DNA from: Bulleidia sp. zg-1006
GTDB lineage: Bacteria; Bacillota_I; Bacilli_A; Erysipelotrichales; Erysipelotrichaceae
Assembly: GCF_016812035.1 (NCBI RefSeq)
Contig: NZ_CP069178.1
Span: 1,302,001-1,366,000 of the forward strand
Direction of reading: 5' to 3'
DNA: 64,000 nucleotides
Shown here: positions 1-64,000 of the stretch, in pieces
Position numbering within the stretch: the stretch's first letter is position 1
Layout of the letters: each line of letters starts with the position of its first letter
Notes under the pieces: generated by a model
What the model saw: the letters and a program-made list of their open reading frames with translations, nothing else
Database searches by the model: none
Told to the model about the DNA's origin: nothing
Program-made: the position numbers and the translations under genes

Positions 1-613
1 AATAAAAATCCTTCCAATTTTCCATAATAATACCGAGACTTTTATCACCACTCGTATTTATAGTTTTCAAACTATCTCTAATAGAGCTTTTACTCTCTCT
101 CTCTGCATTTTCAACATTTCCCATGAATTCATTTATGAAATCAAAGTCAGGAATGTAACCTTCTGACGAAAAAATCTTTTCAGGATCAATAATGTATTCA
201 TTGTTTAGCATTTTAGCAGGAAGCTTAATATTAATTTTTTTACTATCTCCAACCCTACATTGCCTACCATAATTCCATTTATAGTTTTCACTGAAATTGA
301 TAATAGCAGTAATAAACAATCCTATTTTTCGGTTTAGCTCAAAATTTTTAGGTCTGAATATATTAACATCACTTGTTGCACAGAAATCTTCAGACTGATA
401 AAAAGTAGTACATCCTACTTTTCCAGTAACAATACAATTTCCAGCAAATTCTGGTTCTAAATTTATTCGTTGCTGTATGCCATTATTTTCATTCGATGCA
501 GATATATATGGAGTATCACCAATATCATATTCATCAGAATAGTGATATATACCTGCACTTATTTCAAATAGTTTTTCTAAATTGAAATTTTTCCATTTAC
601 TTGTATTCAACAT
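1..613 (-). CDS. Restriction-modification specificity (S/B) subunit, 3' end beyond window
   Basis: The open frame begins at ATG 613-611, which overlaps the TAA of the methylase gene (TAATG), and runs off the left edge of the window, so about 204 residues are visible. The N-terminus (MLNTSKWKNFNLEKLF) and a middle stretch with ISASNENNGIQ and NIFRP look like the target-recognition domain of type I HsdS or BcgI B subunits. Such a subunit would recognise the DNA site and hold the methylase-nuclease on it. The one-base stop/start overlap indicates translational coupling with the upstream gene. The C-terminal half cannot be judged. The family is inferred from sequence look and context. Confidence 0.72.
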   Translation of the reverse strand, partial: MLNTSKWKNFNLEKLFEISAGIYHYSDEYDIGDTPYISASNENNGIQQRINLEPEFAGNCIVTGKVGCTTFYQSEDFCATSDVNIFRPKNFELNRKIGLFITAIINFSENYKWNYGRQCRVGDSKKINIKLPAKMLNNEYIIDPEKIFSSEGYIPDFDFINEFMGNVENAERESKSSIRDSLKTINTSGDKSLGIIMENWKDFY

Positions 614-2478
614 TATTTTCCACCACTCTTAATTAAATATGAATAATAATCACGGATAGTGCGTTCAAAATCATCTACTGTGAGTTTTGTATAATCCGTC
701 TCCATATAAGCTTCAGCCAACCACTCATCTTTCCAAGTAACCTTTTTCATTACAGACAGCCCTGGGACTTCTCTTTTATTTTTATACAAATCCAACCATT
801 CAGCTTCGGTCTTTAACCACAAGCTATTTCCATCTTGGTCTGTTTGTTCTACCCTTCCAAGCCCTTTTCGCTTAATGAATTTATCATCTTTGAAATATCC
901 AAAAAATGTATCTCTATTAGCTCGCTCATGCTTTTGAGACAAGTCAAAAATCATGCAACATGCAATAGCTGAAGCTCCTGGATAGAACATTTCATTAGGT
1001 AAAGAGAAAACTGCGTCTAATGTGTAGTTATCCAACATTTTCTTTTTGAATTTTTTAACATCTCCTGTGTTTCCAATTGCTGCCTGCATAGGAAGTAAAA
1101 CGGCAATTTTGCATGTACTTGGAACATGCCTTGCTACCCATTCAACGAAATGAAATCCTTTAGATGGATCTTCCTTCTTTTTTGAATCCCATGTTTTTGT
1201 ATAATGAGGATCACAGAATTTTTTGGTCGCATTGTATGGAGGATTCATAAGAACAATATTTATATTCTTATCCTGTATCCATTCTGCCCTATCAAACATA
1301 GACGCTTGTACCACATTAGAATTTCCATCTCCGTGTATCAGCATATTTGTAGATGACAAACCAAAAGCTCCATTTTCATATTCTATTCCAAAAATTTGAT
1401 TTTTCTTTACATTATCACGCTCTGCTTCAGCTTCGCAATCATCCATAACATCCGTCATTGCCCTAACTATAAAAGCTCCACTACCGCAACAAGGATCTAA
1501 TACTCTTGAATTCTTATTAACTCCTACCGCCTTACTCATAAAGTCACATATATGATCAGGTGTAAATGCTTGATTCTTGTCAGACTTACCAACATATTTA
1601 TTGAATGTTGTAAAGAATAAATTCAATAAGTCTTGCCCTGCCGTATTTTTATCGTTTATATATGGAACGATATTAGAATCTATAAATTCTAATATATCCT
1701 TTATTTCTTCATATGTTAAAGTCGCTATATCTTGGTCATCCAAAACCTTGTTATTCAGAACTGATAACTTACCCGCTTTATTTAGGTCAGTTATATCTCC
1801 ACTTTTAGACAATAAGCCAGATAAAATACTTTTTATATTGTTTATCACGACTTTTTCAGGCGATAAGCTATTCCCAGTATTTGGGTCAATAGTCGCACTT
1901 ACATTTTTATAAGTAAGACCGTTTTTCAAAGCTAATAAACAGGTGCCTACAAATTGACTTCTCAGTTTTTCATTGACACCATCAGAATGCAATTTTTCGT
2001 TAAGTATCTTAATTGAATCTACAACCTTAATTTTGTCGTTGACTTTACCAAAACAAAGATTTTCATAGTCTTCAAATGTTTTAATGATTGATTCGTCTGA
2101 TTTTTTATGCTCATCATCTACAATTACTGATTGACCATACCATACCCATACATCATCGCCATCAGTTTCTGCCAATATGGCAACTATCTTTTTATCAGAG
2201 TATGCTTTTTCATATCTTACATAATCTTGTAATTGTTTTTGAATTTTCTCTTTTTTCCACTTAGAAAACTTGTTTTTACACTCGACTAATATTGCCAACC
2301 TATCGTTTTCAAAACGAATATCTAAAAATTGGTGATTCTTCTGAGTATCGCCCTTTTGATAATCTTTAATATCCTTACCAACTGAAGCAAGTGCTTTAAC
2401 ATAGCTAAATTCTCCAGTTTCGGTATTTCCAATATGATACCGACTACCTATTCTTCGAATAATGTCAAACCTATTCAC
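613..2478 (-). CDS. BcgI-like nuclease/N6-adenine methylase fusion (A subunit)
   Basis: The 621-residue protein joins two activities. Near the N-terminus a PD-(D/E)xK-like pattern is visible (D53, then E66-C-K68 in ILVECKNKF), as in nuclease domains. The C-terminal two thirds is an HsdM-type adenine methylase with motif I (VLDPCCGSGAFIV, about residues 327-339) and motif IV NPPY (412-415). Length and layout match BcgI A-type subunits (about 640 residues), which cut on both sides of their site when paired with a B/S subunit. No hsdR is next to it, so a fused nuclease is more economical than a type I system. Start ATG 2478; an HTH gene precedes it by 11 bases and the S-type gene follows. An HsdM with an inactive N-terminal domain is the alternative. 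Confidence 0.75.
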   Translation of the reverse strand: MNRFDIIRRIGSRYHIGNTETGEFSYVKALASVGKDIKDYQKGDTQKNHQFLDIRFENDRLAILVECKNKFSKWKKEKIQKQLQDYVRYEKAYSDKKIVAILAETDGDDVWVWYGQSVIVDDEHKKSDESIIKTFEDYENLCFGKVNDKIKVVDSIKILNEKLHSDGVNEKLRSQFVGTCLLALKNGLTYKNVSATIDPNTGNSLSPEKVVINNIKSILSGLLSKSGDITDLNKAGKLSVLNNKVLDDQDIATLTYEEIKDILEFIDSNIVPYINDKNTAGQDLLNLFFTTFNKYVGKSDKNQAFTPDHICDFMSKAVGVNKNSRVLDPCCGSGAFIVRAMTDVMDDCEAEAERDNVKKNQIFGIEYENGAFGLSSTNMLIHGDGNSNVVQASMFDRAEWIQDKNINIVLMNPPYNATKKFCDPHYTKTWDSKKKEDPSKGFHFVEWVARHVPSTCKIAVLLPMQAAIGNTGDVKKFKKKMLDNYTLDAVFSLPNEMFYPGASAIACCMIFDLSQKHERANRDTFFGYFKDDKFIKRKGLGRVEQTDQDGNSLWLKTEAEWLDLYKNKREVPGLSVMKKVTWKDEWLAEAYMETDYTKLTVDDFERTIRDYYSYLIKSGGK

Positions 2479-2489
2479 AACAATAACTC

Positions 2490-2693
2490 CTATTCCTTAG
2501 TAAATTCCAAAATATCATCAACCATGCAGTCTAACGCCAGACAAATTTTTTCTAGTACTTCCACAGTAACATTTCCGTCTCCGTTCAGTTTATTGATAGT
2601 GTAATTACTTATCCCTGCAAGCTCTGACAATTCTTTTTTCTTCATATTTTTATCTAAAAGTAAATGCCATAGTTTTTTATATGATACGCTCAT
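2490..2693 (-). CDS. Small Xre/Cro-family HTH regulator (controller-like)
   Basis: This 67-residue protein is almost entirely one helix-turn-helix domain (KKELSELAGISNYTINKLN is the HTH core, residues 19-37). It belongs to the YozG/C-protein-like group of very short Xre regulators. It lies 11 bases upstream of the methylase-nuclease gene in the same direction, the usual place for a controller protein that delays nuclease expression when a restriction system enters a new host. That role is inferred from position. ATG 2693 follows the ribosome-binding sequence GGAAGGAGTGTCAA. The A/T-rich stretch 2700-2760 would hold the promoter. Confidence 0.8.
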   Translation of the reverse strand: MSVSYKKLWHLLLDKNMKKKELSELAGISNYTINKLNGDGNVTVEVLEKICLALDCMVDDILEFTKE

Positions 2694-2780
2694 TTGACAC
2701 TCCTTCCATTTTTACATCCATTTCATTATAGTACAAACAAAATAAAAAGCATAGTTTTCACTATGTTTTTTTAGCTATTT

Positions 2781-3834
2781 TTAAAATTCCAATTCTTTTT
2801 GCTTCTTCTTTTTTGTATTCTCTTTTTGTAAATATTTTTCGTTTTCAATCTGCTCCATAACACTTTTCTTCGGCTCATTATCCTTTTTCAGATAATCTCT
2901 CATATTGCTTTCAAGCTTTTCAAGGACTTTACATTCAGCCTGTAGCTCATTACATTCCTTTACAAGCTTTGTCTGCTCTTTAAGTATGTTTTTAGAATGT
3001 TGGTTCAATCCTTTGAATAGATCGTTACCATTTCCTTTCTTCAAGGCTTTAAGTAATTCACCTTTCAAATGAGGAAATTGCTTTATGAAAACCTCTCCTT
3101 CCTCATAGCTTTTTTCGTAGGCTTCGATGTCTTTTTTATTCATCATCATATAAATTTTATCATTCTGATTTTTCTTATAACCTTTGTAATGCTCTCGCTT
3201 ATTGATGCATACTTGAATAGATTTAACGACTTCCTTAAGCCTTCTCTGTTCAAATCCCAACTTTTCAAAAGTCTTTCTTTTATCAGTATTCCAGTAGGAA
3301 ATTCGCCTTATTTCTTCTTGCAATTCTGATAATAAATTGAACCCTCTCTCTCATTTCAAGGACTGTTGAAGCTGCTGTTTTAAGATTATGTTTTGTTGCC
3401 CAATATTCATATCCTTTACTGGTCTTTGCCTTATCGTTATTTTTAAGGTCTATGATATTGCCAAGTTCTTTCTTTTTATTCAGGATTCGCTCCTTAATTC
3501 TTTCCTCAGTGTAATTCACCCCAATAGTCTTTGCTCTGGTAAATCTCTGCTGATTTTTGCTTTTGAAGGCAATGTGTTTTCCAATCTTAATTTCATAACC
3601 GCAGCCTTCCATTTTAGATAAAAAGTCCTGTCAGTTGATTGACTGTTTTATAGTTCTATCCATATCAAATTGAAGCCTTGATTTATAGCCACTCCCTTTT
3701 TTATCTTCATTCCAATCATGCCAACTTACAAATTTTCTTCGCTTAATCTCGTTGATTTCCCTTTCTGTTTCTTGGTCAAGTACAGATAAATTATGTTCCC
3801 TACAAAGTCTGTCGCTCTGATTTCTGATATTCAT
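2781..3834 (-). pseudogene. Relaxase (MobA-type, Tn1549-like) C-terminal remnant
   Basis: Three consecutive minus-strand pieces together read as the C-terminal part of the relaxase/mobilisation nuclease of Tn1549-type conjugative elements. The first (3834-3631) carries SDRLCREHNLSV and a Lys/Arg-rich helix, and is separated from the second (3612-3283, motif YEIKIGKHIAF then RFTRAKTIG) by an in-frame TGA. A frameshift near 3340 then leads into the coiled-coil tail (3323-2781). The N-terminal catalytic half with the nicking tyrosine/histidine residues is absent, so the gene is dead. The 5' break lies at about 3835, where unrelated sequence begins. The family call rests on recognisable tail motifs. 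Confidence 0.72.
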
Positions 3835-3959
3835 ATTATCAATACAGATTATTATGAAATAAATGAATTCGATTTAACTGAGAATGATTTTTCTATTTCT
3901 GACGATGTAGAAAACTTTATAGCAAAATATCTTGACAATTACAATACTATTGTAAATTT

Positions 3960-4510
3960 ATATCCTATCACTTGTATGATATGCACTACATACATTTTGT
4001 TTATGCTCTTAAGTTGTTCTGTCCTTCGGTGTTTCCACCTACTATGACTTCTGATGACTTCTCATAGTTTGTTGTTACTACTATTTCGTCTATGAGACCT
4101 CACGGGATAAGTTCTAATACTTTCATCGTTTACTTGCAGGATTTACGCTTTGGTTTACGGTTGCCTTTTGGGTCTTTGTTATCTTTGGCTAGCTTGCCCA
4201 CTTTTTACGCCTCATATCCTGTTTCTGTACGTCAAGCCACAATTTCGCTATTGCTTCTTCTCTCCTTTATATCGCCATACAAAACTTGCAAGTCGCTGTC
4301 AGATTCGTTGACAACTACGCTCTTTAAGGAATTTCACCTCAGCTTTAGAACATGCTCGTCATACCAAAGAAATCGGAGACAAATATTTCTAAATATCTCT
4401 GGTGTAAAGTACAGTTTTTGGGAATCCCCTTATTTGACTTCTAACTCCTTATGTGGTTTACTCACAACTCTTCACCAACACTATTTAAGAAAGAGCCAAG
4501 ATTTTTAGGT
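3960..4510 (-). mobile_element. Group II intron remnant, 5' ribozyme half without its maturase
   Basis: Read on the minus strand, this stretch has no good coding frame. It contains phrases that I recall as typical of Firmicutes group II introns just before the LtrA-type reading frame: TCCCGTGAGGTCTCATA, TAGTAGTAACAACAAACTATG, and GAGAAGTCATCAGAAGTCATAG followed by CCGAAGGACAGAAC. Reverse transcriptase and domain V/VI are missing, because unrelated sequence starts near 3960. The 5' GUGYG end could not be placed with certainty, so the right limit is approximate. The plus-strand open frame over 4092-4508 is taken to be antisense to the ribozyme. Identification is from memory of the consensus and should be treated as probable. 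Confidence 0.5.
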
Positions 4511-4564
4511 CTTAAAGTTATGTGCTTTCTTTTATAATATTCGATGATTTAGAGAAACTGGTAG

Positions 4565-5056
4565 TTATATATGCCTATTCAACCAGTCAATCTTCTTAAA
4601 GTCTTTATGGTTATTATTATCGTTTCTATATGAGTCTTTTGATGATGCTTCATAAATACTTAAAAACTGTTTCAGACTCGGTACACGAAACTTTATTTCG
4701 TTTAGTTGAATAAGTTCTATATCCGATTCGGCAATACCCGCAAAATCATATAAGGAATCAATTAATCCGTATTCTACGCTAATTCCATTTTTCCGGAATT
4801 CATGCTCATGAATGTCCACTAAATCATATCCCAATTCTTTCATAACCGTCATTATTTTATCCCAATTATAAATTCTAACTTCATCGGGAGCTTCCCATCC
4901 TCTTGGATCTCCCGAAACATGAATATCAATATCTGATGGTTTCCAATCTTCTTTTGACATAAATTCCAATCCTAAAGAACCCATTAATGTAGGCACGATT
5001 CCGATTTTATTTAAATATAAGCAAACGCTCCTAAATTCATCAAATAAAATACTCAT
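4565..5056 (-). CDS. Nucleotidyltransferase-fold protein of unknown target
   Basis: The protein has 163 residues and starts at ATG 5056 behind GGAGGAGAA. It shows the minimal nucleotidyltransferase signature: Gly-Ser at 26-27 (LMGSLGLEF) followed by Asp-x-Asp at 42-44 (SDIDIHV), which in this superfamily binds the metal and the nucleotide. The C-terminal third (SLKQFLSIYEAS) resembles the helical tail of MNT/AadA-like stand-alone enzymes. Proteins of this type modify antibiotics, tRNA or partner toxins; no partner gene is adjacent, so the substrate is unknown. It lies between the intron remnant and a transcription terminator, in the element side of the accessory region. Confidence 0.6.
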   Translation of the reverse strand: MSILFDEFRSVCLYLNKIGIVPTLMGSLGLEFMSKEDWKPSDIDIHVSGDPRGWEAPDEVRIYNWDKIMTVMKELGYDLVDIHEHEFRKNGISVEYGLIDSLYDFAGIAESDIELIQLNEIKFRVPSLKQFLSIYEASSKDSYRNDNNNHKDFKKIDWLNRHI

Positions 5057-5082
5057 TTCTTCTCCTCCAAAATTCCAATTTA

Positions 5083-5350
5083 GAATTCACTATTTCTACA
5101 AAAGCCTCCCTCCAAAACGATGGAAGGCTTTTATAAACTTTTACCTACCTTATTGCCCTTCGGTCAATAAGTATCACTCGTGAAACTTACTAAATTCAAC
5201 AACTCCTTTTCAGACCTGCTTTTTCAGGTTTTTAGTATCAAAATAGTATCATTCAAGAGTTTTTTGTTTTTGCATATCGCTAAAACCCACTATTTTCAGT
5301 GGATTTGCAATAGTAACATATTTGATACTGTTACTCGAACTCGATATATA
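5083..5350. repeat. Diverged copy A of the guaA-flanking sequence
   Basis: This noncoding stretch resembles 16,762-16,975 in the same orientation. Shared in order are the hairpin around AAAAGCCTCC..GGAAGGCTTT, the phrase AAATTCAACAACTCC, the tandem heptamers AGTATCA (5234-5240 and 5245-5251), a segment ATCGCTAAAA, and the tail AACATaTTTGatACT. The last part, read on the minus strand, gives codons IEFE-stop, close to the IEWE-stop that ends guaA. I read it as an old element boundary, with the AGTATCA pairs as possible integrase arm sites. It also holds small hairpins at about 5151-5171 and 5289-5303. No gene is visible from 5,057 to 5,475. Confidence 0.6.
5099..5133. terminator. Bidirectional-looking hairpin terminator
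   Basis: The arms AAAAGCCT.CC and GGaAGGCTTTT enclose a loop of about twelve bases. The A-rich and T-rich flanks allow it to act on either strand; the gene at 4565-5056 starts just left of it, reading away. A near copy sits at 16,776-16,810. Confidence 0.6.
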
Positions 5351-5475
5351 CATTGATTTTGTTTTGTATAAATAACATAAAATCAATGGTTTTATAATTG
5401 GATTTAGCCTTATTATCCAATTTATTTCTGTTTATCTGATTTTTTGCAAGCATATTGCAAGCATGAAACTACAAC

Positions 5476-6110
5476 CTATTCTTTAGCATTCATTTTTACC
5501 TCTGAAATCAAAATACCATTTTCATTATTTTTTAACATTTCAGAAATCAAATTTTTAGAAAAAGTCACAGTACTATTACCTATATCAGCCTCAAACATAT
5601 CCGAATATTTTTCTTGCAACAATTTTGAAAGAATACTACTAATGCCACAGTTCAATAACGCAATTTTAGTTTTATCATCTGTTCCGTATTTTATTTTTAA
5701 ATAAAGTGACTCTTCAATTAGTTCTAAAGAATATAGTACTTCTATATATTTTACTAGTTCATTATCTATAAAATCATATTCTTCTTTCAATCTTACGATA
5801 GCTAAATTAACCTTTTCATATTCATCTTTTTCTGTAATGTCAGTCCAATACTCTTTATGTCCACCTCTGGTTTTATCCCCCCATTTACCAACATAAACAA
5901 TTCTTGATTGCTCTTCTCTAAGCGTATTCCAATATCCAACCACCTCATCTATCATTACTTTCATGGTAAATCCCATTATTCTCCAGTTAATTAGCATTTT
6001 ATAAAAACTTTGTGCTTCATGTTCTCTCAAACGCTTTAAATTATTGTATTCTCCTTTACTATCATTTATTTTAGAAAAAAATAAATAGTCTATTATATTG
6101 AAAACTGTGT
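5476..6110 (-). pseudogene. C-terminal protein fragment without a start codon, possibly helicase tail
   Basis: The frame is open from a TAG near 6124 down to the stop at 5476, about 205 residues, but has no ATG with a ribosome-binding site; only a weak TTG at 6030 is available. The upstream junction lies inside the VirB4 remnant, so the N-terminus appears to have been lost. The C-terminus (LNCGISSILSKLL, then TFSKNLISEMLKN) resembles the helical end of defence-type DEAD/DEAH helicases. If so, it could be the missing C-terminal end of the HamB-like gene at 13,003-14,475, which has the same strand and order. That reading is an inference; an unrelated truncated protein is possible. Confidence 0.45.
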
Positions 6111-6965
6111 CTATAGTCCTCTATCTATTTCGATCTTATTTACTCCAAGTGGTAATACACTTATAAAGCCTTGTTCTTGACTATGATCTAAGCGTTTAAT
6201 CTTACAATTATGCTTGCTTGCAATAGATGAAATTTGAGAAATAGTCGTATCAAGTTTTTGTACTGTCCTTGCAAAATTCATAAAGACAATCGTTACGATA
6301 AACATACGCTCATCCCTTGTCTGGAGATCTTTTAAAAGCATCTTGATATTATCTCCATAGGTAATTAAATCACTTGGCAAGATGTCCATATCATAGCCAC
6401 TTCTAACTGCCTTTTTATTTTCCTCAATTTTCATCTTATCAATATCTGTATTTTTTCTTTTCACCATTTTAATCGCTTCTGTCTGCTCAACTGCCTTGAT
6501 ATGAAAAGAAATATTGATGTTATCATCTATATCTAAAAATTCTGCAAGCATTCTATCCGATAGCTCACTTGCAAGTATTTGAAGATGACTTACTGCTCCA
6601 ATATATTTTCCAAATTTAAAATACTTACTCCGTACAAAATTAAAAGAATCTGGTGTAATCACCGTCTTTGTACTTTCTCTTGGTTTTAAGTCTTTATATG
6701 AAAAAGAAAAGAGCTTATCTGGATTTAAAATATCGTGTAAGACCTTTAGCCTTTCTGTTCCAGTTAAGCCCTCGGCACGAACTCCCATGCTCTTTAGATT
6801 TGACAATATATCTATTTCAAGTCGCTCAAGTTTTGCAGTCGCTTGCTCCAAACTATCCGCTTCTACTCCAAAGGTGATATACTTGGATTTCTTTAAGCCA
6901 TTATTCCCCTTTGCAAGCTGACTTTTTAACATCTCACGAAACTCTAATCGAATATCATCATATCT
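6111..6965 (-). pseudogene. VirB4-like conjugation ATPase, N-terminal fragment
   Basis: About 284 residues match the N-terminal, non-ATPase part of Tn1549/CD1110-type VirB4 proteins. The frame runs from near 6965 (KKERYDDIRLEFREML) through SKYITFGVEADSLEQATAKL to NKIEIDRGL, where a stop at 6111 ends it. The Walker A and B motifs, which would follow in an intact protein of roughly 800 residues, are missing, so it cannot energise DNA or protein transfer. The true N-terminus is also lost: the frame enters from inside the DUF3847-like gene through a run of A/G bases. It marks one broken edge of a decayed type IV secretion module. Confidence 0.75.
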
Positions 6966-7075
6966 CTCTTTTTTCGTTCTTCCTGTTTCTGCTGACTGAT
7001 GAGCTTTTTTCTTTTGTTTTGTAACTGCTTGATTTCTTCTTCTGCCATTAAGATTTTTTCATCTATATTTTTCAT
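6944..7075 (-). CDS. DUF3847-like small coiled-coil protein, truncated
   Basis: Starting at ATG 7075 behind AAAGGACAAAGAAA, this frame gives 43 residues of charged coiled coil (EEEIKQLQNKRKKLI then QEERKKR). That is the N-terminal half of the DUF3847 proteins commonly found next to relaxase genes in Tn1549-like elements. The usual C-terminal half is absent; after KKR the frame runs into VirB4 sequence and stops. An in-frame ATG exists at 7126 but lacks a ribosome-binding site. The function of the family is not known. The truncated product may be translated but is probably non-functional. Confidence 0.5.
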   Translation of the reverse strand: MKNIDEKILMAEEEIKQLQNKRKKLISQQKQEERKKRDMMIFD

Positions 7076-7106
7076 TTTCTTTGTCCTTTCTTCTAAAATC
7101 TGAGTA

Positions 7107-7140
7107 ACAAAAAAACAGTAAACCATTTTTGATTTACTGC
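7107..7140 (-). terminator. Rho-independent terminator
   Basis: The minus-strand hairpin CAGTAAA-loop-TTTACTG (7139-7116) is followed by a run of seven Ts. It would end transcripts coming from the gene at 7,233-7,700. Confidence 0.7.
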
Positions 7141-7232
7141 TTCATAAGTTGCTATATTATTACTTGTATTTAATTGTTTCATTTCGACAAACTGAAAATT
7201 TTCTCTAAATTTCTACAATTTAGCAATATACT

Positions 7233-7700
7233 TCAATTAAATTCCTTCTTGCAACATAACAAACTTTCTATCATAACCAAAAGTAAATTTTCTGGATTTA
7301 TTTCAAATCCATTGACTGTAATCCTATTATTAAAGTATTCAATTGATTTATCGTGATTAAGAAATTTATTGATACAGAGGTACTGTTCAACCTCATCAAG
7401 TACGAAAGCACTCTCCTTCAAAGACAAATCACCAAAACCATTTGCATAATGAACACTTTTCATAATTGGTTTTAGCTTTGTTTTAGGATATTCTTCCTTG
7501 AGCATATTTCTTAATAAAATCACAAGACGATTAAATGTTTGACAATTCAAATCCTCTACGCTAATATTTTTAATAATATTTTCATTGCGTAAATGTTCAA
7601 TTAGTTGAATCAAACATTGTTTTAAATCAGTAACGATATTTTCACTCATTAAAGGCATTTCTCCCTTTCCTCGACTTTCAACTGTGAAATCAAATTCCAC
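7233..7700 (-). CDS. Hypothetical protein, 155 aa
   Basis: I do not recognise this protein. It is mostly helical and acidic, with no signal peptide or membrane segment. The start at 7700 (ATG, MEFDFTVESRGKGEMPL) has only a weak upstream A-rich stretch; an internal ATG (MPLMSEN) preceded by GGAAAGGGAGAA is an attractive alternative about 14 codons in. It lies between the serine recombinase and the VirB4/DUF3847 debris, reads in the same direction, and ends before a clear terminator at 7107-7140. It is therefore probably cargo of the mobile element rather than part of its transfer machinery. Confidence 0.5.
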   Translation of the reverse strand: MEFDFTVESRGKGEMPLMSENIVTDLKQCLIQLIEHLRNENIIKNISVEDLNCQTFNRLVILLRNMLKEEYPKTKLKPIMKSVHYANGFGDLSLKESAFVLDEVEQYLCINKFLNHDKSIEYFNNRITVNGFEINPENLLLVMIESLLCCKKEFN

Positions 7701-7815
7701 ACCAAAATTGACTACCAGTATATCATTTCCTTAAACTTATTTATAACTCTATTTATTTAAGATAGAAATCAAAGCAAATTTATCTTTCTAAATATTTAGT
7801 AATATTATACCATTT

Positions 7816-9486
7816 TTAAGCCATTTTTTCTATATCAGCTTTCTGTGGCACTTGGCAGTTACCTATAAAGTTAAAGTACACATCAACTTGTTGTTTTCTA
7901 TATTTGCCTTTTCTTCCTCCTGTGGCTTCATGGACTACTACTTTTTCTATATACTCATTTATCATTGGTACTGTCAATTCCTCAATATCGGTATACTTTT
8001 CTATCATTTTTAGGAATTTATCGGTGTCAACTTTTCTCTGATGGTAGCTTTCTATTTCATTTTCAAAATACTGTATTTGCTTTTCTAAGTCTTGTTGCTC
8101 CGTATCATAGATATTAAACAATCTGTCAAAGTGTTTTACAGGTATTTTTCCAAGAGCATGGTCTTCGTATAGCTTTGTAATGAGGGTTGTTAGTTCTTCA
8201 TTTCTTGATGACAGTTTTTCTAATTTCTCTTTATCTTCTTGATACTTTTCTTCTCGTTTTTCATCGGATAGCTTGTTCATCACTTTTAGAAATTCTTGCT
8301 TTTCTTCTTTTGCAAAGTCGGTTATTTCTTTGATTGATTTTAAGAGTATTTCATTCACTGTTTTTACTTTGATATAGTGCATACTGCAAGTGCCTTTTCT
8401 GTGTCTGTAATGTTGACATACAAAAGAGTAATCACTATCGTATTTCTTTTCTTTATGTTCTGCCGGCTCTCTGTAGCTTAATTTACCTCCACAATCTGCA
8501 CAGATTAAAAGTCCTGTAAATGGGTGTGAGGTTGTCCCGTACTTTGGACTTCTTCTTACTGTCTTTCTTAGCCTTTGAGCATTATTCCATGTTTCTTCGT
8601 CAATGATAGCTTCATGGGTATTTTGGAAGATAATGAGTTCATCTTCTTTTGCCTTTCTTCGCTTCTTAGTTTTGTAATCAAGGCATATTGTTTTACCAAG
8701 TACGGTATGTCCCATGTATTCTCTTTTTTCTAAGATATATCCTACTGTGGTCGGTGTCCAAAAATACGGGTCTTCTATTCCTCTTTTCTTTGAGCTATGA
8801 TTATTTTCAGGGTAATGTATTTCTGCATAGGCTGACGGTATAAGGACTTTATCTTTGGTTAGTATATCTGCTATCTGTGTTACTCCATATCCCTCTATAA
8901 CAAGCCTATAAATGCGTTTTACGACCTTTGAACTCTCTTTATCGACAAGTAGCTCCTGTTTATTCTTAGGGTTTCTGTAATAGCCGTATGGAACGCTTGG
9001 GGATACTCTTTTACCCTCTTCCATTCTTGCTCTGAAGATAGATTGTATTTTTCTTGAGGTATCTCTCGCATACCATTCGTTCATAATGTTTAGAAATGGG
9101 GTAAAATCGCTTTCTGCTTGTTTTTCACTGTCTATTCCGTTATTGATGGCGATAAACCTTACTCCCTTTTCTTTGAAAAGTATTTCGGTGTAAAAGCCTA
9201 CTTTGAGGTAATCTCTGCCAAACCTACTCATATCTTTTACTATCACAGTAGATACTTTGTTTTCTTCTACTGCTTTTATCATCTTTTGAAATCCCTCTCT
9301 ATCAAAGGTTGTTCCGCTTACTCCGTCATCGGTATAGTGATAGATATTTACAAAGCCGTTTCTTTTCGCATAACTTTCAAGTAGTTGTTTTTGATTGGTG
9401 ATGGAATTGCTTTCTCCTTGCATTTCATCATCTCGACTTAAACGCTCATAAAGGGCTGTCTGTCCTATTCTTTTCGTATTTGACAT
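7816..9486 (-). CDS. Large serine recombinase (TnpX-type, DUF4368)
   Basis: The 556-residue protein has the full layout of large serine integrases. The N-terminal resolvase domain has the nucleophile Ser in ALYERLSRDDE (residue 17) and the arginine-rich VKDMSRFGRDYLKVG. It is followed by a recombinase domain (about 165-300), a zinc ribbon CADCGGKL...CQHYRHRKGTC (about 328-368), a coiled coil, and a C-terminal DUF4368-like segment ending near VYFNFIGNCQ. Such enzymes excise and integrate Tn4451/Tn1549-group elements by strand exchange at a central dinucleotide. ATG 9486 follows GGAGGTAATTCTC. The gene lies immediately downstream of a VirD4 gene that is broken after its Walker A region, as expected for an element that inserted there. 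It looks intact. Confidence 0.92.
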   Translation of the reverse strand: MSNTKRIGQTALYERLSRDDEMQGESNSITNQKQLLESYAKRNGFVNIYHYTDDGVSGTTFDREGFQKMIKAVEENKVSTVIVKDMSRFGRDYLKVGFYTEILFKEKGVRFIAINNGIDSEKQAESDFTPFLNIMNEWYARDTSRKIQSIFRARMEEGKRVSPSVPYGYYRNPKNKQELLVDKESSKVVKRIYRLVIEGYGVTQIADILTKDKVLIPSAYAEIHYPENNHSSKKRGIEDPYFWTPTTVGYILEKREYMGHTVLGKTICLDYKTKKRRKAKEDELIIFQNTHEAIIDEETWNNAQRLRKTVRRSPKYGTTSHPFTGLLICADCGGKLSYREPAEHKEKKYDSDYSFVCQHYRHRKGTCSMHYIKVKTVNEILLKSIKEITDFAKEEKQEFLKVMNKLSDEKREEKYQEDKEKLEKLSSRNEELTTLITKLYEDHALGKIPVKHFDRLFNIYDTEQQDLEKQIQYFENEIESYHQRKVDTDKFLKMIEKYTDIEELTVPMINEYIEKVVVHEATGGRKGKYRKQQVDVYFNFIGNCQVPQKADIEKMA

Positions 9487-9528
9487 GAGAATTACCTCCT
9501 TTCCAAGTTTTTATGATTTTCTCTGTCC

Positions 9529-10098
9529 CTATGAGGTTAATCCTTTAGGATCTGTAACACAATATGAAGAGTGCATTTGCATTAGGTTCGGCTTTACATA
9601 AAATCTCGTTTTTCCTGAACCAGAACCACCTATAACAACTACATTTTTATTTCTTGCATACTTTGGATTTGCCGGTCTTCCATTCATTGTTAATCGCTCA
9701 GTTTGAGTAAGCAAGATATTATTTTGGAACTTTTCATCCACATACGGCTGAATATCTTTTGTCGTTCCCCATCTTGCTGATCCATACTCTTTACCTTGCC
9801 TAAACTTTTTTGCATTTTTACCTTTGGTATAGACAACAAACTTAATTAAAGCAGCTACTCCCACGCCCATTAAAATATCAGTTGGATGAATACTAGGAAT
9901 AAAGCTCATGGTGTTAAGCTCTAATATTCCCTGAAAGATTTTGTCTATCACATCGCCACCAGTATATGCTCTTACATGGTGAGAAAAAATATTACCAACA
10001 TAGAAAAATGCAAGATAGGGAATGTTCTGCTTGAAAAACTTTGCCTTATCTTGCACCTTAAATAAGCCTTTGATGTCCTTTAGTATCTTATCTATCAT
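9529..10098 (-). pseudogene. VirD4/TraG-type coupling protein, N-terminal fragment
   Basis: The visible 189 residues contain membrane segments near the N-terminus (about 24-40 and 76-92), the family phrase GSARWGT, and the Walker A motif GGSGSGKTRFYVKPNLMQ, followed by YCVTDPKG. The frame then stops after three foreign residues. An intact coupling protein has about 600 residues, so the Walker B half is missing. The serine recombinase gene begins 43 bases beyond, which suggests the break was made by its integration. The start ATG 10098 overlaps the upstream DUF3801 gene stop by 4 bases (ATGA). In life it would pump the relaxase-DNA complex into the transfer channel. Confidence 0.8.
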
Positions 10099-10498
10099 AG
10101 GCTCTGCTCCTTTTGTTTATTCTTGACTTTATCTTTAGAAATAGTATTCTTAGCCATCTCTTTAAATTTCTCTATGTTTTTATGAATTGACTCCTTATTT
10201 TTCTCTTTCTTTTCAATATTTGAAAGCACATTTTGAAAAGCTTTATTCATAACCTTTGTATCTTTTGCTTGGAAGAATACAGCATGTGTACCTGTTTCCT
10301 TATCTTTCATCACTGAGAATTTAACACCATGTTTATTCAATTCTTTTTTTAGTTCTTTTAATTCACCATCTTTAACATTGATTTCTTCAAGCTGACCTTT
10401 CTTAACCATATCTTTGAGTTTTACTTCATTTCCCTCCGCCTTGATAAGTTTATCTAAGCCACCATGTTGTTTGGATCTCTGTTGTAACTTCTTTACTT
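10095..10498 (-). pseudogene. DUF3801/PcfB-like protein, 5' end lost to an IS
   Basis: The frame is open up to about 10,498, where transposase sequence of the opposite strand begins, giving about 134 visible residues. The motifs KELNKHGVKFSVMKDKETG and AVFFQAKD are typical of DUF3801 (PcfB) proteins, which precede the coupling-protein gene in Tn1549-like elements. ATG 10409 is a possible restart but lies inside the conserved region. The Lys-rich tail (NKQKEQSL) overlaps the VirD4 start. PcfB-type proteins act as accessory factors for relaxosome-coupling contacts; here the N-terminus and promoter are gone. Confidence 0.65.
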
Positions 10499-10872
10499 CT
10501 GTTGTAGAGTTATATCTATCAAGTGAGATTTCATATCAAGACTTGGCGATTCGAGAAGGTATAAGCAATCCAAGTATGATTACTAACCGGGTTAATCGCT
10601 TTCGCACTGCCGGTCCTGATGCTTTGAAATCTCGCAAGAAAGGTCGAAAGAAAACATTGGATAAATCTAAGATAGATATTAAAGCTCAGGAAGCGGAAGA
10701 AAGAATAGTTGATACAAGTGCAGAACATGTTAAAGAATTAGAAGATGAACTGCTTAAGTTAAGAATTGAGAATGCCTTTTTAAAAGAACTGAGGAGGCTG
10801 CGTTTAGAGGACGAAACAAAAATGAGAGAACGGCACTCGTCATCAACAGTCTCCGAGGAGAATTCAAACTAA
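10499..10872 (+). CDS. IS3-family transposase orfA, 5' truncated
   Basis: The frame reads VVELYLSSEISYQDLA, then SNPSMITNRVNRFR (helix-turn-helix), then a leucine-zipper-like ELEDELLKLRIENAFLKELR as in IS150-group OrfA proteins. The first codons are missing, because the sequence left of 10,499 belongs to the DUF3801 gene on the other strand; an upstream in-frame ATG at 10,414 would only translate antisense DUF3801 sequence. The A5 run at 10,818-10,822 is positioned for -1 slippage into orfB. OrfA normally binds the terminal repeats and regulates transposition. Confidence 0.75.
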
Positions 10873-11714
10873 AAGACCTTCTCTCTTGTACAGGTATGCC
10901 TAAAGCAACATATATGTACCGGCAGAAAAGATTCGATAGGGAAAACCCTGACAAAGAAATCGAGGAGAAGATTCTTGAAATCAGAGAGACTCACAAGGAT
11001 TATGGTTATCGTCGAGTGGTTGGAGAATTAAGAAATCAAGGCTACTGTGTAAACAAAAAGAAAGTACAACGTATAATGCAGAAGCTTGGTTTACAGGTTA
11101 CTTCTTTCACTCGAAAAAGCCGTAAATACAGTTCGTACAAAGGTAAAGTTGGAACAGTTGCTCCTAATCGCATAAGGAGACGATTTAACACGCATATCCC
11201 TCATCAGAAGATTACAACAGATACTACGGAGTTTAAGTATTATGAAATTAATGCTAAAGGTCACATGACAATGTACAAGCTTTATCTGGATCCATTTATG
11301 GATATGTGTAATGGTGAAATTATAAGCTATGGAATTGACAAGCATCCTTCAACAAAAAATGTTATGGAGGCATTGGAACAGGCTATTGCAATAACATCCG
11401 ATTGCAAATATAGAAGAACTTTCCATTCGGATCAAGGCCGGGCTTACCAAATGAAAGCATACTCTCATCGTCTCAAGGAAGAAAGAATCTTCCAAAGCAT
11501 GTCTCGTAAGGGAAACTGTCATGATAACTCTGTTATGGAGAACTTCTTTGGATTACTTAAACAAGAAATCTATTATGGTGTTATTTACTATAGCTATGAT
11601 GAGCTAAAGTCAGAAATCGAACGATACATAAAGTATTACAATGAACAAAGAATTAAAGAAAAACTAGGATGGCTAAGTCCGGTGCAATACAGGCTTAGAC
11701 TCTTGGCTACATAA
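10820..11714 (+). CDS. IS3-family transposase orfB (DDE integrase domain)
   Basis: In the -1 frame relative to orfA, reading is open from the A-run at 10,818-10,822 (NERTALVINSLRGEFKLKD) to the stop at 11,714. The catalytic triad is visible: Asp in ITTDTTEFKYY, Asp in TFHSDQGRAYQ, Glu in VMENFFGLLKQE, followed by the usual YYNEQRIKEKLGWLSP ending. A separate ATG at 10,896 (MPKATYMYRQKRF) would start inside the domain, so the OrfAB fusion by frameshift is the likely active form. The frame has no internal stop, yet the element has lost its left terminus. Confidence 0.88.
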
Positions 11715-11798
11715 AAATAGCGGAGCAGCCATACAAACTGCTACGCTAAAAAAGTCTAACTTTTGGGGGTCACATCATATTCCATCGTCTTATATCTC

Positions 11799-12080
11799 TT
11801 ATATTTCCTTTAATGTATCTTTCGCTACTTCAAGGTATGCTGTAATCCACAGTGCAATTTTAGGTAGTCCATAAGGACTGATTAAGAAAGCTAGTAGTAA
11901 TGCTACCATTCCAGTTACCATATCATTTTGTATAAAGCATGCTACTGCTCCGATAAACACTAGAAAAGATATTATACCTAAAATCATTCCACTAACTTTT
12001 ATAATAAATTTTAGAAAAGCAATTAGTATCGACAAGAGCAATATTATTGGAAATAAGATAATTTTCAATGCCCATCTCAT
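11799..12080 (-). CDS. CD1845-family small membrane protein of conjugative elements
   Basis: The 93-residue protein is very hydrophobic, with segments at about 5-24, 28-48 and 56-72, and ends in a short charged tail (YLEVAKDTLKEI). Length, order of segments and the phrase LLAFLISPYGLPKIALWI match CD1845-type proteins found upstream of pcfB/virD4 in Tn1549-like elements. Its function is unknown; a role in the mating channel is presumed from linkage. ATG 12080 lies 11 bases after the KilA-N gene, behind AGAGAGGTATGTT. The IS3 copy separates it from its former neighbour DUF3801. Confidence 0.7.
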   Translation of the reverse strand: MRWALKIILFPIILLLSILIAFLKFIIKVSGMILGIISFLVFIGAVACFIQNDMVTGMVALLLAFLISPYGLPKIALWITAYLEVAKDTLKEI

Positions 12081-12091
12081 AACATACCTCT

Positions 12092-12943
12092 CTATTTCTT
12101 TGACTTATATTCTAAGCTCTTAATACCTGTATTGTTCAACTTTTCAATTGACATCAGCTGAGTTCTGGCAAGCTTTCTTAGTTCTATCATTCTTTCTTTT
12201 TGTTCCATACCTTTACCGATAAGAACCGCATTATAGCTTTCCATATTTGCAAGTACAAGTAACTCATTAAGACTTGCATAGTCTCTCATATTACCCTTTA
12301 AGTCAGGATTTTCTTCACGCCACTGTTTTGCTCTTTTGTTAAATAAGGCAACATTGAGCATATCGGCTTCACTTGCATACTTATAAGATAACTGTTCTTT
12401 GGTAAGATCCTTTAAGAGATATTCTTTGATTGCATCCGTATGAATTTTATAATTAAGCTTTGAAATCTCCCTATTCAGATTCCATCCCAGTGACATCCTT
12501 GAATTTTCATCTGACTTAAGTCTCTTATAGTCTTGAATAATATACAACTTAAATTCTGGTGAAATCCATGAAGCGAATTCCATTGCTATATCATAATGTG
12601 CATATGTTCCACCATATCTTCCAGACTTTGAAATTATGCCAATAGCATTTGTAGAATCAATCCATTTTTGTGGTGTCATTGTAAATCTATTAAGTCCTGC
12701 CTCATTTCTAAACGTGTCGAATTGCACACGGTTAAAATTTTCATTGTTCAGAACTTCCCATAGTCCGATAAATTCCAACGTATTTCTGTTTCTCATCCAG
12801 TTCTGAATAACAAACCTCGGATCATCAGTATTTTTATACTTAGCTATATCTGTTAGACTTATATAGTCGTTTTTAAAGTCTTCAGTATAAATTTGAATAG
12901 CAAAACCTTTTGCTTCAATCGTGTCTTTTTTTGCCTTAGACAT
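12092..12943 (-). CDS. KilA-N domain DNA-binding protein
   Basis: This 283-residue protein has a KilA-N domain at about residues 20-135: ISLTDIAKYKN, WMRNRNTLEFIGLWE, and YGGTYAHYDIAMEFASWISPEFKLYI. The C-terminal half is helical. KilA-N proteins bind DNA and are common in phages and conjugative elements, often as regulators; the target is unknown. ATG 12943 has the strong ribosome-binding site AAAGGAGGAACTCAC. Such genes often sit near the pcfB-virD4 cluster in Tn1549-like elements, so it is probably element-borne. The frame is intact. Confidence 0.85.
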   Translation of the reverse strand: MSKAKKDTIEAKGFAIQIYTEDFKNDYISLTDIAKYKNTDDPRFVIQNWMRNRNTLEFIGLWEVLNNENFNRVQFDTFRNEAGLNRFTMTPQKWIDSTNAIGIISKSGRYGGTYAHYDIAMEFASWISPEFKLYIIQDYKRLKSDENSRMSLGWNLNREISKLNYKIHTDAIKEYLLKDLTKEQLSYKYASEADMLNVALFNKRAKQWREENPDLKGNMRDYASLNELLVLANMESYNAVLIGKGMEQKERMIELRKLARTQLMSIEKLNNTGIKSLEYKSKK

Positions 12944-13002
12944 GTGAGTTCCTCCTTTATGCTGATGTACTGTTTACAACATTTATTTTCGTAATAACTG
13001 CT

Positions 13003-14475
13003 CTAAACAGCACACCAACTATTCATTTTTTTGATTTTAAACTTTGGTAGAAGCTCTAAAACCCTTGTATTTACTTGACTATTTGCCTGTGTCATTATTA
13101 TGACACGAAACCCTCTACAAGGATCTAATATAAACATCTTTGTTGCAGGAATATTTACTCCTTCAAGTAATGTAGAATTAGCAATAAGCATTTTTATTTC
13201 TGGTATATCAACATATAAGTCCTCTATAAAATACCTTATTGGCTCTGGTATTGAACCATGATGATAAATAACCCCTTTTTCAATATAATCAGCTAATTTA
13301 TAATCCTCATGTACGTATTCCCTCAAATCACTAGCAGCTTTATTAAGTCTAAGTATCTGTCTTTCAGGGAGTTTAGAAAATAGTTTAAATGCAAAATTTT
13401 CAAGCTTCTTAGGACTGTTTAAATATATTATATTTTTGTTATCACAATTTGTAATAACAACATCTGCGTCGTCTCCTAATTCATTGACCTGTAAATCAAT
13501 CAGCTTGTCCTTTATCGTAGAATATTGATCTAATAAAACTTTCTTATTGTTCTCTAAATCGTAAAAATAAAACATTTCTGACTTGACATTTTCTACAACA
13601 CTATACCATTCAGCAACATTAGAAATATGTTTAATTTTAAAACTTTCTTTAGATTTTAAAAATGGGGTCAAATATTTACACACAAGATTATCATTTCTTT
13701 TTTTACAAATAATAATAACTGAAGCTAAAATCACACCACGTGTTCTCTCATTTGAAAATTCATCTAATATATTATGCGCTTCATCAATAACTAATAAATC
13801 AAATTTCAAATTGGGGTTGTTCTGTAGCAATCTCAACAGTCTTTCTTGAGTTAACACAGCAATTATTTCATAATCTTTATCACTATACATTTCTGGATAT
13901 GTTATTATTTTCCTATATCCAAATTTATTTATAATCCTTTTCTTTGTTTGCGCCAAAAGAGATTTTGTAGGAGAAATGATACATATTTTTTTAAATTTAG
14001 TGTGGTCAATAAATGATAATATCAATTCCGTTTTCCCATACGATGTTGGAGCTACAATAATCTGCGATTTTAATTTTGATTCTGTAGCTTCCTTAAATAA
14101 TTCAAACTGTCCTATTGTTTGATACGAATTATTCCATTTAAATTCATCACTCTCTATACTATTTATTTCAGTATAGATATTCCCATATCTCTCTGAATAA
14201 TTTAGATTGTTTTCTATAAATTTTGATATGGGAATAAGCCCTTTATTCAAACTTAATTCGTATAGTGGTTTATAATCATCCGTTATTTTGCTATACAATA
14301 AAAATAATCTGTATCCTAATCTTTGTATATTTTTATTATCCAATCCAGTCAAAAAAATCCCTATAGATAATATTTTTTCTAGTTCTTCATCAGATAACTC
14401 TATACCTATCTGTAACTTTTTATATAGTTCTGGAAATTCAGTGTCATAAAGCTTTCTCAATGTTAATTTATCCAC
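13003..14475 (-). CDS. HamB-like SF2 helicase, C-terminally truncated
   Basis: The 490-residue frame is the N-terminal part of a superfamily 2 helicase. It has a Q residue in YQTIGQFELF (about 119-128), Walker A APTSYGKTELI (142-152), motif Ia SPTKSLLAQ, DEAH box VIDEAHN (229-235), IYHHGSIPEPIR (403-414) and motif V ANSTLLEGVNIP (432-443). Motif VI (arginine finger) and the long C-terminal region are absent; about 35 unrelated-looking residues end the frame. Full HamB proteins are near 900 residues or more. It lies 10 bases downstream of a HamA-like nuclease gene, the order seen in Hachiman anti-phage systems. A perfect inverted repeat (GTGTCAT..ATGACAC, 13,089-13,106) lies at the likely breakpoint. 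Confidence 0.68.
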   Translation of the reverse strand: MDKLTLRKLYDTEFPELYKKLQIGIELSDEELEKILSIGIFLTGLDNKNIQRLGYRLFLLYSKITDDYKPLYELSLNKGLIPISKFIENNLNYSERYGNIYTEINSIESDEFKWNNSYQTIGQFELFKEATESKLKSQIIVAPTSYGKTELILSFIDHTKFKKICIISPTKSLLAQTKKRIINKFGYRKIITYPEMYSDKDYEIIAVLTQERLLRLLQNNPNLKFDLLVIDEAHNILDEFSNERTRGVILASVIIICKKRNDNLVCKYLTPFLKSKESFKIKHISNVAEWYSVVENVKSEMFYFYDLENNKKVLLDQYSTIKDKLIDLQVNELGDDADVVITNCDNKNIIYLNSPKKLENFAFKLFSKLPERQILRLNKAASDLREYVHEDYKLADYIEKGVIYHHGSIPEPIRYFIEDLYVDIPEIKMLIANSTLLEGVNIPATKMFILDPCRGFRVIIMTQANSQVNTRVLELLPKFKIKKMNSWCAV

Positions 14476-14485
14476 TTCAAACCTC

Positions 14486-15253
14486 CTATACTAATGTCAC
14501 TAAAAAATCTATTATCGCTTGATATGTTTCTTTTTGTATTGCAATTAATTTCAATTTTGAAAATTTTTTAGAGCTTAATATTGATTTATGCAGTTTTCTT
14601 AGTTCTATTGAATCTATTGTAGAATCAAATATGCAAAACACAGTACCACCTAAAATAACATTTTTATCGTTGCTTAAACATGAGTTGCTATTTTTATTAA
14701 GTATATTAACTATAGTATTTTTTTCACTAGTATCATCCAATGCACTCCTAACGCTATTCACTGCATTTAACCATAATTGTGAATTGTGCATATTCAAGCG
14801 TGTATCTAAATCTCTTTTAGCAGTATTGATTCTTTCACATACCTTTTCAGTAGAAGTTTTTAGTTTACCTAATTCTCCCGCTTTTGATTCTATAATCCAT
14901 AAATCTTTATTAGGATCAACAGCAATAATATCAAAACCCTTTTTTACATTTCTTTCTTCTAAATTAAAAAATGGTGAAACTATTTTAATATCAGTAAATT
15001 CTCTAATCAACACATTTAGCAATAACTCACCTATCACTCCTACTTTTCTATTTATATTACTTGGAATTCTATGATTTACCAATTCTTTTACAGTTTCATC
15101 AAATGAATGATAATTGAGTCCTGAAACAAGAGCATATTCTCCATGACAGATTTCAATCAATTGTTCTTTTATTTTATCCTTTAATTCATCACTTAGACTA
15201 TGAATTTCTAATATAATACTTTCTCCAATTTTTCTTTCAACTACATCATTCAT
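14486..15253 (-). CDS. HamA-like (DUF1837) nuclease of a Hachiman-type defence system
   Basis: The protein has 255 residues and a visible PD-(D/E)xK core: Glu76 in VIGELLLN, Asp108 in KKGFDIIAVD, and Glu122-Ser-Lys124 in LWIIESKAGE, in the spacing typical of this fold. Size, fold and the helicase gene immediately downstream fit HamA of Hachiman (or the related AbpA of AbpAB). In that system the helicase senses aberrant DNA and licenses the nuclease. The start ATG 15253 has a weak upstream GGAAAAATATA. The reading frame is intact, unlike the helicase partner. Other two-gene nuclease-helicase defence pairs are the alternative; a profile search would settle it. Confidence 0.62.
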   Translation of the reverse strand: MNDVVERKIGESIILEIHSLSDELKDKIKEQLIEICHGEYALVSGLNYHSFDETVKELVNHRIPSNINRKVGVIGELLLNVLIREFTDIKIVSPFFNLEERNVKKGFDIIAVDPNKDLWIIESKAGELGKLKTSTEKVCERINTAKRDLDTRLNMHNSQLWLNAVNSVRSALDDTSEKNTIVNILNKNSNSCLSNDKNVILGGTVFCIFDSTIDSIELRKLHKSILSSKKFSKLKLIAIQKETYQAIIDFLVTLV

Positions 15254-15277
15254 TATATTTTTCCTTTATTATTATAA

Positions 15278-15465
15278 TTAAGCCTTATACTCTCCCGTAG
15301 CCTCTTTTATCATCCCATCATGCCAATCTACATTCTCTAAGGGCATTTCATGGTACTTATCAAATACTTATACTTAACTTTATTTTCAATAATCTTCATA
15401 CCTGTAATCGTCTCTTCATCCTTACTATATAGAATTATCTTTCTATAGCTAAAATCTAAAATCAC
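15278..15465 (-). pseudogene. Small frameshifted remnant, unknown family
   Basis: Two minus-strand frames abut. The first (from GTG 15465: FSYRKIILYSKDEETITGM) runs to near 15,365; the second (EMPLENVDWHDGMIKEATGE) continues one base out of frame to TAA 15,278. Both have protein-like composition. Together they suggest the C-terminal 60 residues of a decayed gene, but I do not recognise the family. It lies between the HamA-like gene and the AlbA-domain regulator. Confidence 0.35.
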
Positions 15466-15469
15466 ATTT

Positions 15470-16645
15470 TTATCTCACCACAATCCAATTTCCATCTCGC
15501 TTTGATCCTATTCTTTCTATCATCTTCTTTTCTTGCAAAGATTTAAACGTTCTTTCTATAGTCCTTTTTGTTACACCAATTATTTCTGCAAGCTCAACTG
15601 ATGTTACACTTGGATTTTCTATCAACAGTTCTATCACTTTCTTCTCAGTCTTGTTTAAAGCGACATCCAAACCGACATTCAAACCGACATTTTTATTTTC
15701 TATTTGGTCAATTACTTCTTTTTCAAAAGGAATCGTGCATCTAATATAGTTGCTTTCAATCTGAAAAACATCTCTCCCATATTTTTCTACAATCGTTGGA
15801 ATGCCATGCCCCGTATGTTCAGTAAGCCCCATATTTAAAAATATTCTCATCAATGTTGCATTTCTGGGTTTACTTATTCCGTCAAAGAATTGTTCCTTTG
15901 TCATTCTGCTAGGAAGTCCACCATGTGAAAGTATCTCCAGTCTGTTATGAAACATTGAAATCAGAGGCTCTGTAATTGTCCAGTCGTTATGAACTAAAGC
16001 GTTTAAAATTGCCTCATTAACACAATCAAAATCAAATAAATATGTGTCTTTTCTTGGTCTAACTGTCGTATCAGAAATACATATATTTTCAGCTTGCAAT
16101 CTGTTTTTTATTTTTCCATATGTAGTTAAAATACATCCATAACCATAATCACTTCGTTCAGAAATTGAAGCTTTATTTTCTCCTTGAAATTTCACAAAAA
16201 TGAACGGAATATTATTTTTATCCGATAGTAATTCTGCCAGCAAATTATATTCTCCCGCTTCATTCCTTAAATTCAAATTTGTTTCAAAGGATTTATCTTC
16301 TAAATGGTAATTTTTTTCAGAATAATATATTTTAAGTTCTCTAAATGATAGATTGGATGAATTCGCTCTTTTTTTTAGCATGTATTCATTATCTATAAAC
16401 TTTTTCTCATATCTAATTTTTATCTGTTCCGGTGTCATTTCTTTGCAGGTTGTTCCTATTCTCATTGTGCATCCAGCAGAAGAAAACCCATATTTCTTTT
16501 GACAATAAATATGATTACGCCCTTTATTTATATGAATCACTATAAGAGTTTTTCCTTCATCAAATTTAAGTTCCGAGCTGATTTCATCATCAAGAACAGT
16601 TTCAAGATAATCAATTGTGCTGTTAAATGACTTAATAATATTCAT
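15470..16645 (-). CDS. RecG-related/AlbA_2-type regulator with HATPase_c_4 domain
   Basis: The protein of 391 residues belongs to the family often called putative transcriptional regulator or ATP-dependent helicase-related. It has an AlbA_2/Schlafen-like N-terminal part (CTMRIGTTCKEMTPEQI), a HATPase_c_4 region (CVNEAILNALVHNDW, then GGLPSRMTKEQF and GHGIPTIVEKYG), and a C-terminal winged HTH (SVELAEIIGVTKRTIERTF). ATG 16645 was chosen because AAAGGAGGAAAACC precedes it; an upstream in-frame extension to 16723 has no such site. The first strand of AlbA_2 seems short, so the N-terminus may be trimmed. The role is unknown; such genes are frequent cargo of genomic islands. Confidence 0.75.
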   Translation of the reverse strand: MNIIKSFNSTIDYLETVLDDEISSELKFDEGKTLIVIHINKGRNHIYCQKKYGFSSAGCTMRIGTTCKEMTPEQIKIRYEKKFIDNEYMLKKRANSSNLSFRELKIYYSEKNYHLEDKSFETNLNLRNEAGEYNLLAELLSDKNNIPFIFVKFQGENKASISERSDYGYGCILTTYGKIKNRLQAENICISDTTVRPRKDTYLFDFDCVNEAILNALVHNDWTITEPLISMFHNRLEILSHGGLPSRMTKEQFFDGISKPRNATLMRIFLNMGLTEHTGHGIPTIVEKYGRDVFQIESNYIRCTIPFEKEVIDQIENKNVGLNVGLDVALNKTEKKVIELLIENPSVTSVELAEIIGVTKRTIERTFKSLQEKKMIERIGSKRDGNWIVVR

Positions 16646-16761
16646 TTTTGGTTTTCCTCCTTTCTTTCGGTTTATTTTAGTATAGAGGAAGATTTCTTTT
16701 ACTACCCTACAGTATTCGTACAAATTTTAAGGGATATGTCCCCACGAATATAAATTTATAA

Positions 16762-16965
16762 ATCACTATTTTCCACAAAAGCCTCCCACCAAAAAGATGG
16801 AAGGCTTTCTAAACAATTCACCTAAATTCAACAACTCCCTTTTGAACCTACTCTTGGGACTTTTTAGTATCAAAATAGTATCACTAAGACAGTTTTTACG
16901 CTTTTAAATCGCTAAAATCCTGCTTTTTCAACGGTTCTATAGCAGAAACATGTTTGTTACTATCA
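16762..16965. repeat. Copy B of the repeated boundary sequence, adjoining guaA
   Basis: This resembles 5,083-5,345 over its whole length. It contains the same GCCTCC hairpin, AAATTCAACAACTCC, two AGTATCA heptamers (16,866-16,872 and 16,877-16,883, start-to-start 11 bases), ATCGCTAAAA, and AACATGTTTGTTACTATCACTCCCA running into the guaA stop codon. The region 16,646-16,962 has no gene. Position against guaA makes it a candidate attachment region with integrase arm sites. Confidence 0.65.
16776..16810. terminator. Hairpin terminator, near copy of 5,099-5,133
   Basis: Arms AAAAGCCTCC and GGAAGGCTTT enclose a loop CACCAAAAAGAT-like segment. It could end guaA readthrough on the minus strand. Confidence 0.5.
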
Positions 16966-16985
16966 CTCCCACTCTATTGTCCCCG
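16945..16985. other. Candidate attachment site at the guaA 3' end
   Basis: The last guaA codons and stop (ATAGAGTGGGAGTGA on the minus strand) are a known target for integrative elements. Foreign-looking DNA begins directly downstream. A degenerate counterpart (ATCGAGTTCGAGTAA) is at about 5,330-5,350. The core cannot be fixed without an empty site. Confidence 0.5.
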
Positions 16986-18504
16986 GAGGTTTAGATGTAA
17001 TATCTAAGGCCACTCGATTTACATGCTTCACTTCGTTCACAATACGTGTTGAAATACGATCAAGAACATCATAAGGAATACGCGCCCAATCCGCTGTCAT
17101 ACCATCAATCGAAGTTACAGCGCGAATAACAACCGTATAATCATACGTCCTCTGATCCCCCATGACACCAACCGATCGAATATTTGGCAAACAAGTAAAA
17201 TACTGCCAAATATCTCTTTGTAGACCAGCCTTTTGAATCTCTTCCCGAAGAATCAAATCCGAATCACGCACAATTTCCAACTTCTCTTCACTAATTTCGC
17301 CCAGCACACGAATTCCCAAGCCGGGTCCTGGAAACGGTTGTCTCCACACCATTTCCTCCGGTAAACCAAGTTCTGTTCCCAAAGCACGCACCTCATCCTT
17401 GAATAATTTATTCAAGGGTTCAATCAATTGGAAATTCAAATCTTCTGGCAAACCACCCACATTATGATGTGACTTAATCGTTTGTGCCGTCTTTGTGCCT
17501 GACTCAATCACATCCGTATACAAAGTCCCTTGTGCCAACCAATGAATATCCACACCCTTTAGTAACTTTTGTACCTCATCTTGAAATGTATACACAAACT
17601 CATTGCCAATAATCTTACGCTTTTGTTCTGGATCCGATACACCTTTTAACTTATTCATGAAACGCTTAGAAGCATCCACCTTTGTCAGATGAATACTCAT
17701 ATTCTTTACGAAGGTTTCCATGACTGAGTCCGCCTCTTTCTTACGTAATAAGCCATGATCAATAAACATACAATAAAGCTGATCACCGATCGCCTTATGC
17801 AATAAAGCTGCCACAACCGAAGAATCCACACCACCAGACAAAGCCAATAACACCTTATCTTTGCCAACTTTAGCACGAATTTCATCTATCTGTTGTACAA
17901 TAAAGTTCTTCATCGACCAATTCGCTTTCACTTCACATACACCAAACACAAAGTTTTTCAGTATATCCAAGCCATATTCACTATGACGAACTTCAGGATG
18001 AAATTGAAGTGTATAAATCATTCTTTCTTCATTCATTGAAGCAACTGATGGGCAAGTGGTACTTTGTCCCATACCCACAAAACCATCAGCCAATTTAACT
18101 ACCTGGTCACCATGGCTCATCCAAACTGTTTGTTTTTCAGGCAAACCCTTTAATAAAGCATTATTTGTATCAAAGATAACCTCTGTTCGACCATACTCCT
18201 TTTTATCAGAACCTTTTACTTCCCCACCTAACATTTGGTGTATCATCTGCATTCCATAACAAATTCCCAAAATAGGAAGACCAGATGTAAAAATAGCTGG
18301 ATCACACTTCAAAGAACCATCTTCATACACCGAATTAGGACCACCCGAGAAAATAATCCCTTTCACATCTTCCATTGCTAAAATATCGCTTAATCGCATG
18401 TCTCCTGGGTGCAATTCTGAATACACCCCAAATTCACGAACACGACGGGAAATCAACTGATTGTACTGACTGCCAAAATCCAAAACAATAATCTTATCTG
18501 CCAT
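16963..18504 (-). CDS. guaA: GMP synthase (glutamine-hydrolysing)
   Basis: The 513-residue protein has the complete two-domain layout. The class I glutamine amidotransferase part has ILGICYGMQ (catalytic Cys) and [14 protein letters not shown] (His-Glu); the ATP-pyrophosphatase part has the P-loop [11 protein letters not shown] and [19 protein letters not shown] near the C-terminal dimerisation domain, ending in PPGTIEWE. It converts XMP to GMP with glutamine and ATP in the cytosol. ATG 18504 follows AAAGAGGAAAATAGG. The 3' end is intact although mobile DNA starts right behind it, as expected when integration rebuilds the terminal codons. It is the boundary gene between core chromosome and accessory region. 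Confidence 0.98.
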
Positions 18505-18537
18505 CCTATTTTCCTCTTTAATAGAACTAATATAACA

Positions 18538-18565
18538 AAAAAAAGAAGGTTCTTCACCCTCTTTT
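18538..18565 (-). terminator. Terminator after metNIQ
   Basis: Minus strand: GAGGGT-GAAGA-ACCTTC hairpin followed by eight Ts, 11 bases after the metQ stop codon. Confidence 0.75.
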
Positions 18566-18575
18566 CAATGAATTT

Positions 18576-19421
18576 CTATTCCGCTGGAATAACCGAACCA
18601 TCTGACCACTTCGACTTGATAAAATCCTTCATTTCTTTTGATTGTAAAACCTCTACTAAAGCCTTAATCTTCTTATCGTTTTCATGACCTTCTTGACAAG
18701 CAATGATATTCACATAAGGATTCTTCGCATCGGCTTTTTCTAAAATTAAAGCATCTTTGCTGGGATTTAAACCGGAAGAAATTGCATAATTACCATTGAT
18801 AGCCACTAAATCTCCTTCACCATTCGCATAAGTAGTTGCTAATAATTCCGGTTTTACTTCTTTAAACTTCAAATGCTTCGGATTGCTTGTATCATTCTTA
18901 ATATCCGCAATTGTTGTTGTTAGAACATTCGCATTTTCTGGCAATTTCACTAAACCGGCACTGTTTAAAATCGCTAAAATACGACCATTGTCGGCTACGG
19001 AATTCGATACAATCACCGTTGCACCATCCTTCACATCACTGACCTTCTTAATTGTCTTCGAATAAAGACCAAATGGTTCGATATGCACCCCACCAACATT
19101 TGCAATCTTATAGCCATTCGTTTTCTTTTCATTATCAAAGAAAGGAACGTGTTGGAAGAAATTCGCATCCGCATTACTACTAGACACCGCTTCATTGGGA
19201 ATGTAATAATCATCGGTAATTGAAACATCTAATTCAATTCCATATTTCTCTTTTAAAATCGCTTTCGCCTTTTCTAAAATCTCACCATGTGGATTCGCAG
19301 TAGCGATTACTTTTAGTTTTTCATTTTTTTCCGTGGTTTTCTTTGCGTTGTTACCACAAGCCACTAAGCCCAATGCTAATACAGAAATAGCAGCTGCTTT
19401 AATAAACTTTTTCAAAATCAT
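18576..19421 (-). CDS. metQ: MetQ-type methionine-binding lipoprotein
   Basis: The 281-residue protein starts with a lipoprotein signal (MILKKFIKAAAISVLALGLV followed by the lipobox Cys22), then an NlpA/MetQ domain: KVIATANPHGEILEKAK, then NFFQHVPFFDNE, and GLYSKTIKKVSDVKDGA. It captures D/L-methionine or its derivatives outside the membrane and delivers it to MetI. ATG 19421 follows AGGAGAGA and lies 8 bases after metI. It is the last gene of a metN-metI-metQ operon under a T-box leader, and is followed by a terminator. Confidence 0.95.
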   Translation of the reverse strand: MILKKFIKAAAISVLALGLVACGNNAKKTTEKNEKLKVIATANPHGEILEKAKAILKEKYGIELDVSITDDYYIPNEAVSSSNADANFFQHVPFFDNEKKTNGYKIANVGGVHIEPFGLYSKTIKKVSDVKDGATVIVSNSVADNGRILAILNSAGLVKLPENANVLTTTIADIKNDTSNPKHLKFKEVKPELLATTYANGEGDLVAINGNYAISSGLNPSKDALILEKADAKNPYVNIIACQEGHENDKKIKALVEVLQSKEMKDFIKSKWSDGSVIPAE

Positions 19422-19429
19422 TCTCTCCT

Positions 19430-20089
19430 TTATCGTTTATCAATACGTTTTACAATAAAATCACCCAGCCATTGTATCGCAAGGACAATCACAATAATAA
19501 TAGCTGTTGATGTGTATAAGACAGGTCCATTTCTTCTTGCAAATCCATATAAGTACGCAAGGCTTCCAAGACCCCCTGCTCCAATTGCCCCCGCCATGGC
19601 AGTATAAGAAATTAAAGAAATACCGGTAACGGTTATTCCTGAAACAATGGCTGGTAAGGATTCTGGCAGTAAAACTTTTGTGATAATTTGCCAGTTGGTT
19701 GCTCCCATAGCTTTACTTGCTTCAATTGTTCCCTTATCCACTTCTTGAAAGGCAATGACGCACATTCGAGCAAAGAAGGGTGCTGAAGCTAATATCAAAG
19801 ATGGAAGAGCCGCCTTAGCTCCTAGCATACTACCCACCAATAGCTTCGTTAATGGAATGACCAATATCAATAAGATAATAAATGGGATTGCACGAAGAAT
19901 ATTCACAATTGCATCGACGAATCGGTTCATCATCCGATTTGGAAAGAGTCCATCGCTTTGCGTACAGTAAAGAAGTATTCCAATCACTAAACCTAAAATA
20001 ACTGCCATGGTTAACGAGAAAAAGGTCATATATAATGTTTCCCTAACAGCCGTTTGAAGCTGTTCTATATTCACCGTTGTTGTCATCAT
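19430..20089 (-). CDS. metI: Methionine ABC transporter permease
   Basis: The protein has 219 residues and about five membrane segments, with the permease EAA-type loop EASKAMGATNWQIITKVLLPES (split here; about residues 130-151) that contacts MetN. It forms the membrane channel of the importer. Its start overlaps the end of metN by four bases (ATGA), and metQ follows after 8 bases, so the three are translated from one message. Confidence 0.95.
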   Translation of the reverse strand: MMTTTVNIEQLQTAVRETLYMTFFSLTMAVILGLVIGILLYCTQSDGLFPNRMMNRFVDAIVNILRAIPFIILLILVIPLTKLLVGSMLGAKAALPSLILASAPFFARMCVIAFQEVDKGTIEASKAMGATNWQIITKVLLPESLPAIVSGITVTGISLISYTAMAGAIGAGGLGSLAYLYGFARRNGPVLYTSTAIIIVIVLAIQWLGDFIVKRIDKR

Positions 20090-21108
20090 GATAGCACCTC
20101 CACTCCCACATTGCTTTCCACCAATGTTTTCACAAATTTTTCGTAGTCTTCTTTATTTCCCTTACTCAGATGAATATAAGTAACACCCATCGGTCCACTA
20201 GCGGATTGAGAAATATTCGATTCTACGATAGAAACATCAAATAGGACTTTTCTAGCCGCATGAATAATAATTGGCTGATCCGCATTATTACCGGTGAAAG
20301 ATACTCGTAATAATTGCCCATCTGGATAACGACTTTTTAAGCTTTTTGCTAAATCTTCAATCGATTGGTCAGCTTCAATATTCTGAACAAACTTTCGTGT
20401 GACTGCGTGTTTCGGACGAGAAAATAAATCTTCTACCAAACCCAGTTCCACAATTTTACCTTCTTCCATTACAGCCATTCTGTGACAAACCTTTTGGACT
20501 ACTTCCATTTGATGAGTGATCATCGCAATCGTTAAATGAAGCTTTTGATTAATTTCTCTTAGTAAAGATAAAATCTGTTCTGTTGTTTCGGGATCCAAAG
20601 CGGAAGTGGCTTCATCACAAAGAAGAATTTTAGGTCGATTGGCTAAGGCTCTGGCGATACCTACCCTCTGTTTCTGACCACCGGATAATTCACTTGGATA
20701 AAAATTTTCCCGACCACTTAGACCAACAAGTTCAATCAGTTCTTTCACTTTTTTCTTTCTTTCTTCTTTATCCATACCGGCCAGTTCTAAGGGAAGTTCA
20801 ATATTCTTTTGTACTGTTCTGCTCCAAAGAAGATTAAAGTGCTGAAAAATCATACCAATGCTTTGACGTTGTTTGTTTAAATCTTTTTTATTTAGTTCGC
20901 CAATATTCACACCATCAATCCAAATTTCACCAGAAGTTTGTTTCTCAAGCTGATTGATTAAACGAACTAGTGTACTTTTACCAGCTCCTGAATAGCCAAT
21001 GATACCAAATATTTCTCCCTCTTGAATGTTTAAAGTAACATCTTCAACAGCGTGGATACTATCGGATTTAGTTGCAAATGTTTTACTGACATTTTTAATT
21101 TCAATCAT
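20086..21108 (-). CDS. metN: Methionine ABC transporter ATP-binding protein
   Basis: The 340-residue ATPase has Walker A GYSGAGKSTLVR (about 38-49), signature LSGGQKQRVGIARAL, Walker B KILLCDEATSALD and the switch His in MITHQMEV. A C-terminal NIL domain (about 265-340) is present; in MetN this binds methionine and shuts transport down. It powers methionine uptake. ATG 21108 stands behind AAAGGAAAGATAGAA. The upstream region carries a methionine-specific T-box, so expression should rise when tRNA-Met is uncharged. Confidence 0.96.
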   Translation of the reverse strand: MIEIKNVSKTFATKSDSIHAVEDVTLNIQEGEIFGIIGYSGAGKSTLVRLINQLEKQTSGEIWIDGVNIGELNKKDLNKQRQSIGMIFQHFNLLWSRTVQKNIELPLELAGMDKEERKKKVKELIELVGLSGRENFYPSELSGGQKQRVGIARALANRPKILLCDEATSALDPETTEQILSLLREINQKLHLTIAMITHQMEVVQKVCHRMAVMEEGKIVELGLVEDLFSRPKHAVTRKFVQNIEADQSIEDLAKSLKSRYPDGQLLRVSFTGNNADQPIIIHAARKVLFDVSIVESNISQSASGPMGVTYIHLSKGNKEDYEKFVKTLVESNVGVEVLS

Positions 21109-21127
21109 TTCTATCTTTCCTTTCTAT

Positions 21128-21412
21128 CCATACAAAAAATCCCGCCCTAACAATAAGGACGAGATGTACCATCACGTGTTACCACCTTAATTCGTATATA
21201 TCTCACAATATATACCTCATAGAGTACCAACATACCCCTTGTCTATAACGGGACATCCCGTTGATGCCTAACTATCGGCAACAAAGCTCCAAGACCATAT
21301 TCACTAGACATTCCTTGTTCCCTTTTCAGCTGCCGGGACTCTCTAAGACAATTAGCTTCCAGCTACTCTTCTCTTCATCGCTGTATATGTAGAATTGTAC
21401 TGGTTAATTTTC
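21128..21412 (-). promoter_or_regulatory. T-box leader (Met specifier) of metNIQ
   Basis: On the minus strand the leader shows the T-box core AAGGTGGTAACACG (about 21,187-21,174), which pairs with the tRNA acceptor end. It is followed by a terminator hairpin (CTCGTCCT, loop, AGGGCGGGA, then six Ts; 21,163-21,133). Upstream, a Stem I-like region contains GTGAATATGGTC, with ATG at 21,298-21,296 placed as the specifier codon, and AAGAGTAG as an AGUA-type bulge. Uncharged tRNA-Met should stabilise the antiterminator and allow metNIQ transcription. The Met assignment agrees with the downstream genes. Confidence 0.9.
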
Positions 21413-21435
21413 TTTTGTCAAATCTTTTTTTCCAA

Positions 21436-21828
21436 TTAACGAACAATTTTCCCCGGCCAAGTTCCAATTCCACCCATTTCATAAACTTTTGTATAACCTA
21501 AAGCAGCTAACTTTTTCGCAGCTTGACGGCTTCTATTTCCACTTCGACAATATACAAAAATGGTTTGATCCTTTCGACTTAATTCCTTTGGTGCTTCATT
21601 TTGGATGCTTTCATTTGGAATTAAAACCGCTCCTTCAATATGACCTTCTTTAAATTCATCTTCTCGACGTACATCAACGATTTGGTAATCTTTCAAAGTC
21701 TTCATCATTTCAATTGCTTTTTCTTGTGAAATGGATGTATAACCGGTATGGTTATTATTATTTATGGTTGTGGCACAACCACTTAGAAACACACCAAACA
21801 ATAATACAAAAATAAACCATTTTTTCAT
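21436..21828 (-). CDS. Rhodanese-domain lipoprotein
   Basis: The 130-residue protein begins with a lipoprotein signal (MKKWFIFVLLFGVFLSG followed by lipobox Cys) and carries one rhodanese domain. The active-site loop is IFVYCRSGNRSR with the sulfur-carrying Cys; DVRREDEFKEGHIEGA is the conserved CH2 region. It should act on the outer face of the membrane; the sulfur acceptor is unknown. ATG 21828 follows AGAGGTGATTATAGA. It stands alone between the met leader and uppP, reading in the same direction as both. Confidence 0.88.
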   Translation of the reverse strand: MKKWFIFVLLFGVFLSGCATTINNNNHTGYTSISQEKAIEMMKTLKDYQIVDVRREDEFKEGHIEGAVLIPNESIQNEAPKELSRKDQTIFVYCRSGNRSRQAAKKLAALGYTKVYEMGGIGTWPGKIVR

Positions 21829-21864
21829 TCTATAATCACCTCTGACACCACTATACCAAAGAAT

Positions 21865-21889
21865 TAAAAAAGCATCCTCTCCGATGCTT
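21865..21889 (-). terminator. Terminator of uppP overlapping its stop codon
   Basis: Minus strand AGCATC-GGAGAG-GATGCT followed by TTTTT. The TAA of uppP (21,890-21,888) forms the first pairs of the stem base. Confidence 0.75.
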
Positions 21890-22727
21890 AATGAATAAAT
21901 CCAATCAAACTAAAGACAAGCACAATCACACCCAAAATAATGCGATAGATACCAAAGATGGTAAAGTCATGCTTGCGAATGTATTTTAATAAATGTTGAA
22001 TCGCAACAATTGAAACTAAAAAGCTAACAACAACACCAATCAACAAGACAAATATTGCACTCCAGCTAAAAGCAATTTTCGCTTTAACCATCTTTAATAA
22101 AGAAGCTCCAAACATCGCCGGAATAGCCATAAAGAAACTAAATTCCGTAGCTGTCTTACGGTCAAAGCCCATCCATGTTGCCCCAAAGATGGTTGCCCCA
22201 GAACGACTGGTACCGGGTACAACCGCCAGTAATTGGAATAAACCCACCGAAAGGGCATCTTTGGGCATAATATAACCAATACGGTCAATCATCACATCAT
22301 GTTCACGATGTTCCATCCAGATAAAGAGAATACCATATATAACTAATGTAGCCGCAATCACATAGGAACTACTCAACACCGTATCAACCAAATGATCAAT
22401 CACAATCCCAAGCACCAATGGAATAGAAGCAATCATAACTAATAACCATAAGCGTTGCGTTCTCTTTTTCTTTTCTGGACTCGCCTTTTTTGGATAGGTT
22501 AATTTTTTCCAATACAACAAAATAACCGCTAAGATACTGCCAAATTGAATGACCACTTTGAATAAATTCCAAAAAGCTATATTCATAGCTGGATCTGCGT
22601 AAACATTTAATGGTAAGAAATTTTCCATTAAAATTAAATGACCAGTTGAACTAATAGGTAACCATTCCGTAATACCCTGCATAATTCCATATAAAACAGC
22701 TTTAAAAACATTCCAAATAAAAGCCAT
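21888..22727 (-). CDS. uppP: Undecaprenyl-diphosphatase
   Basis: About 279 residues with seven to eight membrane segments and the two family signatures: QGITEWLPISSTGHLIL near the N-terminus and VVPGTSRSGATI (about residues 170-181). The enzyme recycles undecaprenyl diphosphate to the monophosphate carrier used for peptidoglycan and other wall polymers, and can give bacitracin resistance. ATG 22727 was chosen because TTGAGGTGAGTGGT lies just before it; a GTG three codons upstream lies within that site. It is divergent from the cyclophilin gene. Confidence 0.96.
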   Translation of the reverse strand: MAFIWNVFKAVLYGIMQGITEWLPISSTGHLILMENFLPLNVYADPAMNIAFWNLFKVVIQFGSILAVILLYWKKLTYPKKASPEKKKRTQRLWLLVMIASIPLVLGIVIDHLVDTVLSSSYVIAATLVIYGILFIWMEHREHDVMIDRIGYIMPKDALSVGLFQLLAVVPGTSRSGATIFGATWMGFDRKTATEFSFFMAIPAMFGASLLKMVKAKIAFSWSAIFVLLIGVVVSFLVSIVAIQHLLKYIRKHDFTIFGIYRIILGVIVLVFSLIGFIH

Positions 22728-22794
22728 ACCACTCACCTCAATATCTTATGTATTTTATCATTATCATATGTGCATTGCAATTTTGAGAATTGTG

Positions 22795-22800
22795 TATAAT
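22795..22800 (+). promoter_or_regulatory. -10 element for the cyclophilin gene
   Basis: TGTGTATAAT, an extended -10, lies about 24 bases before the start codon, with TTGCAA-like sequence upstream. The divergent uppP start is about 70 bases away. Confidence 0.55.
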
Positions 22801-22823
22801 GATAGTCAAAAGGAGAAATGAAA

Positions 22824-23297
22824 ATGATTGTTATTGAAATGGATAATGGTGGTCTAATTAAAATTGAATTAGATTCAAAGGCTGCTCCTAAGACAGTAGA
22901 AAACTTTGAAAACCTAGTTAAGAAAGGTTTCTATGATGGTTTAGGCTTTCATCGCATTATCCCCGGTTTTATGATTCAAGGTGGCGATCCGCTTGGTAAT
23001 GGTATGGGTGGTTCTGATGAGAATATTATTGGTGAATTTACCAGCAATGGTATTCAAAATCCATTGGCTCATAAGCGTGGGGTTATCTCCATGGCTCGTG
23101 CGCAAAATCCAAACTCTGCTAGTTCACAATTCTTTATCATGCACGCTGATGCTCCATACCTAGATGGAAATTACGCCGCTTTTGGTAAGGTGGCGGATGG
23201 TATGGACGTTGTGGATGAAATTGCAATGACACCAACCGGTTTCCAAGATAAACCAACACATCCCGTTATCATGAAACGTGTTTATATTGAAAACTAA
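22824..23297 (+). CDS. Cyclophilin-type peptidyl-prolyl isomerase
   Basis: The protein of 157 residues is a single cyclophilin domain: GFHRIIPGFMIQGGDP, GVISMARAQNPNSASSQFFI and LDGNYAAFGKV carry the catalytic Arg/Phe/Gln pocket residues. It speeds proline isomerisation in protein folding; no signal peptide is present, so it is cytosolic. The second ATG (22824) is preferred, because AAGGAG is only two bases from the first ATG at 22818 but eight from this one. It ends in a hairpin terminator at 23,296-23,314. Confidence 0.95.
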   Translation: MIVIEMDNGGLIKIELDSKAAPKTVENFENLVKKGFYDGLGFHRIIPGFMIQGGDPLGNGMGGSDENIIGEFTSNGIQNPLAHKRGVISMARAQNPNSASSQFFIMHADAPYLDGNYAAFGKVADGMDVVDEIAMTPTGFQDKPTHPVIMKRVYIEN

Positions 23298-23314
23298 AGG
23301 CTTCTGCCTTTTTT
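23296..23314 (+). terminator. Terminator of the cyclophilin gene
   Basis: AAAGGC-TTCT-GCCTTT followed by TTT. It touches the stop codon of the convergent ECF gene. Confidence 0.75.
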
Positions 23315-23927
23315 AAATATTCATTTTTTCGCGAATTGGTTTTAAAGCATGATAGACAAAAGGAATGATAATACCGGCCACTACCATTTCTAATAGTCCA
23401 TTACTAACAAGAACAGATACGATTACAGCGCCAACACTAACACCCACAACACTCGCAAAAGCAGTACCGAAGAATAACCAAATTAAACTCATAACACTGA
23501 TGCTGTGCATAAAGGTGCAAATAATAGATAAAACCATCATCCAAGGCAATTCAGGAAAACGCTCTTTTCCTAAATCATTTAAGAAGCCAGCTAACCAACC
23601 CAAGAAAATTCTTGGTCCAAAACAAATTAGTAAACTATAAAAATTACCTTGAATCTGACCTATGGAATAAAATGGTGTGAAACAAAAGCTTGTTAAGTTT
23701 GGCGCAAAAGTAGCTCTTAGAAAACTGGCTAAACCAAACACGAAACCAATGGTTGCTCCTTCTTTCTTACCCATAAATACGCCCGCTAAAATAACAGGTA
23801 AGTGCATTAAAGTGATGGAAATAACTCCTACATTTAAATAACCAAGTGGAGTTAAAGCCAATAATAATTCAATGGCTACAAAAAAAGTCAATACAATAAA
23901 ACGTAATGTTTCTGATTTTGTTTGCAT
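23313..23927 (-). CDS. ECF transporter S component (substrate unknown)
   Basis: The protein has 204 residues and about six membrane segments; the pattern LNVGVISITLMHLPVILAGV followed by GKKEGATIGFVFGL is typical of ECF S components (ECF_trnsprt family). It would bind a vitamin or cofactor precursor and dock on a shared EcfAAT energising module, which is not encoded in this window. ATG 23927 follows AAGGAGTTTAT. No riboswitch is visible upstream, so the substrate cannot be named; folate- or pantothenate-type is a guess. Confidence 0.8.
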   Translation of the reverse strand: MQTKSETLRFIVLTFFVAIELLLALTPLGYLNVGVISITLMHLPVILAGVFMGKKEGATIGFVFGLASFLRATFAPNLTSFCFTPFYSIGQIQGNFYSLLICFGPRIFLGWLAGFLNDLGKERFPELPWMMVLSIICTFMHSISVMSLIWLFFGTAFASVVGVSVGAVIVSVLVSNGLLEMVVAGIIIPFVYHALKPIREKMNI

Positions 23928-23983
23928 ATAAACTCCTTATTCCCTAAAACTATACATACTTTAGCATATATTCATTCTGCCAA

Positions 23984-24005
23984 CAAAAAAACTCCCGAAG
24001 GAGTT
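23984..24005 (-). terminator. Terminator of hup
   Basis: Minus strand AACTCC-TTCG-GGAGTT followed by six Ts, with an extra-stable UUCG loop, about 10 bases after the HU stop. Confidence 0.85.
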
Positions 24006-24014
24006 CTACTAAAC

Positions 24015-24305
24015 TTATTTGTTGTTTACTAAGTCTTTCAAAGTCTTAGATGCCTTGAACTTAGGAGCCTTAGAAGCTTTAATCTTAATCTTTTCACCAG
24101 TAGCTGGGTTTAAGCCTTCACGAGCCGCTTTCTTAACAACAACAAACTTACCAAAACCGTTGATAGAAACTTCTTCACCTTTCTTGATAGCTGTTGTGAT
24201 TTGATCAAATACAAAATTGACTAATTCGTTTGCGTCTTTCTTAGATACTTCATATTCAGCTGCAATTCCTTCAGCTAAAGTTTTCTTGGTTACTTGTTCT
24301 GCCAT
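24015..24305 (-). CDS. hup: HU family DNA-binding protein
   Basis: The 96-residue protein is a full-length HU: N-terminal dimerisation helices (KKTLAEGIAAEYEVSKKDA), the signature GFGKFVVVKKAAREGLNPATG and the DNA-wrapping arm, ending in KASKTLKDLVNNK. It bends and compacts the nucleoid. ATG 24305 stands behind TTAAGGAGGCCAATAAATT, a strong ribosome-binding site, as expected for an abundant protein. It is monocistronic with its own terminator. Confidence 0.97.
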   Translation of the reverse strand: MAEQVTKKTLAEGIAAEYEVSKKDANELVNFVFDQITTAIKKGEEVSINGFGKFVVVKKAAREGLNPATGEKIKIKASKAPKFKASKTLKDLVNNK

Positions 24306-24654
24306 AATTTATTGGCCTCCTTAATCTACGTCCATTTTACCCAACTTTTTGTACCAATTTCAATAGATATAGCCTATTTTTTATCCCTTATCTACTTTTT
24401 AATGTATGTTTTTTGTAAAAATGAATGGCTTTTATTTAGAATCATGGCTTGTTGAAGGAAGAAAATCAAGTATTATAGCTCTTTATTTAATATTATTTTC
24501 TTAATAATTCTTTCATTTTTTGTCAAACACTATATCGACTTTTAAGACTTCGGCACTAGTTAATTATATATAGTAGTGAAATCAGTTTTTCAAACTGTGA
24601 AAGAAACCTCAATTTTAAACAAACTAAGTTATTTCAAACAAGAACTTTAAGTAT
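24306..24654. other. A/T-rich intergenic region upstream of hup
   Basis: About 350 bases without a convincing gene. The right part of hup's leader (24,310-24,420) should hold its promoter. A short plus-strand frame at 24,421 (ATG, about 27 codons, MNGFYLESWLVEG) has no ribosome-binding site and was not called. Confidence 0.4.
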
Positions 24655-24682
24655 TAAAAAACATAGTTTTTGCACTATGTTT
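24655..24682 (-). terminator. Terminator of the FMN-binding lipoprotein gene
   Basis: Minus strand ACATAGT-loop-ACTATGT followed by TTTTT; it begins at the stop codon of the gene. Confidence 0.75.
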
Positions 24683-25025
24683 ACTTAGCTTTTGCTTTAG
24701 CCAAAGCAGCTTTAACAGCTTCCTTAATCGCATTTGAAGTGATTGTGGCACCGGAAGCACCATCCACTTCAGTTGAATTCTTCTTAACAATAGCTTCTGG
24801 AATATCCTTGATAGCCGCATCAGAAAGACCGGCTGTTTCCTTATGTTCCTTCAACTCAACCTTTGTAATAGCTGTGTCAGATACCGTTACTGAAACAACC
24901 ACATTGCCATTACGACCAACTGCCTTACCTTCATAAGTACCAGCCTTGTAAACAGCCTTTTTAGAGCTACATCCTGCCAATAAAACAAGCGATGCCGCCA
25001 CAACCATCAATTTATTCAATTTCAT
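24681..25025 (-). CDS. FMN-binding-domain lipoprotein (flavinylated)
   Basis: The mature start is chosen at ATG 25025 (MKLNKLMVVAASLVLLAG then lipobox Cys), because AAAGGGAGGTTTAAACTC precedes it; an upstream in-frame ATG at 25055 lacks a site. The remaining ~95 residues are one FMN_bind domain with the covalent-flavinylation motif DGASGATITS, in which the second Thr receives FMN from an ApbE transferase. As a surface lipoprotein it would shuttle electrons outside the cell, as in PplA/Rnf-type extracellular flavin systems. The paralogous domain in 32,771-34,480 may be its partner. Confidence 0.88.
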   Translation of the reverse strand: MKLNKLMVVAASLVLLAGCSSKKAVYKAGTYEGKAVGRNGNVVVSVTVSDTAITKVELKEHKETAGLSDAAIKDIPEAIVKKNSTEVDGASGATITSNAIKEAVKAALAKAKAK

Positions 25026-25073
25026 GAGTTTAAACCTCCCTTTACTATTTTTCATTATAAAGTATTTTTTATC

Positions 25074-25886
25074 TTAAGCAAAGCTTCTATTTAAGCCATT
25101 TTTCCCCGTTTGATAATCAATCCAAACACCTTTTTGTATATTGAAACAGAACGCACAAAAATGAATGCCCATGCCACCATCTTCAATCGAACGAGCCTCC
25201 ATTAAAACACCCCTTGCCACCAATTCATTTCCCTCATATAAAGGGCGTACTCGATACAACACATGATGACCCGTTTTACGAATGTATGCTGCCACCTTAT
25301 TCTCATATGGCAACATCCCTTCCACATTTAACTGCCTTGTACCCGTAATCAAATTCAACTCATTCGCATTTTGCCCACTTAATTCATAAGCAATCAAATG
25401 ACAACGATTATACAAATACTTACCATCAATAAAATCATATTTAGAAATTCGCCAACCACTTGGCTTCACCATACCAATAGACTCCCTTTCCGCTTTTGGT
25501 AACGTTTCAGGTCCTAATAGCGCATAGCCCATTCTCGCTCTACCGAGTACATCCAAAGGCTGATAGACTTCAAAGGTTTTTTGCCGTAAATCTGCCTTTG
25601 AAAAATAAGGAATATTATGGTTTACCTCCACCACAGCTTTTCCCTCATATTTTGGTATTGAAATGATTGGTGCTGTTTCCACCGTTTCAATTTTTCCGGG
25701 CCAATATTGTGACACTAAAAAAGAAGTGAATAATACTGTCACTAAAAAACACTGCCGAAATTCCCGTTTCCATTTTCTTTTCCTTGGTTGCAAAATGATT
25801 TTCATCAACGCTACCAATAAGAAAAAACTGGAAATTGATAGACAAATGAAAGTTCCAATAAGAATTAAATCCACTTCTTTCCACAT
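25074..25886 (-). CDS. Membrane-anchored DNA/RNA non-specific endonuclease (EndA-like)
   Basis: The 270-residue protein has two N-terminal hydrophobic segments (about 7-31 and 46-60), then an EndA-type beta-beta-alpha metal nuclease: YNRCHLIAYELSG holds the catalytic His, and ELNLITGTRQLNVEGM holds the metal-binding Asn. Homologues in Streptococcus degrade incoming or extracellular DNA; comFA/comFC are encoded elsewhere in this window, so a role in DNA uptake or nutrition is plausible. The ATG at 25886 has no ribosome-binding site; instead TAGAAT ends exactly six bases before it, so the message may be leaderless. Confidence 0.85.
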   Translation of the reverse strand: MWKEVDLILIGTFICLSISSFFLLVALMKIILQPRKRKWKREFRQCFLVTVLFTSFLVSQYWPGKIETVETAPIISIPKYEGKAVVEVNHNIPYFSKADLRQKTFEVYQPLDVLGRARMGYALLGPETLPKAERESIGMVKPSGWRISKYDFIDGKYLYNRCHLIAYELSGQNANELNLITGTRQLNVEGMLPYENKVAAYIRKTGHHVLYRVRPLYEGNELVARGVLMEARSIEDGGMGIHFCAFCFNIQKGVWIDYQTGKNGLNRSFA

Positions 25887-25938
25887 AGCTCTATTCTATC
25901 ATTACCAATTTATCAGCCAAACCACAAAAAAGTGGATT

Positions 25939-26760
25939 TTACAATTCACCCACTAACTCACGCATATAAGCCGCAAAATCTTTCGCTATCTTTTTTCCTA
26001 CCTCATTAACTTCTTCATCCGATAAAGGTTGGTCTAAAATACCGGCTGCCATATTCGTACAAACCGAGAAACTCAATACCTTTAAACCACAATGCCCGGC
26101 AGTTAATGTTTCCGTTACTGTAGACATACCAACCGTATCCCCACCTAAAATACGAATGGCTCTAATTTCTGCCGGCGTCTCAAAATGAGGTCCTTGCATA
26201 AAGAAATAATTTCCTTCATGGAAAGTCAAATTTGAATGGCTCGCCACTTCCTTCGCTTTCTCTCTCAATTCAGGTGTATACAATTTTGAAACATCATAGA
26301 AACGAGGTCCAAACTCCTCTTCATTCAAGCCCTTCATCGGACTTTCAATACCAAAGAACAAATGATCCTTAATCATCATCACATCCCCCGGTTTATAGTC
26401 CAAGTTCACTGCCCCTGCCGCATTAGTCGTAATCAGAGTATGAATTCCCAATAGCTTCAATAGACGCACGGGAATAACTAATTCAGGAAAAGAAAAACCT
26501 TCATAAGAATGAAAACGCCCGGCCATACAGACCACTTTTTTGCCGTTTAATAGCCCAAAAATCAACTCTCCCTTATGCGCCGGATTGGTTGTTTGTAAAA
26601 AACCGGGAATATCCTTATACGAAATTGTGACTGTATTTTCTAATTGTGTTACCAAAGTTGCTAAACCGGAGCCTAAAATCAAAGCCATCTCCGGCACCAT
26701 ATCGGTTTTGGAATGGATGAAATCCAAGGCCTCTTGGAAATACGCTTTATTGTAAGACAT
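25939..26760 (-). CDS. punA: Purine nucleoside phosphorylase I
   Basis: The 273-residue enzyme has the trimeric PNP family features: LILGSGLATLV near the N-terminus, the phosphate-binding GRFHSYEGFS, NAAGAVNLDYKPGDVMMIKDH, the purine-pocket Glu in GPHFETPAE, and VGMSTVTETLTA. It cleaves purine nucleosides with phosphate in salvage. Its start overlaps the end of mtnN by 14 bases, so the two are translationally coupled and form a salvage pair. Confidence 0.96.
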   Translation of the reverse strand: MSYNKAYFQEALDFIHSKTDMVPEMALILGSGLATLVTQLENTVTISYKDIPGFLQTTNPAHKGELIFGLLNGKKVVCMAGRFHSYEGFSFPELVIPVRLLKLLGIHTLITTNAAGAVNLDYKPGDVMMIKDHLFFGIESPMKGLNEEEFGPRFYDVSKLYTPELREKAKEVASHSNLTFHEGNYFFMQGPHFETPAEIRAIRILGGDTVGMSTVTETLTAGHCGLKVLSFSVCTNMAAGILDQPLSDEEVNEVGKKIAKDFAAYMRELVGEL

Positions 26761-27439
26761 TCTGCCCTCCTAATTGACTAGCTATCTCTAAAACAAGTTC
26801 AGCACATTCTTTCGCTGCTTGCTCTTCAAATTGTTCATAGATGATTGAACCCTGTGCATCCGCTTGATCTGAAATGGCTCTAACAATCACAAATGGAACT
26901 TTATTTAAGTAACAAGTTTGGGCAATCGAAGCCCCTTCCATTTCTGCACATAATGGTTCAAAACGTTCCCATAAAGATTTTTTTACCTCATTTTCGCAAA
27001 TGAATTGATCCCCCGAAACAATTGGTCCAAGGCGTAAACTCTTAACCTTTTGTACCAAATGAATGAGTGCTCTATCCGCTTCAAACCATAAGGGAAGTTG
27101 GGGAAGCTGACCTTGTTTATAACCAAAGTTTGTTACATTCACATCATGATGAGCTACTTTTGAACTGACAACCATGTCGCCCACCTTTAAGTCAGGATGA
27201 ATACCACCGGCAATACCTGTATTCAATACCGCATCCACCGCAAAACGATCCAGCATGATTTGGGTACCAATCGCCGCATTTACTTTACCAATACCACACT
27301 TCATAACCACGACTTCTTGATTGCCAATCTTACCTGTGTAAATCTTAAAGTGACCTATTTCATACTCTCGCAAAGAAACACAATTTTGTAAGATGGTTTG
27401 AACCTCCACATCCATTGCTCCAATGATTCCTAGTTTCAT
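26747..27439 (-). CDS. mtnN: 5'-methylthioadenosine/S-adenosylhomocysteine nucleosidase
   Basis: The 230-residue protein carries the MtnN signatures: MKLGIIGAMDVEVQ at the N-terminus, GIGKVNAAIGTQ, the phosphorylase-fold NTGIAGGIHPDLKVGDMV, CAEMEGASIAQ (nucleoside-binding Glu residues) and AISDQAD with the catalytic Asp. It removes inhibitory MTA and SAH and feeds adenine and methylthioribose into salvage, which fits the neighbouring punA and the methionine importer elsewhere in the window. ATG 27439 follows ATAGGAGAGTGT. Confidence 0.96.
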   Translation of the reverse strand: MKLGIIGAMDVEVQTILQNCVSLREYEIGHFKIYTGKIGNQEVVVMKCGIGKVNAAIGTQIMLDRFAVDAVLNTGIAGGIHPDLKVGDMVVSSKVAHHDVNVTNFGYKQGQLPQLPLWFEADRALIHLVQKVKSLRLGPIVSGDQFICENEVKKSLWERFEPLCAEMEGASIAQTCYLNKVPFVIVRAISDQADAQGSIIYEQFEEQAAKECAELVLEIASQLGGQNVLQ

Positions 27440-27447
27440 ACACTCTC

Positions 27448-27625
27448 CTATTTTTAAAGAATTTCCTTTTTAGCTTTTCAAGCAAAGCTAAACCGGATTG
27501 CTCATAATGATTTAAATCCTCTTCCCTTTCTTCGTATTACTGAAAAAATTCTTCAATATCCTCATTTCTTAATGTTTGAAAATCACTGGTATCGTTGACC
27601 AATCTTCTTTATTTAATCTTTTTCG
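27448..27625 (-). pseudogene. Small decayed reading frame between hydrogenase and mtnN
   Basis: Minus-strand reading from ATG 27,625 (MRKRLNKEDW) shifts frame into DTSDFQTLRNEDIEEFFQ, meets a TAA, and resumes as EREEDLNHYEQSGLALLEKL before merging into the mtnN leader. The pieces are protein-like and acidic/coiled. I do not recognise the family. One shift and one stop within 60 codons indicate a dead gene, or chance. Confidence 0.35.
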
Positions 27626-27632
27626 CATAAAC

Positions 27633-29084
27633 CTATTTTTTTGCTTCTAAAGCTTGTTTCTTCAGGTTAGCGACAGAAGTTGGACAGGTTTCAGGTGTAC
27701 AAGCTCCATTCGGTCCTAAATCACTTGAACGATCCACATAACTTTCTGTATGTAATAAATGATGCGCTTTTTCACTCATTGGTGCTGTAAAGAATTCATC
27801 GTAAATCTTTTGGATTTCCGGGTTATCTTGTGCTGCTTTAATCACCACTTCCCCATCTCGCTTGTATAAAGAATCAATTCGTGCTTGTTTCGCAGCCATC
27901 ACCTTTGGCATCTTCACTCTTGGCATACCGCCACCGCCAATACAACCACCGGGACAAGCCATCACCTCAATAAAGTCGTAATGCTTACCTGATTCTTTCA
28001 TTTCCAAGTAAAATTTACGAAAGTTTCCTGTTCCTGAAATCGCTGCTACGTGTAATGTACGATCACCAATTTGTACATCCGCTTCCTTTACCCCTTTTAA
28101 ACCACGAATTTCTTCAAATGGGATTAGTGTTAAAGGGGCATTTTCATTAGTCATAAACTTATAAGCCGAACGCATAGCCGCTTCCATAACACCACCTGTG
28201 TTACCAAAGATAATACCACCACCGGAGGCTTCTCCCATTAAATAATCAAACTTACCTTCTTCTAAATTTACGAAATCCATTTCTTCTTCGCGAATCCACT
28301 TCGCCAATTCACGCACTGTAATACATAAATCACCATCTCTTAATGGATCAATATTCCAATAATGTGCTGAACCATTCATTTCCGGGCGACGAATTTCCGC
28401 TTTCTTAGCCGTACATGGGGTCACACAAACCGTTACCATTTGACTTGGATTGATTTGGTGCTTTTCCGCAAAATAAGTCTTTTGAGCAGCCGCCTCCATT
28501 AAAATAGGACTTTTTGCTGAAGATAAATGAGGAATCAATTCTGGATAAAATGTTTCCGCAAACTTCACCCACGCCGGACAACAACTAGTAAATTGAGGTA
28601 AAGCCTTATCACCACCGGTTAGACGGTCAATCAACTCCGAAGCTTCTTCCATAATGGTCATGTCCGCCCCAAAGTTGGTGTCTAAGACATAATCTGCCCC
28701 CAATCGGCGAAGCGCTGTAACGACCTTTCCTTCCACGAAAGAACCATATTCCATGCCAAATTCTTCACCCACACCAACACGAACTGCAGGTGCCGTTTGA
28801 AAGACAACCACTTTTTCTGAATCCGCAATAGCGTTCTTTACTTCCGCAAGCTCAGAGCGTTCATTAATGCAATCAAATGGACAAGCCACCGCACATTGCC
28901 CACAGTTGATACAAATTGGCTTATCCCCATTCGTTGTTAAATCGTAGTAATCCATAACACCAGCATCGTTAGCACATGCTCTTCGACACAAAGTACAATT
29001 CTTACATTTGTCCAAATCTTGAACTAAAGAAATATTATCCAAGGCAATGGGCACACGTTTGTCTAAATTTTGGTATTGACTCAT
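27633..29084 (-). CDS. hydA: [FeFe]-hydrogenase, monomeric type
   Basis: The 483-residue protein has an N-terminal 2x[4Fe-4S] ferredoxin domain (CKNCTLCRRAC and CINCGQCAVACPF) and the H-cluster domain with all three signatures: L1 FTSCCPAWVKF, L2 VTPCTAKKAEIRRPE, L3 ACPGGCIGGGG. It couples ferredoxin oxidation to H2 production, or the reverse, in a fermenting anaerobe. The maturases HydE, HydF and HydG are not in this window. ATG 29084 follows TAGAGGAGGAAAACA. It reads alone, with about 190 bases of degenerate sequence behind it. Confidence 0.95.
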   Translation of the reverse strand: MSQYQNLDKRVPIALDNISLVQDLDKCKNCTLCRRACANDAGVMDYYDLTTNGDKPICINCGQCAVACPFDCINERSELAEVKNAIADSEKVVVFQTAPAVRVGVGEEFGMEYGSFVEGKVVTALRRLGADYVLDTNFGADMTIMEEASELIDRLTGGDKALPQFTSCCPAWVKFAETFYPELIPHLSSAKSPILMEAAAQKTYFAEKHQINPSQMVTVCVTPCTAKKAEIRRPEMNGSAHYWNIDPLRDGDLCITVRELAKWIREEEMDFVNLEEGKFDYLMGEASGGGIIFGNTGGVMEAAMRSAYKFMTNENAPLTLIPFEEIRGLKGVKEADVQIGDRTLHVAAISGTGNFRKFYLEMKESGKHYDFIEVMACPGGCIGGGGMPRVKMPKVMAAKQARIDSLYKRDGEVVIKAAQDNPEIQKIYDEFFTAPMSEKAHHLLHTESYVDRSSDLGPNGACTPETCPTSVANLKKQALEAKK

Positions 29085-29110
29085 TGTTTTCCTCCTCTAA
29101 AAACAGTAAG

Positions 29111-29692
29111 TTACATCTTTATCATAGCATTAGATAGGTCCAGACTAAAAGAACCATTTGGTTGATTAAAGTTTTCATGACTTGCCCAAAGTGTCAACTT
29201 TCCTTGGCACTTATCTACTATGTACTGAAAAGTGACATACTTCGATTCTTCATCTAAGCTTCTTAATGGTTCATCCAATAAAACCAAATCATAAGGAACT
29301 AAGAAAGCTCTAATAATCGCTACTCTTCTTCGCATCCCTCCCGATAGCTTTGTGACAGGCTCATCAATCCATGCCTCTAAACCAAGTTGGCTTAATTCTT
29401 TTTCAATGATGATTCGAGCTTTTTCTCTTGGCTCATGCATCACCATCCATAAATTCACAAAAACAGATACGTTCATTGCCAAACAATCTTCTTGAAAAAC
29501 CATGGTTTTATGTTGTACTTGTTCGATTTCCCCTTGATAGGTTTCTAAACCGGCTAATATTCTTAATAAAGTTGTCTTCCCACAACCGTTTTTCCCTTTA
29601 ATCCAATAAAGACTTCCCTTTTGAAACTCATAATCAAAGGAATGAAAAACCACGTGGTCACCATAAGCTTTCGATAACTTCTTTATCTTCAT
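29111..29692 (-). CDS. ABC transporter ATP-binding protein (SsuB/TauB-like)
   Basis: The 193-residue ATPase has Walker A KGKNGCGKTTLLR, signature KLSGGMRRRVAIIRAFL and Walker B LVLLDEPLRSLD; the switch His is in LWASHENFN. It is a short ATPase without extra C-terminal domain. ATG 29692 follows GGGAGGTTTTACG and overlaps the permease stop (ATGA). It energises the permease and binding protein encoded upstream; the substrate class is sulfonate/nitrate/thiamine-precursor-like. Confidence 0.9.
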   Translation of the reverse strand: MKIKKLSKAYGDHVVFHSFDYEFQKGSLYWIKGKNGCGKTTLLRILAGLETYQGEIEQVQHKTMVFQEDCLAMNVSVFVNLWMVMHEPREKARIIIEKELSQLGLEAWIDEPVTKLSGGMRRRVAIIRAFLVPYDLVLLDEPLRSLDEESKYVTFQYIVDKCQGKLTLWASHENFNQPNGSFSLDLSNAMIKM

Positions 29693-30441
29693 CGTAAAAC
29701 CTCCCAAACCACTTGAAGAACAGCTTTTTGAACAAGGTATTCCATAGCACTACTTAAAATAATAATCAATAACGTCCAAGCAAATAAAGAAGTTGTGTCT
29801 AAAAAAACCTTCGCTTCATGTAATTCACTACCAATCGCTAAATTCGGTAAGCCAATGACTTCAGCCGCAATACCTGCTTTCCAACAAAAACCAATGGATA
29901 ATGAACAAGCCGTCTCAAAATACGGCAAGATTTGTGCTAGGGTGATGTAACGGAATTTCTTCTTTTTTGAAATATGAAAAAAAACGCTCATTTCTTCTAA
30001 GAACACATCTTGCTTTTCCAGTGCTTTTAAAAGCTGGTCATAGAAAATCGGTAATCCCATTAAAAAGGAAATCACAAAGGCTAATTCACCGGCTCTAACC
30101 CATATCAACACTAATATCACAAAACTGGCAACGGGAATAGATTTCATAGTGTAAAAGATAGGTGTCGCTAATTGCTGAAACCAAGTCCATTGATGCGAAA
30201 AATAAGCGCATAAAATGCCTAAAAACATAGCCAATAAAAACCCGAGCATCACTCGAAGCAAGGATAGACCAATGAGCAACCAACTACGACCATCTTGCAA
30301 TAAAAAGAATAGCTTTTGTGCCACCACAAAAGGAGATACCAACAGTATCTCCTGATTGAGTAAACGAGCCCCTATTTCCCATAGCAATAGCCAAAATAGA
30401 ATAGCCCACCATTTCCATTTCTTCTTACTTTTGTGCCCCAT
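29689..30441 (-). CDS. ABC transporter permease (SsuC/TauC-like)
   Basis: The permease has about 250 residues and six membrane segments, with a degenerate EAA loop around SVFFHISKKKKFRYITLAQIL. The start ATG 30441 (MGHKSKKKWKWW) is preferred to two upstream in-frame ATG codons because GGGAGATGATTTCTATT precedes it. It overlaps the binding-protein stop by 17 bases and the ATPase start by 4, so the three genes form one operon. The family moves taurine, nitrate, bicarbonate or HMP-type substrates; which one cannot be told. Confidence 0.88.
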   Translation of the reverse strand: MGHKSKKKWKWWAILFWLLLWEIGARLLNQEILLVSPFVVAQKLFFLLQDGRSWLLIGLSLLRVMLGFLLAMFLGILCAYFSHQWTWFQQLATPIFYTMKSIPVASFVILVLIWVRAGELAFVISFLMGLPIFYDQLLKALEKQDVFLEEMSVFFHISKKKKFRYITLAQILPYFETACSLSIGFCWKAGIAAEVIGLPNLAIGSELHEAKVFLDTTSLFAWTLLIIILSSAMEYLVQKAVLQVVWEVLR

Positions 30442-31384
30442 AATAGAAATCATCTCCCGGCAAAGCACCACCAATTGCTTTTGGATTTTGACGATTTAAA
30501 ATATCCAGATAGTTCGCTAATTGTGTCTTTAACGCATTGCCTTGCACAAGTGTAATAGGACAATTCAGCAAAGCCTTCTTCGCAATTGATTCTTTTACAA
30601 TGTCGTATTGACCAATAAGCTTGGCCGCTTCCTCCCCATGGCTGTTCACAAACGAAACGGATTTTTCATACTTCATCAAGAAATCCTTCACAGTATCAGG
30701 ATATTTTTCCACAAATTCCTTACGAGCAATCACAACTCCTGTTACCAAAGGACTACCTGTTATCTTCTCCCATTCCTTATTTAAATCCAAAGCGACATGA
30801 ATTTTTGGATTCTTTGTACTTACTACACTCACGAATGGTTCTGGCAATAAGGCTATTCCCTTTGAATCCCTCGCTAAAGCTTGCACCACTTCCGCATGTT
30901 CACTCTTCCACTCAATACGAACATCTCGAATACCATTCTTTTCTAAAAGATAGCGCAAACTGTACTCCGGGGTTGCTCCCTTTCCACTTGCATAAATAGT
31001 CTTCCCCTTTAAATCCGAAAGTTGTTTCAACTGATTTCCGGTTTCTACTAGATATAAAACACCTAAGGTATTGATTCCTAACACTTTGACCGATTTCTTT
31101 GTGTTGTTATAAAGAACCGAAGATAAATTAGCTGGTACAGTCGCAATATCTACTTCCCCTTTCGCAATTAAAGGTGTTACCTCATCCACTGAAGACACTA
31201 TCTTAAATTGGTATTTTTTCTCTTGCTCACTATCCTTCATGAATTTCACAAGTCCCATGGAAGTTGGCCCTTTTAAACTCACAACCTTCACATTTTCTTT
31301 TTGAACTTCCAGCTTGGAAACAGTACAAGCAACTGAGGATAACGCTAATAAGGACGTTACAATGATTTTCTTAAAACGATTCAT
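30425..31384 (-). CDS. ABC transporter substrate-binding lipoprotein (NMT1/SsuA-like)
   Basis: Starting at ATG 31384 behind GGAAGGATAT, the 319-residue protein has a lipoprotein signal (MNRFKKIIVTSLLALSSVA then Cys) and a periplasmic-binding fold: LKGPTSMGLVKFMKD, DIATVPANLSSVLYN and LSDLKGKTIYASGKG resemble NMT1/THI5-like and SsuA-like proteins. It presents a small ligand to the permease encoded next. A transcription signal is expected in the 50 bases shared with the divergent carboxypeptidase gene. Confidence 0.88.
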   Translation of the reverse strand: MNRFKKIIVTSLLALSSVACTVSKLEVQKENVKVVSLKGPTSMGLVKFMKDSEQEKKYQFKIVSSVDEVTPLIAKGEVDIATVPANLSSVLYNNTKKSVKVLGINTLGVLYLVETGNQLKQLSDLKGKTIYASGKGATPEYSLRYLLEKNGIRDVRIEWKSEHAEVVQALARDSKGIALLPEPFVSVVSTKNPKIHVALDLNKEWEKITGSPLVTGVVIARKEFVEKYPDTVKDFLMKYEKSVSFVNSHGEEAAKLIGQYDIVKESIAKKALLNCPITLVQGNALKTQLANYLDILNRQNPKAIGGALPGDDFYYGAQK

Positions 31385-31461
31385 ATATCCTTCCTTCCAT
31401 AGTGAAATCATATCACAAAAATCTTAGACCTATTGTTCTACTTTTCTGTTAAAATGGACTC

Positions 31462-32412
31462 ATGTTTGAAACCTTATTGAAACTAAGCCTATCCACCATT
31501 CTATCCTTTTCTCTTGTTTCCTACCCTAAAAAAATTGGTCTATTTCATGGTACTCAAAGCAGTCATTACCTTTTAATGGATTTAAATAATGACGAAATTC
31601 TGGAAAAGAAAAAGGGAAGTGAGAAAATCTATCCTGCCTCTTTGACTAAAATGATGGTGGTCTATGTGGCTTTAAATCATATTCAAGATAATCAAAAAAC
31701 AGCCGTTATTTCACCAAAGCTATTAAATAAATTAAGTTCGCAAGGAGCCGCTACTTCAAAATACCCCGTGAACACTCCCATTACTTATGAAGACTTGTTG
31801 TATGGTATCGCCTTACCATCAGGGGCTGACTGTTCTGTTACTTTGGCACATGCTTTATTTCATAATAGTAATGGCTTTGTGAAAGAGATGAATTCCACTG
31901 CTAAAAAGCTTGGTATGAATCACAGCCATTTTGATAATGTGACCGGCTTACATAGTCCAAATCACTACACCACCTTAAAGGATTTAAGTATTTTCTTAAA
32001 AGTGGCTCTTAAAAATGCAAACTTTCAAAAATATTTTTCTGCCATGACTTACAAATCCAAGGTCGGTATTACTTTATACCACACTCTTTATCGAAATATA
32101 CAAAAAACCGGCTTACGGCTACCTGGTTATCAAGGTTCTAAAACCGGCTATACCGCTCAAGCCGGGCATTGTTTAGCCCTTTGGTTCCAACAAGGTGGTC
32201 ATCGTTATCTTTACTTAGCCTCTGGAGGTCCAGGAGGTATCTATATCAGTAGCCATCTAAGCGATGCTCATCTGATTGTAACTCGTCTGGCAAGAGCTAA
32301 AAAAGAAACTTTAGGACCATTCATCTTTCTTGGCAATGCCCCTCAAGATCCTTTTTTCTTATATTGTCAAATCAAAAACAGAGTTGACCATTTGTTTCAA
32401 AAGGGTCATTAA
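31462..32412 (+). CDS. D-alanyl-D-alanine carboxypeptidase (PBP5 family)
   Basis: The 316-residue protein has a signal-like N-terminus and the penicillin-binding motifs SLTK (Ser60-Lys63) and KTG (227-229). The middle motif reads SGA (120-122) instead of the usual SGN, a substitution seen in part of the family. It trims the terminal D-Ala of peptidoglycan stem peptides at the membrane surface. No C-terminal amphipathic anchor of usual length follows the catalytic domain. The ATG has no ribosome-binding site; TAAAAT ends six bases upstream, suggesting leaderless translation. Confidence 0.9.
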   Translation: MFETLLKLSLSTILSFSLVSYPKKIGLFHGTQSSHYLLMDLNNDEILEKKKGSEKIYPASLTKMMVVYVALNHIQDNQKTAVISPKLLNKLSSQGAATSKYPVNTPITYEDLLYGIALPSGADCSVTLAHALFHNSNGFVKEMNSTAKKLGMNHSHFDNVTGLHSPNHYTTLKDLSIFLKVALKNANFQKYFSAMTYKSKVGITLYHTLYRNIQKTGLRLPGYQGSKTGYTAQAGHCLALWFQQGGHRYLYLASGGPGGIYISSHLSDAHLIVTRLARAKKETLGPFIFLGNAPQDPFFLYCQIKNRVDHLFQKGH

Positions 32413-32427
32413 ACTCTGCTTTTTATG

Positions 32428-32464
32428 TAAGAAATCATTAGACCACGTCCAATGATTTCTTATA
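32428..32464. terminator. Long hairpin between convergent genes
   Basis: AAGAAATCATT and AATGATTTCTT form an 11-bp stem around a 12-base loop, between the carboxypeptidase and glutaredoxin 3' ends. T-runs are poor on both sides, so termination strength is uncertain. The glutaredoxin stop lies in the stem. Confidence 0.55.
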
Positions 32465-32735
32465 AGGCCACCTCAAAAACACGACGAACATTCTCTTTAC
32501 ATGCCTCATAACTTTCAAACAACTTTCCTTCATAGATCTTTTCTTGCCCAATCCACATACAAGGAACCGCATGGTAATCATAAGCTTCAATGATTTCCGG
32601 ATGTTCATTCTCTTCAATCATTTCTATCTCAAGATTTTGATAGCGAGGATTTTCCTGTTTCAATTCCTCAATAACACGGTTAGCTTGTTTGCAATAAGGG
32701 CAATCCTTTAAATGGAAATAAGTAATCTTTTTCAT
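32460..32735 (-). CDS. Glutaredoxin-like protein
   Basis: The 91-residue protein has the thioredoxin-fold redox motif CPYC at about residues 12-15 and the cis-Pro loop HAVPCMWIG, which in glutaredoxins contacts glutathione or other thiols. It should reduce disulfides or mixed disulfides in the cytosol; the partner is unknown, since many such anaerobes lack glutathione. There is no clear ribosome-binding site; TATCAT lies six bases before the ATG, so leaderless translation is possible but weaker here. Confidence 0.85.
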   Translation of the reverse strand: MKKITYFHLKDCPYCKQANRVIEELKQENPRYQNLEIEMIEENEHPEIIEAYDYHAVPCMWIGQEKIYEGKLFESYEACKENVRRVFEVAL

Positions 32736-32770
32736 ATTTTCATGATACTCACTTTTCTAAAATGAACCAT

Positions 32771-34480
32771 TTATTTGCCCTCAAGTTCTTTCGCTAACTT
32801 TTCAGCAACGGCTTTCCCTGACACAAAGCTAAAGGCATTAGAAACCCCTAAGGATTCATAATTACCAAATACCCCACCAACTAGGGAACCAATCGCATAC
32901 ACATTTGGAACAGCTTTTTTTCCATTCATGACATGAAATTCGCGATTGACCTTTAAACCCGATAAACTTTGAATGCGGTATGGCTCCAGACAAATACAAT
33001 ACAACTGTCCCGTTAGTTTAATTCCCTTTGGTAAGGCAATATTCGCTTTTTTCGCTACAAGGGATACACTATCCCCACTACTAATGACTAAACTATCCTT
33101 CTCTTTCATTTCTTTCACATACTGTTCCGATAAAGAATGCGTTTTAATGATTTCATCTCGTAATTTATCGTATCCTGATTTTGTTAACCATAAATAACCA
33201 ATTTTATAATCTAGCTTTTTAATCCATGGTAATAAACCATTTTTTTCATAACTCTCTGGTGACAATAGATTTCCTTTACTATCGCTTAGCGCAAATTCAT
33301 CTTTTTTCAATTCCCTAAGAACCTCTTCCACCGATACTGCTTGTTTCAGATTACTTGCGCCTGCTTGTAACATACTGGATGGTAAAGAAACAACAACTTC
33401 GTATTTCTCTTGCTTGGCTAATAAGAAACCATCTCCTTGGTTTTGGCTTGGTCCACCATACACTCGTGTCGCATCCACCGGCGTTAAACCATCTGTGTTA
33501 CGTAATTGACTGCCCATTGCTAAGACAACCGCCTTTGCTTTGATGTCAATCAATTTACCATTAGCCTTTTTAATCCGCACACCTATTACTTTATGACCTT
33601 CTTTTAAGTAGTCAACCAAAGCCGCATCGGTGTACACATCCGCTCTTGATACACCAATTTCACGACGTAAAAGCGATAATAATTCTTTCTTTTTCTTTTC
33701 ATATTTAACACTACTTAAGCGTCTATCCTTATCATCGGCTATATATTTTTCTTCAAAAGTCATTCCTAAATCTTCACTTTGCCAATCCAGTGTTTCTTGT
33801 AAAAGACTTTGGAAGTCTTGAATCATTTCTAAATTGCCTTTGCCTAATTTTTGTAACTTGGAAGCCAATTCCGCATTCGATAATTTCTTTTCTTGTTGAT
33901 CTAAATGAGTTCCTGAAACATATTGATAAGCATTTGAGGCATACGCCATAGAACCACCCACCTCTTTCGCTTTCTCAACCAAGACAGCCGGAATACCCAA
34001 TTGACGAAGACGAAGCGTCGCCGCTATACCGGAAACACCAGCTCCCACAACAACAACTTTCGTTTCTTTTTGTTCTGGTTTTGGGACATTCTTGCTTTTA
34101 CGGTCTACCATCCATTCTTTTTCTGATCCGCCAGCTTGAAGAATAGCTTGCTTCACACCCTCTTGAATTGCCTTTGAAGTATTCGTTGCTCCTGTGGATA
34201 AATCAACATTCAAAGATTGACTTTCAATCATTCTCTTTGGAATTTTATCAAAAGCTTCATTGGTTAACACATCGGTTTCCGAATGAGAAATCACTTTAAT
34301 TTTCTTTAAATTTTGTTTCTCAAAAAGAACTTCTAATTCAATATCACCTCGATACCCTGCTACTTTTACCGCATACGTACCATCTTTGATTCCCGTTCTT
34401 TTGACTGTAACACCTTGACAAGCACTTAAACTCATCGCTAGCCCTAATACAATGGGCATATACCATTTCTTTAATTTCAT
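32771..34480 (-). CDS. FMN- and FAD-binding reductase lipoprotein (fumarate/urocanate reductase-like)
   Basis: The 569-residue protein starts with a lipoprotein signal (MKLKKWYMPIVLGLAMSLSA then Cys). An FMN_bind domain follows (to about residue 115) with the flavinylation motif DLSTGATNTS, and then a FAD-binding flavocytochrome-c type domain with VVVVGAGVSGIAATLRLRQ and EVGGSMAYASNAYQY. The C-terminal GSLVGGVFGNYESLG closes the FAD site. Such enzymes reduce fumarate-like acceptors outside the membrane with electrons passed through covalent FMN. The start at 34480 is chosen because TGTTATAAT ends six bases before it, with no ribosome-binding site. The acceptor is unknown. Confidence 0.85.
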   Translation of the reverse strand: MKLKKWYMPIVLGLAMSLSACQGVTVKRTGIKDGTYAVKVAGYRGDIELEVLFEKQNLKKIKVISHSETDVLTNEAFDKIPKRMIESQSLNVDLSTGATNTSKAIQEGVKQAILQAGGSEKEWMVDRKSKNVPKPEQKETKVVVVGAGVSGIAATLRLRQLGIPAVLVEKAKEVGGSMAYASNAYQYVSGTHLDQQEKKLSNAELASKLQKLGKGNLEMIQDFQSLLQETLDWQSEDLGMTFEEKYIADDKDRRLSSVKYEKKKKELLSLLRREIGVSRADVYTDAALVDYLKEGHKVIGVRIKKANGKLIDIKAKAVVLAMGSQLRNTDGLTPVDATRVYGGPSQNQGDGFLLAKQEKYEVVVSLPSSMLQAGASNLKQAVSVEEVLRELKKDEFALSDSKGNLLSPESYEKNGLLPWIKKLDYKIGYLWLTKSGYDKLRDEIIKTHSLSEQYVKEMKEKDSLVISSGDSVSLVAKKANIALPKGIKLTGQLYCICLEPYRIQSLSGLKVNREFHVMNGKKAVPNVYAIGSLVGGVFGNYESLGVSNAFSFVSGKAVAEKLAKELEGK

Positions 34481-34507
34481 AGTTGTATTATAACAGGTAT
34501 TTTCCAT

Positions 34508-34535
34508 ACAAAAAAAGTAGGATAGCTCCTACTTC
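34508..34535 (-). terminator. Terminator of the amidase-like gene
   Basis: Minus strand AAGTAGGA-GCTA-TCCTACTT followed by TTTTT; the stop codon of the gene sits in the stem. The promoter of the FAD-reductase gene starts within 20 bases. Confidence 0.85.
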
Positions 34536-35293
34536 TTAATCACTTGTTGAATAGCGCTTAGATAAAGCTTCGCTATTTCTTCATAACCTTTATCCGAATG
34601 CCATGTCTTCACATCTTTTTGATTGGTGATAAAAAACTGTTCCGCAACAATGATTTTCTTATCCGAATCATTCATAATAGCCCATGTTTCTAACTTTTCT
34701 TTCTTACCACCTAAGTCTACATAGTTAGCCACTTGGGTATTCTTTTCTGCTTGTTTATAGAAAAGATAACCTGCCCAAACACCTTTATGACCACGACTGA
34801 AAGAATTCTTTAAAGCGAAAGCGATGCTATCCGTTTCACTTTGTTTTGGATTCGCATAAAAACGAACACCGGCTGTCTCCGGCTTATCACTATGCCCTGC
34901 TCGAATACTTAAAACCAAGGCTGGCTGACTATTCTTAATAAGCTTCAGTTTTTCTTCCAAAGTAACAAAAGTTCCGGCTGGATGTGTGCGCTTCACCCGA
35001 TAGCCATTTACCAGCAATTTCTTTTCCAAAGCAGTAACGGTTTTCTCAGCCACATCCGCTTCGTTAACAATGCCTTCATAACCCTTTTGTTCGCCACCAT
35101 AGGTCGCATCTAAGATAACCAAAGGTTTCTTTAATTCATTTCTTGCTTGTCTCTTTATAACAATGAAACCAATCACGGAACCAAGTGTTAAAAAGACTAA
35201 TAAAGAAGAAAGAATAATAACCATTGGATCCTTCCAATGAATGGATTTGAAATAATCTTGAACTATTTTTAAATATTTCTTTATTCGATCCAT
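34529..35293 (-). CDS. Membrane-anchored Amidase_3-fold protein with altered zinc site
   Basis: The 254-residue protein has one N-terminal membrane anchor (about 25-47) and an N-acetylmuramoyl-L-alanine amidase-like fold (CwlD/AmiC type): VILDATYGGEQKGYEG aligns with the usual DPGHGG loop, ALVLSIRAGHSDKP with the SIHAD loop and IIVAEQFFITN with the C-terminal glutamate. The first zinc-binding His is replaced by Tyr in ATYGG and the second loop is shifted, so catalysis is doubtful. It may be a regulatory or wall-binding homologue. The start ATG 35293 follows AAAAGGAGAATAAAAT and overlaps the upstream HAD gene by 13 bases. Confidence 0.7.
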   Translation of the reverse strand: MDRIKKYLKIVQDYFKSIHWKDPMVIILSSLLVFLTLGSVIGFIVIKRQARNELKKPLVILDATYGGEQKGYEGIVNEADVAEKTVTALEKKLLVNGYRVKRTHPAGTFVTLEEKLKLIKNSQPALVLSIRAGHSDKPETAGVRFYANPKQSETDSIAFALKNSFSRGHKGVWAGYLFYKQAEKNTQVANYVDLGGKKEKLETWAIMNDSDKKIIVAEQFFITNQKDVKTWHSDKGYEEIAKLYLSAIQQVIKK

Positions 35294-36120
35294 ATTTTAT
35301 TCTCCTTTTCTTTTAAGTTTATCTTTTCACGAATTTCTTTTAAATTCTGCTTCACATACTTATCCAAAGGACTATTTTCTTCATAATTGGCCGGTACTGC
35401 CACATTCGCTCTTCCTTCCTTTAGAAGTGTTTCACTTACTTTTAATGATTCCTTTTGGCTAGGATGATAAACCACAATCGACTTCCCTTTATACTCTTTA
35501 ACCAAACGCATACAAGGCACATCCGTAAAACCATCGCCAATATACATCATACGTGAAATAGGAATTGGTCTTTCTTCAAGCGGTACATAGCTATTCACAT
35601 TCGCGACAGTATCCGATAAGATTTGTTTATTAATACGGAACACATATTGCGTTTTAGTCGTGTAATTGATTACCTGACCGGGCCAATACGCTTCTTTTTT
35701 TTCATCATAGAAATACGATGAAGCATAGATTTTCGTAATGTACTTAGCGATATCCAAGGCTTCTAATATCTCTTTTAAACCCGAAGAAATAATATAGTGT
35801 TCCACTTCTAAATCAAGCGTTTTGCCAAAATCACTTATTCTTGAAAACCAAGTTTCCACTCCATCACATAGAACAATATTTTTGGCGTATTGTTGCAACT
35901 TTTTTCTGGTTAATGGCATCCCTTTCTTCGCAAAGCCTTCCTTTAATAGAAGAAGATACGCCGCTACATAGTCCATATCCTTTTCTAAAGCCAACTGAAT
36001 CATTTCTTGCCAGAATACAGAACTATCCTTGTATCCCAAATCCGCTAAAACATCGAATTCAAACATATTTTTACGACTTAATGTTTCATCAAAGTCATAG
36101 ATTAACGCTGCTTTTTTCAT
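35281..36120 (-). CDS. HAD-superfamily phosphatase
   Basis: The 279-residue protein begins MKKAALIYDFDETLS, in which Asp-x-Asp is the HAD nucleophile and acid; motif II is IISSGLKEIL and motif III-IV is MMYIGDGFTDVPCM. The long cap between residues 20 and 100 and the layout resemble phosphoserine-phosphatase-like HADs; the substrate is unknown. ATG 36120 has TATAAT exactly six bases upstream and no ribosome-binding site, so the message is probably leaderless. The amidase-fold gene follows in the same operon with overlap. Confidence 0.85.
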   Translation of the reverse strand: MKKAALIYDFDETLSRKNMFEFDVLADLGYKDSSVFWQEMIQLALEKDMDYVAAYLLLLKEGFAKKGMPLTRKKLQQYAKNIVLCDGVETWFSRISDFGKTLDLEVEHYIISSGLKEILEALDIAKYITKIYASSYFYDEKKEAYWPGQVINYTTKTQYVFRINKQILSDTVANVNSYVPLEERPIPISRMMYIGDGFTDVPCMRLVKEYKGKSIVVYHPSQKESLKVSETLLKEGRANVAVPANYEENSPLDKYVKQNLKEIREKINLKEKENKIWIE

Positions 36121-36140
36121 GGCGTTATTATACCACAATC

Positions 36141-36166
36141 AAAAAAGCGACCTAAATCGCTTTTTT
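36141..36166. terminator. Terminator after pepV, near symmetric
   Basis: AAAAAAGCGA-CCTAAA-TCGCTTTTTT works on either strand; on the minus strand it ends pepV, and the HAD promoter starts directly behind it. Confidence 0.8.
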
Positions 36167-37526
36167 ATAATTCTAATAATTTTTCAATTCCACGAATATA
36201 GATTTCCGTTTGTAGTAGAAGTTCATCCACCGGGCAGAATTCATTCGCATCATGGATATGATAATCCGTACCGGGAAAAGCACAACCAAACGCAATGGTA
36301 TTTTTAATTTCCTTTGCGTAAGTACCGCCGCCAATCACAAATGGCTTCGCTTCATAATCACCCGTTACCTCTTGATAAGCTGAAACTAAGCTTTTAATTA
36401 GTGGCGCATCCGGTGGGAAATATAAAGGCTCCGCCATTGCATCAAAGACAACTTGACCACCTTCATCCTCCAAACGATCTGCCACCATTTTCAACATTTC
36501 CTTCACACTCTTTGTGACCGGGAAACGAGCATCAATTGAACCACGAATCACACCATCCTTCATAGTAATAACTCCGGTGTTCATCGTTAAAGAACCAAAT
36601 TCATCTTCACACTTCGCATTCATTCCCGAACCATCCGTTGATAAACCGAAATGTGAGCAATAGAACTCCACAAATGAATCTTGATAGCCGGCTTCCTTCA
36701 AACCCACCAAGGCATAGCTAATCGCATTCACACCCAAATGTGGTAAAGAAGCGTGAGCTGCAACTCCTTCAACCACTAATGTACAAGCTTTATCATCACA
36801 TTCCAAGGAAAAATTAATATTGTGGTCATTGAAGAAATCCTCCAGCACTTTCTTAGAGAAAGTATTCTTTTCCACCTTCACCATACATTGACGAGCTACC
36901 ACATTTTCAGCACTACCACCAACAATATCCAAAATATGACTATCCTTAGAAGAATAGTAGCCTCTCATCAACCCCTTTTCACCATGAATGGCCGGAAAAT
37001 CACCATCTGGTGTAAAGCCATAATCCACAGAACCTAATTTTTCTACATAGTGCTCCAAACATTTCGAACCATTTTCTTCATTGGTTCCTAAAATTAAACG
37101 AATTCGCTTGTTCAAAGGAATACCACTTTCTTGAATGATTTTCAAGGCGATCATAGAGGCAACTGCCGCCCCTTTATCATCACTCACACCACGACCATAG
37201 ACAATTCCATCTTTTTCAACCATTTCAAATGGATCACTATTCCAGCCATCTTCTTTATGGGCCGGCACAACATCCAAATGAGCAATGACACCAATAATTT
37301 CATCGCCTTGACCAATCTCACCATAACCAATGTAGTTATCCACATTCCTTACCGCAAAACCGTCAGCCTCCATCATTTTTAATGCCGTCTCCAATGCTTT
37401 TTTAGGACCTGATCCAAAAGGAGCGTCAACACTCGCTTCCCCCATTTCTGAGTTAATGGAAACCAAAGTAGCCAATCGCTTCAATAATTCTTGTCGATTT
37501 GCTTGTACCTTTTCTTTTACTGTCAT
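36165..37526 (-). CDS. pepV: Dipeptidase PepV (Sapep, M20 family)
   Basis: The 453-residue protein has the M20 metallopeptidase metal ligands in GVIAHLDVVPAHKEDGW (His-x-Asp), YGRGVSDDKGAAVASM (bridging Asp), LILGTNEENGSKC (catalytic Glu-Glu) and the late His in FPGTDYHIHDANE. The size and the lid-like insert (about 180-310) match PepV/Sapep. It cleaves dipeptides with unblocked N-termini in the cytosol. ATG 37526 follows AAGGAGAGAAGT. The neighbours xth and pepP read in the same direction. Confidence 0.93.
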   Translation of the reverse strand: MTVKEKVQANRQELLKRLATLVSINSEMGEASVDAPFGSGPKKALETALKMMEADGFAVRNVDNYIGYGEIGQGDEIIGVIAHLDVVPAHKEDGWNSDPFEMVEKDGIVYGRGVSDDKGAAVASMIALKIIQESGIPLNKRIRLILGTNEENGSKCLEHYVEKLGSVDYGFTPDGDFPAIHGEKGLMRGYYSSKDSHILDIVGGSAENVVARQCMVKVEKNTFSKKVLEDFFNDHNINFSLECDDKACTLVVEGVAAHASLPHLGVNAISYALVGLKEAGYQDSFVEFYCSHFGLSTDGSGMNAKCEDEFGSLTMNTGVITMKDGVIRGSIDARFPVTKSVKEMLKMVADRLEDEGGQVVFDAMAEPLYFPPDAPLIKSLVSAYQEVTGDYEAKPFVIGGGTYAKEIKNTIAFGCAFPGTDYHIHDANEFCPVDELLLQTEIYIRGIEKLLEL

Positions 37527-37536
37527 ACTTCTCTCC

Positions 37537-38292
37537 TTATAAGTCCAGCTCTAAGCCAACAGGACAATGATCTGACCCCATCACTTGATCATAAATTAAA
37601 GAATCCTTGACTTTTTCCTTCGCATCCTTTGACACGATAAAGTAATCAATTCTCCAGCCGACATTTCTTTCTCTAGCCGCCGCTCGATAAGACCACCATG
37701 AATACTTCACTTCTTCCGGGTATAAATAGCGGAATGAATCCACATAACCCGAAGCCAATAATTCACTCATCTTTCCCCGCTCTTCATCAGAAAAACCAGG
37801 ATTTTTATGATTGGATTGGGGATTTTTTAAATCGATTTCTTCATGTGCCACATTCAAGTCACCAGTATAAACCACGGCTTTCTTTTCATTTAATTGCTTC
37901 AAATGTGCCCTTAGAGCATCTTCCCATTCCAAGCGGAAATCCAAACGCACTAGACCTTCCTTTGAATTCGGCACATAAGCTGTGACAAAATAATAGTCCG
38001 GATATTCTAGTGTAATAACTCGTCCCTCTTTAGAAGAATCACCATCAATATCGTATTGCACCGAAAGTGGCTCTTCCTTACAATACACCATCGTTCCTGA
38101 ATAACCTTTTCTTTCCGCTGAATTCATGTAACGATAATAGCCCTCAAATTCCATATCCGAGGTAATTTGATCGGCTTGCATCTTCGTTTCTTGAAGCGCA
38201 AATATATCCGCATCCACTGCTTCAAAAAACTCATGGAAGCCTTTTTTCATGACCGCTCTAAGCCCATTCACATTCCATGAAATAAACTTCAT
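37537..38292 (-). CDS. xth: Exodeoxyribonuclease III
   Basis: The 251-residue protein has the complete exonuclease-endonuclease-phosphatase fold: MKFISWNVNGLRA, LQETKMQ (catalytic Glu), YTGDLNVAHEEIDL (Asp-x-Asn), and GSDHCPVGLEL with the C-terminal Asp-His. It is an AP endonuclease and 3'-5' exonuclease in base excision repair. Its ATG overlaps the pepP stop (ATGA), and pepV follows 10 bases on, so the three are co-transcribed. Confidence 0.96.
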   Translation of the reverse strand: MKFISWNVNGLRAVMKKGFHEFFEAVDADIFALQETKMQADQITSDMEFEGYYRYMNSAERKGYSGTMVYCKEEPLSVQYDIDGDSSKEGRVITLEYPDYYFVTAYVPNSKEGLVRLDFRLEWEDALRAHLKQLNEKKAVVYTGDLNVAHEEIDLKNPQSNHKNPGFSDEERGKMSELLASGYVDSFRYLYPEEVKYSWWSYRAAARERNVGWRIDYFIVSKDAKEKVKDSLIYDQVMGSDHCPVGLELDL

Positions 38293-40085
38293 GAACGAAC
38301 AAGCTCCTTGGTTACTTCCTCTAAGTACGCTAATTCTTCTCCTTTAAGATAAGGACTTAAAATTGCACGCACTTGCGCATGATAAGCATTTAACTGTATC
38401 AATTCTTCATCCGTTAATAAAGAAACTTCAATTGCTTCGACTTCATAAGGCACATAGGTTAATGTTTCAAAATGCATGAATTGACCATAGAAATTCTTGT
38501 TGCCATTCACGACTAATAATTCATTTTCAATACGAATACCCAATTCATGTGGTAAGTAAACACCCGGTTCATCCGTTACAATCATCCCCGCTTCAAAAGG
38601 GACTGGTGGACGTAGACTAGAGAAACCCCAACCAATACGATGCGGACCTTCATGTACCGCCAGAACATGACCCACACCATGCCCTGTTCCACATTGGTAA
38701 TCAATATCTTCCTTCCATAAAGGCTGACGGGCTAAAATATCAACATTATTCCCTGTCGTACCTTTTAAGAAATGAGCCGCCATTAAATCTAAATGACCTT
38801 TTAGAACTAAGGTATAGTACTTCTTTTCTTCCTTTGTTAAAGGACCAACGGCAATCGTACGGGTGATATCCGTTGTGCCATCTTTATAAGTGCCACCTGA
38901 ATCCACTAGTAAGAAGCCCTTTGGTTCCAACTTAGCGTGATTTTCTTCTGTTGCTGAATAGTGCATCATAGCTCCATTAGCTTGATAAGCAGAAATAGTT
39001 GTGAAGGATGGTTCAATGTAGTCTTGACCTTCACCGCGTAAATCGTATAACTTATTTTGTGCACTAACTTCCGTTACTTCATTTTTCTTCACTTCATTCT
39101 TTAACCAATGAATAAACTTAAATACCGCTACCCCATCCTTGACATGAGCATTCTTGGTGCATTCGATTTCAACTTCATTTTTAATCGCTCGACGATACGC
39201 AATTGGTGATTCTTGATCAAGAATTGTATTACCCTGTAAAGCAGTATATAACTTAGAATTCAATGTATCTAAATTTGCTAAAACAACCTTATTTTGCAGC
39301 TTTAATAAATCCGTTTCAATTTCATCGTAATCCTTAATGGTTACCCCACTATTTTCTAAGTGTGCTCGAACCTCTACGTTCACTTTCTTTTCATTGACAT
39401 AGTAATTCACTTCATTTTCTGTCATTAACACAAAAGCATAGGTCACCGGAGTGTTTTCAATATCATTACCACGAATGTTCAATAACCAACATGGATCTTC
39501 TAAAGCCGCTAAGAATAAAACATCGGCACCCGCTTCTAGCATGGACTTTCTAGCTTGGATAATTTTATCCTTGGCACCAACACCGGTGTACTTCGTATCT
39601 AATACAAATAAAGATTCTTCCGGCATTTTTGGACGTTCATTCCAAATTTGTCCAACCAAATCCACATCATTCACGATAGAGGCTTGTTTCTGTTCGAGTT
39701 TCTTTTGTAAGAAATTCTTGGTTCGAGCACTAACAACCGAACCATCAAAGCCTAACTTACCATGAACCGGTGTTTGATCCACTAAGAAATCCAATGGGTT
39801 TGGGATACCCTCTTGACGCAAACGCATCAATTCCACTTGGCTGCCAGCCAATTCATTTTCTGCTTGGGTGAAATAACGACCATCGGTCCATAAACCGGCA
39901 AAATCTTTTGTTACAATCACACAACCTGATTCACCACTAAAGCCGGACATATAGGACTTAGCTTTGAAATAATCAGCCGTGTATTCTTCGGATAAATGAT
40001 CATCTTCATTCGGCACATAATAAACATCCAAACAATTCTCCGCCATCAGCTGACGAAGTGCTTCTATTCTTTCATTTACTGTCAT
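38289..40085 (-). CDS. pepP: Xaa-Pro aminopeptidase (M24B)
   Basis: This 598-residue protein has the three-domain layout of large aminopeptidase P: two N-terminal creatinase-like domains (to about 310) and the C-terminal pita-bread metallopeptidase with LLVDSGGTYKDGTTDITR (two metal Asp), GTGHGVGHVLAVHEGP (metal His) and DEPGVYLPHELGIRIENE (metal Glu). It removes N-terminal residues linked to proline. ATG 40085 follows AAGAGGTAATTTT. It is the first gene of pepP-xth-pepV. Confidence 0.95.
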   Translation of the reverse strand: MTVNERIEALRQLMAENCLDVYYVPNEDDHLSEEYTADYFKAKSYMSGFSGESGCVIVTKDFAGLWTDGRYFTQAENELAGSQVELMRLRQEGIPNPLDFLVDQTPVHGKLGFDGSVVSARTKNFLQKKLEQKQASIVNDVDLVGQIWNERPKMPEESLFVLDTKYTGVGAKDKIIQARKSMLEAGADVLFLAALEDPCWLLNIRGNDIENTPVTYAFVLMTENEVNYYVNEKKVNVEVRAHLENSGVTIKDYDEIETDLLKLQNKVVLANLDTLNSKLYTALQGNTILDQESPIAYRRAIKNEVEIECTKNAHVKDGVAVFKFIHWLKNEVKKNEVTEVSAQNKLYDLRGEGQDYIEPSFTTISAYQANGAMMHYSATEENHAKLEPKGFLLVDSGGTYKDGTTDITRTIAVGPLTKEEKKYYTLVLKGHLDLMAAHFLKGTTGNNVDILARQPLWKEDIDYQCGTGHGVGHVLAVHEGPHRIGWGFSSLRPPVPFEAGMIVTDEPGVYLPHELGIRIENELLVVNGNKNFYGQFMHFETLTYVPYEVEAIEVSLLTDEELIQLNAYHAQVRAILSPYLKGEELAYLEEVTKELVRS

Positions 40086-40158
40086 AAAATTACCTCTTTA
40101 ATATATGTCATTAATTATATCCCTTTTCCTAAAGGTAAGCGAATAAACGCCTTCTTTT

Positions 40159-40722
40159 TCAGTCTTTTCCGTAATATTCTTCTTCTAAAATACCCATTGT
40201 AATCACATCGTAGTATTGACCATGATGGTAGGAAGCCGCTCGTCGAACTCCTTCCTTTACAAAACCAACTTTTTCATACACATGGATAGCACTTGCATTG
40301 TAAGAAAATACATTGACTTCTGCTTTATGGGCATTTAATTCTTCAAAGACGATTTTAATACCTTTTTTCATTGCTTCCGAACCATAACCTAAACCTTGGA
40401 ATTCAGGACCGATAAAGATACCTAAAGTCGCGATTCTTTCTGGTAGTAATAAACCGAAACAGGATAAATGACCAACCACTTCTCCTTGTAAATTCTCAAT
40501 GGTTAAACCAAAACCATCTTTTTTCTCATTACCTGACCATGCGGTAAATAACTTTTTATTTTCTTCTTCATAAGTTGGAAATAGACGGGAGCGGTTTCCT
40601 AATAATAGTGAATCCTCATTCCACCATTTCGCAAAGATTTCTTTATCGCTTTCAATGGTTCCTCGCAAGCGTATTTGATTACCTTCTAATAATTGTTTCC
40701 GATATTGAATTAATTCTTTCAT
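40159..40722 (-). CDS. GNAT family acetyltransferase (RimJ/RimL-like)
   Basis: The 187-residue protein carries an Acetyltransf_3 domain; IFIGPEFQGLGYGSEAM is the acetyl-CoA binding loop (Q/R-x-x-G-x-G/A) and ALNAHKAEVNVFSYNASAIHVYEKVGF the typical beta-5/alpha-4 region (the two halves are continuous in the protein). It transfers acetyl from acetyl-CoA to an unknown amine or ribosomal N-terminus. ATG 40722 follows GCGAGGATTAAAGT. Its promoter must lie in the 30 bases before it, because a terminator for an upstream unit ends at 40,754. Confidence 0.88.
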   Translation of the reverse strand: MKELIQYRKQLLEGNQIRLRGTIESDKEIFAKWWNEDSLLLGNRSRLFPTYEEENKKLFTAWSGNEKKDGFGLTIENLQGEVVGHLSCFGLLLPERIATLGIFIGPEFQGLGYGSEAMKKGIKIVFEELNAHKAEVNVFSYNASAIHVYEKVGFVKEGVRRAASYHHGQYYDVITMGILEEEYYGKD

Positions 40723-40753
40723 ACTTTAATCCTCGCTAGATTAAGTATACCTT

Positions 40754-40995
40754 AAAAAAGAGTGTCTCATGGACACTCTTTCTTGCGAGTTACCTCGCTG
40801 TTGGAATCTTGTATTCCAAACCAATTTTTATGTAATATTCAATTTTTCACTTTTTAAACTGTACATGGGTATATACCCCCTTGCCTGTTTCCTCTAATTC
40901 TTTTAGCCAGGCAACTAAAAGAACGCTACCTTAATTCGAGAAGAATCTCCTTCATCTATTCTGCTCTCCTTTCTACCCAAGGGGACATCTTTTAC
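40754..40995 (-). ncRNA. Candidate structured small RNA, own promoter and terminator
   Basis: On the minus strand a promoter (TTGGAA, 16 bases, TATGAT; 41,029-41,002) is followed by about 240 bases and a strong terminator (GAGTGTC-loop-GACACTC and six Ts; ends about 40,754). Inside, a 9-bp hairpin TTCTTTTAG/CTAAAAGAA (40,923-40,898) has the loop TTGCCTGG, whose seven bases can pair with CAGGCAA at 40,887-40,881, forming a pseudoknot. Further hairpins are GGGTATATACCC, TTGGAAT/ATTCCAA and GCGAG/CTCGC. I do not recognise an Rfam class. A short peptide reading (ATG after AAAGGAG, then a frameshift to LLVAWLKELEETGKG) is an alternative explanation. Confidence 0.45.
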
Positions 40996-41001
40996 ACCTT
41001 C

Positions 41002-41029
41002 ATCATAGCAACTTTTTATACTTTTCCAA
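41002..41029 (-). promoter_or_regulatory. Promoter of the 40,754-40,995 unit
   Basis: Minus strand TTGGAA (41,029-41,024), 16-base spacer, TATGAT (41,007-41,002). It faces the nudC promoter at 41,056. Confidence 0.5.
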
Positions 41030-41055
41030 GTCTGTTTTTTAAAAATTATTTAGCG

Positions 41056-41098
41056 TATAATGATTCTATGGGCATCTAAAAAGTTTTAGATGGTTTTT
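41056..41098 (+). promoter_or_regulatory. nudC promoter with early attenuator-like hairpin
   Basis: The -10 box TATAAT is at 41,056-41,061. The transcript should start near 41,069 and at once form CATCTAAA-AAGT-TTTAGATG (41,073-41,092) followed by GTTTTTCTTTTG, a terminator-like structure 40 bases before the nudC start. It may attenuate nudC, or only protect the 5' end. Confidence 0.5.
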
Positions 41099-41133
41099 CT
41101 TTTGTTTTATTCCAAAAAAGAAAAGAGGCAACT

Positions 41134-41964
41134 ATGATTCAAGATATTTATCCTTATGTCATGACCAATCATTACAATCCTAATCAAAAGGCAAAAAAGG
41201 GGGATAAGATTTTCTACTTTGAAAATAATCAAATCATCACAAAACCGGATGGTCGTTTCTTTCAGTATGAAGATTGTCCGAATAACGATCGTTATATCTA
41301 TTTATTCTCAATGGGAACTCACCATTTCTTTCTAAGTGATCTTCGCTCTTTAGAGCATACTTCCTTTTCAGCTCGTCAACTACGCTATTATGAACCGCAA
41401 TTTTTAGGCTTTGCGGCTTTAACCGCTCTTCATTTATTCCATTGGTATCAGGATAATCAATATTGTGGTAAGTGCGGACAGCTTTTACAGCTGGATAAAA
41501 AAGAAAGAGCTCTTCGTTGTCCACATTGTCAACATGTTCTATATCCAAAAATTTCTCCAGCTATAATCGTTGCCATTATCAATTCAAAAAATCAATTATT
41601 GGTTACCAAGTACGCCCAAGGCGATTATCAAAAGTATGCTTTAGTAGCTGGTTATTCAGAAATTGGAGAAACCATTGAACAAACCGTTATTCGTGAGGTA
41701 CAAGAAGAAACTGGTTTAAAAGTTAAAAACATCCGTTATTATAAATCTCAGCCATGGGGCTTTTCTTCTTCTCTTTTATTTGGTTTCTTTGCGCAAGTGG
41801 ATGGAGATGAAAGCATTCACATGGATACAGAAGAACTTCGTTTAGCTCGATGGGCGGATCCAAGTGAAGATTTGGATACCAATGGTGTCGCTTCTTTAAC
41901 GGGGGAAATGGTTGAATTGTTCCTAACTGGTCGCTATAAGGATTTCTATACTTTGGAAAAATAA
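41134..41964 (+). CDS. nudC: NAD+ diphosphatase NudC
   Basis: The 276-residue protein has the NudC layout: an N-terminal domain, a zinc ribbon (CGKCGQ...RCPHCQHVLYP, about 110-135), and the Nudix domain with GYSEIGETIEQTVIREVQEETGL (Nudix box; E and EE ligands) followed by the NudC-specific SQPWGFSSSLLFGFF. It splits NAD(H) into NMN and AMP and can decap NAD-capped RNA. ATG 41134 follows AAAGAGGCAACT. The first ~100 residues are shorter and more diverged than in E. coli. Confidence 0.93.
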   Translation: MIQDIYPYVMTNHYNPNQKAKKGDKIFYFENNQIITKPDGRFFQYEDCPNNDRYIYLFSMGTHHFFLSDLRSLEHTSFSARQLRYYEPQFLGFAALTALHLFHWYQDNQYCGKCGQLLQLDKKERALRCPHCQHVLYPKISPAIIVAIINSKNQLLVTKYAQGDYQKYALVAGYSEIGETIEQTVIREVQEETGLKVKNIRYYKSQPWGFSSSLLFGFFAQVDGDESIHMDTEELRLARWADPSEDLDTNGVASLTGEMVELFLTGRYKDFYTLEK

Positions 41965-42008
41965 ATGTTTAGGGGTAATCCTAGTTTTTATGTGTTTTCA
42001 TTAGAAAA

Positions 42009-42028
42009 GGTAGGATGACAATCCTACC
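42009..42028 (-). terminator. Terminator of secA-prfB
   Basis: Minus strand GGTAGGAT-TGTC-ATCCTACC followed by TTTTC, 53 bases after the prfB stop codon. Confidence 0.75.
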
Positions 42029-42080
42029 AGTCATAAAATACCATCAAGAAACAGCGATAATCGCAATTATCAACTATCCT

Positions 42081-43179
42081 CTATAATTGACTACGCAAAT
42101 AAGAATCAATGAAGCCTTCAATATCTCCATCCATAACCGATTGAACATTACCCACTTCATAACCTGTTCTTAAATCCTTCACCATGGTGTATGGCGCAAA
42201 GACATAAGAACGAATTTGAGAGCCCCATTCGTTCGCTTTTACTTCTCCTTTGATTTCAGAAGCTCTTTGTTCCTGTTCTCGAATTTTAAGCTGTAATAGC
42301 TTTGATTTCAACATATTCAAACATGTTTCTCGGTTTTGAAGCTGGGAACGTTGTGATTGAGAAAAAACAGTAATACCACTTGGTTTATGAGTCATACGAA
42401 CCGCCGAGTCGGTTTTATTGATGTGCTGCCCACCCGCCCCTGAAGAACGCATGGTAATCACTTCTAAATCCTTTTCATCAAGTTCAATTTCTAAATCATC
42501 TTCAAATTCAGGCATGATCTCAACCGAAGCGAAGGAAGTATGTCTTCTTGCATTGGAATCAAATGGTGAAATACGCACCAAACGATGCACTCCATTTTCT
42601 GCTTTTAAATAACCATAAGCCATATTCCCGGAAATACGCATCGAAACGGATTTTACACCCGCTTCTTCCCCCGGTTGATAATCCATAACTTCTAACTGAT
42701 AACCCCGTCTTTCCGCAAAGCGTGTGTACATCCGATACAACATCCCTGCCCAATCCATCGCTTCTGTCCCACCAGCGCCTGGATGAATTTCTAAAATAGC
42801 GTTATGGTCATCATAAGGACCCGATAAAAGAACACGAACCTCAAAATTGGCGTAATCCATATTGTATTTCAAAAATTCCTCTTCCACCAATTCCTTCATA
42901 TCTTCATCCAAGGAAGCTTGTAAATCAGTCACGGAAGCTAATAAATCTAAGGTGGTTTCCGTAAGTTTTTCATGTTGACTTACCAAGTCTTTTAAACCGT
43001 TGTTTTCTTTGATAATTCGTTGCGCTTTCTTTTGATCATTCCAAAAGTCTTCTTGCGCCATTAAGTCATTATTTTTTTGGATTTCTTCTTTCTTTGCAGT
43101 TAAGTCAAAGTGAGGAGCCAAGCGACTCCAATTTGGCTTGGCGTTGACTTAAAATCTGTTTTAATTCATAAAGTTCCAT
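42081..43179 (-). CDS. prfB: Peptide chain release factor 2, with programmed +1 frameshift
   Basis: Translation starts at ATG 43179 (MELYELKQILSQRQAKLESL) and meets an in-frame TGA at 43,107-43,105 in the context CTTTGAC. A +1 shift at CTT continues as DLTAKKEEIQ to the stop at 42,081. This is the conserved autoregulation of RF2: low RF2 favours the shift. The protein has the SPF anticodon-like tripeptide (RISPFDSN) and the GGQ motif (GAGGQHINKTDSAVR) and so recognises UGA/UAA. The usual SD-like booster three bases before CTT is not seen; GGAG lies 13 bases upstream and could pair with CTCC. The start overlaps the secA stop (TAATG). Confidence 0.96.
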
Positions 43180-45527
43180 TAAGCCACCTCTTCTTGTTTC
43201 ACCACTTGTACATTCATGCAGTAATTCACAACATCTTTGGAAATCGTTCTTTGCATATCTTCAAACATCTGGAAACCTTCTGACACATAGGCTTGTAAAG
43301 GGTTACCTTGGGCATAAGAGCGTAAACCAATACCATCTCTTAGCTTAGACATATTATCAATATGATCCGACCAAGCACGATCAATGACACTTAAAGTCAT
43401 ATTGCGTTCAAAGTCTTGAATTTGCTCACGCACCGGATCAATCTTTTCATCGTAATCTTGCCAAGCTTTTTCGGTACTGAAGTCAATGGCTTGTTCATCA
43501 TTCATATTTTGAATATCTTCCGCTTGCACAATACCTTCAAATCCCAAACTATCTAATGCCTTTACATAATCGTTTACATGCAACTGACGACTTTCCGGGT
43601 TGACATGTGAAGCCACTAAATCCGAAATAACACGCTTGAACATATTCTCAATAAAGCTATGAATATCTTCATGTTCCAAAATATAGTCGCGTTGTTCATA
43701 CATGGTTTCACGCTGTTGGCGCATAACATCATCGTATTGCAATAATTGTTTACGAGCATCGTAGTTTACTCCTTCCACACGCTTTTGAGCAGAAGAAATA
43801 GAACGGGTAACGGTCTTGGATTCAATCGCTGTATCTCCTAAAGACGCAAATAAGGATTCAAAACGTTCCGGTGCAAAACGAACCATCAAATCATCTTGAA
43901 CCGAAATATAGAAACGAGACATACCAGGATCCCCTTGACGACCAGAACGACCCCGTAACTGGTTGTCAATACGACGAGATTCGTGTCTTTCTGAACCTAA
44001 AACACATAAACCGCCTAGTTCACGCACACCTTCACCCAACTTAATATCAGTACCACGACCAGCCATATTCGTTGCAATAGTAACCGAACCAATTTGACCG
44101 GCTTTCGCAATAATCTCCGCTTCCCGTTGGTGATTCTTCGCATTGAGAACTTCATGGTGAATATGACGTTCTTGTAGATATTTAGAAATCAATTCCGAAG
44201 TTTCAACGGCAATGGTACCGACCAATACGGGTTGTCCGCTTTCATGGCGTTTAACCACTTCATCAACCAAAGCCGAGAATTTCGCCTTCTTACTCCCAAA
44301 GACCGCATCGGGATAATCCAAACGGATGATGGGACGATTGGTAGGTACTTCAACAACATACATATTGTAAATATCTAAGAATTCTTCTTCTTCCGTTTTA
44401 GCAGTACCTGTCATACCCGCTAACTTATTGTATAAGCGGAAAAAATTCTGATAAGTAATAGTCGCTAGCGTAGTGGTTTCTTGCTTGATAGAAATCCCTT
44501 CTTTTGCCTCAACAGCTTGGTGTAAACCATCTGACCATTGACGCCCTTGCATCAAACGTCCTGTATTTGGATCAACAATCACAATTTCATCATTTTCGGT
44601 ATCCACCAAATAATCAATATCACACAACATAATGTAATTTGCTTTTAAAGCTTGGTTAATGTGGTGTAATAATTGGGTATAGGCTAGGTTATAAAGATTA
44701 TCAATCTTAAAGGTTTTTTCAGCCTTATGCACACCTGATTCTGTTAATTGAACTGTCTTAGATTTGACATCTAATTCGTAATCTTCATCCTTACGCAATG
44801 CCTTCACAAAGCGGTCAGCTTGTAGATATAAGTTAGCGGTTTGTTTCTTACCACCGGAGATAATCAATGGGGTTCTCGATTCATCGATTAAAATGGAGTC
44901 CACCTCATCGACAATCGCAAAGTTCAAGCCCCTTAATACACGATCTTTTAGATCCGTAACCATATTGTCTCTTAGGTAATCAAAACCCAATTCAGAGTTG
45001 GTTGTATAAGTGATATCGCAAGCATAAGCAGCTCTTTTTTCGCTAGGGGCTAATTGGTGGAGGTTTAAACCAACCGTTAAACCTAAGAAACGATGAATTT
45101 GTCCCATCCACTCGGAGTCACGCTTACTTAAGTATTCATTGACCGTTACCACATGAACCCCTTTTCCTGTTAGTGCATTTAAGTAAACCGCCATAACCGA
45201 GGTCAAGGTCTTACCTTCCCCCGTCTTCATTTCAGCAATATCGCCACCTTGCATGACGGTCGCTCCAATTAACTGAACCGGGTAGGGAAATTCACCAATC
45301 ACTCGCTTACAAGCTTCTCTTGCGGTCGCAAAAGCTTCAACATAAATGTCTTCTAAGCTTTCACCCTTTTGCAAGCGTTCTTTAAATTCTATTGTTTTAT
45401 TTTGCAATTGCTCATCACTTAAATTCGCATATTCTTCTTCTAAAGCCAGAATTGGCTGAATTTGTTTCTCAAGTTTAGCCAATTTTCTTGCGTCTTCATT
45501 AAAAAGTCTTGTTAAAAAGTTCGCCAT
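43179..45527 (-). CDS. secA: Preprotein translocase ATPase SecA
   Basis: The 782-residue motor has MKTGEGKTLTSVMAVYLNAL (Walker A), VDEVDSILIDESRTPLI (Walker B), the GTIAVETSE and ATNMAGRGTDIKL helicase motifs, QLRGRSGRQGDPG (motif VI), and C-terminal scaffold and wing regions. It drives proteins through SecYEG. The C-terminal zinc-binding SecB-docking tail is absent, as in many Firmicutes. ATG 45527 follows GCGAGGACAAAATTATT. prfB follows with a one-base overlap, the usual secA-prfB order. Confidence 0.98.
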   Translation of the reverse strand: MANFLTRLFNEDARKLAKLEKQIQPILALEEEYANLSDEQLQNKTIEFKERLQKGESLEDIYVEAFATAREACKRVIGEFPYPVQLIGATVMQGGDIAEMKTGEGKTLTSVMAVYLNALTGKGVHVVTVNEYLSKRDSEWMGQIHRFLGLTVGLNLHQLAPSEKRAAYACDITYTTNSELGFDYLRDNMVTDLKDRVLRGLNFAIVDEVDSILIDESRTPLIISGGKKQTANLYLQADRFVKALRKDEDYELDVKSKTVQLTESGVHKAEKTFKIDNLYNLAYTQLLHHINQALKANYIMLCDIDYLVDTENDEIVIVDPNTGRLMQGRQWSDGLHQAVEAKEGISIKQETTTLATITYQNFFRLYNKLAGMTGTAKTEEEEFLDIYNMYVVEVPTNRPIIRLDYPDAVFGSKKAKFSALVDEVVKRHESGQPVLVGTIAVETSELISKYLQERHIHHEVLNAKNHQREAEIIAKAGQIGSVTIATNMAGRGTDIKLGEGVRELGGLCVLGSERHESRRIDNQLRGRSGRQGDPGMSRFYISVQDDLMVRFAPERFESLFASLGDTAIESKTVTRSISSAQKRVEGVNYDARKQLLQYDDVMRQQRETMYEQRDYILEHEDIHSFIENMFKRVISDLVASHVNPESRQLHVNDYVKALDSLGFEGIVQAEDIQNMNDEQAIDFSTEKAWQDYDEKIDPVREQIQDFERNMTLSVIDRAWSDHIDNMSKLRDGIGLRSYAQGNPLQAYVSEGFQMFEDMQRTISKDVVNYCMNVQVVKQEEVA

Positions 45528-45613
45528 AATAATTTTGTCCTCGCATAGTAAATCAGGTTAATTATAAGGAAATACACACTAAAAGGCAATCGCATAAAAA
45601 GCAATCGTTTTTA

Positions 45614-46225
45614 TCATAACAAGTTAGATAACCACTTTTGATTAACCGAAAGGCAATAAATCTGAATCTCAACCTCTTTTTCTTTTAATAAATCCAAAGC
45701 GGCTTTTAATGTTGCACCGGTTGTAATGGTATCATCCACTAATAGAATACGTTTTGGTATATCCCCATCTGAAATCAAAGAAATAGACTTTCCTACCTCA
45801 AGTCTTTGCTCAAGCGATGCATCTTTTTGGTCCATAGCGCCTTCTTTTTTAAAAAGAGTTTTTTGTTGTAAAGGGATGTTCGCAAAGATTTCTTGCAAAG
45901 GAAAAAAGCCTCTTTCTTGTAGCTTATCTTTTCTCGATGGCATAAAAACCACCGTATAACCTCGATATCGCCACCAAATCTTTTTCTCTAATCCATAAAG
46001 AAACACTGACTTTAACGCTTCATCCTTTTGTTCCTTAAATTGCCTCAATAAGCGAGAAAATGCCACATCATATACATAATCCGCCCGCAAATAAACACCA
46101 TGAAACTCAAAGCAGATGGATTTTCTTAGCAAACTGCTTCGACATTCAAAACACAAAGGATCCTTTGAAAAAAACAATTCCCATAAAGACCCATTCTTCC
46201 TTTCATCACAAAGAAGACAACGCAT
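45614..46225 (-). CDS. comFC: ComF family phosphoribosyltransferase-fold competence protein
   Basis: The 203-residue protein begins with a zinc finger (CLLCDE...LCFECRSSL) and ends with the PRT-fold signature ILLVDDTITTGATLKAAL. ComFC binds ComFA and single-stranded DNA and aids DNA uptake in transformation. The start overlaps the end of comFA by 20 bases, so it is translated from the same message. Related GntX/ComF proteins exist outside competence, but the pairing with ComFA supports the competence role. Confidence 0.92.
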   Translation of the reverse strand: MRCLLCDERKNGSLWELFFSKDPLCFECRSSLLRKSICFEFHGVYLRADYVYDVAFSRLLRQFKEQKDEALKSVFLYGLEKKIWWRYRGYTVVFMPSRKDKLQERGFFPLQEIFANIPLQQKTLFKKEGAMDQKDASLEQRLEVGKSISLISDGDIPKRILLVDDTITTGATLKAALDLLKEKEVEIQIYCLSVNQKWLSNLL

Positions 46226-47327
46226 TGGATACCTTTATGGATTGGATAGCTTTTTCAACCACCTTCGATCTTTCTTGACATAGAAATAAAACATCCCCAC
46301 TTGGATGTGCAAACTTTCTACCCACTCGACCGGCAATTTGAATTAAGCTCGCTTGATCAAAAACAGCATGTTCTGCCTTCCACACACAAACATCAACGCC
46401 CTCAATCGTAATACCTCTTTCCATAACCGTTGTACAAAACAAAAGATGAAATTTCCCCTTACGAAAAGAAGTTACTATTTCTTCTTTATTCTGACTTTCA
46501 CTCGTTATCCTTTCACATGGATAAAAACAATGGAAAATGCGATAAAACCCATTTGTTAAAGATATGGTTGGTAAAAAGACCATGCAGGGAATGGTTTTTC
46601 TGTTCCTTAACCAACGGCATAAACGAATCAATTGTGTAACAAATAGACCATATTTAAGCCGAGGGACTACCAATGGCTTACCATGTGGTCTTTGATCAAG
46701 ACGAAGAATTTTTAAATTCTCTCTTTTTAAAATAATCTCATTCGGAGTAGCACTTAAAAAAACTGTATGCCCTAAACAAGCCCTTTGTGCAAATCCCCAT
46801 AAAACAGGGTTGTTTTTAAAAGGAAACGCATCCGGTTCATCGAGAATTAAGACATCAAAGGCATATCCATATCGATATAGTTGATGCGTCGTACAGACCA
46901 CAATATCGCCTTGTGTTTCTTTCGTATGACCGGCACAAACCGCAATTACTTTAGCTTGTCGAAATATCTCTGCCAAGCGTTGTTTCAATTCCAATACGAC
47001 TTCCCTTCTTGGTACCGCAAAGCCAACTACTTTCCCTTTCTTAAGCTGTTTTGATATGGTTTCTAAAACCATCTCTGTTTTACCGGATCCACAAACGCAA
47101 CGCAATAAAACATCTTGGTATTCAATGGCCAAAGCACATTGATAAGATATTTCTTTCTGCTTTGAAGATAAGGAATAGCTCAAATAATATTCATCGCAAT
47201 CTTCTTTGGTTAGCGACCAATCCAACTTATTTTCTTCTAAGAAGGAAACACATTTTCGACAATACCGGCCTCTTTTTCCATGATAAAAATAATTTGGATC
47301 TTCATTTCCACATCTTTCGCACTTCAT
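46206..47327 (-). CDS. comFA: ComFA DNA-uptake helicase
   Basis: The 373-residue protein has the N-terminal four-Cys zinc finger (CERCGNEDPNYF...CRKC), Walker A LLRCVCGSGKTEMVLE, Walker B LILDEPDAFPF (DEPD instead of DEAD/H), and motif VI IQIAGRVGRKFAHPSG. It is the ATP-driven motor that pulls single-stranded DNA through ComEC. It is a little shorter than B. subtilis ComFA (about 460). The ATG at 47327 has AAAGGGG only one base before it; the M is nonetheless supported by the zinc finger starting at residue 3. Confidence 0.93.
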   Translation of the reverse strand: MKCERCGNEDPNYFYHGKRGRYCRKCVSFLEENKLDWSLTKEDCDEYYLSYSLSSKQKEISYQCALAIEYQDVLLRCVCGSGKTEMVLETISKQLKKGKVVGFAVPRREVVLELKQRLAEIFRQAKVIAVCAGHTKETQGDIVVCTTHQLYRYGYAFDVLILDEPDAFPFKNNPVLWGFAQRACLGHTVFLSATPNEIILKRENLKILRLDQRPHGKPLVVPRLKYGLFVTQLIRLCRWLRNRKTIPCMVFLPTISLTNGFYRIFHCFYPCERITSESQNKEEIVTSFRKGKFHLLFCTTVMERGITIEGVDVCVWKAEHAVFDQASLIQIAGRVGRKFAHPSGDVLFLCQERSKVVEKAIQSIKVSNALSSL

Positions 47328-47376
47328 ACCCCTTTATTCCCTAGGAAATCCTCTTTCCATCAAAAAGACATTTATT

Positions 47377-47625
47377 TTATTTGTAGATGTCTTGAAACAA
47401 TGAATCCTGCCTATTATTAGGAGTTAGTTTCCTTTTTTCAATAGTTAAGTCTACCAAAAATGTCTTAGCACTCTTTTTTTGATTATCTAAAATACCGGCA
47501 ATTAACCTTAATTTATAAATTGTATCCGGGTTTAATTATATGAACAGGATAGAAGATAAGTTGAATTTTTTCGTTTTATTGGATTAAACCAAGCTACCGG
47601 AATATAGACCGTTATTCTTCTGCCT
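47377..47625 (-). pseudogene. Decayed small gene between ispD and comFA
   Basis: Minus-strand reading from about 47,625 gives RITVYIPVAWFNPIKRKNS and then a TAA; the next frame continues NPDTIYKLRLIAGILDNQK, FLVDLTIEKRKLTPNNRQD and ends at TAA 47,377. The composition is protein-like across the shift, so one frameshift has probably killed a gene of about 80 residues or a C-terminal fragment. The family is not recognised. There is no start codon with a ribosome-binding site. Confidence 0.4.
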
Positions 47626-47626
47626 A

Positions 47627-47655
47627 TAAAAAAGGATGACTATCGTAAGTCATCC
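47627..47655 (-). terminator. Terminator overlapping the ispD stop codon
   Basis: Minus strand GGATGACT-TACGAT-AGTCATCC followed by six Ts. The last ispD codons (Asp-Asp-Leu-Arg-stop) are inside the stem. Confidence 0.85.
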
Positions 47656-48287
47656 GGTGTTGTTATCTTAAAGTTGCTTGGGCTACCTTCAACAATTTTA
47701 ACAGGTACATCACTATAATGTTCCACCAAAGACACATCATCCGTTGCTAAATAACCCTCTTTCATTGCTTTTTTATAGCAATCAATAATTAAATCTGTTT
47801 CAAAACCTTGAGGTGTTTGTGCTAACATCAATTCACTACGAGGATAGGTTTCTACAACATAACCATCCTTCACCCGTTTAACCGTATCTCTTGAAGGAAT
47901 GGCGAGTAACGCCGCTTTTTCTATTTCTAAAGCTTTCTTAACCCGATCAATCAATTCTAAACGAACATATGGTCTAGCCCCATCATGAATTAAAACGTAA
48001 TCACATAGCACTGCTCGCAATCCCGAACAAACACTTTCTTGTCTTGTAGCACCACCCCTTGCGACAACTAATCGACCATATTGAGCCGCTAATTGTTTTG
48101 TATAAGGATCTTCCATATCCGTCACCAAGACAATTTGTTTGCAATCAGGATCTTGTAGAAAGACAGCAACCGTTGTTTCTACAATCGTTTTACCAGTGGA
48201 TAATTTCGCATAGGCTTTATTAAAGCCTAACTTCATTCGTTGCCCCACCCCGGCAGCGACAATGACCACACTATAATGCATACTCAC
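47640..48287 (-). CDS. ispD: 2-C-methyl-D-erythritol 4-phosphate cytidylyltransferase
   Basis: The 215-residue protein has the IspD signatures: VIVAAGVGQRMKLGFNKAYAKL (CTP-binding loop with Arg/Lys), VLIHDGARPYV (metal Asp), AIPSRDTVKRV, and TDDVSLVEHYSDVPVKIVEG near the C-terminus. It makes CDP-methylerythritol in the MEP isoprenoid pathway, which supplies the undecaprenyl carrier recycled by UppP. ATG 48287 follows AATGAGGTGAGT. IspF is not adjacent. Confidence 0.95.
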   Translation of the reverse strand: MSMHYSVVIVAAGVGQRMKLGFNKAYAKLSTGKTIVETTVAVFLQDPDCKQIVLVTDMEDPYTKQLAAQYGRLVVARGGATRQESVCSGLRAVLCDYVLIHDGARPYVRLELIDRVKKALEIEKAALLAIPSRDTVKRVKDGYVVETYPRSELMLAQTPQGFETDLIIDCYKKAMKEGYLATDDVSLVEHYSDVPVKIVEGSPSNFKITTPDDLR

Positions 48288-48320
48288 CTCATTTTTCCCT
48301 ATTAAAGCACAAAATTCCTT

Positions 48321-48818
48321 TTAATGCACAATATTTCCTAAAAAACCATAGGATAAGATAGTCATTATACAGGCCGCTAAGCCGACACCAAGTGCAATTG
48401 CTAGACTAGCTTTCTTGCGATCCATATCTAAAACCGCCGCCAACAAAGAACCTGTCCACGCTCCTGTTCCGGGTAAAGGAATGCCCACAAAAAGTACCAA
48501 ACCCCATAGACCAACCGTTTCTATCTTCTCTTTGTTTTTTTCAACTTTCCGTTCTATCCATGTTGCCAATCGACTCATCCGGTGTTCCACTAGCCAATGC
48601 AAGAAGCTTTCAATTCCCCATAAAATAAATGGTACTGGGAGAATGTTGCCAATAACTGCCACGAAAACAGCTTGCCATAGTGGAACCTTTAATAAAGACG
48701 CAAGGATTAAACCGCCTCTTAATTCAATAATTGGTAATAAACTAACTAAAAATGTTGATACCAATGGTGACAATAATTTTCCTATATGTTCTGCCCACCA
48801 TGTCACAAAAGCTTCCAT
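48321..48818 (-). CDS. Small multidrug export protein (COG2426 family)
   Basis: About 165 residues with four to five membrane segments. IELRGGLILASLLKVPLWQ and GIPLPGTGAWTGSLLAA are the duplicated helical-hairpin motifs of this family (PF06695). The name is historical and transport activity is little tested. ATG 48818 was chosen because GACACGGAGGTAACA precedes it; a longer frame to 48893 has no site and overlaps the tRNA promoter. It reads divergently from the tRNA pair. Confidence 0.85.
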   Translation of the reverse strand: MEAFVTWWAEHIGKLLSPLVSTFLVSLLPIIELRGGLILASLLKVPLWQAVFVAVIGNILPVPFILWGIESFLHWLVEHRMSRLATWIERKVEKNKEKIETVGLWGLVLFVGIPLPGTGAWTGSLLAAVLDMDRKKASLAIALGVGLAACIMTILSYGFLGNIVH

Positions 48819-48873
48819 TGTTACCTCCGTGTCAAAAGAATACCAAGGCTTTGAAAAAAATTCAAGAAAGCTG

Positions 48874-48902
48874 TTGACATTAAAAAAGGGCATTGGTATT
48901 AT
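48874..48902 (+). promoter_or_regulatory. Consensus promoter of the tRNA pair
   Basis: TTGACA (48,874-48,879), exact 17-base spacer, TATTAT (48,897-48,902), 20 bases before tRNA-Ile. Confidence 0.88.
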
Positions 48903-48921
48903 AGATAGGCATTCAATGAAT

Positions 48922-48995
<74 letters not shown>

Positions 48996-49021
48996 CTACT
49001 TTATTCATTGATATTAATCTT

Positions 49022-49094
49022 GGGGTTTTAGCTCAGCTGGGAGAGCACCTGCTTTGCAAGCAGGGGGTCAGGAGTTCGATCCTCCTAAGCTCCA
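49022..49094 (+). tRNA. tRNA-Ala (TGC)
   Basis: A 73-base cloverleaf with acceptor GGGGTTT/AAGCTCC (one G-U pair), anticodon loop TTTGCAA carrying TGC, and T-loop GAGTTCGATCC. CCA is not encoded. It shares the promoter of tRNA-Ile; the Ile-Ala order is that of rRNA spacers, but no rRNA is present. Confidence 0.97.
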
Positions 49095-49105
49095 CTAATT
49101 TACTG

Positions 49106-49131
49106 AATACCGTTATTAGACGGTATTTTTT
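49106..49131 (+). terminator. Terminator of the tRNA operon
   Basis: AATACCG-TTATTAGA-CGGTATT followed by TTTT, 12 bases after tRNA-Ala. Confidence 0.88.
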
Positions 49132-49150
49132 ATATCTGGAGAAGAATTAT

Positions 49151-49600
49151 TCATGGATTCTTCTCCAATTCCAATAAAGTCCGCTTCATTTCTTCACCAT
49201 ACAAATAACCACCCAAAGAGCCATCCTTTAAAATCACTCGATGGCAAGGCACCACAATCACAAATGGATTTCTATGAATTGCCTGTCCAACTGCTCGACA
49301 GGCTTTTCCTTTGCCTATTTTCCTAGCTATCTCTTGGTAAGTTCTTGTTTCACCATAAGGAATTTTTAATAAAGCTTTCCAGCAAGATTTTTGAAAAGAA
49401 GTTCCTTCAAAATGAAGCTTTAAATCAAAACTTTTTCTCTTACCGGCAAAATATTCCTCTAATTGATAGATTAGATGATTAGCTAACTTTGAACCAGCTT
49501 TTTTCCCTTCTTTTTGACTTAACAAAATACTATAAATCTCCTCATCTTTATGACGAACACAAAAACGATAAGCATTCACTGAAATAATTTCTTCTACCAT
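49151..49600 (-). CDS. ogt: Methylated-DNA--protein-cysteine methyltransferase
   Basis: The 149-residue protein ends in the DNA-binding and alkyl-acceptor domain: ALLKIPYGETRTYQEIARKIG (recognition helix) and VIVVPCHRVIL, with the acceptor Cys in PCHR. It removes O6-alkyl groups from guanine by suicide transfer. The start ATG 49600 has AGGATAGGATT in front, which reads either as a weak ribosome-binding site or as a TAGGAT box six bases upstream. It reads towards the tRNA terminator. Confidence 0.94.
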   Translation of the reverse strand: MVEEIISVNAYRFCVRHKDEEIYSILLSQKEGKKAGSKLANHLIYQLEEYFAGKRKSFDLKLHFEGTSFQKSCWKALLKIPYGETRTYQEIARKIGKGKACRAVGQAIHRNPFVIVVPCHRVILKDGSLGGYLYGEEMKRTLLELEKNP

Positions 49601-49655
49601 AATCCTATCCTAATACTCAAAAACGTAGCAGTTATAAAAACTGTTACGTTCTAAA

Positions 49656-50942
49656 TTACTTATCCTTCTTTTGTAACTGTTCGGTGGAGAAATGCTGAAT
49701 TGGTGTCCATTCCACTTTCTTGAAAATCGCCACAATTGAAATTGGTATATACGATAAAAGATACACCGGGAACAATAAACAGGCACCCAATTTTTCAATT
49801 TTCGTTGCTGGAATTCGTTTCCATTCCTGAAGCGTTGTCACAAAAGCCATAAGGGTTAAACCAATCCAAGAACCACCAAACAACTTGATCAAATACCACA
49901 ACATCTCATTTTGGAAAACAATCGCTACGTAATAGGGCATCACAGAAGAAGATACCAACACCCATAAAGCCGCAATAACCAAAGCTACCGTCAATAAAGA
50001 CGAAGGCAGTACCGTCATTAAAATATCATAAAAAGCCAAGCGACGATTTTTTCCTTTGACTACACCACTTGCTAAAGGTCCAAGATAACGACCGTCAATT
50101 TGATAGAAGCCCTTTGCCCAACGAAGGCGTTGATGCCAAGCCTGTTTCCAAGTCGCCGGTTGTTCATCGTACAAAATAGCCGTATCACAATAGCCAATAT
50201 GATAGCCTTGTAACGTACTAGCCACGGAGAACTGAATATCCTCGGTCAATAAATAATAAGGCCAACCCTCATTAATATTCATTAACTTCGTTGAAACCAC
50301 GAAACCAGTACCCGAAATCATACATTGCGCACCCAACATCATGCGCGAATAATTCAAATGGCGAGCTTCATGCATAAACCAAAGCGAATAAGCTGCCGTT
50401 AACCAGTTTTGTCCAAAGTTCTTTGAATTGCGATAGGTTGTTATCGCATCATACTTGCCTGTATCAAAGGTCTTGTTCATTTCCTTTAAAAATTGGGAAT
50501 CCACGATATTATCAGCATCAAAGACCACCACGGCATCATAATAACCTTGTCCTTTTAGATGAACTACCTTGTGATACATTTCATTCAAAGCATAGCCTTT
50601 GCCCTTTTTCTCCTCATTAAAGCGTTCAATCGCATACGCTCCATGATCTCTTGAAACTTGGGCTGTGTTATCAGTACAATTATCCGCTGTCACATAAATA
50701 TCATACTTATCTTTCGGATAATCTTGCTTATTTAGACTGTCCAATAACTCACCAATGACGTTGCTTTCATTACGAGCAGAAATGAAAATCGCATAGCGAT
50801 GGTTCTTTTTAGCATCTGGTACAACTGGAACTTTGTGTCTGAAAATACTATAAACAATATAGAAAAATTGGTATAGATACGCTGTCGTCATTATTAAAAA
50901 AATCACATCTGTAAATAACTCAAATTGGTCTAGAAAGCGCAT
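49656..50942 (-). CDS. Membrane-bound processive glycosyltransferase, family 2
   Basis: The 428-residue protein has an N-terminal membrane segment (about 10-32), a GT-A domain with FISARNESNVIGELL, VTADNCTDNT, VVFDADNIVD (metal Asp-x-Asp) and LLTEDIQF (catalytic Asp), the QRLRWAKGF motif (QxxRW) of polymerising GT2 enzymes, and three C-terminal membrane helices. It should build and export a surface polysaccharide or glycolipid from a UDP-sugar. Sugar specificity cannot be told. ATG 50942 follows ATAAGGAGATTCT. It is not in a polysaccharide cluster. Confidence 0.9.
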   Translation of the reverse strand: MRFLDQFELFTDVIFLIMTTAYLYQFFYIVYSIFRHKVPVVPDAKKNHRYAIFISARNESNVIGELLDSLNKQDYPKDKYDIYVTADNCTDNTAQVSRDHGAYAIERFNEEKKGKGYALNEMYHKVVHLKGQGYYDAVVVFDADNIVDSQFLKEMNKTFDTGKYDAITTYRNSKNFGQNWLTAAYSLWFMHEARHLNYSRMMLGAQCMISGTGFVVSTKLMNINEGWPYYLLTEDIQFSVASTLQGYHIGYCDTAILYDEQPATWKQAWHQRLRWAKGFYQIDGRYLGPLASGVVKGKNRRLAFYDILMTVLPSSLLTVALVIAALWVLVSSSVMPYYVAIVFQNEMLWYLIKLFGGSWIGLTLMAFVTTLQEWKRIPATKIEKLGACLLFPVYLLSYIPISIVAIFKKVEWTPIQHFSTEQLQKKDK

Positions 50943-51105
50943 AGAATCTCCTTATCAATGTTATTTGCACTTCTATCTTACCTATTTTATGTCTTTTCGC
51001 AAGTCTAGCCATTCTTAAGCCCTAGTAGCTTTACAGACTAAAAGTGCATTAAATACGCGCTTTTTTCACTCCATATAAGCATTTCTTATTTTTTTCTTAA
51101 TTCTA

Positions 51106-51133
51106 CAAAAAGGCTTAAGCACTTGCTTAAACC
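51106..51133 (-). terminator. Terminator of the ABC exporter operon
   Basis: Minus strand GGTTTAAGCA-AG-TGCTTAAGCC (one G-U pair) followed by five Ts, 6 bases after the stop codon. Confidence 0.8.
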
Positions 51134-51138
51134 TCCGC

Positions 51139-52956
51139 TTATGACAAACTCTCTTGAATGGCTATTTCTTCAAATTGTCGTGTGTATAGACTAAAATAGT
51201 ATCCCTTTTGTTTCATCAATTCCTTGTGTTTGCCTTGTTCTATAATCTTTCCATCTTTAAAGACTAAAATCACATCCGCATCCACAATCGTCGATAAACG
51301 ATGCGCTATCACAAAAGAAGTACGCCCTTGAATCACTGTCGCAATCGCATCTTGAATCTTCTTTTCCGTTAATGTATCGATCGAAGCCGTCGCTTCATCC
51401 AATACCAATAAAGAAGGATCGGAAATAATCGCCCGGGCAAAAGAAATCAATTGTTTCTCACCGGTAGAAAGACTTCCACCCCCTTCACTAAGGATGGAAT
51501 CTAAACCCTCTTCCAATTTCAAAACCACTTCATCCGCAGCCACTAATTTTAAAGCCGCCCAAATTTCTTCATCACTGGCATCTGGTTTTCCATAACGCAT
51601 ATTCTCACGAATGGTTCCTGAAAATAATTGCGGTGTTTGAAGCACATAGCCAATATTAGAATGAAGCCATAATTGCGAACGATCACGAGCATCTTTACCA
51701 TCAATCAAAACCCGTCCACTCGTTGGTTCATAAAAGCGACAAACCAGATTCACTAAGGTTGATTTGCCGGCTCCCGTTTCCCCAACAATCGCTACATTCG
51801 TTCCATGTGGAATGTCTAAATTGAAATGTTCCAAAACTAATTCATCTCCATCCGGATATTGAAAGTTCACATCTTCAAAACGAACGTCCCCTTTTAATAC
51901 CTCCCAATTTTCTTTCTTCGGATGGAAGGTATCACCATACTTTTCAACCACTTCATCACTATCTACAACATCGGATTGCGTACGCATCATCTTATCAAAA
52001 CGTTCAATATTCACTTGGGTACTAATCACATAGGAAATTTCTTGAATTAAACCCTGAATCGGATCCATTAAACTAAGTGCATAAGTCATAAACACCGAAA
52101 GCGTTCCTAATTCAAAGATACCTTCTAAGGTTAAATACCCACCCTGCCAAAGAATAATGGCTAAAGCAACGGAACTTAATAAGCTTAAAATCGCATTGAA
52201 GCTACCCGCATAACGGGCTGTGCGAATAGATTCACGGTACATCTTATCAATATCACCTTGGAAATCTTTGCTCATTTCTTCTTCAATCACCATTGTTTTG
52301 ATAGATTTGGCTCCCGTAATACCTTCATTTAAATCCGATGTGATAATTGAATTCAATTCACGCACACGTTGATTTTGAAGAATCAATCTCTTTTGGAAAA
52401 AAGTCACAATGAGAACGGCAATTGGTACTAATAAAATCACCCAGAAAGCAAGTTGAATATTCAACACCACCATATTCACTAGCACAAATACAATATACGT
52501 AAATTGCCAAACAATATCTATCATCACCCATGAAAACATTTCCCCAATACGACCTGTATCAGAAATCACCCGTGAATGAATGTAACCAACATTATTTTGA
52601 TTAAAATAGGAAAATGATAAATTCTGCAAATGATTGAAACTGGCACTTCTTAAATCACGATTTACTTCTAATTCCATTTTAGCGGCTAAAAAGGTTGATT
52701 GACGATCGGATAACACCCTCATCAACATACAGACCAAATACAACAGAACAAAGATAACAACTGTATCCATTGTCCTTAATGCCACAAAATGATTAATAGC
52801 GTAACGATTGAACAAAGGAAATATTGAATCCGCAATAGAAGAAATCGTTCCTAAAGCAATCATTGCCAGCATTCTTTTCTTATGCATACGAATATAAGGC
52901 CAAATCCGAGGAATACCAAAATACTTCAAATGCGTTGTTTTTGTTTGTTCACTCAT
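51139..52956 (-). CDS. ABC exporter subunit (permease-ATPase), partner B
   Basis: The 605-residue half-transporter has six membrane helices (to about 320) and an ATPase with Walker A VAIVGETGAGKSTLVNLV, signature SLSTGEKQLISFARAI, Walker B LLVLDEATASID and switch His in FVIAHRLST. It follows a homologous gene after 9 bases, and the pair should form a heterodimer. Substrate unknown: drugs, lipids or peptides are typical. Its signature has STGEKQ and its Walker B is followed by Glu, so this subunit contributes the canonical catalytic residue. ATG 52956 follows AGGAGGTCAGT. Confidence 0.92.
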   Translation of the reverse strand: MSEQTKTTHLKYFGIPRIWPYIRMHKKRMLAMIALGTISSIADSIFPLFNRYAINHFVALRTMDTVVIFVLLYLVCMLMRVLSDRQSTFLAAKMELEVNRDLRSASFNHLQNLSFSYFNQNNVGYIHSRVISDTGRIGEMFSWVMIDIVWQFTYIVFVLVNMVVLNIQLAFWVILLVPIAVLIVTFFQKRLILQNQRVRELNSIITSDLNEGITGAKSIKTMVIEEEMSKDFQGDIDKMYRESIRTARYAGSFNAILSLLSSVALAIILWQGGYLTLEGIFELGTLSVFMTYALSLMDPIQGLIQEISYVISTQVNIERFDKMMRTQSDVVDSDEVVEKYGDTFHPKKENWEVLKGDVRFEDVNFQYPDGDELVLEHFNLDIPHGTNVAIVGETGAGKSTLVNLVCRFYEPTSGRVLIDGKDARDRSQLWLHSNIGYVLQTPQLFSGTIRENMRYGKPDASDEEIWAALKLVAADEVVLKLEEGLDSILSEGGGSLSTGEKQLISFARAIISDPSLLVLDEATASIDTLTEKKIQDAIATVIQGRTSFVIAHRLSTIVDADVILVFKDGKIIEQGKHKELMKQKGYYFSLYTRQFEEIAIQESLS

Positions 52957-52965
52957 ACTGACCTC

Positions 52966-54771
52966 CTATTCTGTCTGACGGGATTGTAATTCATAGATAT
53001 GACGATAAGTACCCTCTTGTGCAAGAAGTTCTTCATGCGTCCCTCTTTGCACAATTCTTCCCTTATCGAAAATCACAATCTGATCAGCTTTCATTAAAGT
53101 TGAAATACGATGAGTAATTAAAATCACTGTGCTCTTCTTTGAGCCGTCATGGATAGCTTGACGAATCTTCGCATCCGTTTCAGCATCTACGGCAGATAAA
53201 GAATCATCGAAAACCATGATGGGTGTTTCTCTTATCAACATTTGCGCAATCGCTGTTCTTTGTTTCTGGCCGCCCGAAAGTGTTACCCCTCTTTCACCAA
53301 CATAGGTTTCATAGCCCTTACTAAAGTGATTGATGGCTTCTTCCAAAGCTGCCGTTCGGGCAACCGCTTCAACTTCAACTTGTCCGGCTTCTTGTTTAGC
53401 AATACGAATATTTTCCTTTAAAGAACGTGAGAATAGATATGGTTCTTGTAAAACCATACCAATATTCTTACGTAACCAACGGGCTTGAATTTCATTCACA
53501 TTCGTATCCCCAATAAGAATAGAACCTTGCCCTTCTTCCAATGTATACAGACGATTTAACAAGTACATTAAACTCGATTTACCAGAACCCGTTGCCCCTA
53601 AAATACCAATGGTTGTTCCAGCTTTAATATCTAAATTGATATCTTTTAACACCCATGGTAAATCCTTCCCATAACGGAAAGACACATGCCGGAAATGAAT
53701 GTCTTGGTTCATAGCCACTTCTTTAGCTTCTGGTACATCTTTTTCTTCTTCTGAATTCATGATGTAGGCTAGACGGTCAATGGAAACACCCGCTTTTGAC
53801 ATATTGGAAATCACTCTTCCTAAAGAACGAATCGGCCATTCCAACATAACGTTATACGCCACAAAGGCAATATAGGAACCGGCACTCATCCAACCAAGAA
53901 CCGTAAAATACGCACCAACTGTAATAATCGTTAGTTTTTGTAAAATGGATACCGTATCCATTCTCGCCCAAAACACCGAGAGTTCTCGTAAAATACCAAT
54001 CCAAAGACCTGTGTAATATTTATTTTGCTTATCAAACCGCTCTTTTTCATACACTTCACGACCAAAGGCACGAACAACTCGAATTCCCGTTAGATTTTCT
54101 TGAACAATGCTGGATAGTACGCCTTCTTCTTCATCAGCTTTTTCAAATTGTTTGCTAAAACGTTGGCTAAAGCGAATCCCCAACCACACAATCAAGGGTG
54201 AAAACGCAAAGGCAATAATGGTTAACTGCCAGTTTTCTTGCACCATAAAAAAAGAAACGGTACAAACGAAAATCAAGGTACGAACCAATGCTAATAATTG
54301 CTGGGTTAAGAAATTACGAATGGTATCGACATCGGATGTCGCTCTTTGGATAATATCCCCAGTATGATTGGTGCCATGCCAAGCGTAAGGCAAGGATAAG
54401 ATATGGTTGTATAAATCATGACGCATATTTCTGACAAGAGTCTCCGAGCCTTTTTGGTTATTGATTTCTGATAAATAGCGTAATACCATCGACAATAAAG
54501 CCACCCCAATAATTGCTAAAGCAATCATCCAAAGATTTTTTTGTAAGTACAAAACTCCACCAAACTTGTTCACGAGTTCATGTAAAAAAGGCGGTAATTT
54601 CGTTTCTTGTTGATCCAAAATCGCATCGACGGTATAGCCGATAATTCTTGGATTAATTAGTTGCAACACCGCCACCAAGAAGGAGAAAATAATTGACGCA
54701 AAAAAATAGCGCTTCGCCCCACGAACAAAATGTAACAATAACGAAGTCTTTGATGAAAATTTTTTCTTCAT
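52966..54771 (-). CDS. ABC exporter subunit (permease-ATPase), partner A
   Basis: The 601-residue half-transporter has six membrane helices and an ATPase with Walker A IGILGATGSGKSSLMYLL, signature VTLSGGQKQRTAIAQML and Walker B IMVFDDSLSAVD. The residue after Walker B is Asp-Ser rather than Glu, the usual sign of the degenerate site of heterodimeric exporters such as BmrC/BmrD. ATG 54771 follows AGGAGGGAAA. The genes 52,966 and 51,139 form one operon with a terminator behind. Confidence 0.93.
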   Translation of the reverse strand: MKKKFSSKTSLLLHFVRGAKRYFFASIIFSFLVAVLQLINPRIIGYTVDAILDQQETKLPPFLHELVNKFGGVLYLQKNLWMIALAIIGVALLSMVLRYLSEINNQKGSETLVRNMRHDLYNHILSLPYAWHGTNHTGDIIQRATSDVDTIRNFLTQQLLALVRTLIFVCTVSFFMVQENWQLTIIAFAFSPLIVWLGIRFSQRFSKQFEKADEEEGVLSSIVQENLTGIRVVRAFGREVYEKERFDKQNKYYTGLWIGILRELSVFWARMDTVSILQKLTIITVGAYFTVLGWMSAGSYIAFVAYNVMLEWPIRSLGRVISNMSKAGVSIDRLAYIMNSEEEKDVPEAKEVAMNQDIHFRHVSFRYGKDLPWVLKDINLDIKAGTTIGILGATGSGKSSLMYLLNRLYTLEEGQGSILIGDTNVNEIQARWLRKNIGMVLQEPYLFSRSLKENIRIAKQEAGQVEVEAVARTAALEEAINHFSKGYETYVGERGVTLSGGQKQRTAIAQMLIRETPIMVFDDSLSAVDAETDAKIRQAIHDGSKKSTVILITHRISTLMKADQIVIFDKGRIVQRGTHEELLAQEGTYRHIYELQSRQTE

Positions 54772-54822
54772 TTTCCCTCCTTTTTCATTGTTTACATTAT
54801 AACCTAATTTTTATTAAAAGTG

Positions 54823-54975
54823 CTATTTACTAATCCTTTTCAAACCTAGAAATGAATCCCTTTTTCGATAATAACGATTTAGAAAAATCATTGTCCAAGA
54901 AAGAAAAACAACAATACCACAAGCATACAATACACACATCACTACATTCACTTTATCACGAAAATCACTAAACAT
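54823..54975 (-). CDS. Putative 50-aa single-span membrane protein
   Basis: This short minus-strand frame starts at ATG 54975 and reads MFSDFRDKVNVVMCVLYACG, then a hydrophobic span (CVLYACGIVVFLSWTMIFL) and a basic tail RYYRKRDSFLGLKRISK. The pattern of one helix followed by a positive tail fits a real small membrane protein. There is no strong ribosome-binding site; AAGGAAATAG lies about 16 bases upstream. It lies between the adhesin terminator and the ABC exporter operon. The family is not recognised. The rest of 54,976-55,116 shows no gene. Confidence 0.4.
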   Translation of the reverse strand: MFSDFRDKVNVVMCVLYACGIVVFLSWTMIFLNRYYRKRDSFLGLKRISK

Positions 54976-55116
54976 TCATTGTTGATGCTATTTCCTTCCT
55001 TATTTGTGACTAGCCTTTTGCTATGTATCCATTGCATAGACTTTGATTGCCTAAAAGAGAATTTCCTCTTTTAGAATGATGTTCAATCATTGGTCTTAAT
55101 GATGAACAAAGGATAG

Positions 55117-55151
55117 GAAAAAGCGGTCAACAAAAACTACTGTTAACCGCT
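55117..55151 (-). terminator. Terminator of the adhesin gene
   Basis: Minus strand AGCGGTTAAC-loop-GTTGACCGCT (one G-U pair) followed by TTTT, about 70 bases after the stop. Confidence 0.8.
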
Positions 55152-55217
55152 AATTTAAGTATTAACCTACTTTATCAATCTACTTTCTTTTAATGAACTT
55201 TTTATTATGCCTACTGC

Positions 55218-58200
55218 TTACACTCTTTTTCTTCTCATGTAAGTCACACCTAGTCCTGCACTCGAAGCCAGTAACATCATGAACAATAGGGCAATATTAC
55301 TGCTATCTCCTGTTCTTGGTGAATGTGGATTCTTTGGTTCAGGATTATGAGGAGTCTTTGGTGTTGGATTCTTCACTGTATTGGTGTCGTAATCATTTAC
55401 TCCATCGTTGACTTTTGCTGTATTAGTAAGCGTTGCTCCGTTAACATCCTTATTTACCTTGACTGTGAACTTAACCGTCCAGCTTTCACCATTGGCTAGC
55501 TTCTTTGTCCACTTAACCATTCCGTTTTCATACTTGCCATTGTTATCGGCAGATACGAATTCAGTATGCTTTGGAAGCTTATCCGTGATGGTTACATCAC
55601 GGTCTTCTCCTGTCGTATTCTTGTAGCTAATAGCGTAGGTTAATTCCTGTCCAGGTTGAACTTTCTTACCGTCAATGTTGGTAGTTGTTCCACCTGTAAA
55701 TACTTTTTTCTCAGGTTCAGTTGGTGTAGGGTTATGCGTTTCATTCGTATCATACTCATTTGTTCCGTCATTGACCTTAGCTTTGTTATTGACAGGGGCT
55801 CCGTTAACGTCTTTATTTACCTTGACTGTAAACTTAACCGTAACACTCTTGTCTTTAGCGACATCCGCTGTCCATGTCACCTTACCATTTGCGTATTGTC
55901 CACCATTCTCTGCTGATACGAAGCTGGTATGAGCCGGGATAGTGTCGGTAATCGTCGCTTTAACATCTTTACCTGTGGTGTTCTTGTAGCTAATAGCGTA
56001 AGTCAGTTCCTGTTCTGGTTTCACTGCCTTACCATCGATGTTGGTAGTTGTTCCACCTGTGAACACTTCTTTCTTAGGTTCAGTTGGTGTAGGGTTATGC
56101 GTTTCATTCGTATCATACTCATTTTCACCATCGTTGATTTTGGCTTTGTTATCGACAGGGGCTCCGTTAACGTCTTTATTTACTTTGACGGTAAACTTAA
56201 CCGTAACACTCTTTCCTTTAGCGACATCCGCTGTCCATGTCACTTTACCATTTTCATACTTACCGCCGTTTTCAGCTGATACGAAGCTTGTATGAGCCGG
56301 GATGGTATCGGTGATGGTTGCTTTAACATCTTTACCTGTGGTGTTCTTGTAGGTAACGGCGTAAGTCAATTCTTGTCCAGGTTTCACTGCCTTACCGTCG
56401 ATGTTTGTTGTTGTGCCACCTGTGAAGACTTCTTTCTCAGGGTCAGTTGGTGTAGGGTTATGAGTTTTATTGGTAGTGAACTTGTTCTCCCCTGCATTTA
56501 CCTTTGCCTCATTATCTACAGGTTTTCCGTTGATCTCCTTATCCACCTTTACCTTAAAACTTATTGTAAATGTTTCCCCGTCTCCCAGTGCTTTCTTTGT
56601 CCAAGTGATTACTCCCCCCGACTCTTTTCCGCCGTTATCTGCAGAACCTGCTACATATTTTGTATACTTCGGTATTTCATCTTTGATTTCAACGTCTTCC
56701 GCTTTTCCCGTCGTATTCTTATATGTCACTTTGTACAAAAGCTCATCTTCGCCTTTGACTTCTTTTCCGTCAATGCTAGTTGTCGTTCCCTTTGTATCAA
56801 ATACATCTTTCTTCGGCTCCGTAGGATCAGGCGGGGTTTTAACCTCAACAGGCTTCGACTTAACGGAATACTCATTATCAATCTTCAAATCAAAATCATT
56901 TTTATACGTAGTTCCCGCTTTTATAACCTTTCCGATAATTACAGGTGATGTGATTTTTACTTCTTTATTCAAATCCGCATTAACAGTTTTTATGAAGTCC
57001 GATTTTGCCCTAAATTCAACGGTATTTGTCCCTTGATTATATTTCACCTCATAACTTGAATTCGCCTGTTTTGTGCCGGCTAAATCCATTTCATATCCAT
57101 TCGGTAATTTATCACTGAACACCAGTGATTCGATTTTTTCATGACCGGCAGGAAGGTTCGCTACATTCAGGCTGAACTTTACAACTGAATTCTTTGCAAC
57201 TGTACCGTTGTTAATATTATCTCCTGCTGTATTGGTTACCTTCTTTTCAACAGGTGGCTGATAGAACAGTACATCGTAATGATAATTTGCCTGTATATGT
57301 ATATTAGGGCATTGTGGTTGCACTGGAGGTGTTGGTTTTGTTGGTGGCACAGGTTTCAATGGAACATCTTTAGCCTTTACTTTAGAATTTAATGCAAACC
57401 ATATATTACCTCTGTAAGTAGAATCCATCTCATACGAAATGTTACTACCTGTTGCTTTACCAACAATTGCTCCATACCATGCATTAGGAGAAGTATCAGT
57501 ATCCCAATCACCTTTATCAAAAGCTGATCCCTTACTTTTTAGAGCATTATTTGAATTAGAATATGCCCCATTCCCTGCTTGTTTTTTAATAGATGAATTT
57601 GCAATTTCGATAAGTTCCCCATTAAAATTAAGAACTCTTTCGATACCTTCTTTTGGTATACCATTTTCATCACGATTTAATGATGAAAAATTTAACAATG
57701 CTCCTGTCATATCGATTTGTTTATTCTTTGAATCAAAGAATTTAACATTAACCCCTATATTAGTTTTTCCAAAAAAATCAACATACCAAATAGTGTTGGT
57801 AGGATCTTGTTTGATAATAGCAGGAATTTTATTTGGTAGTGGAGAAGTTGATTTAAGTGTATACTCGAAAACAACCTTTGAGATCTTAACTCCATTTATA
57901 CTAGAATTTTGAAGATTTGTATACGTAGCAGTAGTTACTTTCCCTTTTTCAAAAATAACCCTTGAGTCTCCCGAAACAATTTCAAGTGGATGTCCAGGAA
58001 ATCCTTCATTAAGAGCAGTAAACCATGAAAAGCCCATATTATCAAAATTTCCCCAAGATTTTACTTCATTAAGCAAACCTTCCTTAGTATATACTTTTGA
58101 CCCTGAAATACTAAGTTTCGCATTTGGCTCGTTATTAAATACAAGTATTTGCGATGCTGGTACTGTTAAGTACCCGTCTTCATGTATTTTCTTCTGAAGC

Positions 58201-58653
58201 TCAGCCATTTTTTTGTTGTAATCAACCATGTCGACGTCATACTTTTTCTTGTCTTTTTCGTATTGAGCAAAATCTTGATCATACTTCTTTTTTAATTTTT
58301 CATACTTTTGTTGCTTTGCATCACAATCCTTTTTCTTTTGGATTTCTCCATTGATAGCCTTAATTTGTTCTTCATAATCTTTTTTTATTTCGGCTATCTT
58401 GGTATCAACCTCTGTTTTGGATTTTGCTACGCCTTTATCCACATCAGCACCTTTTTTAATAGGTACTCCTGCATCTTTTGCGGCTTTTACAGCCTTCTCC
58501 AATTCTGTTTTATCCACATTGGTTTCAATTCCCTTTGTGGAGTCTGCTGCGAAAGCCTGCATGCCCGTTGTGGACATCGTACCAAATAACATTAAGCATG
58601 ACATCACAATAGTCAGCAGTTTTTTGCCCACAATTCTAAGCTTTGATTTCATA
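55218..58653 (-). CDS. Antigen I/II-like cell-wall-anchored adhesin with repeat stalk
   Basis: The 1,144-residue protein starts at ATG 58653 (AAGGAGGAAAAATT before it) with a signal peptide ending AFA-ADS. Next comes a charged coiled coil (residues about 45-160) with Tyr/Lys heptads like antigen I/II alanine-rich repeats, a GbpC-like lectin domain (about 160-420), a proline-rich linker (VPPTKPTPPVQP), an antigen I/II C-terminal-type domain (about 450-600: VKFSLNVANLPAGHEKI), and four ~121-residue DUF11-type beta repeats (about 610-1100). It ends NPHSPRTGDS, a hydrophobic span and RRKRV, a sortase signal with SPRTG in place of LPxTG. It should bind host or bacterial glycans. Such adhesins often travel on integrative elements. 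Confidence 0.9.
55350..56830 (-). repeat. Four tandem ~363-bp repeats in the adhesin gene
   Basis: The phrase encoding TGGTTTNIDGK recurs at about 55,677, 56,040 and 56,403 (exact 363-base period), with a more diverged first copy (TKGTTTSIDGK) 373 bases further on. Copies 2 and 3 are nearly identical, which indicates recent duplication or gene conversion; copies 1 and 4 have diverged. Repeat number is likely to vary between strains. Confidence 0.9.
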
Positions 58654-59214
58654 ATTTTTCCTCCTTGTATCATCTATTTATTAACAACTATGGACTGTTT
58701 AAACAGTCTAGTTAAAATGCCCTAAGCTTAGGCTACAGGGTAGACAATCGATTTGTAGCTTGATTTTTTCAAGTGGCGGTTTTTTGATCCGTTTTATTCT
58801 GAAATCTATCCGTCTTTTCACTTGGTTCACCTCCTGTTTTTTTCTATTTGTTTTAAGTACCGTAGTTTTTGGTTTGATTAAGGTCTTTTCAAACTTGAAA
58901 CACCACCTTTTTCAATGTTTTATCCAGTATTTCTAGTATGGAATGGGTTGGATTTTAATTCAGACTTTTTAGTCCACTTATGCTATACTCGTATCAAAGT
59001 ATATTTAGGCTTTAAAATGGGATTTTTATGATTAGGTTTTTATTAAATTTAGGTGGATTTTAAAGTCTACTTTTTTTGACAGTTTCTATGAATGTTCTAT
59101 GAATGTTCAGTGAAAATGTCCCAAGAAAAGACAGAGAATATCCAGATGGATGGTGAAAAGAAGAGTTTGTCCTAATCTTCCAGTCGGATTAAATGTTACA
59201 TAATGGTCTATCGA
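58654..59214. promoter_or_regulatory. Long upstream region of the adhesin gene
   Basis: There is no gene in these 560 bases. Features seen: the perfect 16-bp palindrome GACTGTTTAAACAGTC (58,693-58,708), flanked by AACTA and TAGTT, about 40 bases before the adhesin start; and two exact tandem 11-mers TTCTATGAATG (59,084-59,094 and 59,095-59,105), one helical turn apart. Both look like binding sites for a regulator. A 19-codon plus-strand frame at about 59,118 (MSQEKTENIQMDG) has no support. Confidence 0.5.
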
Positions 59215-59217
59215 AAA

Positions 59218-59237
59218 AGGCATCTTACTAGATGCCT
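59218..59237 (-). terminator. Terminator of msrA-tex
   Basis: Minus strand AGGCATCT-AGTA-AGATGCCT followed by TTTT, about 42 bases after the msrA stop. A second hairpin (AGAAATTCT.. ..AGAATTTCT, about 59,246-59,275) precedes it. Confidence 0.8.
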
Positions 59238-59279
59238 ACAAAAGAATTTCTTTACTCGTTAAAGAAGAGAATTTCTATT

Positions 59280-59786
59280 TTAATGATGATTTAACGCTTC
59301 TATCTTTTGATAAATACCAAAAGGAATATGACAATATCCCCTTGGATTTTTTTCTAAATAACGTTGATGGTATTCCTCGGCTGGATAAAAGACTTCTAAT
59401 TTATGAATAGATACATAGAAAGAGTTGTATTTTCTCTTTTCAAGGGCAAAATATTCTTCAAGGATAGCTTTGTCTTCCTCGTTTTCATAGTACACACCAG
59501 GCAAATATTGATCACCAATATCATTCCCCTGACCATTCTCCTGTTCCACACAAACAAAGAGAAAGAATGCTTTTAAAATGGTTTTTAAATCCACTTCATC
59601 ACTATCATACTTCAATTCCACGGCTTCTTTATAGCCGGTCAATCCCGTGCAAACCTCTTGATAGCTTGGATTATCACCATATCCATTCACATAGCCGACC
59701 TTTGTGTCCATTATACCTTTTAATAAACGAAAAGCTTTTTCAACACCCCAGAAACAACCACCCGCCATTACAATTTTCTTTTCCAT
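59280..59786 (-). CDS. msrA: Peptide methionine sulfoxide reductase A
   Basis: The 168-residue protein begins MEKKIVMAGGCFWGVEKAFR, where Cys11 in GCFW is catalytic, and contains GYVNGYGDNPSYQEVCTGLTGYKEAVE with the resolving-type Cys typical of the family (stretch shown in part: YQEVCTGLTGYKEAVE). It repairs S-form methionine sulfoxide in proteins. ATG 59786 is preferred, with AGAGAGAGTG seven bases upstream; a GTG two codons earlier falls within that sequence. It lies 12 bases behind tex and is probably co-transcribed. Confidence 0.95.
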   Translation of the reverse strand: MEKKIVMAGGCFWGVEKAFRLLKGIMDTKVGYVNGYGDNPSYQEVCTGLTGYKEAVELKYDSDEVDLKTILKAFFLFVCVEQENGQGNDIGDQYLPGVYYENEEDKAILEEYFALEKRKYNSFYVSIHKLEVFYPAEEYHQRYLEKNPRGYCHIPFGIYQKIEALNHH

Positions 59787-59798
59787 AAACACTCTCTC

Positions 59799-62051
59799 TT
59801 AGTGCTTCTTAAAGCGAGCGGTTAAACGTGATAACGCATCTTCCATCGTTACTTCTTTTTTCTTTGGTTTATGATGTTTAGAAGATTTACGATACTTCAC
59901 TTGTGCATCTCTTTCTTGTAGCTTATCTAACGGTAATAACGATAACTGAACACGTTCACGATTGGTATCAATCGCATATACCCAAACGGTCACAATATCC
60001 CCAACGGATAAAATCTCACTTGGATGCTTGAATTTCTTCATTGCCATGTGCGATATATGGGCTAAACCGTCTTCATGTAAACCAATATCAATGAAAGCCC
60101 CAAAGTCAACTACATTGCGAACCGTACCACTTAACCGGTCCCCTACATGAAGATCTTCTAAACTTAGAACATCACTCTTCAACAAAGCCCCGTCAAACTG
60201 ATCACGATAATCACGCAATGGCTGACGAATCGCTTCTTCAATGTCCTTTAATGTATAGGCATCAATCCCTAAATTCTTATCCTTTGAACCATCGATAACA
60301 ATATCTTCTTGACCTAATTGAGTAATCCCGTAGGCTTCCATAACCTTACGAGCCGCTTCATAACTTTCTGGATGAATAGAGGTTTGATCTAATGGTTCTT
60401 CGCCACCTTTGATACGCAAGAAACCGGCGGATTGGGTATACGCCTTAGGACCTAGCTTCTTAACTTTTAATAATTGTTTACGATTGGTGAAACGACCATT
60501 TTCATTACGATAATTCACAATTTCTTGAGCGATTCCGGCATTTAAACCGGAAATATGGGTCAATAATTCCTTTGAAGCCGTGTTTAAGTCTGCCCCTGTT
60601 CGGTTGACCACTTTCATCGTTGCTTCTTCTAAGCGTTCCGATAGTTTCTTTTGTGGTAAATCGTGTTGATACTGACCGACACCGATGGATTGCGGATCAA
60701 TCTTAATCAATTCCGCCAGTGGATCCAACAAGCGTCTACCAATGGATACAGCCGATCTTTCTTCAACGGCTAAATCAGGAAATTCAAGCCGAGCTTCCTC
60801 TTGCGCTGACCAAACGGAAGCACCTGCTTCCGAAACAATCGCATACGCAATATCCAATTGATTTTCACGTATAACATCAGCCACTAACTTTTCAGATTCA
60901 CGAGAAGCAGTACCATTACCAATCGCGACAATTTGAACTTGGTATTTTTGCATCAAAGTCAGTAATTTCTTCTTAGAAGTTTCCACATCCTCTCCCTTTT
61001 TCGAGAATGGAAAAATCTTTTGTACCGTAAGTAGCTTTCCCGTTTCATCAATCACCGCTAATTTACAACCATTGAAATATCCCGGGTCAAAGCCCAATAC
61101 CACTCTTCCCTTCAAAGGAGCTTGACTTAATAGCTTCTCTAAATTCATGGAGAAAATTTCAATCGACTTACCTTGTGCTCTCTCACTTAAGTCCGAACGA
61201 ATTTCTCTTTCAATCGAAGGAAATAGTAATCGCTCACAACCATCTTTTGAAGCTAAGGCTAACTGTTCTTGAGCAACCGTTTTTTCGCCTTTCAACAATT
61301 CTTCCAAGGCTTCTTTTTCTAAATAATCCTTGTCATACACAAAGGAAACGGTAATCACTTTTTCCTTTTCGGCTCGATCCATCGCCATCACACGATGGTC
61401 TGCCACATAACTAATTTTTTCACTACGATCATAATACATTTCATAAGTACGCTTCTCATCTTTTGCGTCTTTTTTTAACCTGGTTTGAAGTTGTCCTGAG
61501 GTTAAAATAAACTCTTTAAAACGCCAACGCTGTTTCGCTTTATCCGACACAAATTCAGCAATAATATCTCTTGCTCCCTGTAGGGCTTCTTCAACACTTG
61601 GCACATTTTCATTCACAAACTTCTCAGCCGCTTGTTCTACACTGGCTTCCACCGGTAAAGCCAATAACCAATCCGCCAATGGTTGTAGCCCTTTCTTAAC
61701 CGCCTCGGTCGCTCTTGTCTTTTTCTTCTGAGCATAAGGACGATAAACATCTTCTACTTGCGATAACTTCTCACAAGCCTTAACTTCCTTTTCTAATTCA
61801 GGTGTTAATTTACCCTGTTCGGCAATCAACTTTAAAACCGCTTCTTTTCTTTCAGCTAATTTGTTTTGATAATCAAATTGTTTCTGAATAAAAAAAATCT
61901 GCTCTTCATCCAATCCCTTCGTCGCCTCTTTACGATAACGGGCAATAAAAGGAACGGTATTTCCTTCTTGTAATAAGGATAAGCTGTGTTCCACCTGTTC
62001 TAATTGTATTTGTAATTCTTTTGCGATATTTTGAATGATTTGTTCGTTCAT
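59799..62051 (-). CDS. tex: Tex-type RNA-binding transcription accessory protein
   Basis: The 750-residue protein has the Tex order: N-terminal helical domain (VPFIARYRKEATKGLDEEQI), the YqgF-like RNase H fold (VVLGFDPGYFNGCKLAVID), helix-hairpin-helix motifs (VVNRTGADLNTAS and ELLTHISGLNAGIAQEI), and a C-terminal S1 domain (RLSGTVRNVVDFGAFIDIGL, HEDGLAHISHM). It binds nucleic acids and affects transcription and RNA decay. ATG 62051 follows AAGTAAGGAGAAAAATT. msrA follows in the same operon. Confidence 0.96.
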   Translation of the reverse strand: MNEQIIQNIAKELQIQLEQVEHSLSLLQEGNTVPFIARYRKEATKGLDEEQIFFIQKQFDYQNKLAERKEAVLKLIAEQGKLTPELEKEVKACEKLSQVEDVYRPYAQKKKTRATEAVKKGLQPLADWLLALPVEASVEQAAEKFVNENVPSVEEALQGARDIIAEFVSDKAKQRWRFKEFILTSGQLQTRLKKDAKDEKRTYEMYYDRSEKISYVADHRVMAMDRAEKEKVITVSFVYDKDYLEKEALEELLKGEKTVAQEQLALASKDGCERLLFPSIEREIRSDLSERAQGKSIEIFSMNLEKLLSQAPLKGRVVLGFDPGYFNGCKLAVIDETGKLLTVQKIFPFSKKGEDVETSKKKLLTLMQKYQVQIVAIGNGTASRESEKLVADVIRENQLDIAYAIVSEAGASVWSAQEEARLEFPDLAVEERSAVSIGRRLLDPLAELIKIDPQSIGVGQYQHDLPQKKLSERLEEATMKVVNRTGADLNTASKELLTHISGLNAGIAQEIVNYRNENGRFTNRKQLLKVKKLGPKAYTQSAGFLRIKGGEEPLDQTSIHPESYEAARKVMEAYGITQLGQEDIVIDGSKDKNLGIDAYTLKDIEEAIRQPLRDYRDQFDGALLKSDVLSLEDLHVGDRLSGTVRNVVDFGAFIDIGLHEDGLAHISHMAMKKFKHPSEILSVGDIVTVWVYAIDTNRERVQLSLLPLDKLQERDAQVKYRKSSKHHKPKKKEVTMEDALSRLTARFKKH

Positions 62052-62139
62052 AATTTTTCTCCTTACTTTATTATCATACCATTATTTTTTTCGATAAAAA
62101 TTTTGATATACTGATAAGGGAATAAGGAGGTATTATTGT

Positions 62140-63075
62140 ATGCCTATATTTGTTTATTGGATTGTTGTTTTTATGCTTGTGTTAGCCATTTTAGTTAGCA
62201 CGCTAAATGTTGTCCCACAAGAACACGCTTATGTGATTGAAAGACTAGGTCGTTACCACACAACATGGGATGCCGGCATCCATATTAAGGTTCCTTTGAT
62301 TGATCGAATCGCAAAAAGAATGCTTTTAAAAGAACAAGTTGCTGACTTTGCGCCTCAACCGGTTATTACAAAAGACAATGTTACAATGCAAATTGACTCA
62401 GTGGTTTACTTTAAGGTTTTCTCTCCTCATCAATATGCCTATGGGGTTGAAAATCCAATTATGGCAATGGAAAATCTAACTGCCACAACACTTCGTAATA
62501 TCATTGGTGATATGGAATTAGACCAAACACTAACATCACGTGAAGCCATCAATAGCCAAATGTTACAAACAATTGATTTAGCAACGGATCCTTGGGGAAT
62601 TAAAATTACTCGTGTTGAATTGAAGAACATTCAACCACCGGCGGCGATTCGTGAATCCATGGAGAAACAGATGAAAGCTGAGCGTGAGAAACGTGCTGCC
62701 ATCTTAACTGCTGAAGGTGAAAAACAAGCTATGATTTTAGCGGCTGAAGGTAATAAAGAATCCGCTGTCTTAAATGCGGAAGCCAAGAAACAAGCAACGA
62801 TTTTGGCCGCTGAAGCTGAACGTGAAAAGGAAATCAAAGAAGCAGAAGGTCGTGCCGAAGCAATTCGTGCCATTCAACAAGCTACCGCGGAAGGTTTAAA
62901 AGCCATTAAAGAAGCCGGTGCTGATGAAACGGTTATTAAACTAAAGAGCTTAGAAGCCTTTGCCCAAGCTGCGAATGGTCAAGCCACTAAGATTATTATT
63001 CCTTCTGAAATTCAAGGCATTGCCGGTTTAGCTAAGGGAGTTTTTGAGACAATCAAAGAAGAAAAGAGTAAATAA
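62140..63075 (+). CDS. SPFH/Band 7 membrane protein (QmcA-like)
   Basis: The 311-residue protein has one N-terminal membrane segment (about 4-24), then an SPFH domain (VVPQEHAYVIERLGRYHTTW, about 25-180) and a long Ala/Glu/Lys-rich coiled coil (about 185-260) with AEGEKQA-type repeats, ending in a short helical region. Stomatin-like proteins of this kind form large membrane cages and partner with proteases such as FtsH. ATG 62140 follows AATAAGGAGGTATTATTGT. A small membrane protein gene follows after 2 bases where NfeD is often found. Confidence 0.92.
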   Translation: MPIFVYWIVVFMLVLAILVSTLNVVPQEHAYVIERLGRYHTTWDAGIHIKVPLIDRIAKRMLLKEQVADFAPQPVITKDNVTMQIDSVVYFKVFSPHQYAYGVENPIMAMENLTATTLRNIIGDMELDQTLTSREAINSQMLQTIDLATDPWGIKITRVELKNIQPPAAIRESMEKQMKAEREKRAAILTAEGEKQAMILAAEGNKESAVLNAEAKKQATILAAEAEREKEIKEAEGRAEAIRAIQQATAEGLKAIKEAGADETVIKLKSLEAFAQAANGQATKIIIPSEIQGIAGLAKGVFETIKEEKSK

Positions 63076-63077
63076 TC

Positions 63078-63347
63078 ATGGAGTTTAGAATAATCTTATT
63101 CACTTTAGTCATTATCACAGTTGTGTTCTATCTTATGATTATTGCTATCCTTTCCAGGATGAGGCATGCCGAAACCCATAAGCCAGCCAAGTTTGAAGAC
63201 CTTAAAGTTAAGCTGGAAAAGTATCTTGGAAATGTGAGTTCCGACCAATTCCCCCAGCCAAAAATTCTGGATAAGCCAGAGGCTGAACAAGGTTATGTAG
63301 TTTTAAATGGTATTAAAAGAAAACTTGAAGATTGCAAAGATTTATAA
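63078..63347 (+). CDS. Small membrane protein co-transcribed with the SPFH gene
   Basis: The 89-residue protein has one membrane span (IILFTLVIITVVFYLMIIAI, about 5-24) and a soluble charged tail (KFEDLKVKLEKYLGNVSSD...YVVLNGIKRKLEDCKDL). It is not a recognisable NfeD, but its position (2 bases after the SPFH gene, ATG at 63,078) suggests a partner of the SPFH assembly. A further start (GGAGAAAACAA-ATG-AAG) at 63,366 is cut at once by IS sequence, so a third gene of the operon has been lost. Confidence 0.65.
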   Translation: MEFRIILFTLVIITVVFYLMIIAILSRMRHAETHKPAKFEDLKVKLEKYLGNVSSDQFPQPKILDKPEAEQGYVVLNGIKRKLEDCKDL

Positions 63348-63371
63348 GAAAAATGGAGAAAACAAATGAAG

Positions 63372-63489
63372 TGACCCCCAAAAGTTAGACTTTTTTAGCG
63401 TAGCAGTTTATATGGCTGCTCCGCTATTTTTATGTAGCCAAGAGTCTAAGCCTGTATTGCACCGGACTTAGCCATCCCAGTTTCTTCTT
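63372..63489 (-). mobile_element. Right-end fragment of the IS3-family element of 10.5-11.8 kb
   Basis: From TGACCCCCAAAAGTTAGAC at 63,372 onward the sequence is the reverse complement of 11,655-11,772 with one clear mismatch over the first 100 bases, covering the orfB stop codon and terminal repeat. Similarity fades near 63,475-63,490 (CCATCCcAGTTTcTTC). The rest of the element is missing, so this is a deletion scar at the junction between the SPFH operon and foreign DNA. Confidence 0.88.
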
Positions 63490-63978
63490 TCCCCTCTATT
63501 CTCTTATCTCTAATATCTAATCTCTTATCTCTATTCTCTGGCGGACAAATGTCCGCCACTTGTCCACCATCATTTAGACAAATGTCCTCTAAAAGTCGTA
63601 TTTTTTCTTGATTTTCAAGCCTTGCTTTTCGCTTTCTTTCGCCCTCTGTTGATGATTTTCCAATGAAAAGCTCTATATCTGCCATATACAAAATCTTATC
63701 GGGTAATTGGTCTATCAGTTCCAATTCCAAAAATATTTTTATTGCCCTCTCCGCAGTACCTACTTGATGGCGTGTTATGGCGGCAATCATTTCGTTGTAT
63801 ATGGTATGTTATCTCTGAAGATCAGCTTGCCGTTGTTTTTAAGGCTCATCAGATACAATTTTAATAAAATGTTGGAATACATTACTCCGTCTTTCATACT
63901 CTCAAGTAAGGTTATGGTTTCACTTGTAAAGAAATCTTCCTTTAGCTTGAGATAATAGTATTTTTTGTTATCACTCAT
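63490..63978 (-). pseudogene. Phage-type replisome organizer N-terminal protein, frameshifted and truncated
   Basis: The first part, from ATG 63978 (MSDNKKYYYLKLKEDFF, then MYSNILLKLYLMSL and GKLIFRDNIPYTT), is the N-terminal domain of phage/Tn916-type replisome organizers. A one-base frameshift near 63,789 separates it from MIAAITRHQVGTAERAIKIF and FIGKSSTEGERKRKARL, which continue the same protein. The 3' end runs into the IS fragment, which supplies the last residues. The original would load helicase at a plasmid-like or element origin. It starts a second mobile region that leaves the window on the right; GGAGAAGAAA precedes the ATG. Confidence 0.8.
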
Positions 63979-64000
63979 TTTCTTCTCCTTGCAATAAAAA

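Follow-up and report, generated by a model that had tools for sequence, protein, structure and literature searches.

A Hachiman operon broken within hamB in Bulleidia sp. zg-1006, almost certainly by a Tn1549-family conjugative element

Introduction

Hachiman defence relies on HamA, a protein with a described D-E(x)K motif, and the helicase HamB, which drives the activation of HamA through ATP hydrolysis on DNA ends (PMC12278908). HamA activation needs HamB, and loss of HamB or mutation of its helicase abolishes defence (PMC12278908). In the E. coli HamAB system, HamA is bound in part through an N-terminal helical bundle; HamB is soluble by itself, and HamA is not (PMC12278908). Published cells in which HamB was deleted or its contact with HamA was broken lost defence and were described as viable. 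Among integrative and conjugative elements (ICEs), those of streptococci with a serine-integrase triplet insert in hsdM, traG and mutT and generate repeats of 2-8 bp, with secondary sites also occurring (PMC4701971).

Here we analyze a Hachiman locus in a 64,000-nucleotide stretch of the Bulleidia sp. zg-1006 genome, hereafter the window. An earlier note, made from the sequence alone, had read this locus as a HamA nuclease paired with a short HamB helicase.

Results

The locus comprises two minus-strand open reading frames. The hamA gene (14486..15253, minus strand) is intact, begins with ATG, and encodes a 255-aa PD-(D/E)xK nuclease with E76, D108, and E122-S-K124; the helicase frame (13003-14475, minus strand) begins with GTG and encodes 490 aa, with 10 bases separating the two by their coordinates in the window. 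A profile search with the 255-aa protein identified it as HamA through Pfam PF08878 (88.4 bits, the threshold being 25 bits; E 8.2e-25), and its translation contains the catalytic D-E(x)K residues D108, E122, and K124. PADLOC HamA models, including HamA1, matched the same protein weakly (E 7e-06), and a solved-structure search with HamA returned no match. The 490-aa product was identified as HamB by PADLOC model PDLC00176 (E 7.5e-58; profile positions 36-481 of 845), the match ending at about 481 of 845, i.e., through motif V and short of motif VI. A solved-structure search with a HamB relative returned DNA polymerase theta-type helicase domains, AbpB, and HamB. These results bear out much of the earlier note: both minus-strand frames and their 10-base gap, the four HamA residues (E76, D108, E122, and K124), and the Hachiman identity, the last through PADLOC for HamB and, for HamA, through the PF08878 score of 88.4 bits when 14,486-15,253 was checked against HamA/DUF1837 profiles. 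Its description of a 490-residue helicase with motifs up to V and no motif VI was correct in placing the truncation before motif VI and incorrect in counting the whole frame as helicase, as only codons 1-455 are HamB. The locus in the window is a broken Hachiman operon in which a complete HamB in one frame is absent.

In searches with HamA, close relatives came from Eggerthia catenaformis (Erysipelotrichales; G283/L031, L053) and from Granulicatella elegans (Lactobacillales; L052). HamB is a single-frame protein of 815 aa in both, which excludes a naturally short HamB. The DNA of the two relatives aligns with the window at 90-93% identity, beginning at 15679 or 15151; both alignments are interrupted at 13112 and pick up again at 6115/6114. 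HamA of G. elegans is full-length (255 aa) and 94% identical, and the retained part of hamB differs from that of G. elegans with a dN of 0.031 and a dS of 0.131.

The genomic surroundings of the operon are also partly shared. In the window, guaA, named by sequence reading, adjoins Hachiman at 16963-18504, as it does in G. elegans (L052 3420-4973), where the shared arrangement was noted over L052 3420-6001. Repeats resembling the 3' end of guaA flank the operon in the window (16822-16977 and 5190-5345; 73%), with another such repeat in Eggerthia (L031 12286-12464). Hachiman linked to guaA is thus common to Erysipelotrichales and Lactobacillales, and it probably belongs to a guaA-linked genomic island that moves between the two orders. 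In E. catenaformis, the early part of hamA is frameshifted (L031 about 8990-9015), and Hachiman may also be impaired.

The alignments resolve hamB into two pieces. The 5' fragment (13113..14475, minus strand) covers codons 1-455, i.e., the N-terminal helices, RecA1, and RecA2 through motif V, and is 87% identical to residues 1-455 of Eggerthia HamB at the amino acid level. The 3' fragment (5476..6115, minus strand) covers about codons 603-815 and lies 7 kb away. Using tblastn, Eggerthia HamB residues 1-455 were placed at 14475-13111 and residues 599-815 at 6129-5479, the latter with 90% amino acid identity; an independent profile search placed positions 675-836 of PDLC00176 at window 5518-6027. 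On this side, the DNA is 94.8% identical to G. elegans over 5332-6115. The 444 bp of hamB that should lie between the pieces (L052 8143-8586), including motif VI, are absent from the locus, and a genome-wide search for them, run without a positive control, gave an empty result.

The insertion point is a GG dinucleotide (13111..13112, minus strand) common to the glycine codon of DPCRG in hamB and the end of a mobile element. At this junction the window reads CCTTGTAGAGG followed by GTTTCGTGTC, versus CCTTGTAGAGG followed by AAATAG in G. elegans; a comparable junction within rlmD, described below, reads TTGTATTGTGG followed by GTTTCGTGTC. The break falls in FILDPCRG, where the relatives continue as DPCRGN(N/S)YLSPSSFKNL(V/I)GRVCRFG, placing motif VI (GRVCRFG) within about a dozen codons past the break. 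Both hamB pieces are still open, and codons changed uniquely in the window number only 10 of 455 in the 5' piece and 6 of 217 in the 3' piece. The break looks recent because neither piece contains stops and window-unique changes are few.

The last approximately 36 residues of the 490-aa frame (GFRVIIMTQANSQVNTRVLELLPKFKIKKMNSWCAV; 13003..13110, minus strand) are not helicase; they are translated from the mobile-element end, which is open and fused in frame to hamB. When the 490-aa protein was searched against its own genome, a second match was found that covers its last 42 residues only (G000:C1:1234363-1234488). At this site the tail is joined to the start of rlmD in a 339-aa frame, where VVDLYC is followed by GFRVIIMIQANSSVKSKVLKLLPKLKTEETDSLCVA, and, like its counterpart in the window, it precedes a DUF5699 gene. 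The 3' half of rlmD is 52 kb off, beside three serine recombinases (L034 7091-7525, 7596-12434). The recurrence of the same tail on split rlmD identifies it as the end of a mobile element, and its DNA is 98.8% identical in Streptococcus agalactiae CP138365.1 over 163 bases. As the tail matches a mobile element, a simple frameshift or premature stop is rejected as the cause of the short hamB. Pairwise differences among tails fall 382/468/300 by codon position; without an excess at third positions, the tail is rejected as a selected protein segment and resembles non-coding sequence that is translated accidentally. The rlmD gene is split by a conjugative element of roughly 52 kb (G000:C1 about 1182526-1234466; L034, L033), likely a sister of the one in hamB. 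A near-identical in-frame tail (GFRVIIM...) is also present on split genes in L035, L047, L054, L055, and others.

These findings bear directly on the minimal nuclease-helicase variant proposed in the earlier note, i.e., a natural Hachiman in which a 490-aa HamB works with HamA in the absence of motif VI. Both frames are open, hamA is intact, the operon spacing is kept, and the retained hamB has a low dN relative to dS (0.031 versus 0.131, G. elegans), all in favour of such a system. However, orthologues with 90-93% DNA identity are intact at 815 aa, the tail comes from a mobile-element end found on unrelated genes, and the 3' part of hamB persists 7 kb away. The low dN/dS would in turn reflect a history shared before a recent insertion, in keeping with the few window-unique changes, and defence in E. 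coli requires helicase activity (PMC12278908). We consider a natural minimal system very improbable. There is likewise very little chance that the truncated HamB binds HamA in a pair that keeps some function, such as an idly held nuclease or a changed sensor, in which case the element's insertion would have created a working short Hachiman.

The DNA between the hamB pieces is the remnant of a conjugative element. Compared with the element in S. agalactiae CP138365.1, positions 6118-13110 match in three blocks that are 87-94% identical. Next to the tail is a KilA-N domain gene (12092..12943, minus strand; Pfam PF04383, E 3.3e-21) that has a counterpart at this position of the S. agalactiae element, followed by a gene for a small membrane protein of the CD1845 family/DUF5699 (11799..12080, minus strand; Pfam PF18956, E 5.4e-21), a family with additional copies in the Bulleidia genome and also present in S. 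agalactiae. An IS3-family insertion (10499..11776, plus strand; NCBIfam transpos_IS3, E 2.6e-73 for 10896-11714) comes next, and homology to the S. agalactiae element ends at 10498 and restarts at 11777, around this copy. Beyond it are a fragment of a PcfB/DUF3801 gene (10095..10409, minus strand; Pfam PF12687, E 2.1e-24; homologues in L033 and L054) and the 5' fragment only of a virD4-type coupling protein gene (9529..10098, minus strand; Pfam PF02534, E 9.6e-06), of which a full homologue of 600 aa is present in L033. Over 9541-10498, the DNA is 92% identical to the S. agalactiae element. A nested segment (6975-9540), which sits inside the virD4 fragment with its junction following DPKG, is unmatched in that element and carries the gene of a large serine recombinase of DUF4368 type (7816..9486, minus strand; Pfam Resolvase, Recombinase, Zn_ribbon_recom, and DUF4368). 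The remnant closes with an internal fragment of a virB4-type ATPase gene (6118..6974, minus strand) that is 94% identical in DNA to the S. agalactiae element and matches only TraC_F_IV in Pfam (E 0.0009). The order of conjugation genes (KilA-N, CD1845, PcfB, VirD4, VirB4) is therefore common to both elements, several of them being fragments here. The left end, with its GG core, is clear; the right end is lost at hamB, and a two-ended direct-repeat signature is lacking. The remnant contains no serine-integrase triplet; one is found in the sister element, which has the same left end, beside the rlmD 3' half.

We searched for the left end of the element in Erysipelotrichales, more widely, and in plasmids, reading a target gene only where a long frame crosses the junction. 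The split targets are N6-DNA methyltransferases or type IIG restriction-methylases (L041, L049, L054, L055), with methyltransferase targets in L056 and L058 assigned by reading, together with rlmD and hamB; the N6-methyltransferase genes among them are of type I or IIG. All target genes are cut at the glycine of a D-x-x-x-G motif I, sharing the GG. Two partial matches to the element end (L040, L045) follow methyltransferase-like starts recognized by eye (ILDLAC, LECAC) that have no Pfam match, and these targets are likely methyltransferases. Eight further matches (L036, L037, L038, L039, L042, L059, L060, L075), where no split gene was identified, were left out as target evidence. The DPCRG of HamB resembles methyltransferase motif I, and hamB was presumably hit because of the likeness of DPCRG to D(P/L)xxG, the usual target of these elements. 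hamB is a further gene open to disruption by these conjugative elements, whose targets include many restriction-modification genes. About 3 kb from the broken 3' end of hamB, the window also contains a type IIG-like N6-methyltransferase gene (613-2478) with an intact DPCCG, a kind of gene that in other genomes is split by elements of this family.

Several of the targets belong to host defence, namely to restriction-modification of type I and IIG, and the insertion could have been favoured for disabling a defence that acted against the element or burdened the host. However, a methyltransferase-motif target alone accounts for the bias towards defence genes, the housekeeping gene rlmD is also split, and a single hamB case provides no test of selection. 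Such an advantage seems improbable.

Discussion

Almost certainly, an ICE of the Tn1549 family interrupted the hamB gene of a canonical Hachiman operon; the family name is given on the basis of the gene set and PMC4701971, not a tree. The element meets hamB at the GG of the FILDPCRG glycine codon, and its end contributes about 36 in-frame codons. What is left is the 7-kb remnant, with its parts of conjugation genes, nested serine recombinase, and IS3-family copy, and after it the 3' part of hamB. The integrase probably belonged to the serine-recombinase triplets, like that of the rlmD sister element, an assignment that follows from the shared left end and not from a surviving integrase. A later deletion would then have taken the far end of the element, in which case hamB would not be restorable by excision.

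For related elements, reversibility has been proposed (PMC4701971), and an element that excises to restore hamB on need, as proposed for those in rumA, hsdM, and comK, would make the break a switch. Excision could not restore hamB here because the locus lacks the 444 bp that encode motif VI; it also lacks the element's far end, and the surviving recombinase belongs to the nested segment. A reversible switch is contradicted in this genome, where we give it next to no chance, and could hold in other strains if their hamB contained the whole element.

Under the preferred reading of an interrupted operon, a HamB without motif VI and the C-terminal domains would be unable to drive the ATP-dependent activation of HamA. 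The earlier note had warned that HamA freed from HamB would be toxic unless it were inactive or still bound by the short helicase. This is unsupported, as published cells with HamB deleted or its HamA contact broken lack defence but are described as viable, and because HamA activation needs HamB, a cell that has lost HamB should contain an idle HamA and not an unleashed one. HamA would be either unstable or idle rather than a runaway nuclease. It is possible, though we hold it only tentatively, that the HamB fragment keeps HamA as an inert complex through its N-terminal helices, which would be a by-product of the break and not an evolved function. In E. coli, the N-terminal helical bundle has a part in HamA binding and only HamB is soluble alone (PMC12278908), and the corresponding N-terminal part is kept in the window fragment; against this, RecA2 is incomplete and the fragment may not fold. 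An inert complex would be compatible with the interrupted operon, in which Hachiman is most likely inactive, and recently so.

The case also has a practical side. Gene calls alone could yield a false report of a minimal Hachiman, because the element end adds a tail in frame with a helicase that is broken immediately ahead of motif VI. This tail (G-x-x-V-I-I-M...) can be used to flag false short gene variants arising from this element family.

Comparison with known systems

The locus resembles Hachiman of the E. coli ECOR31 type (PADLOC HamA1/HamB1) in its gene order, in a PF08878 HamA with D-ExK residues, and in its HamB sequence up to motif V, and its intact relatives encode proteins of 255 and 815 aa. 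It differs in that hamB is broken by an insertion, with motif VI onward outside the reading frame.

The inserted element is similar to the serine-triplet ICEs of the Tn1549 family known from streptococci (hsdM/traG/mutT; PMC4701971), sharing KilA-N, CD1845, PcfB, VirD4, and VirB4, a very short GG core, and insertion within protein genes, mostly methyltransferases. In contrast to these, its target in the window is the helicase gene hamB, which we read as a secondary site, and it has decayed to 7 kb with loss of the integrase end. The element of S. agalactiae CP138365.1 (pR31-snf2-M) is alike in its left end (98.8% over 163 bases) and in three blocks of 87-94% identity; unlike the window remnant, it adjoins a type IIG restriction-methylase gene, with the junction at DPAVG, and keeps the conjugation genes that the remnant has lost.
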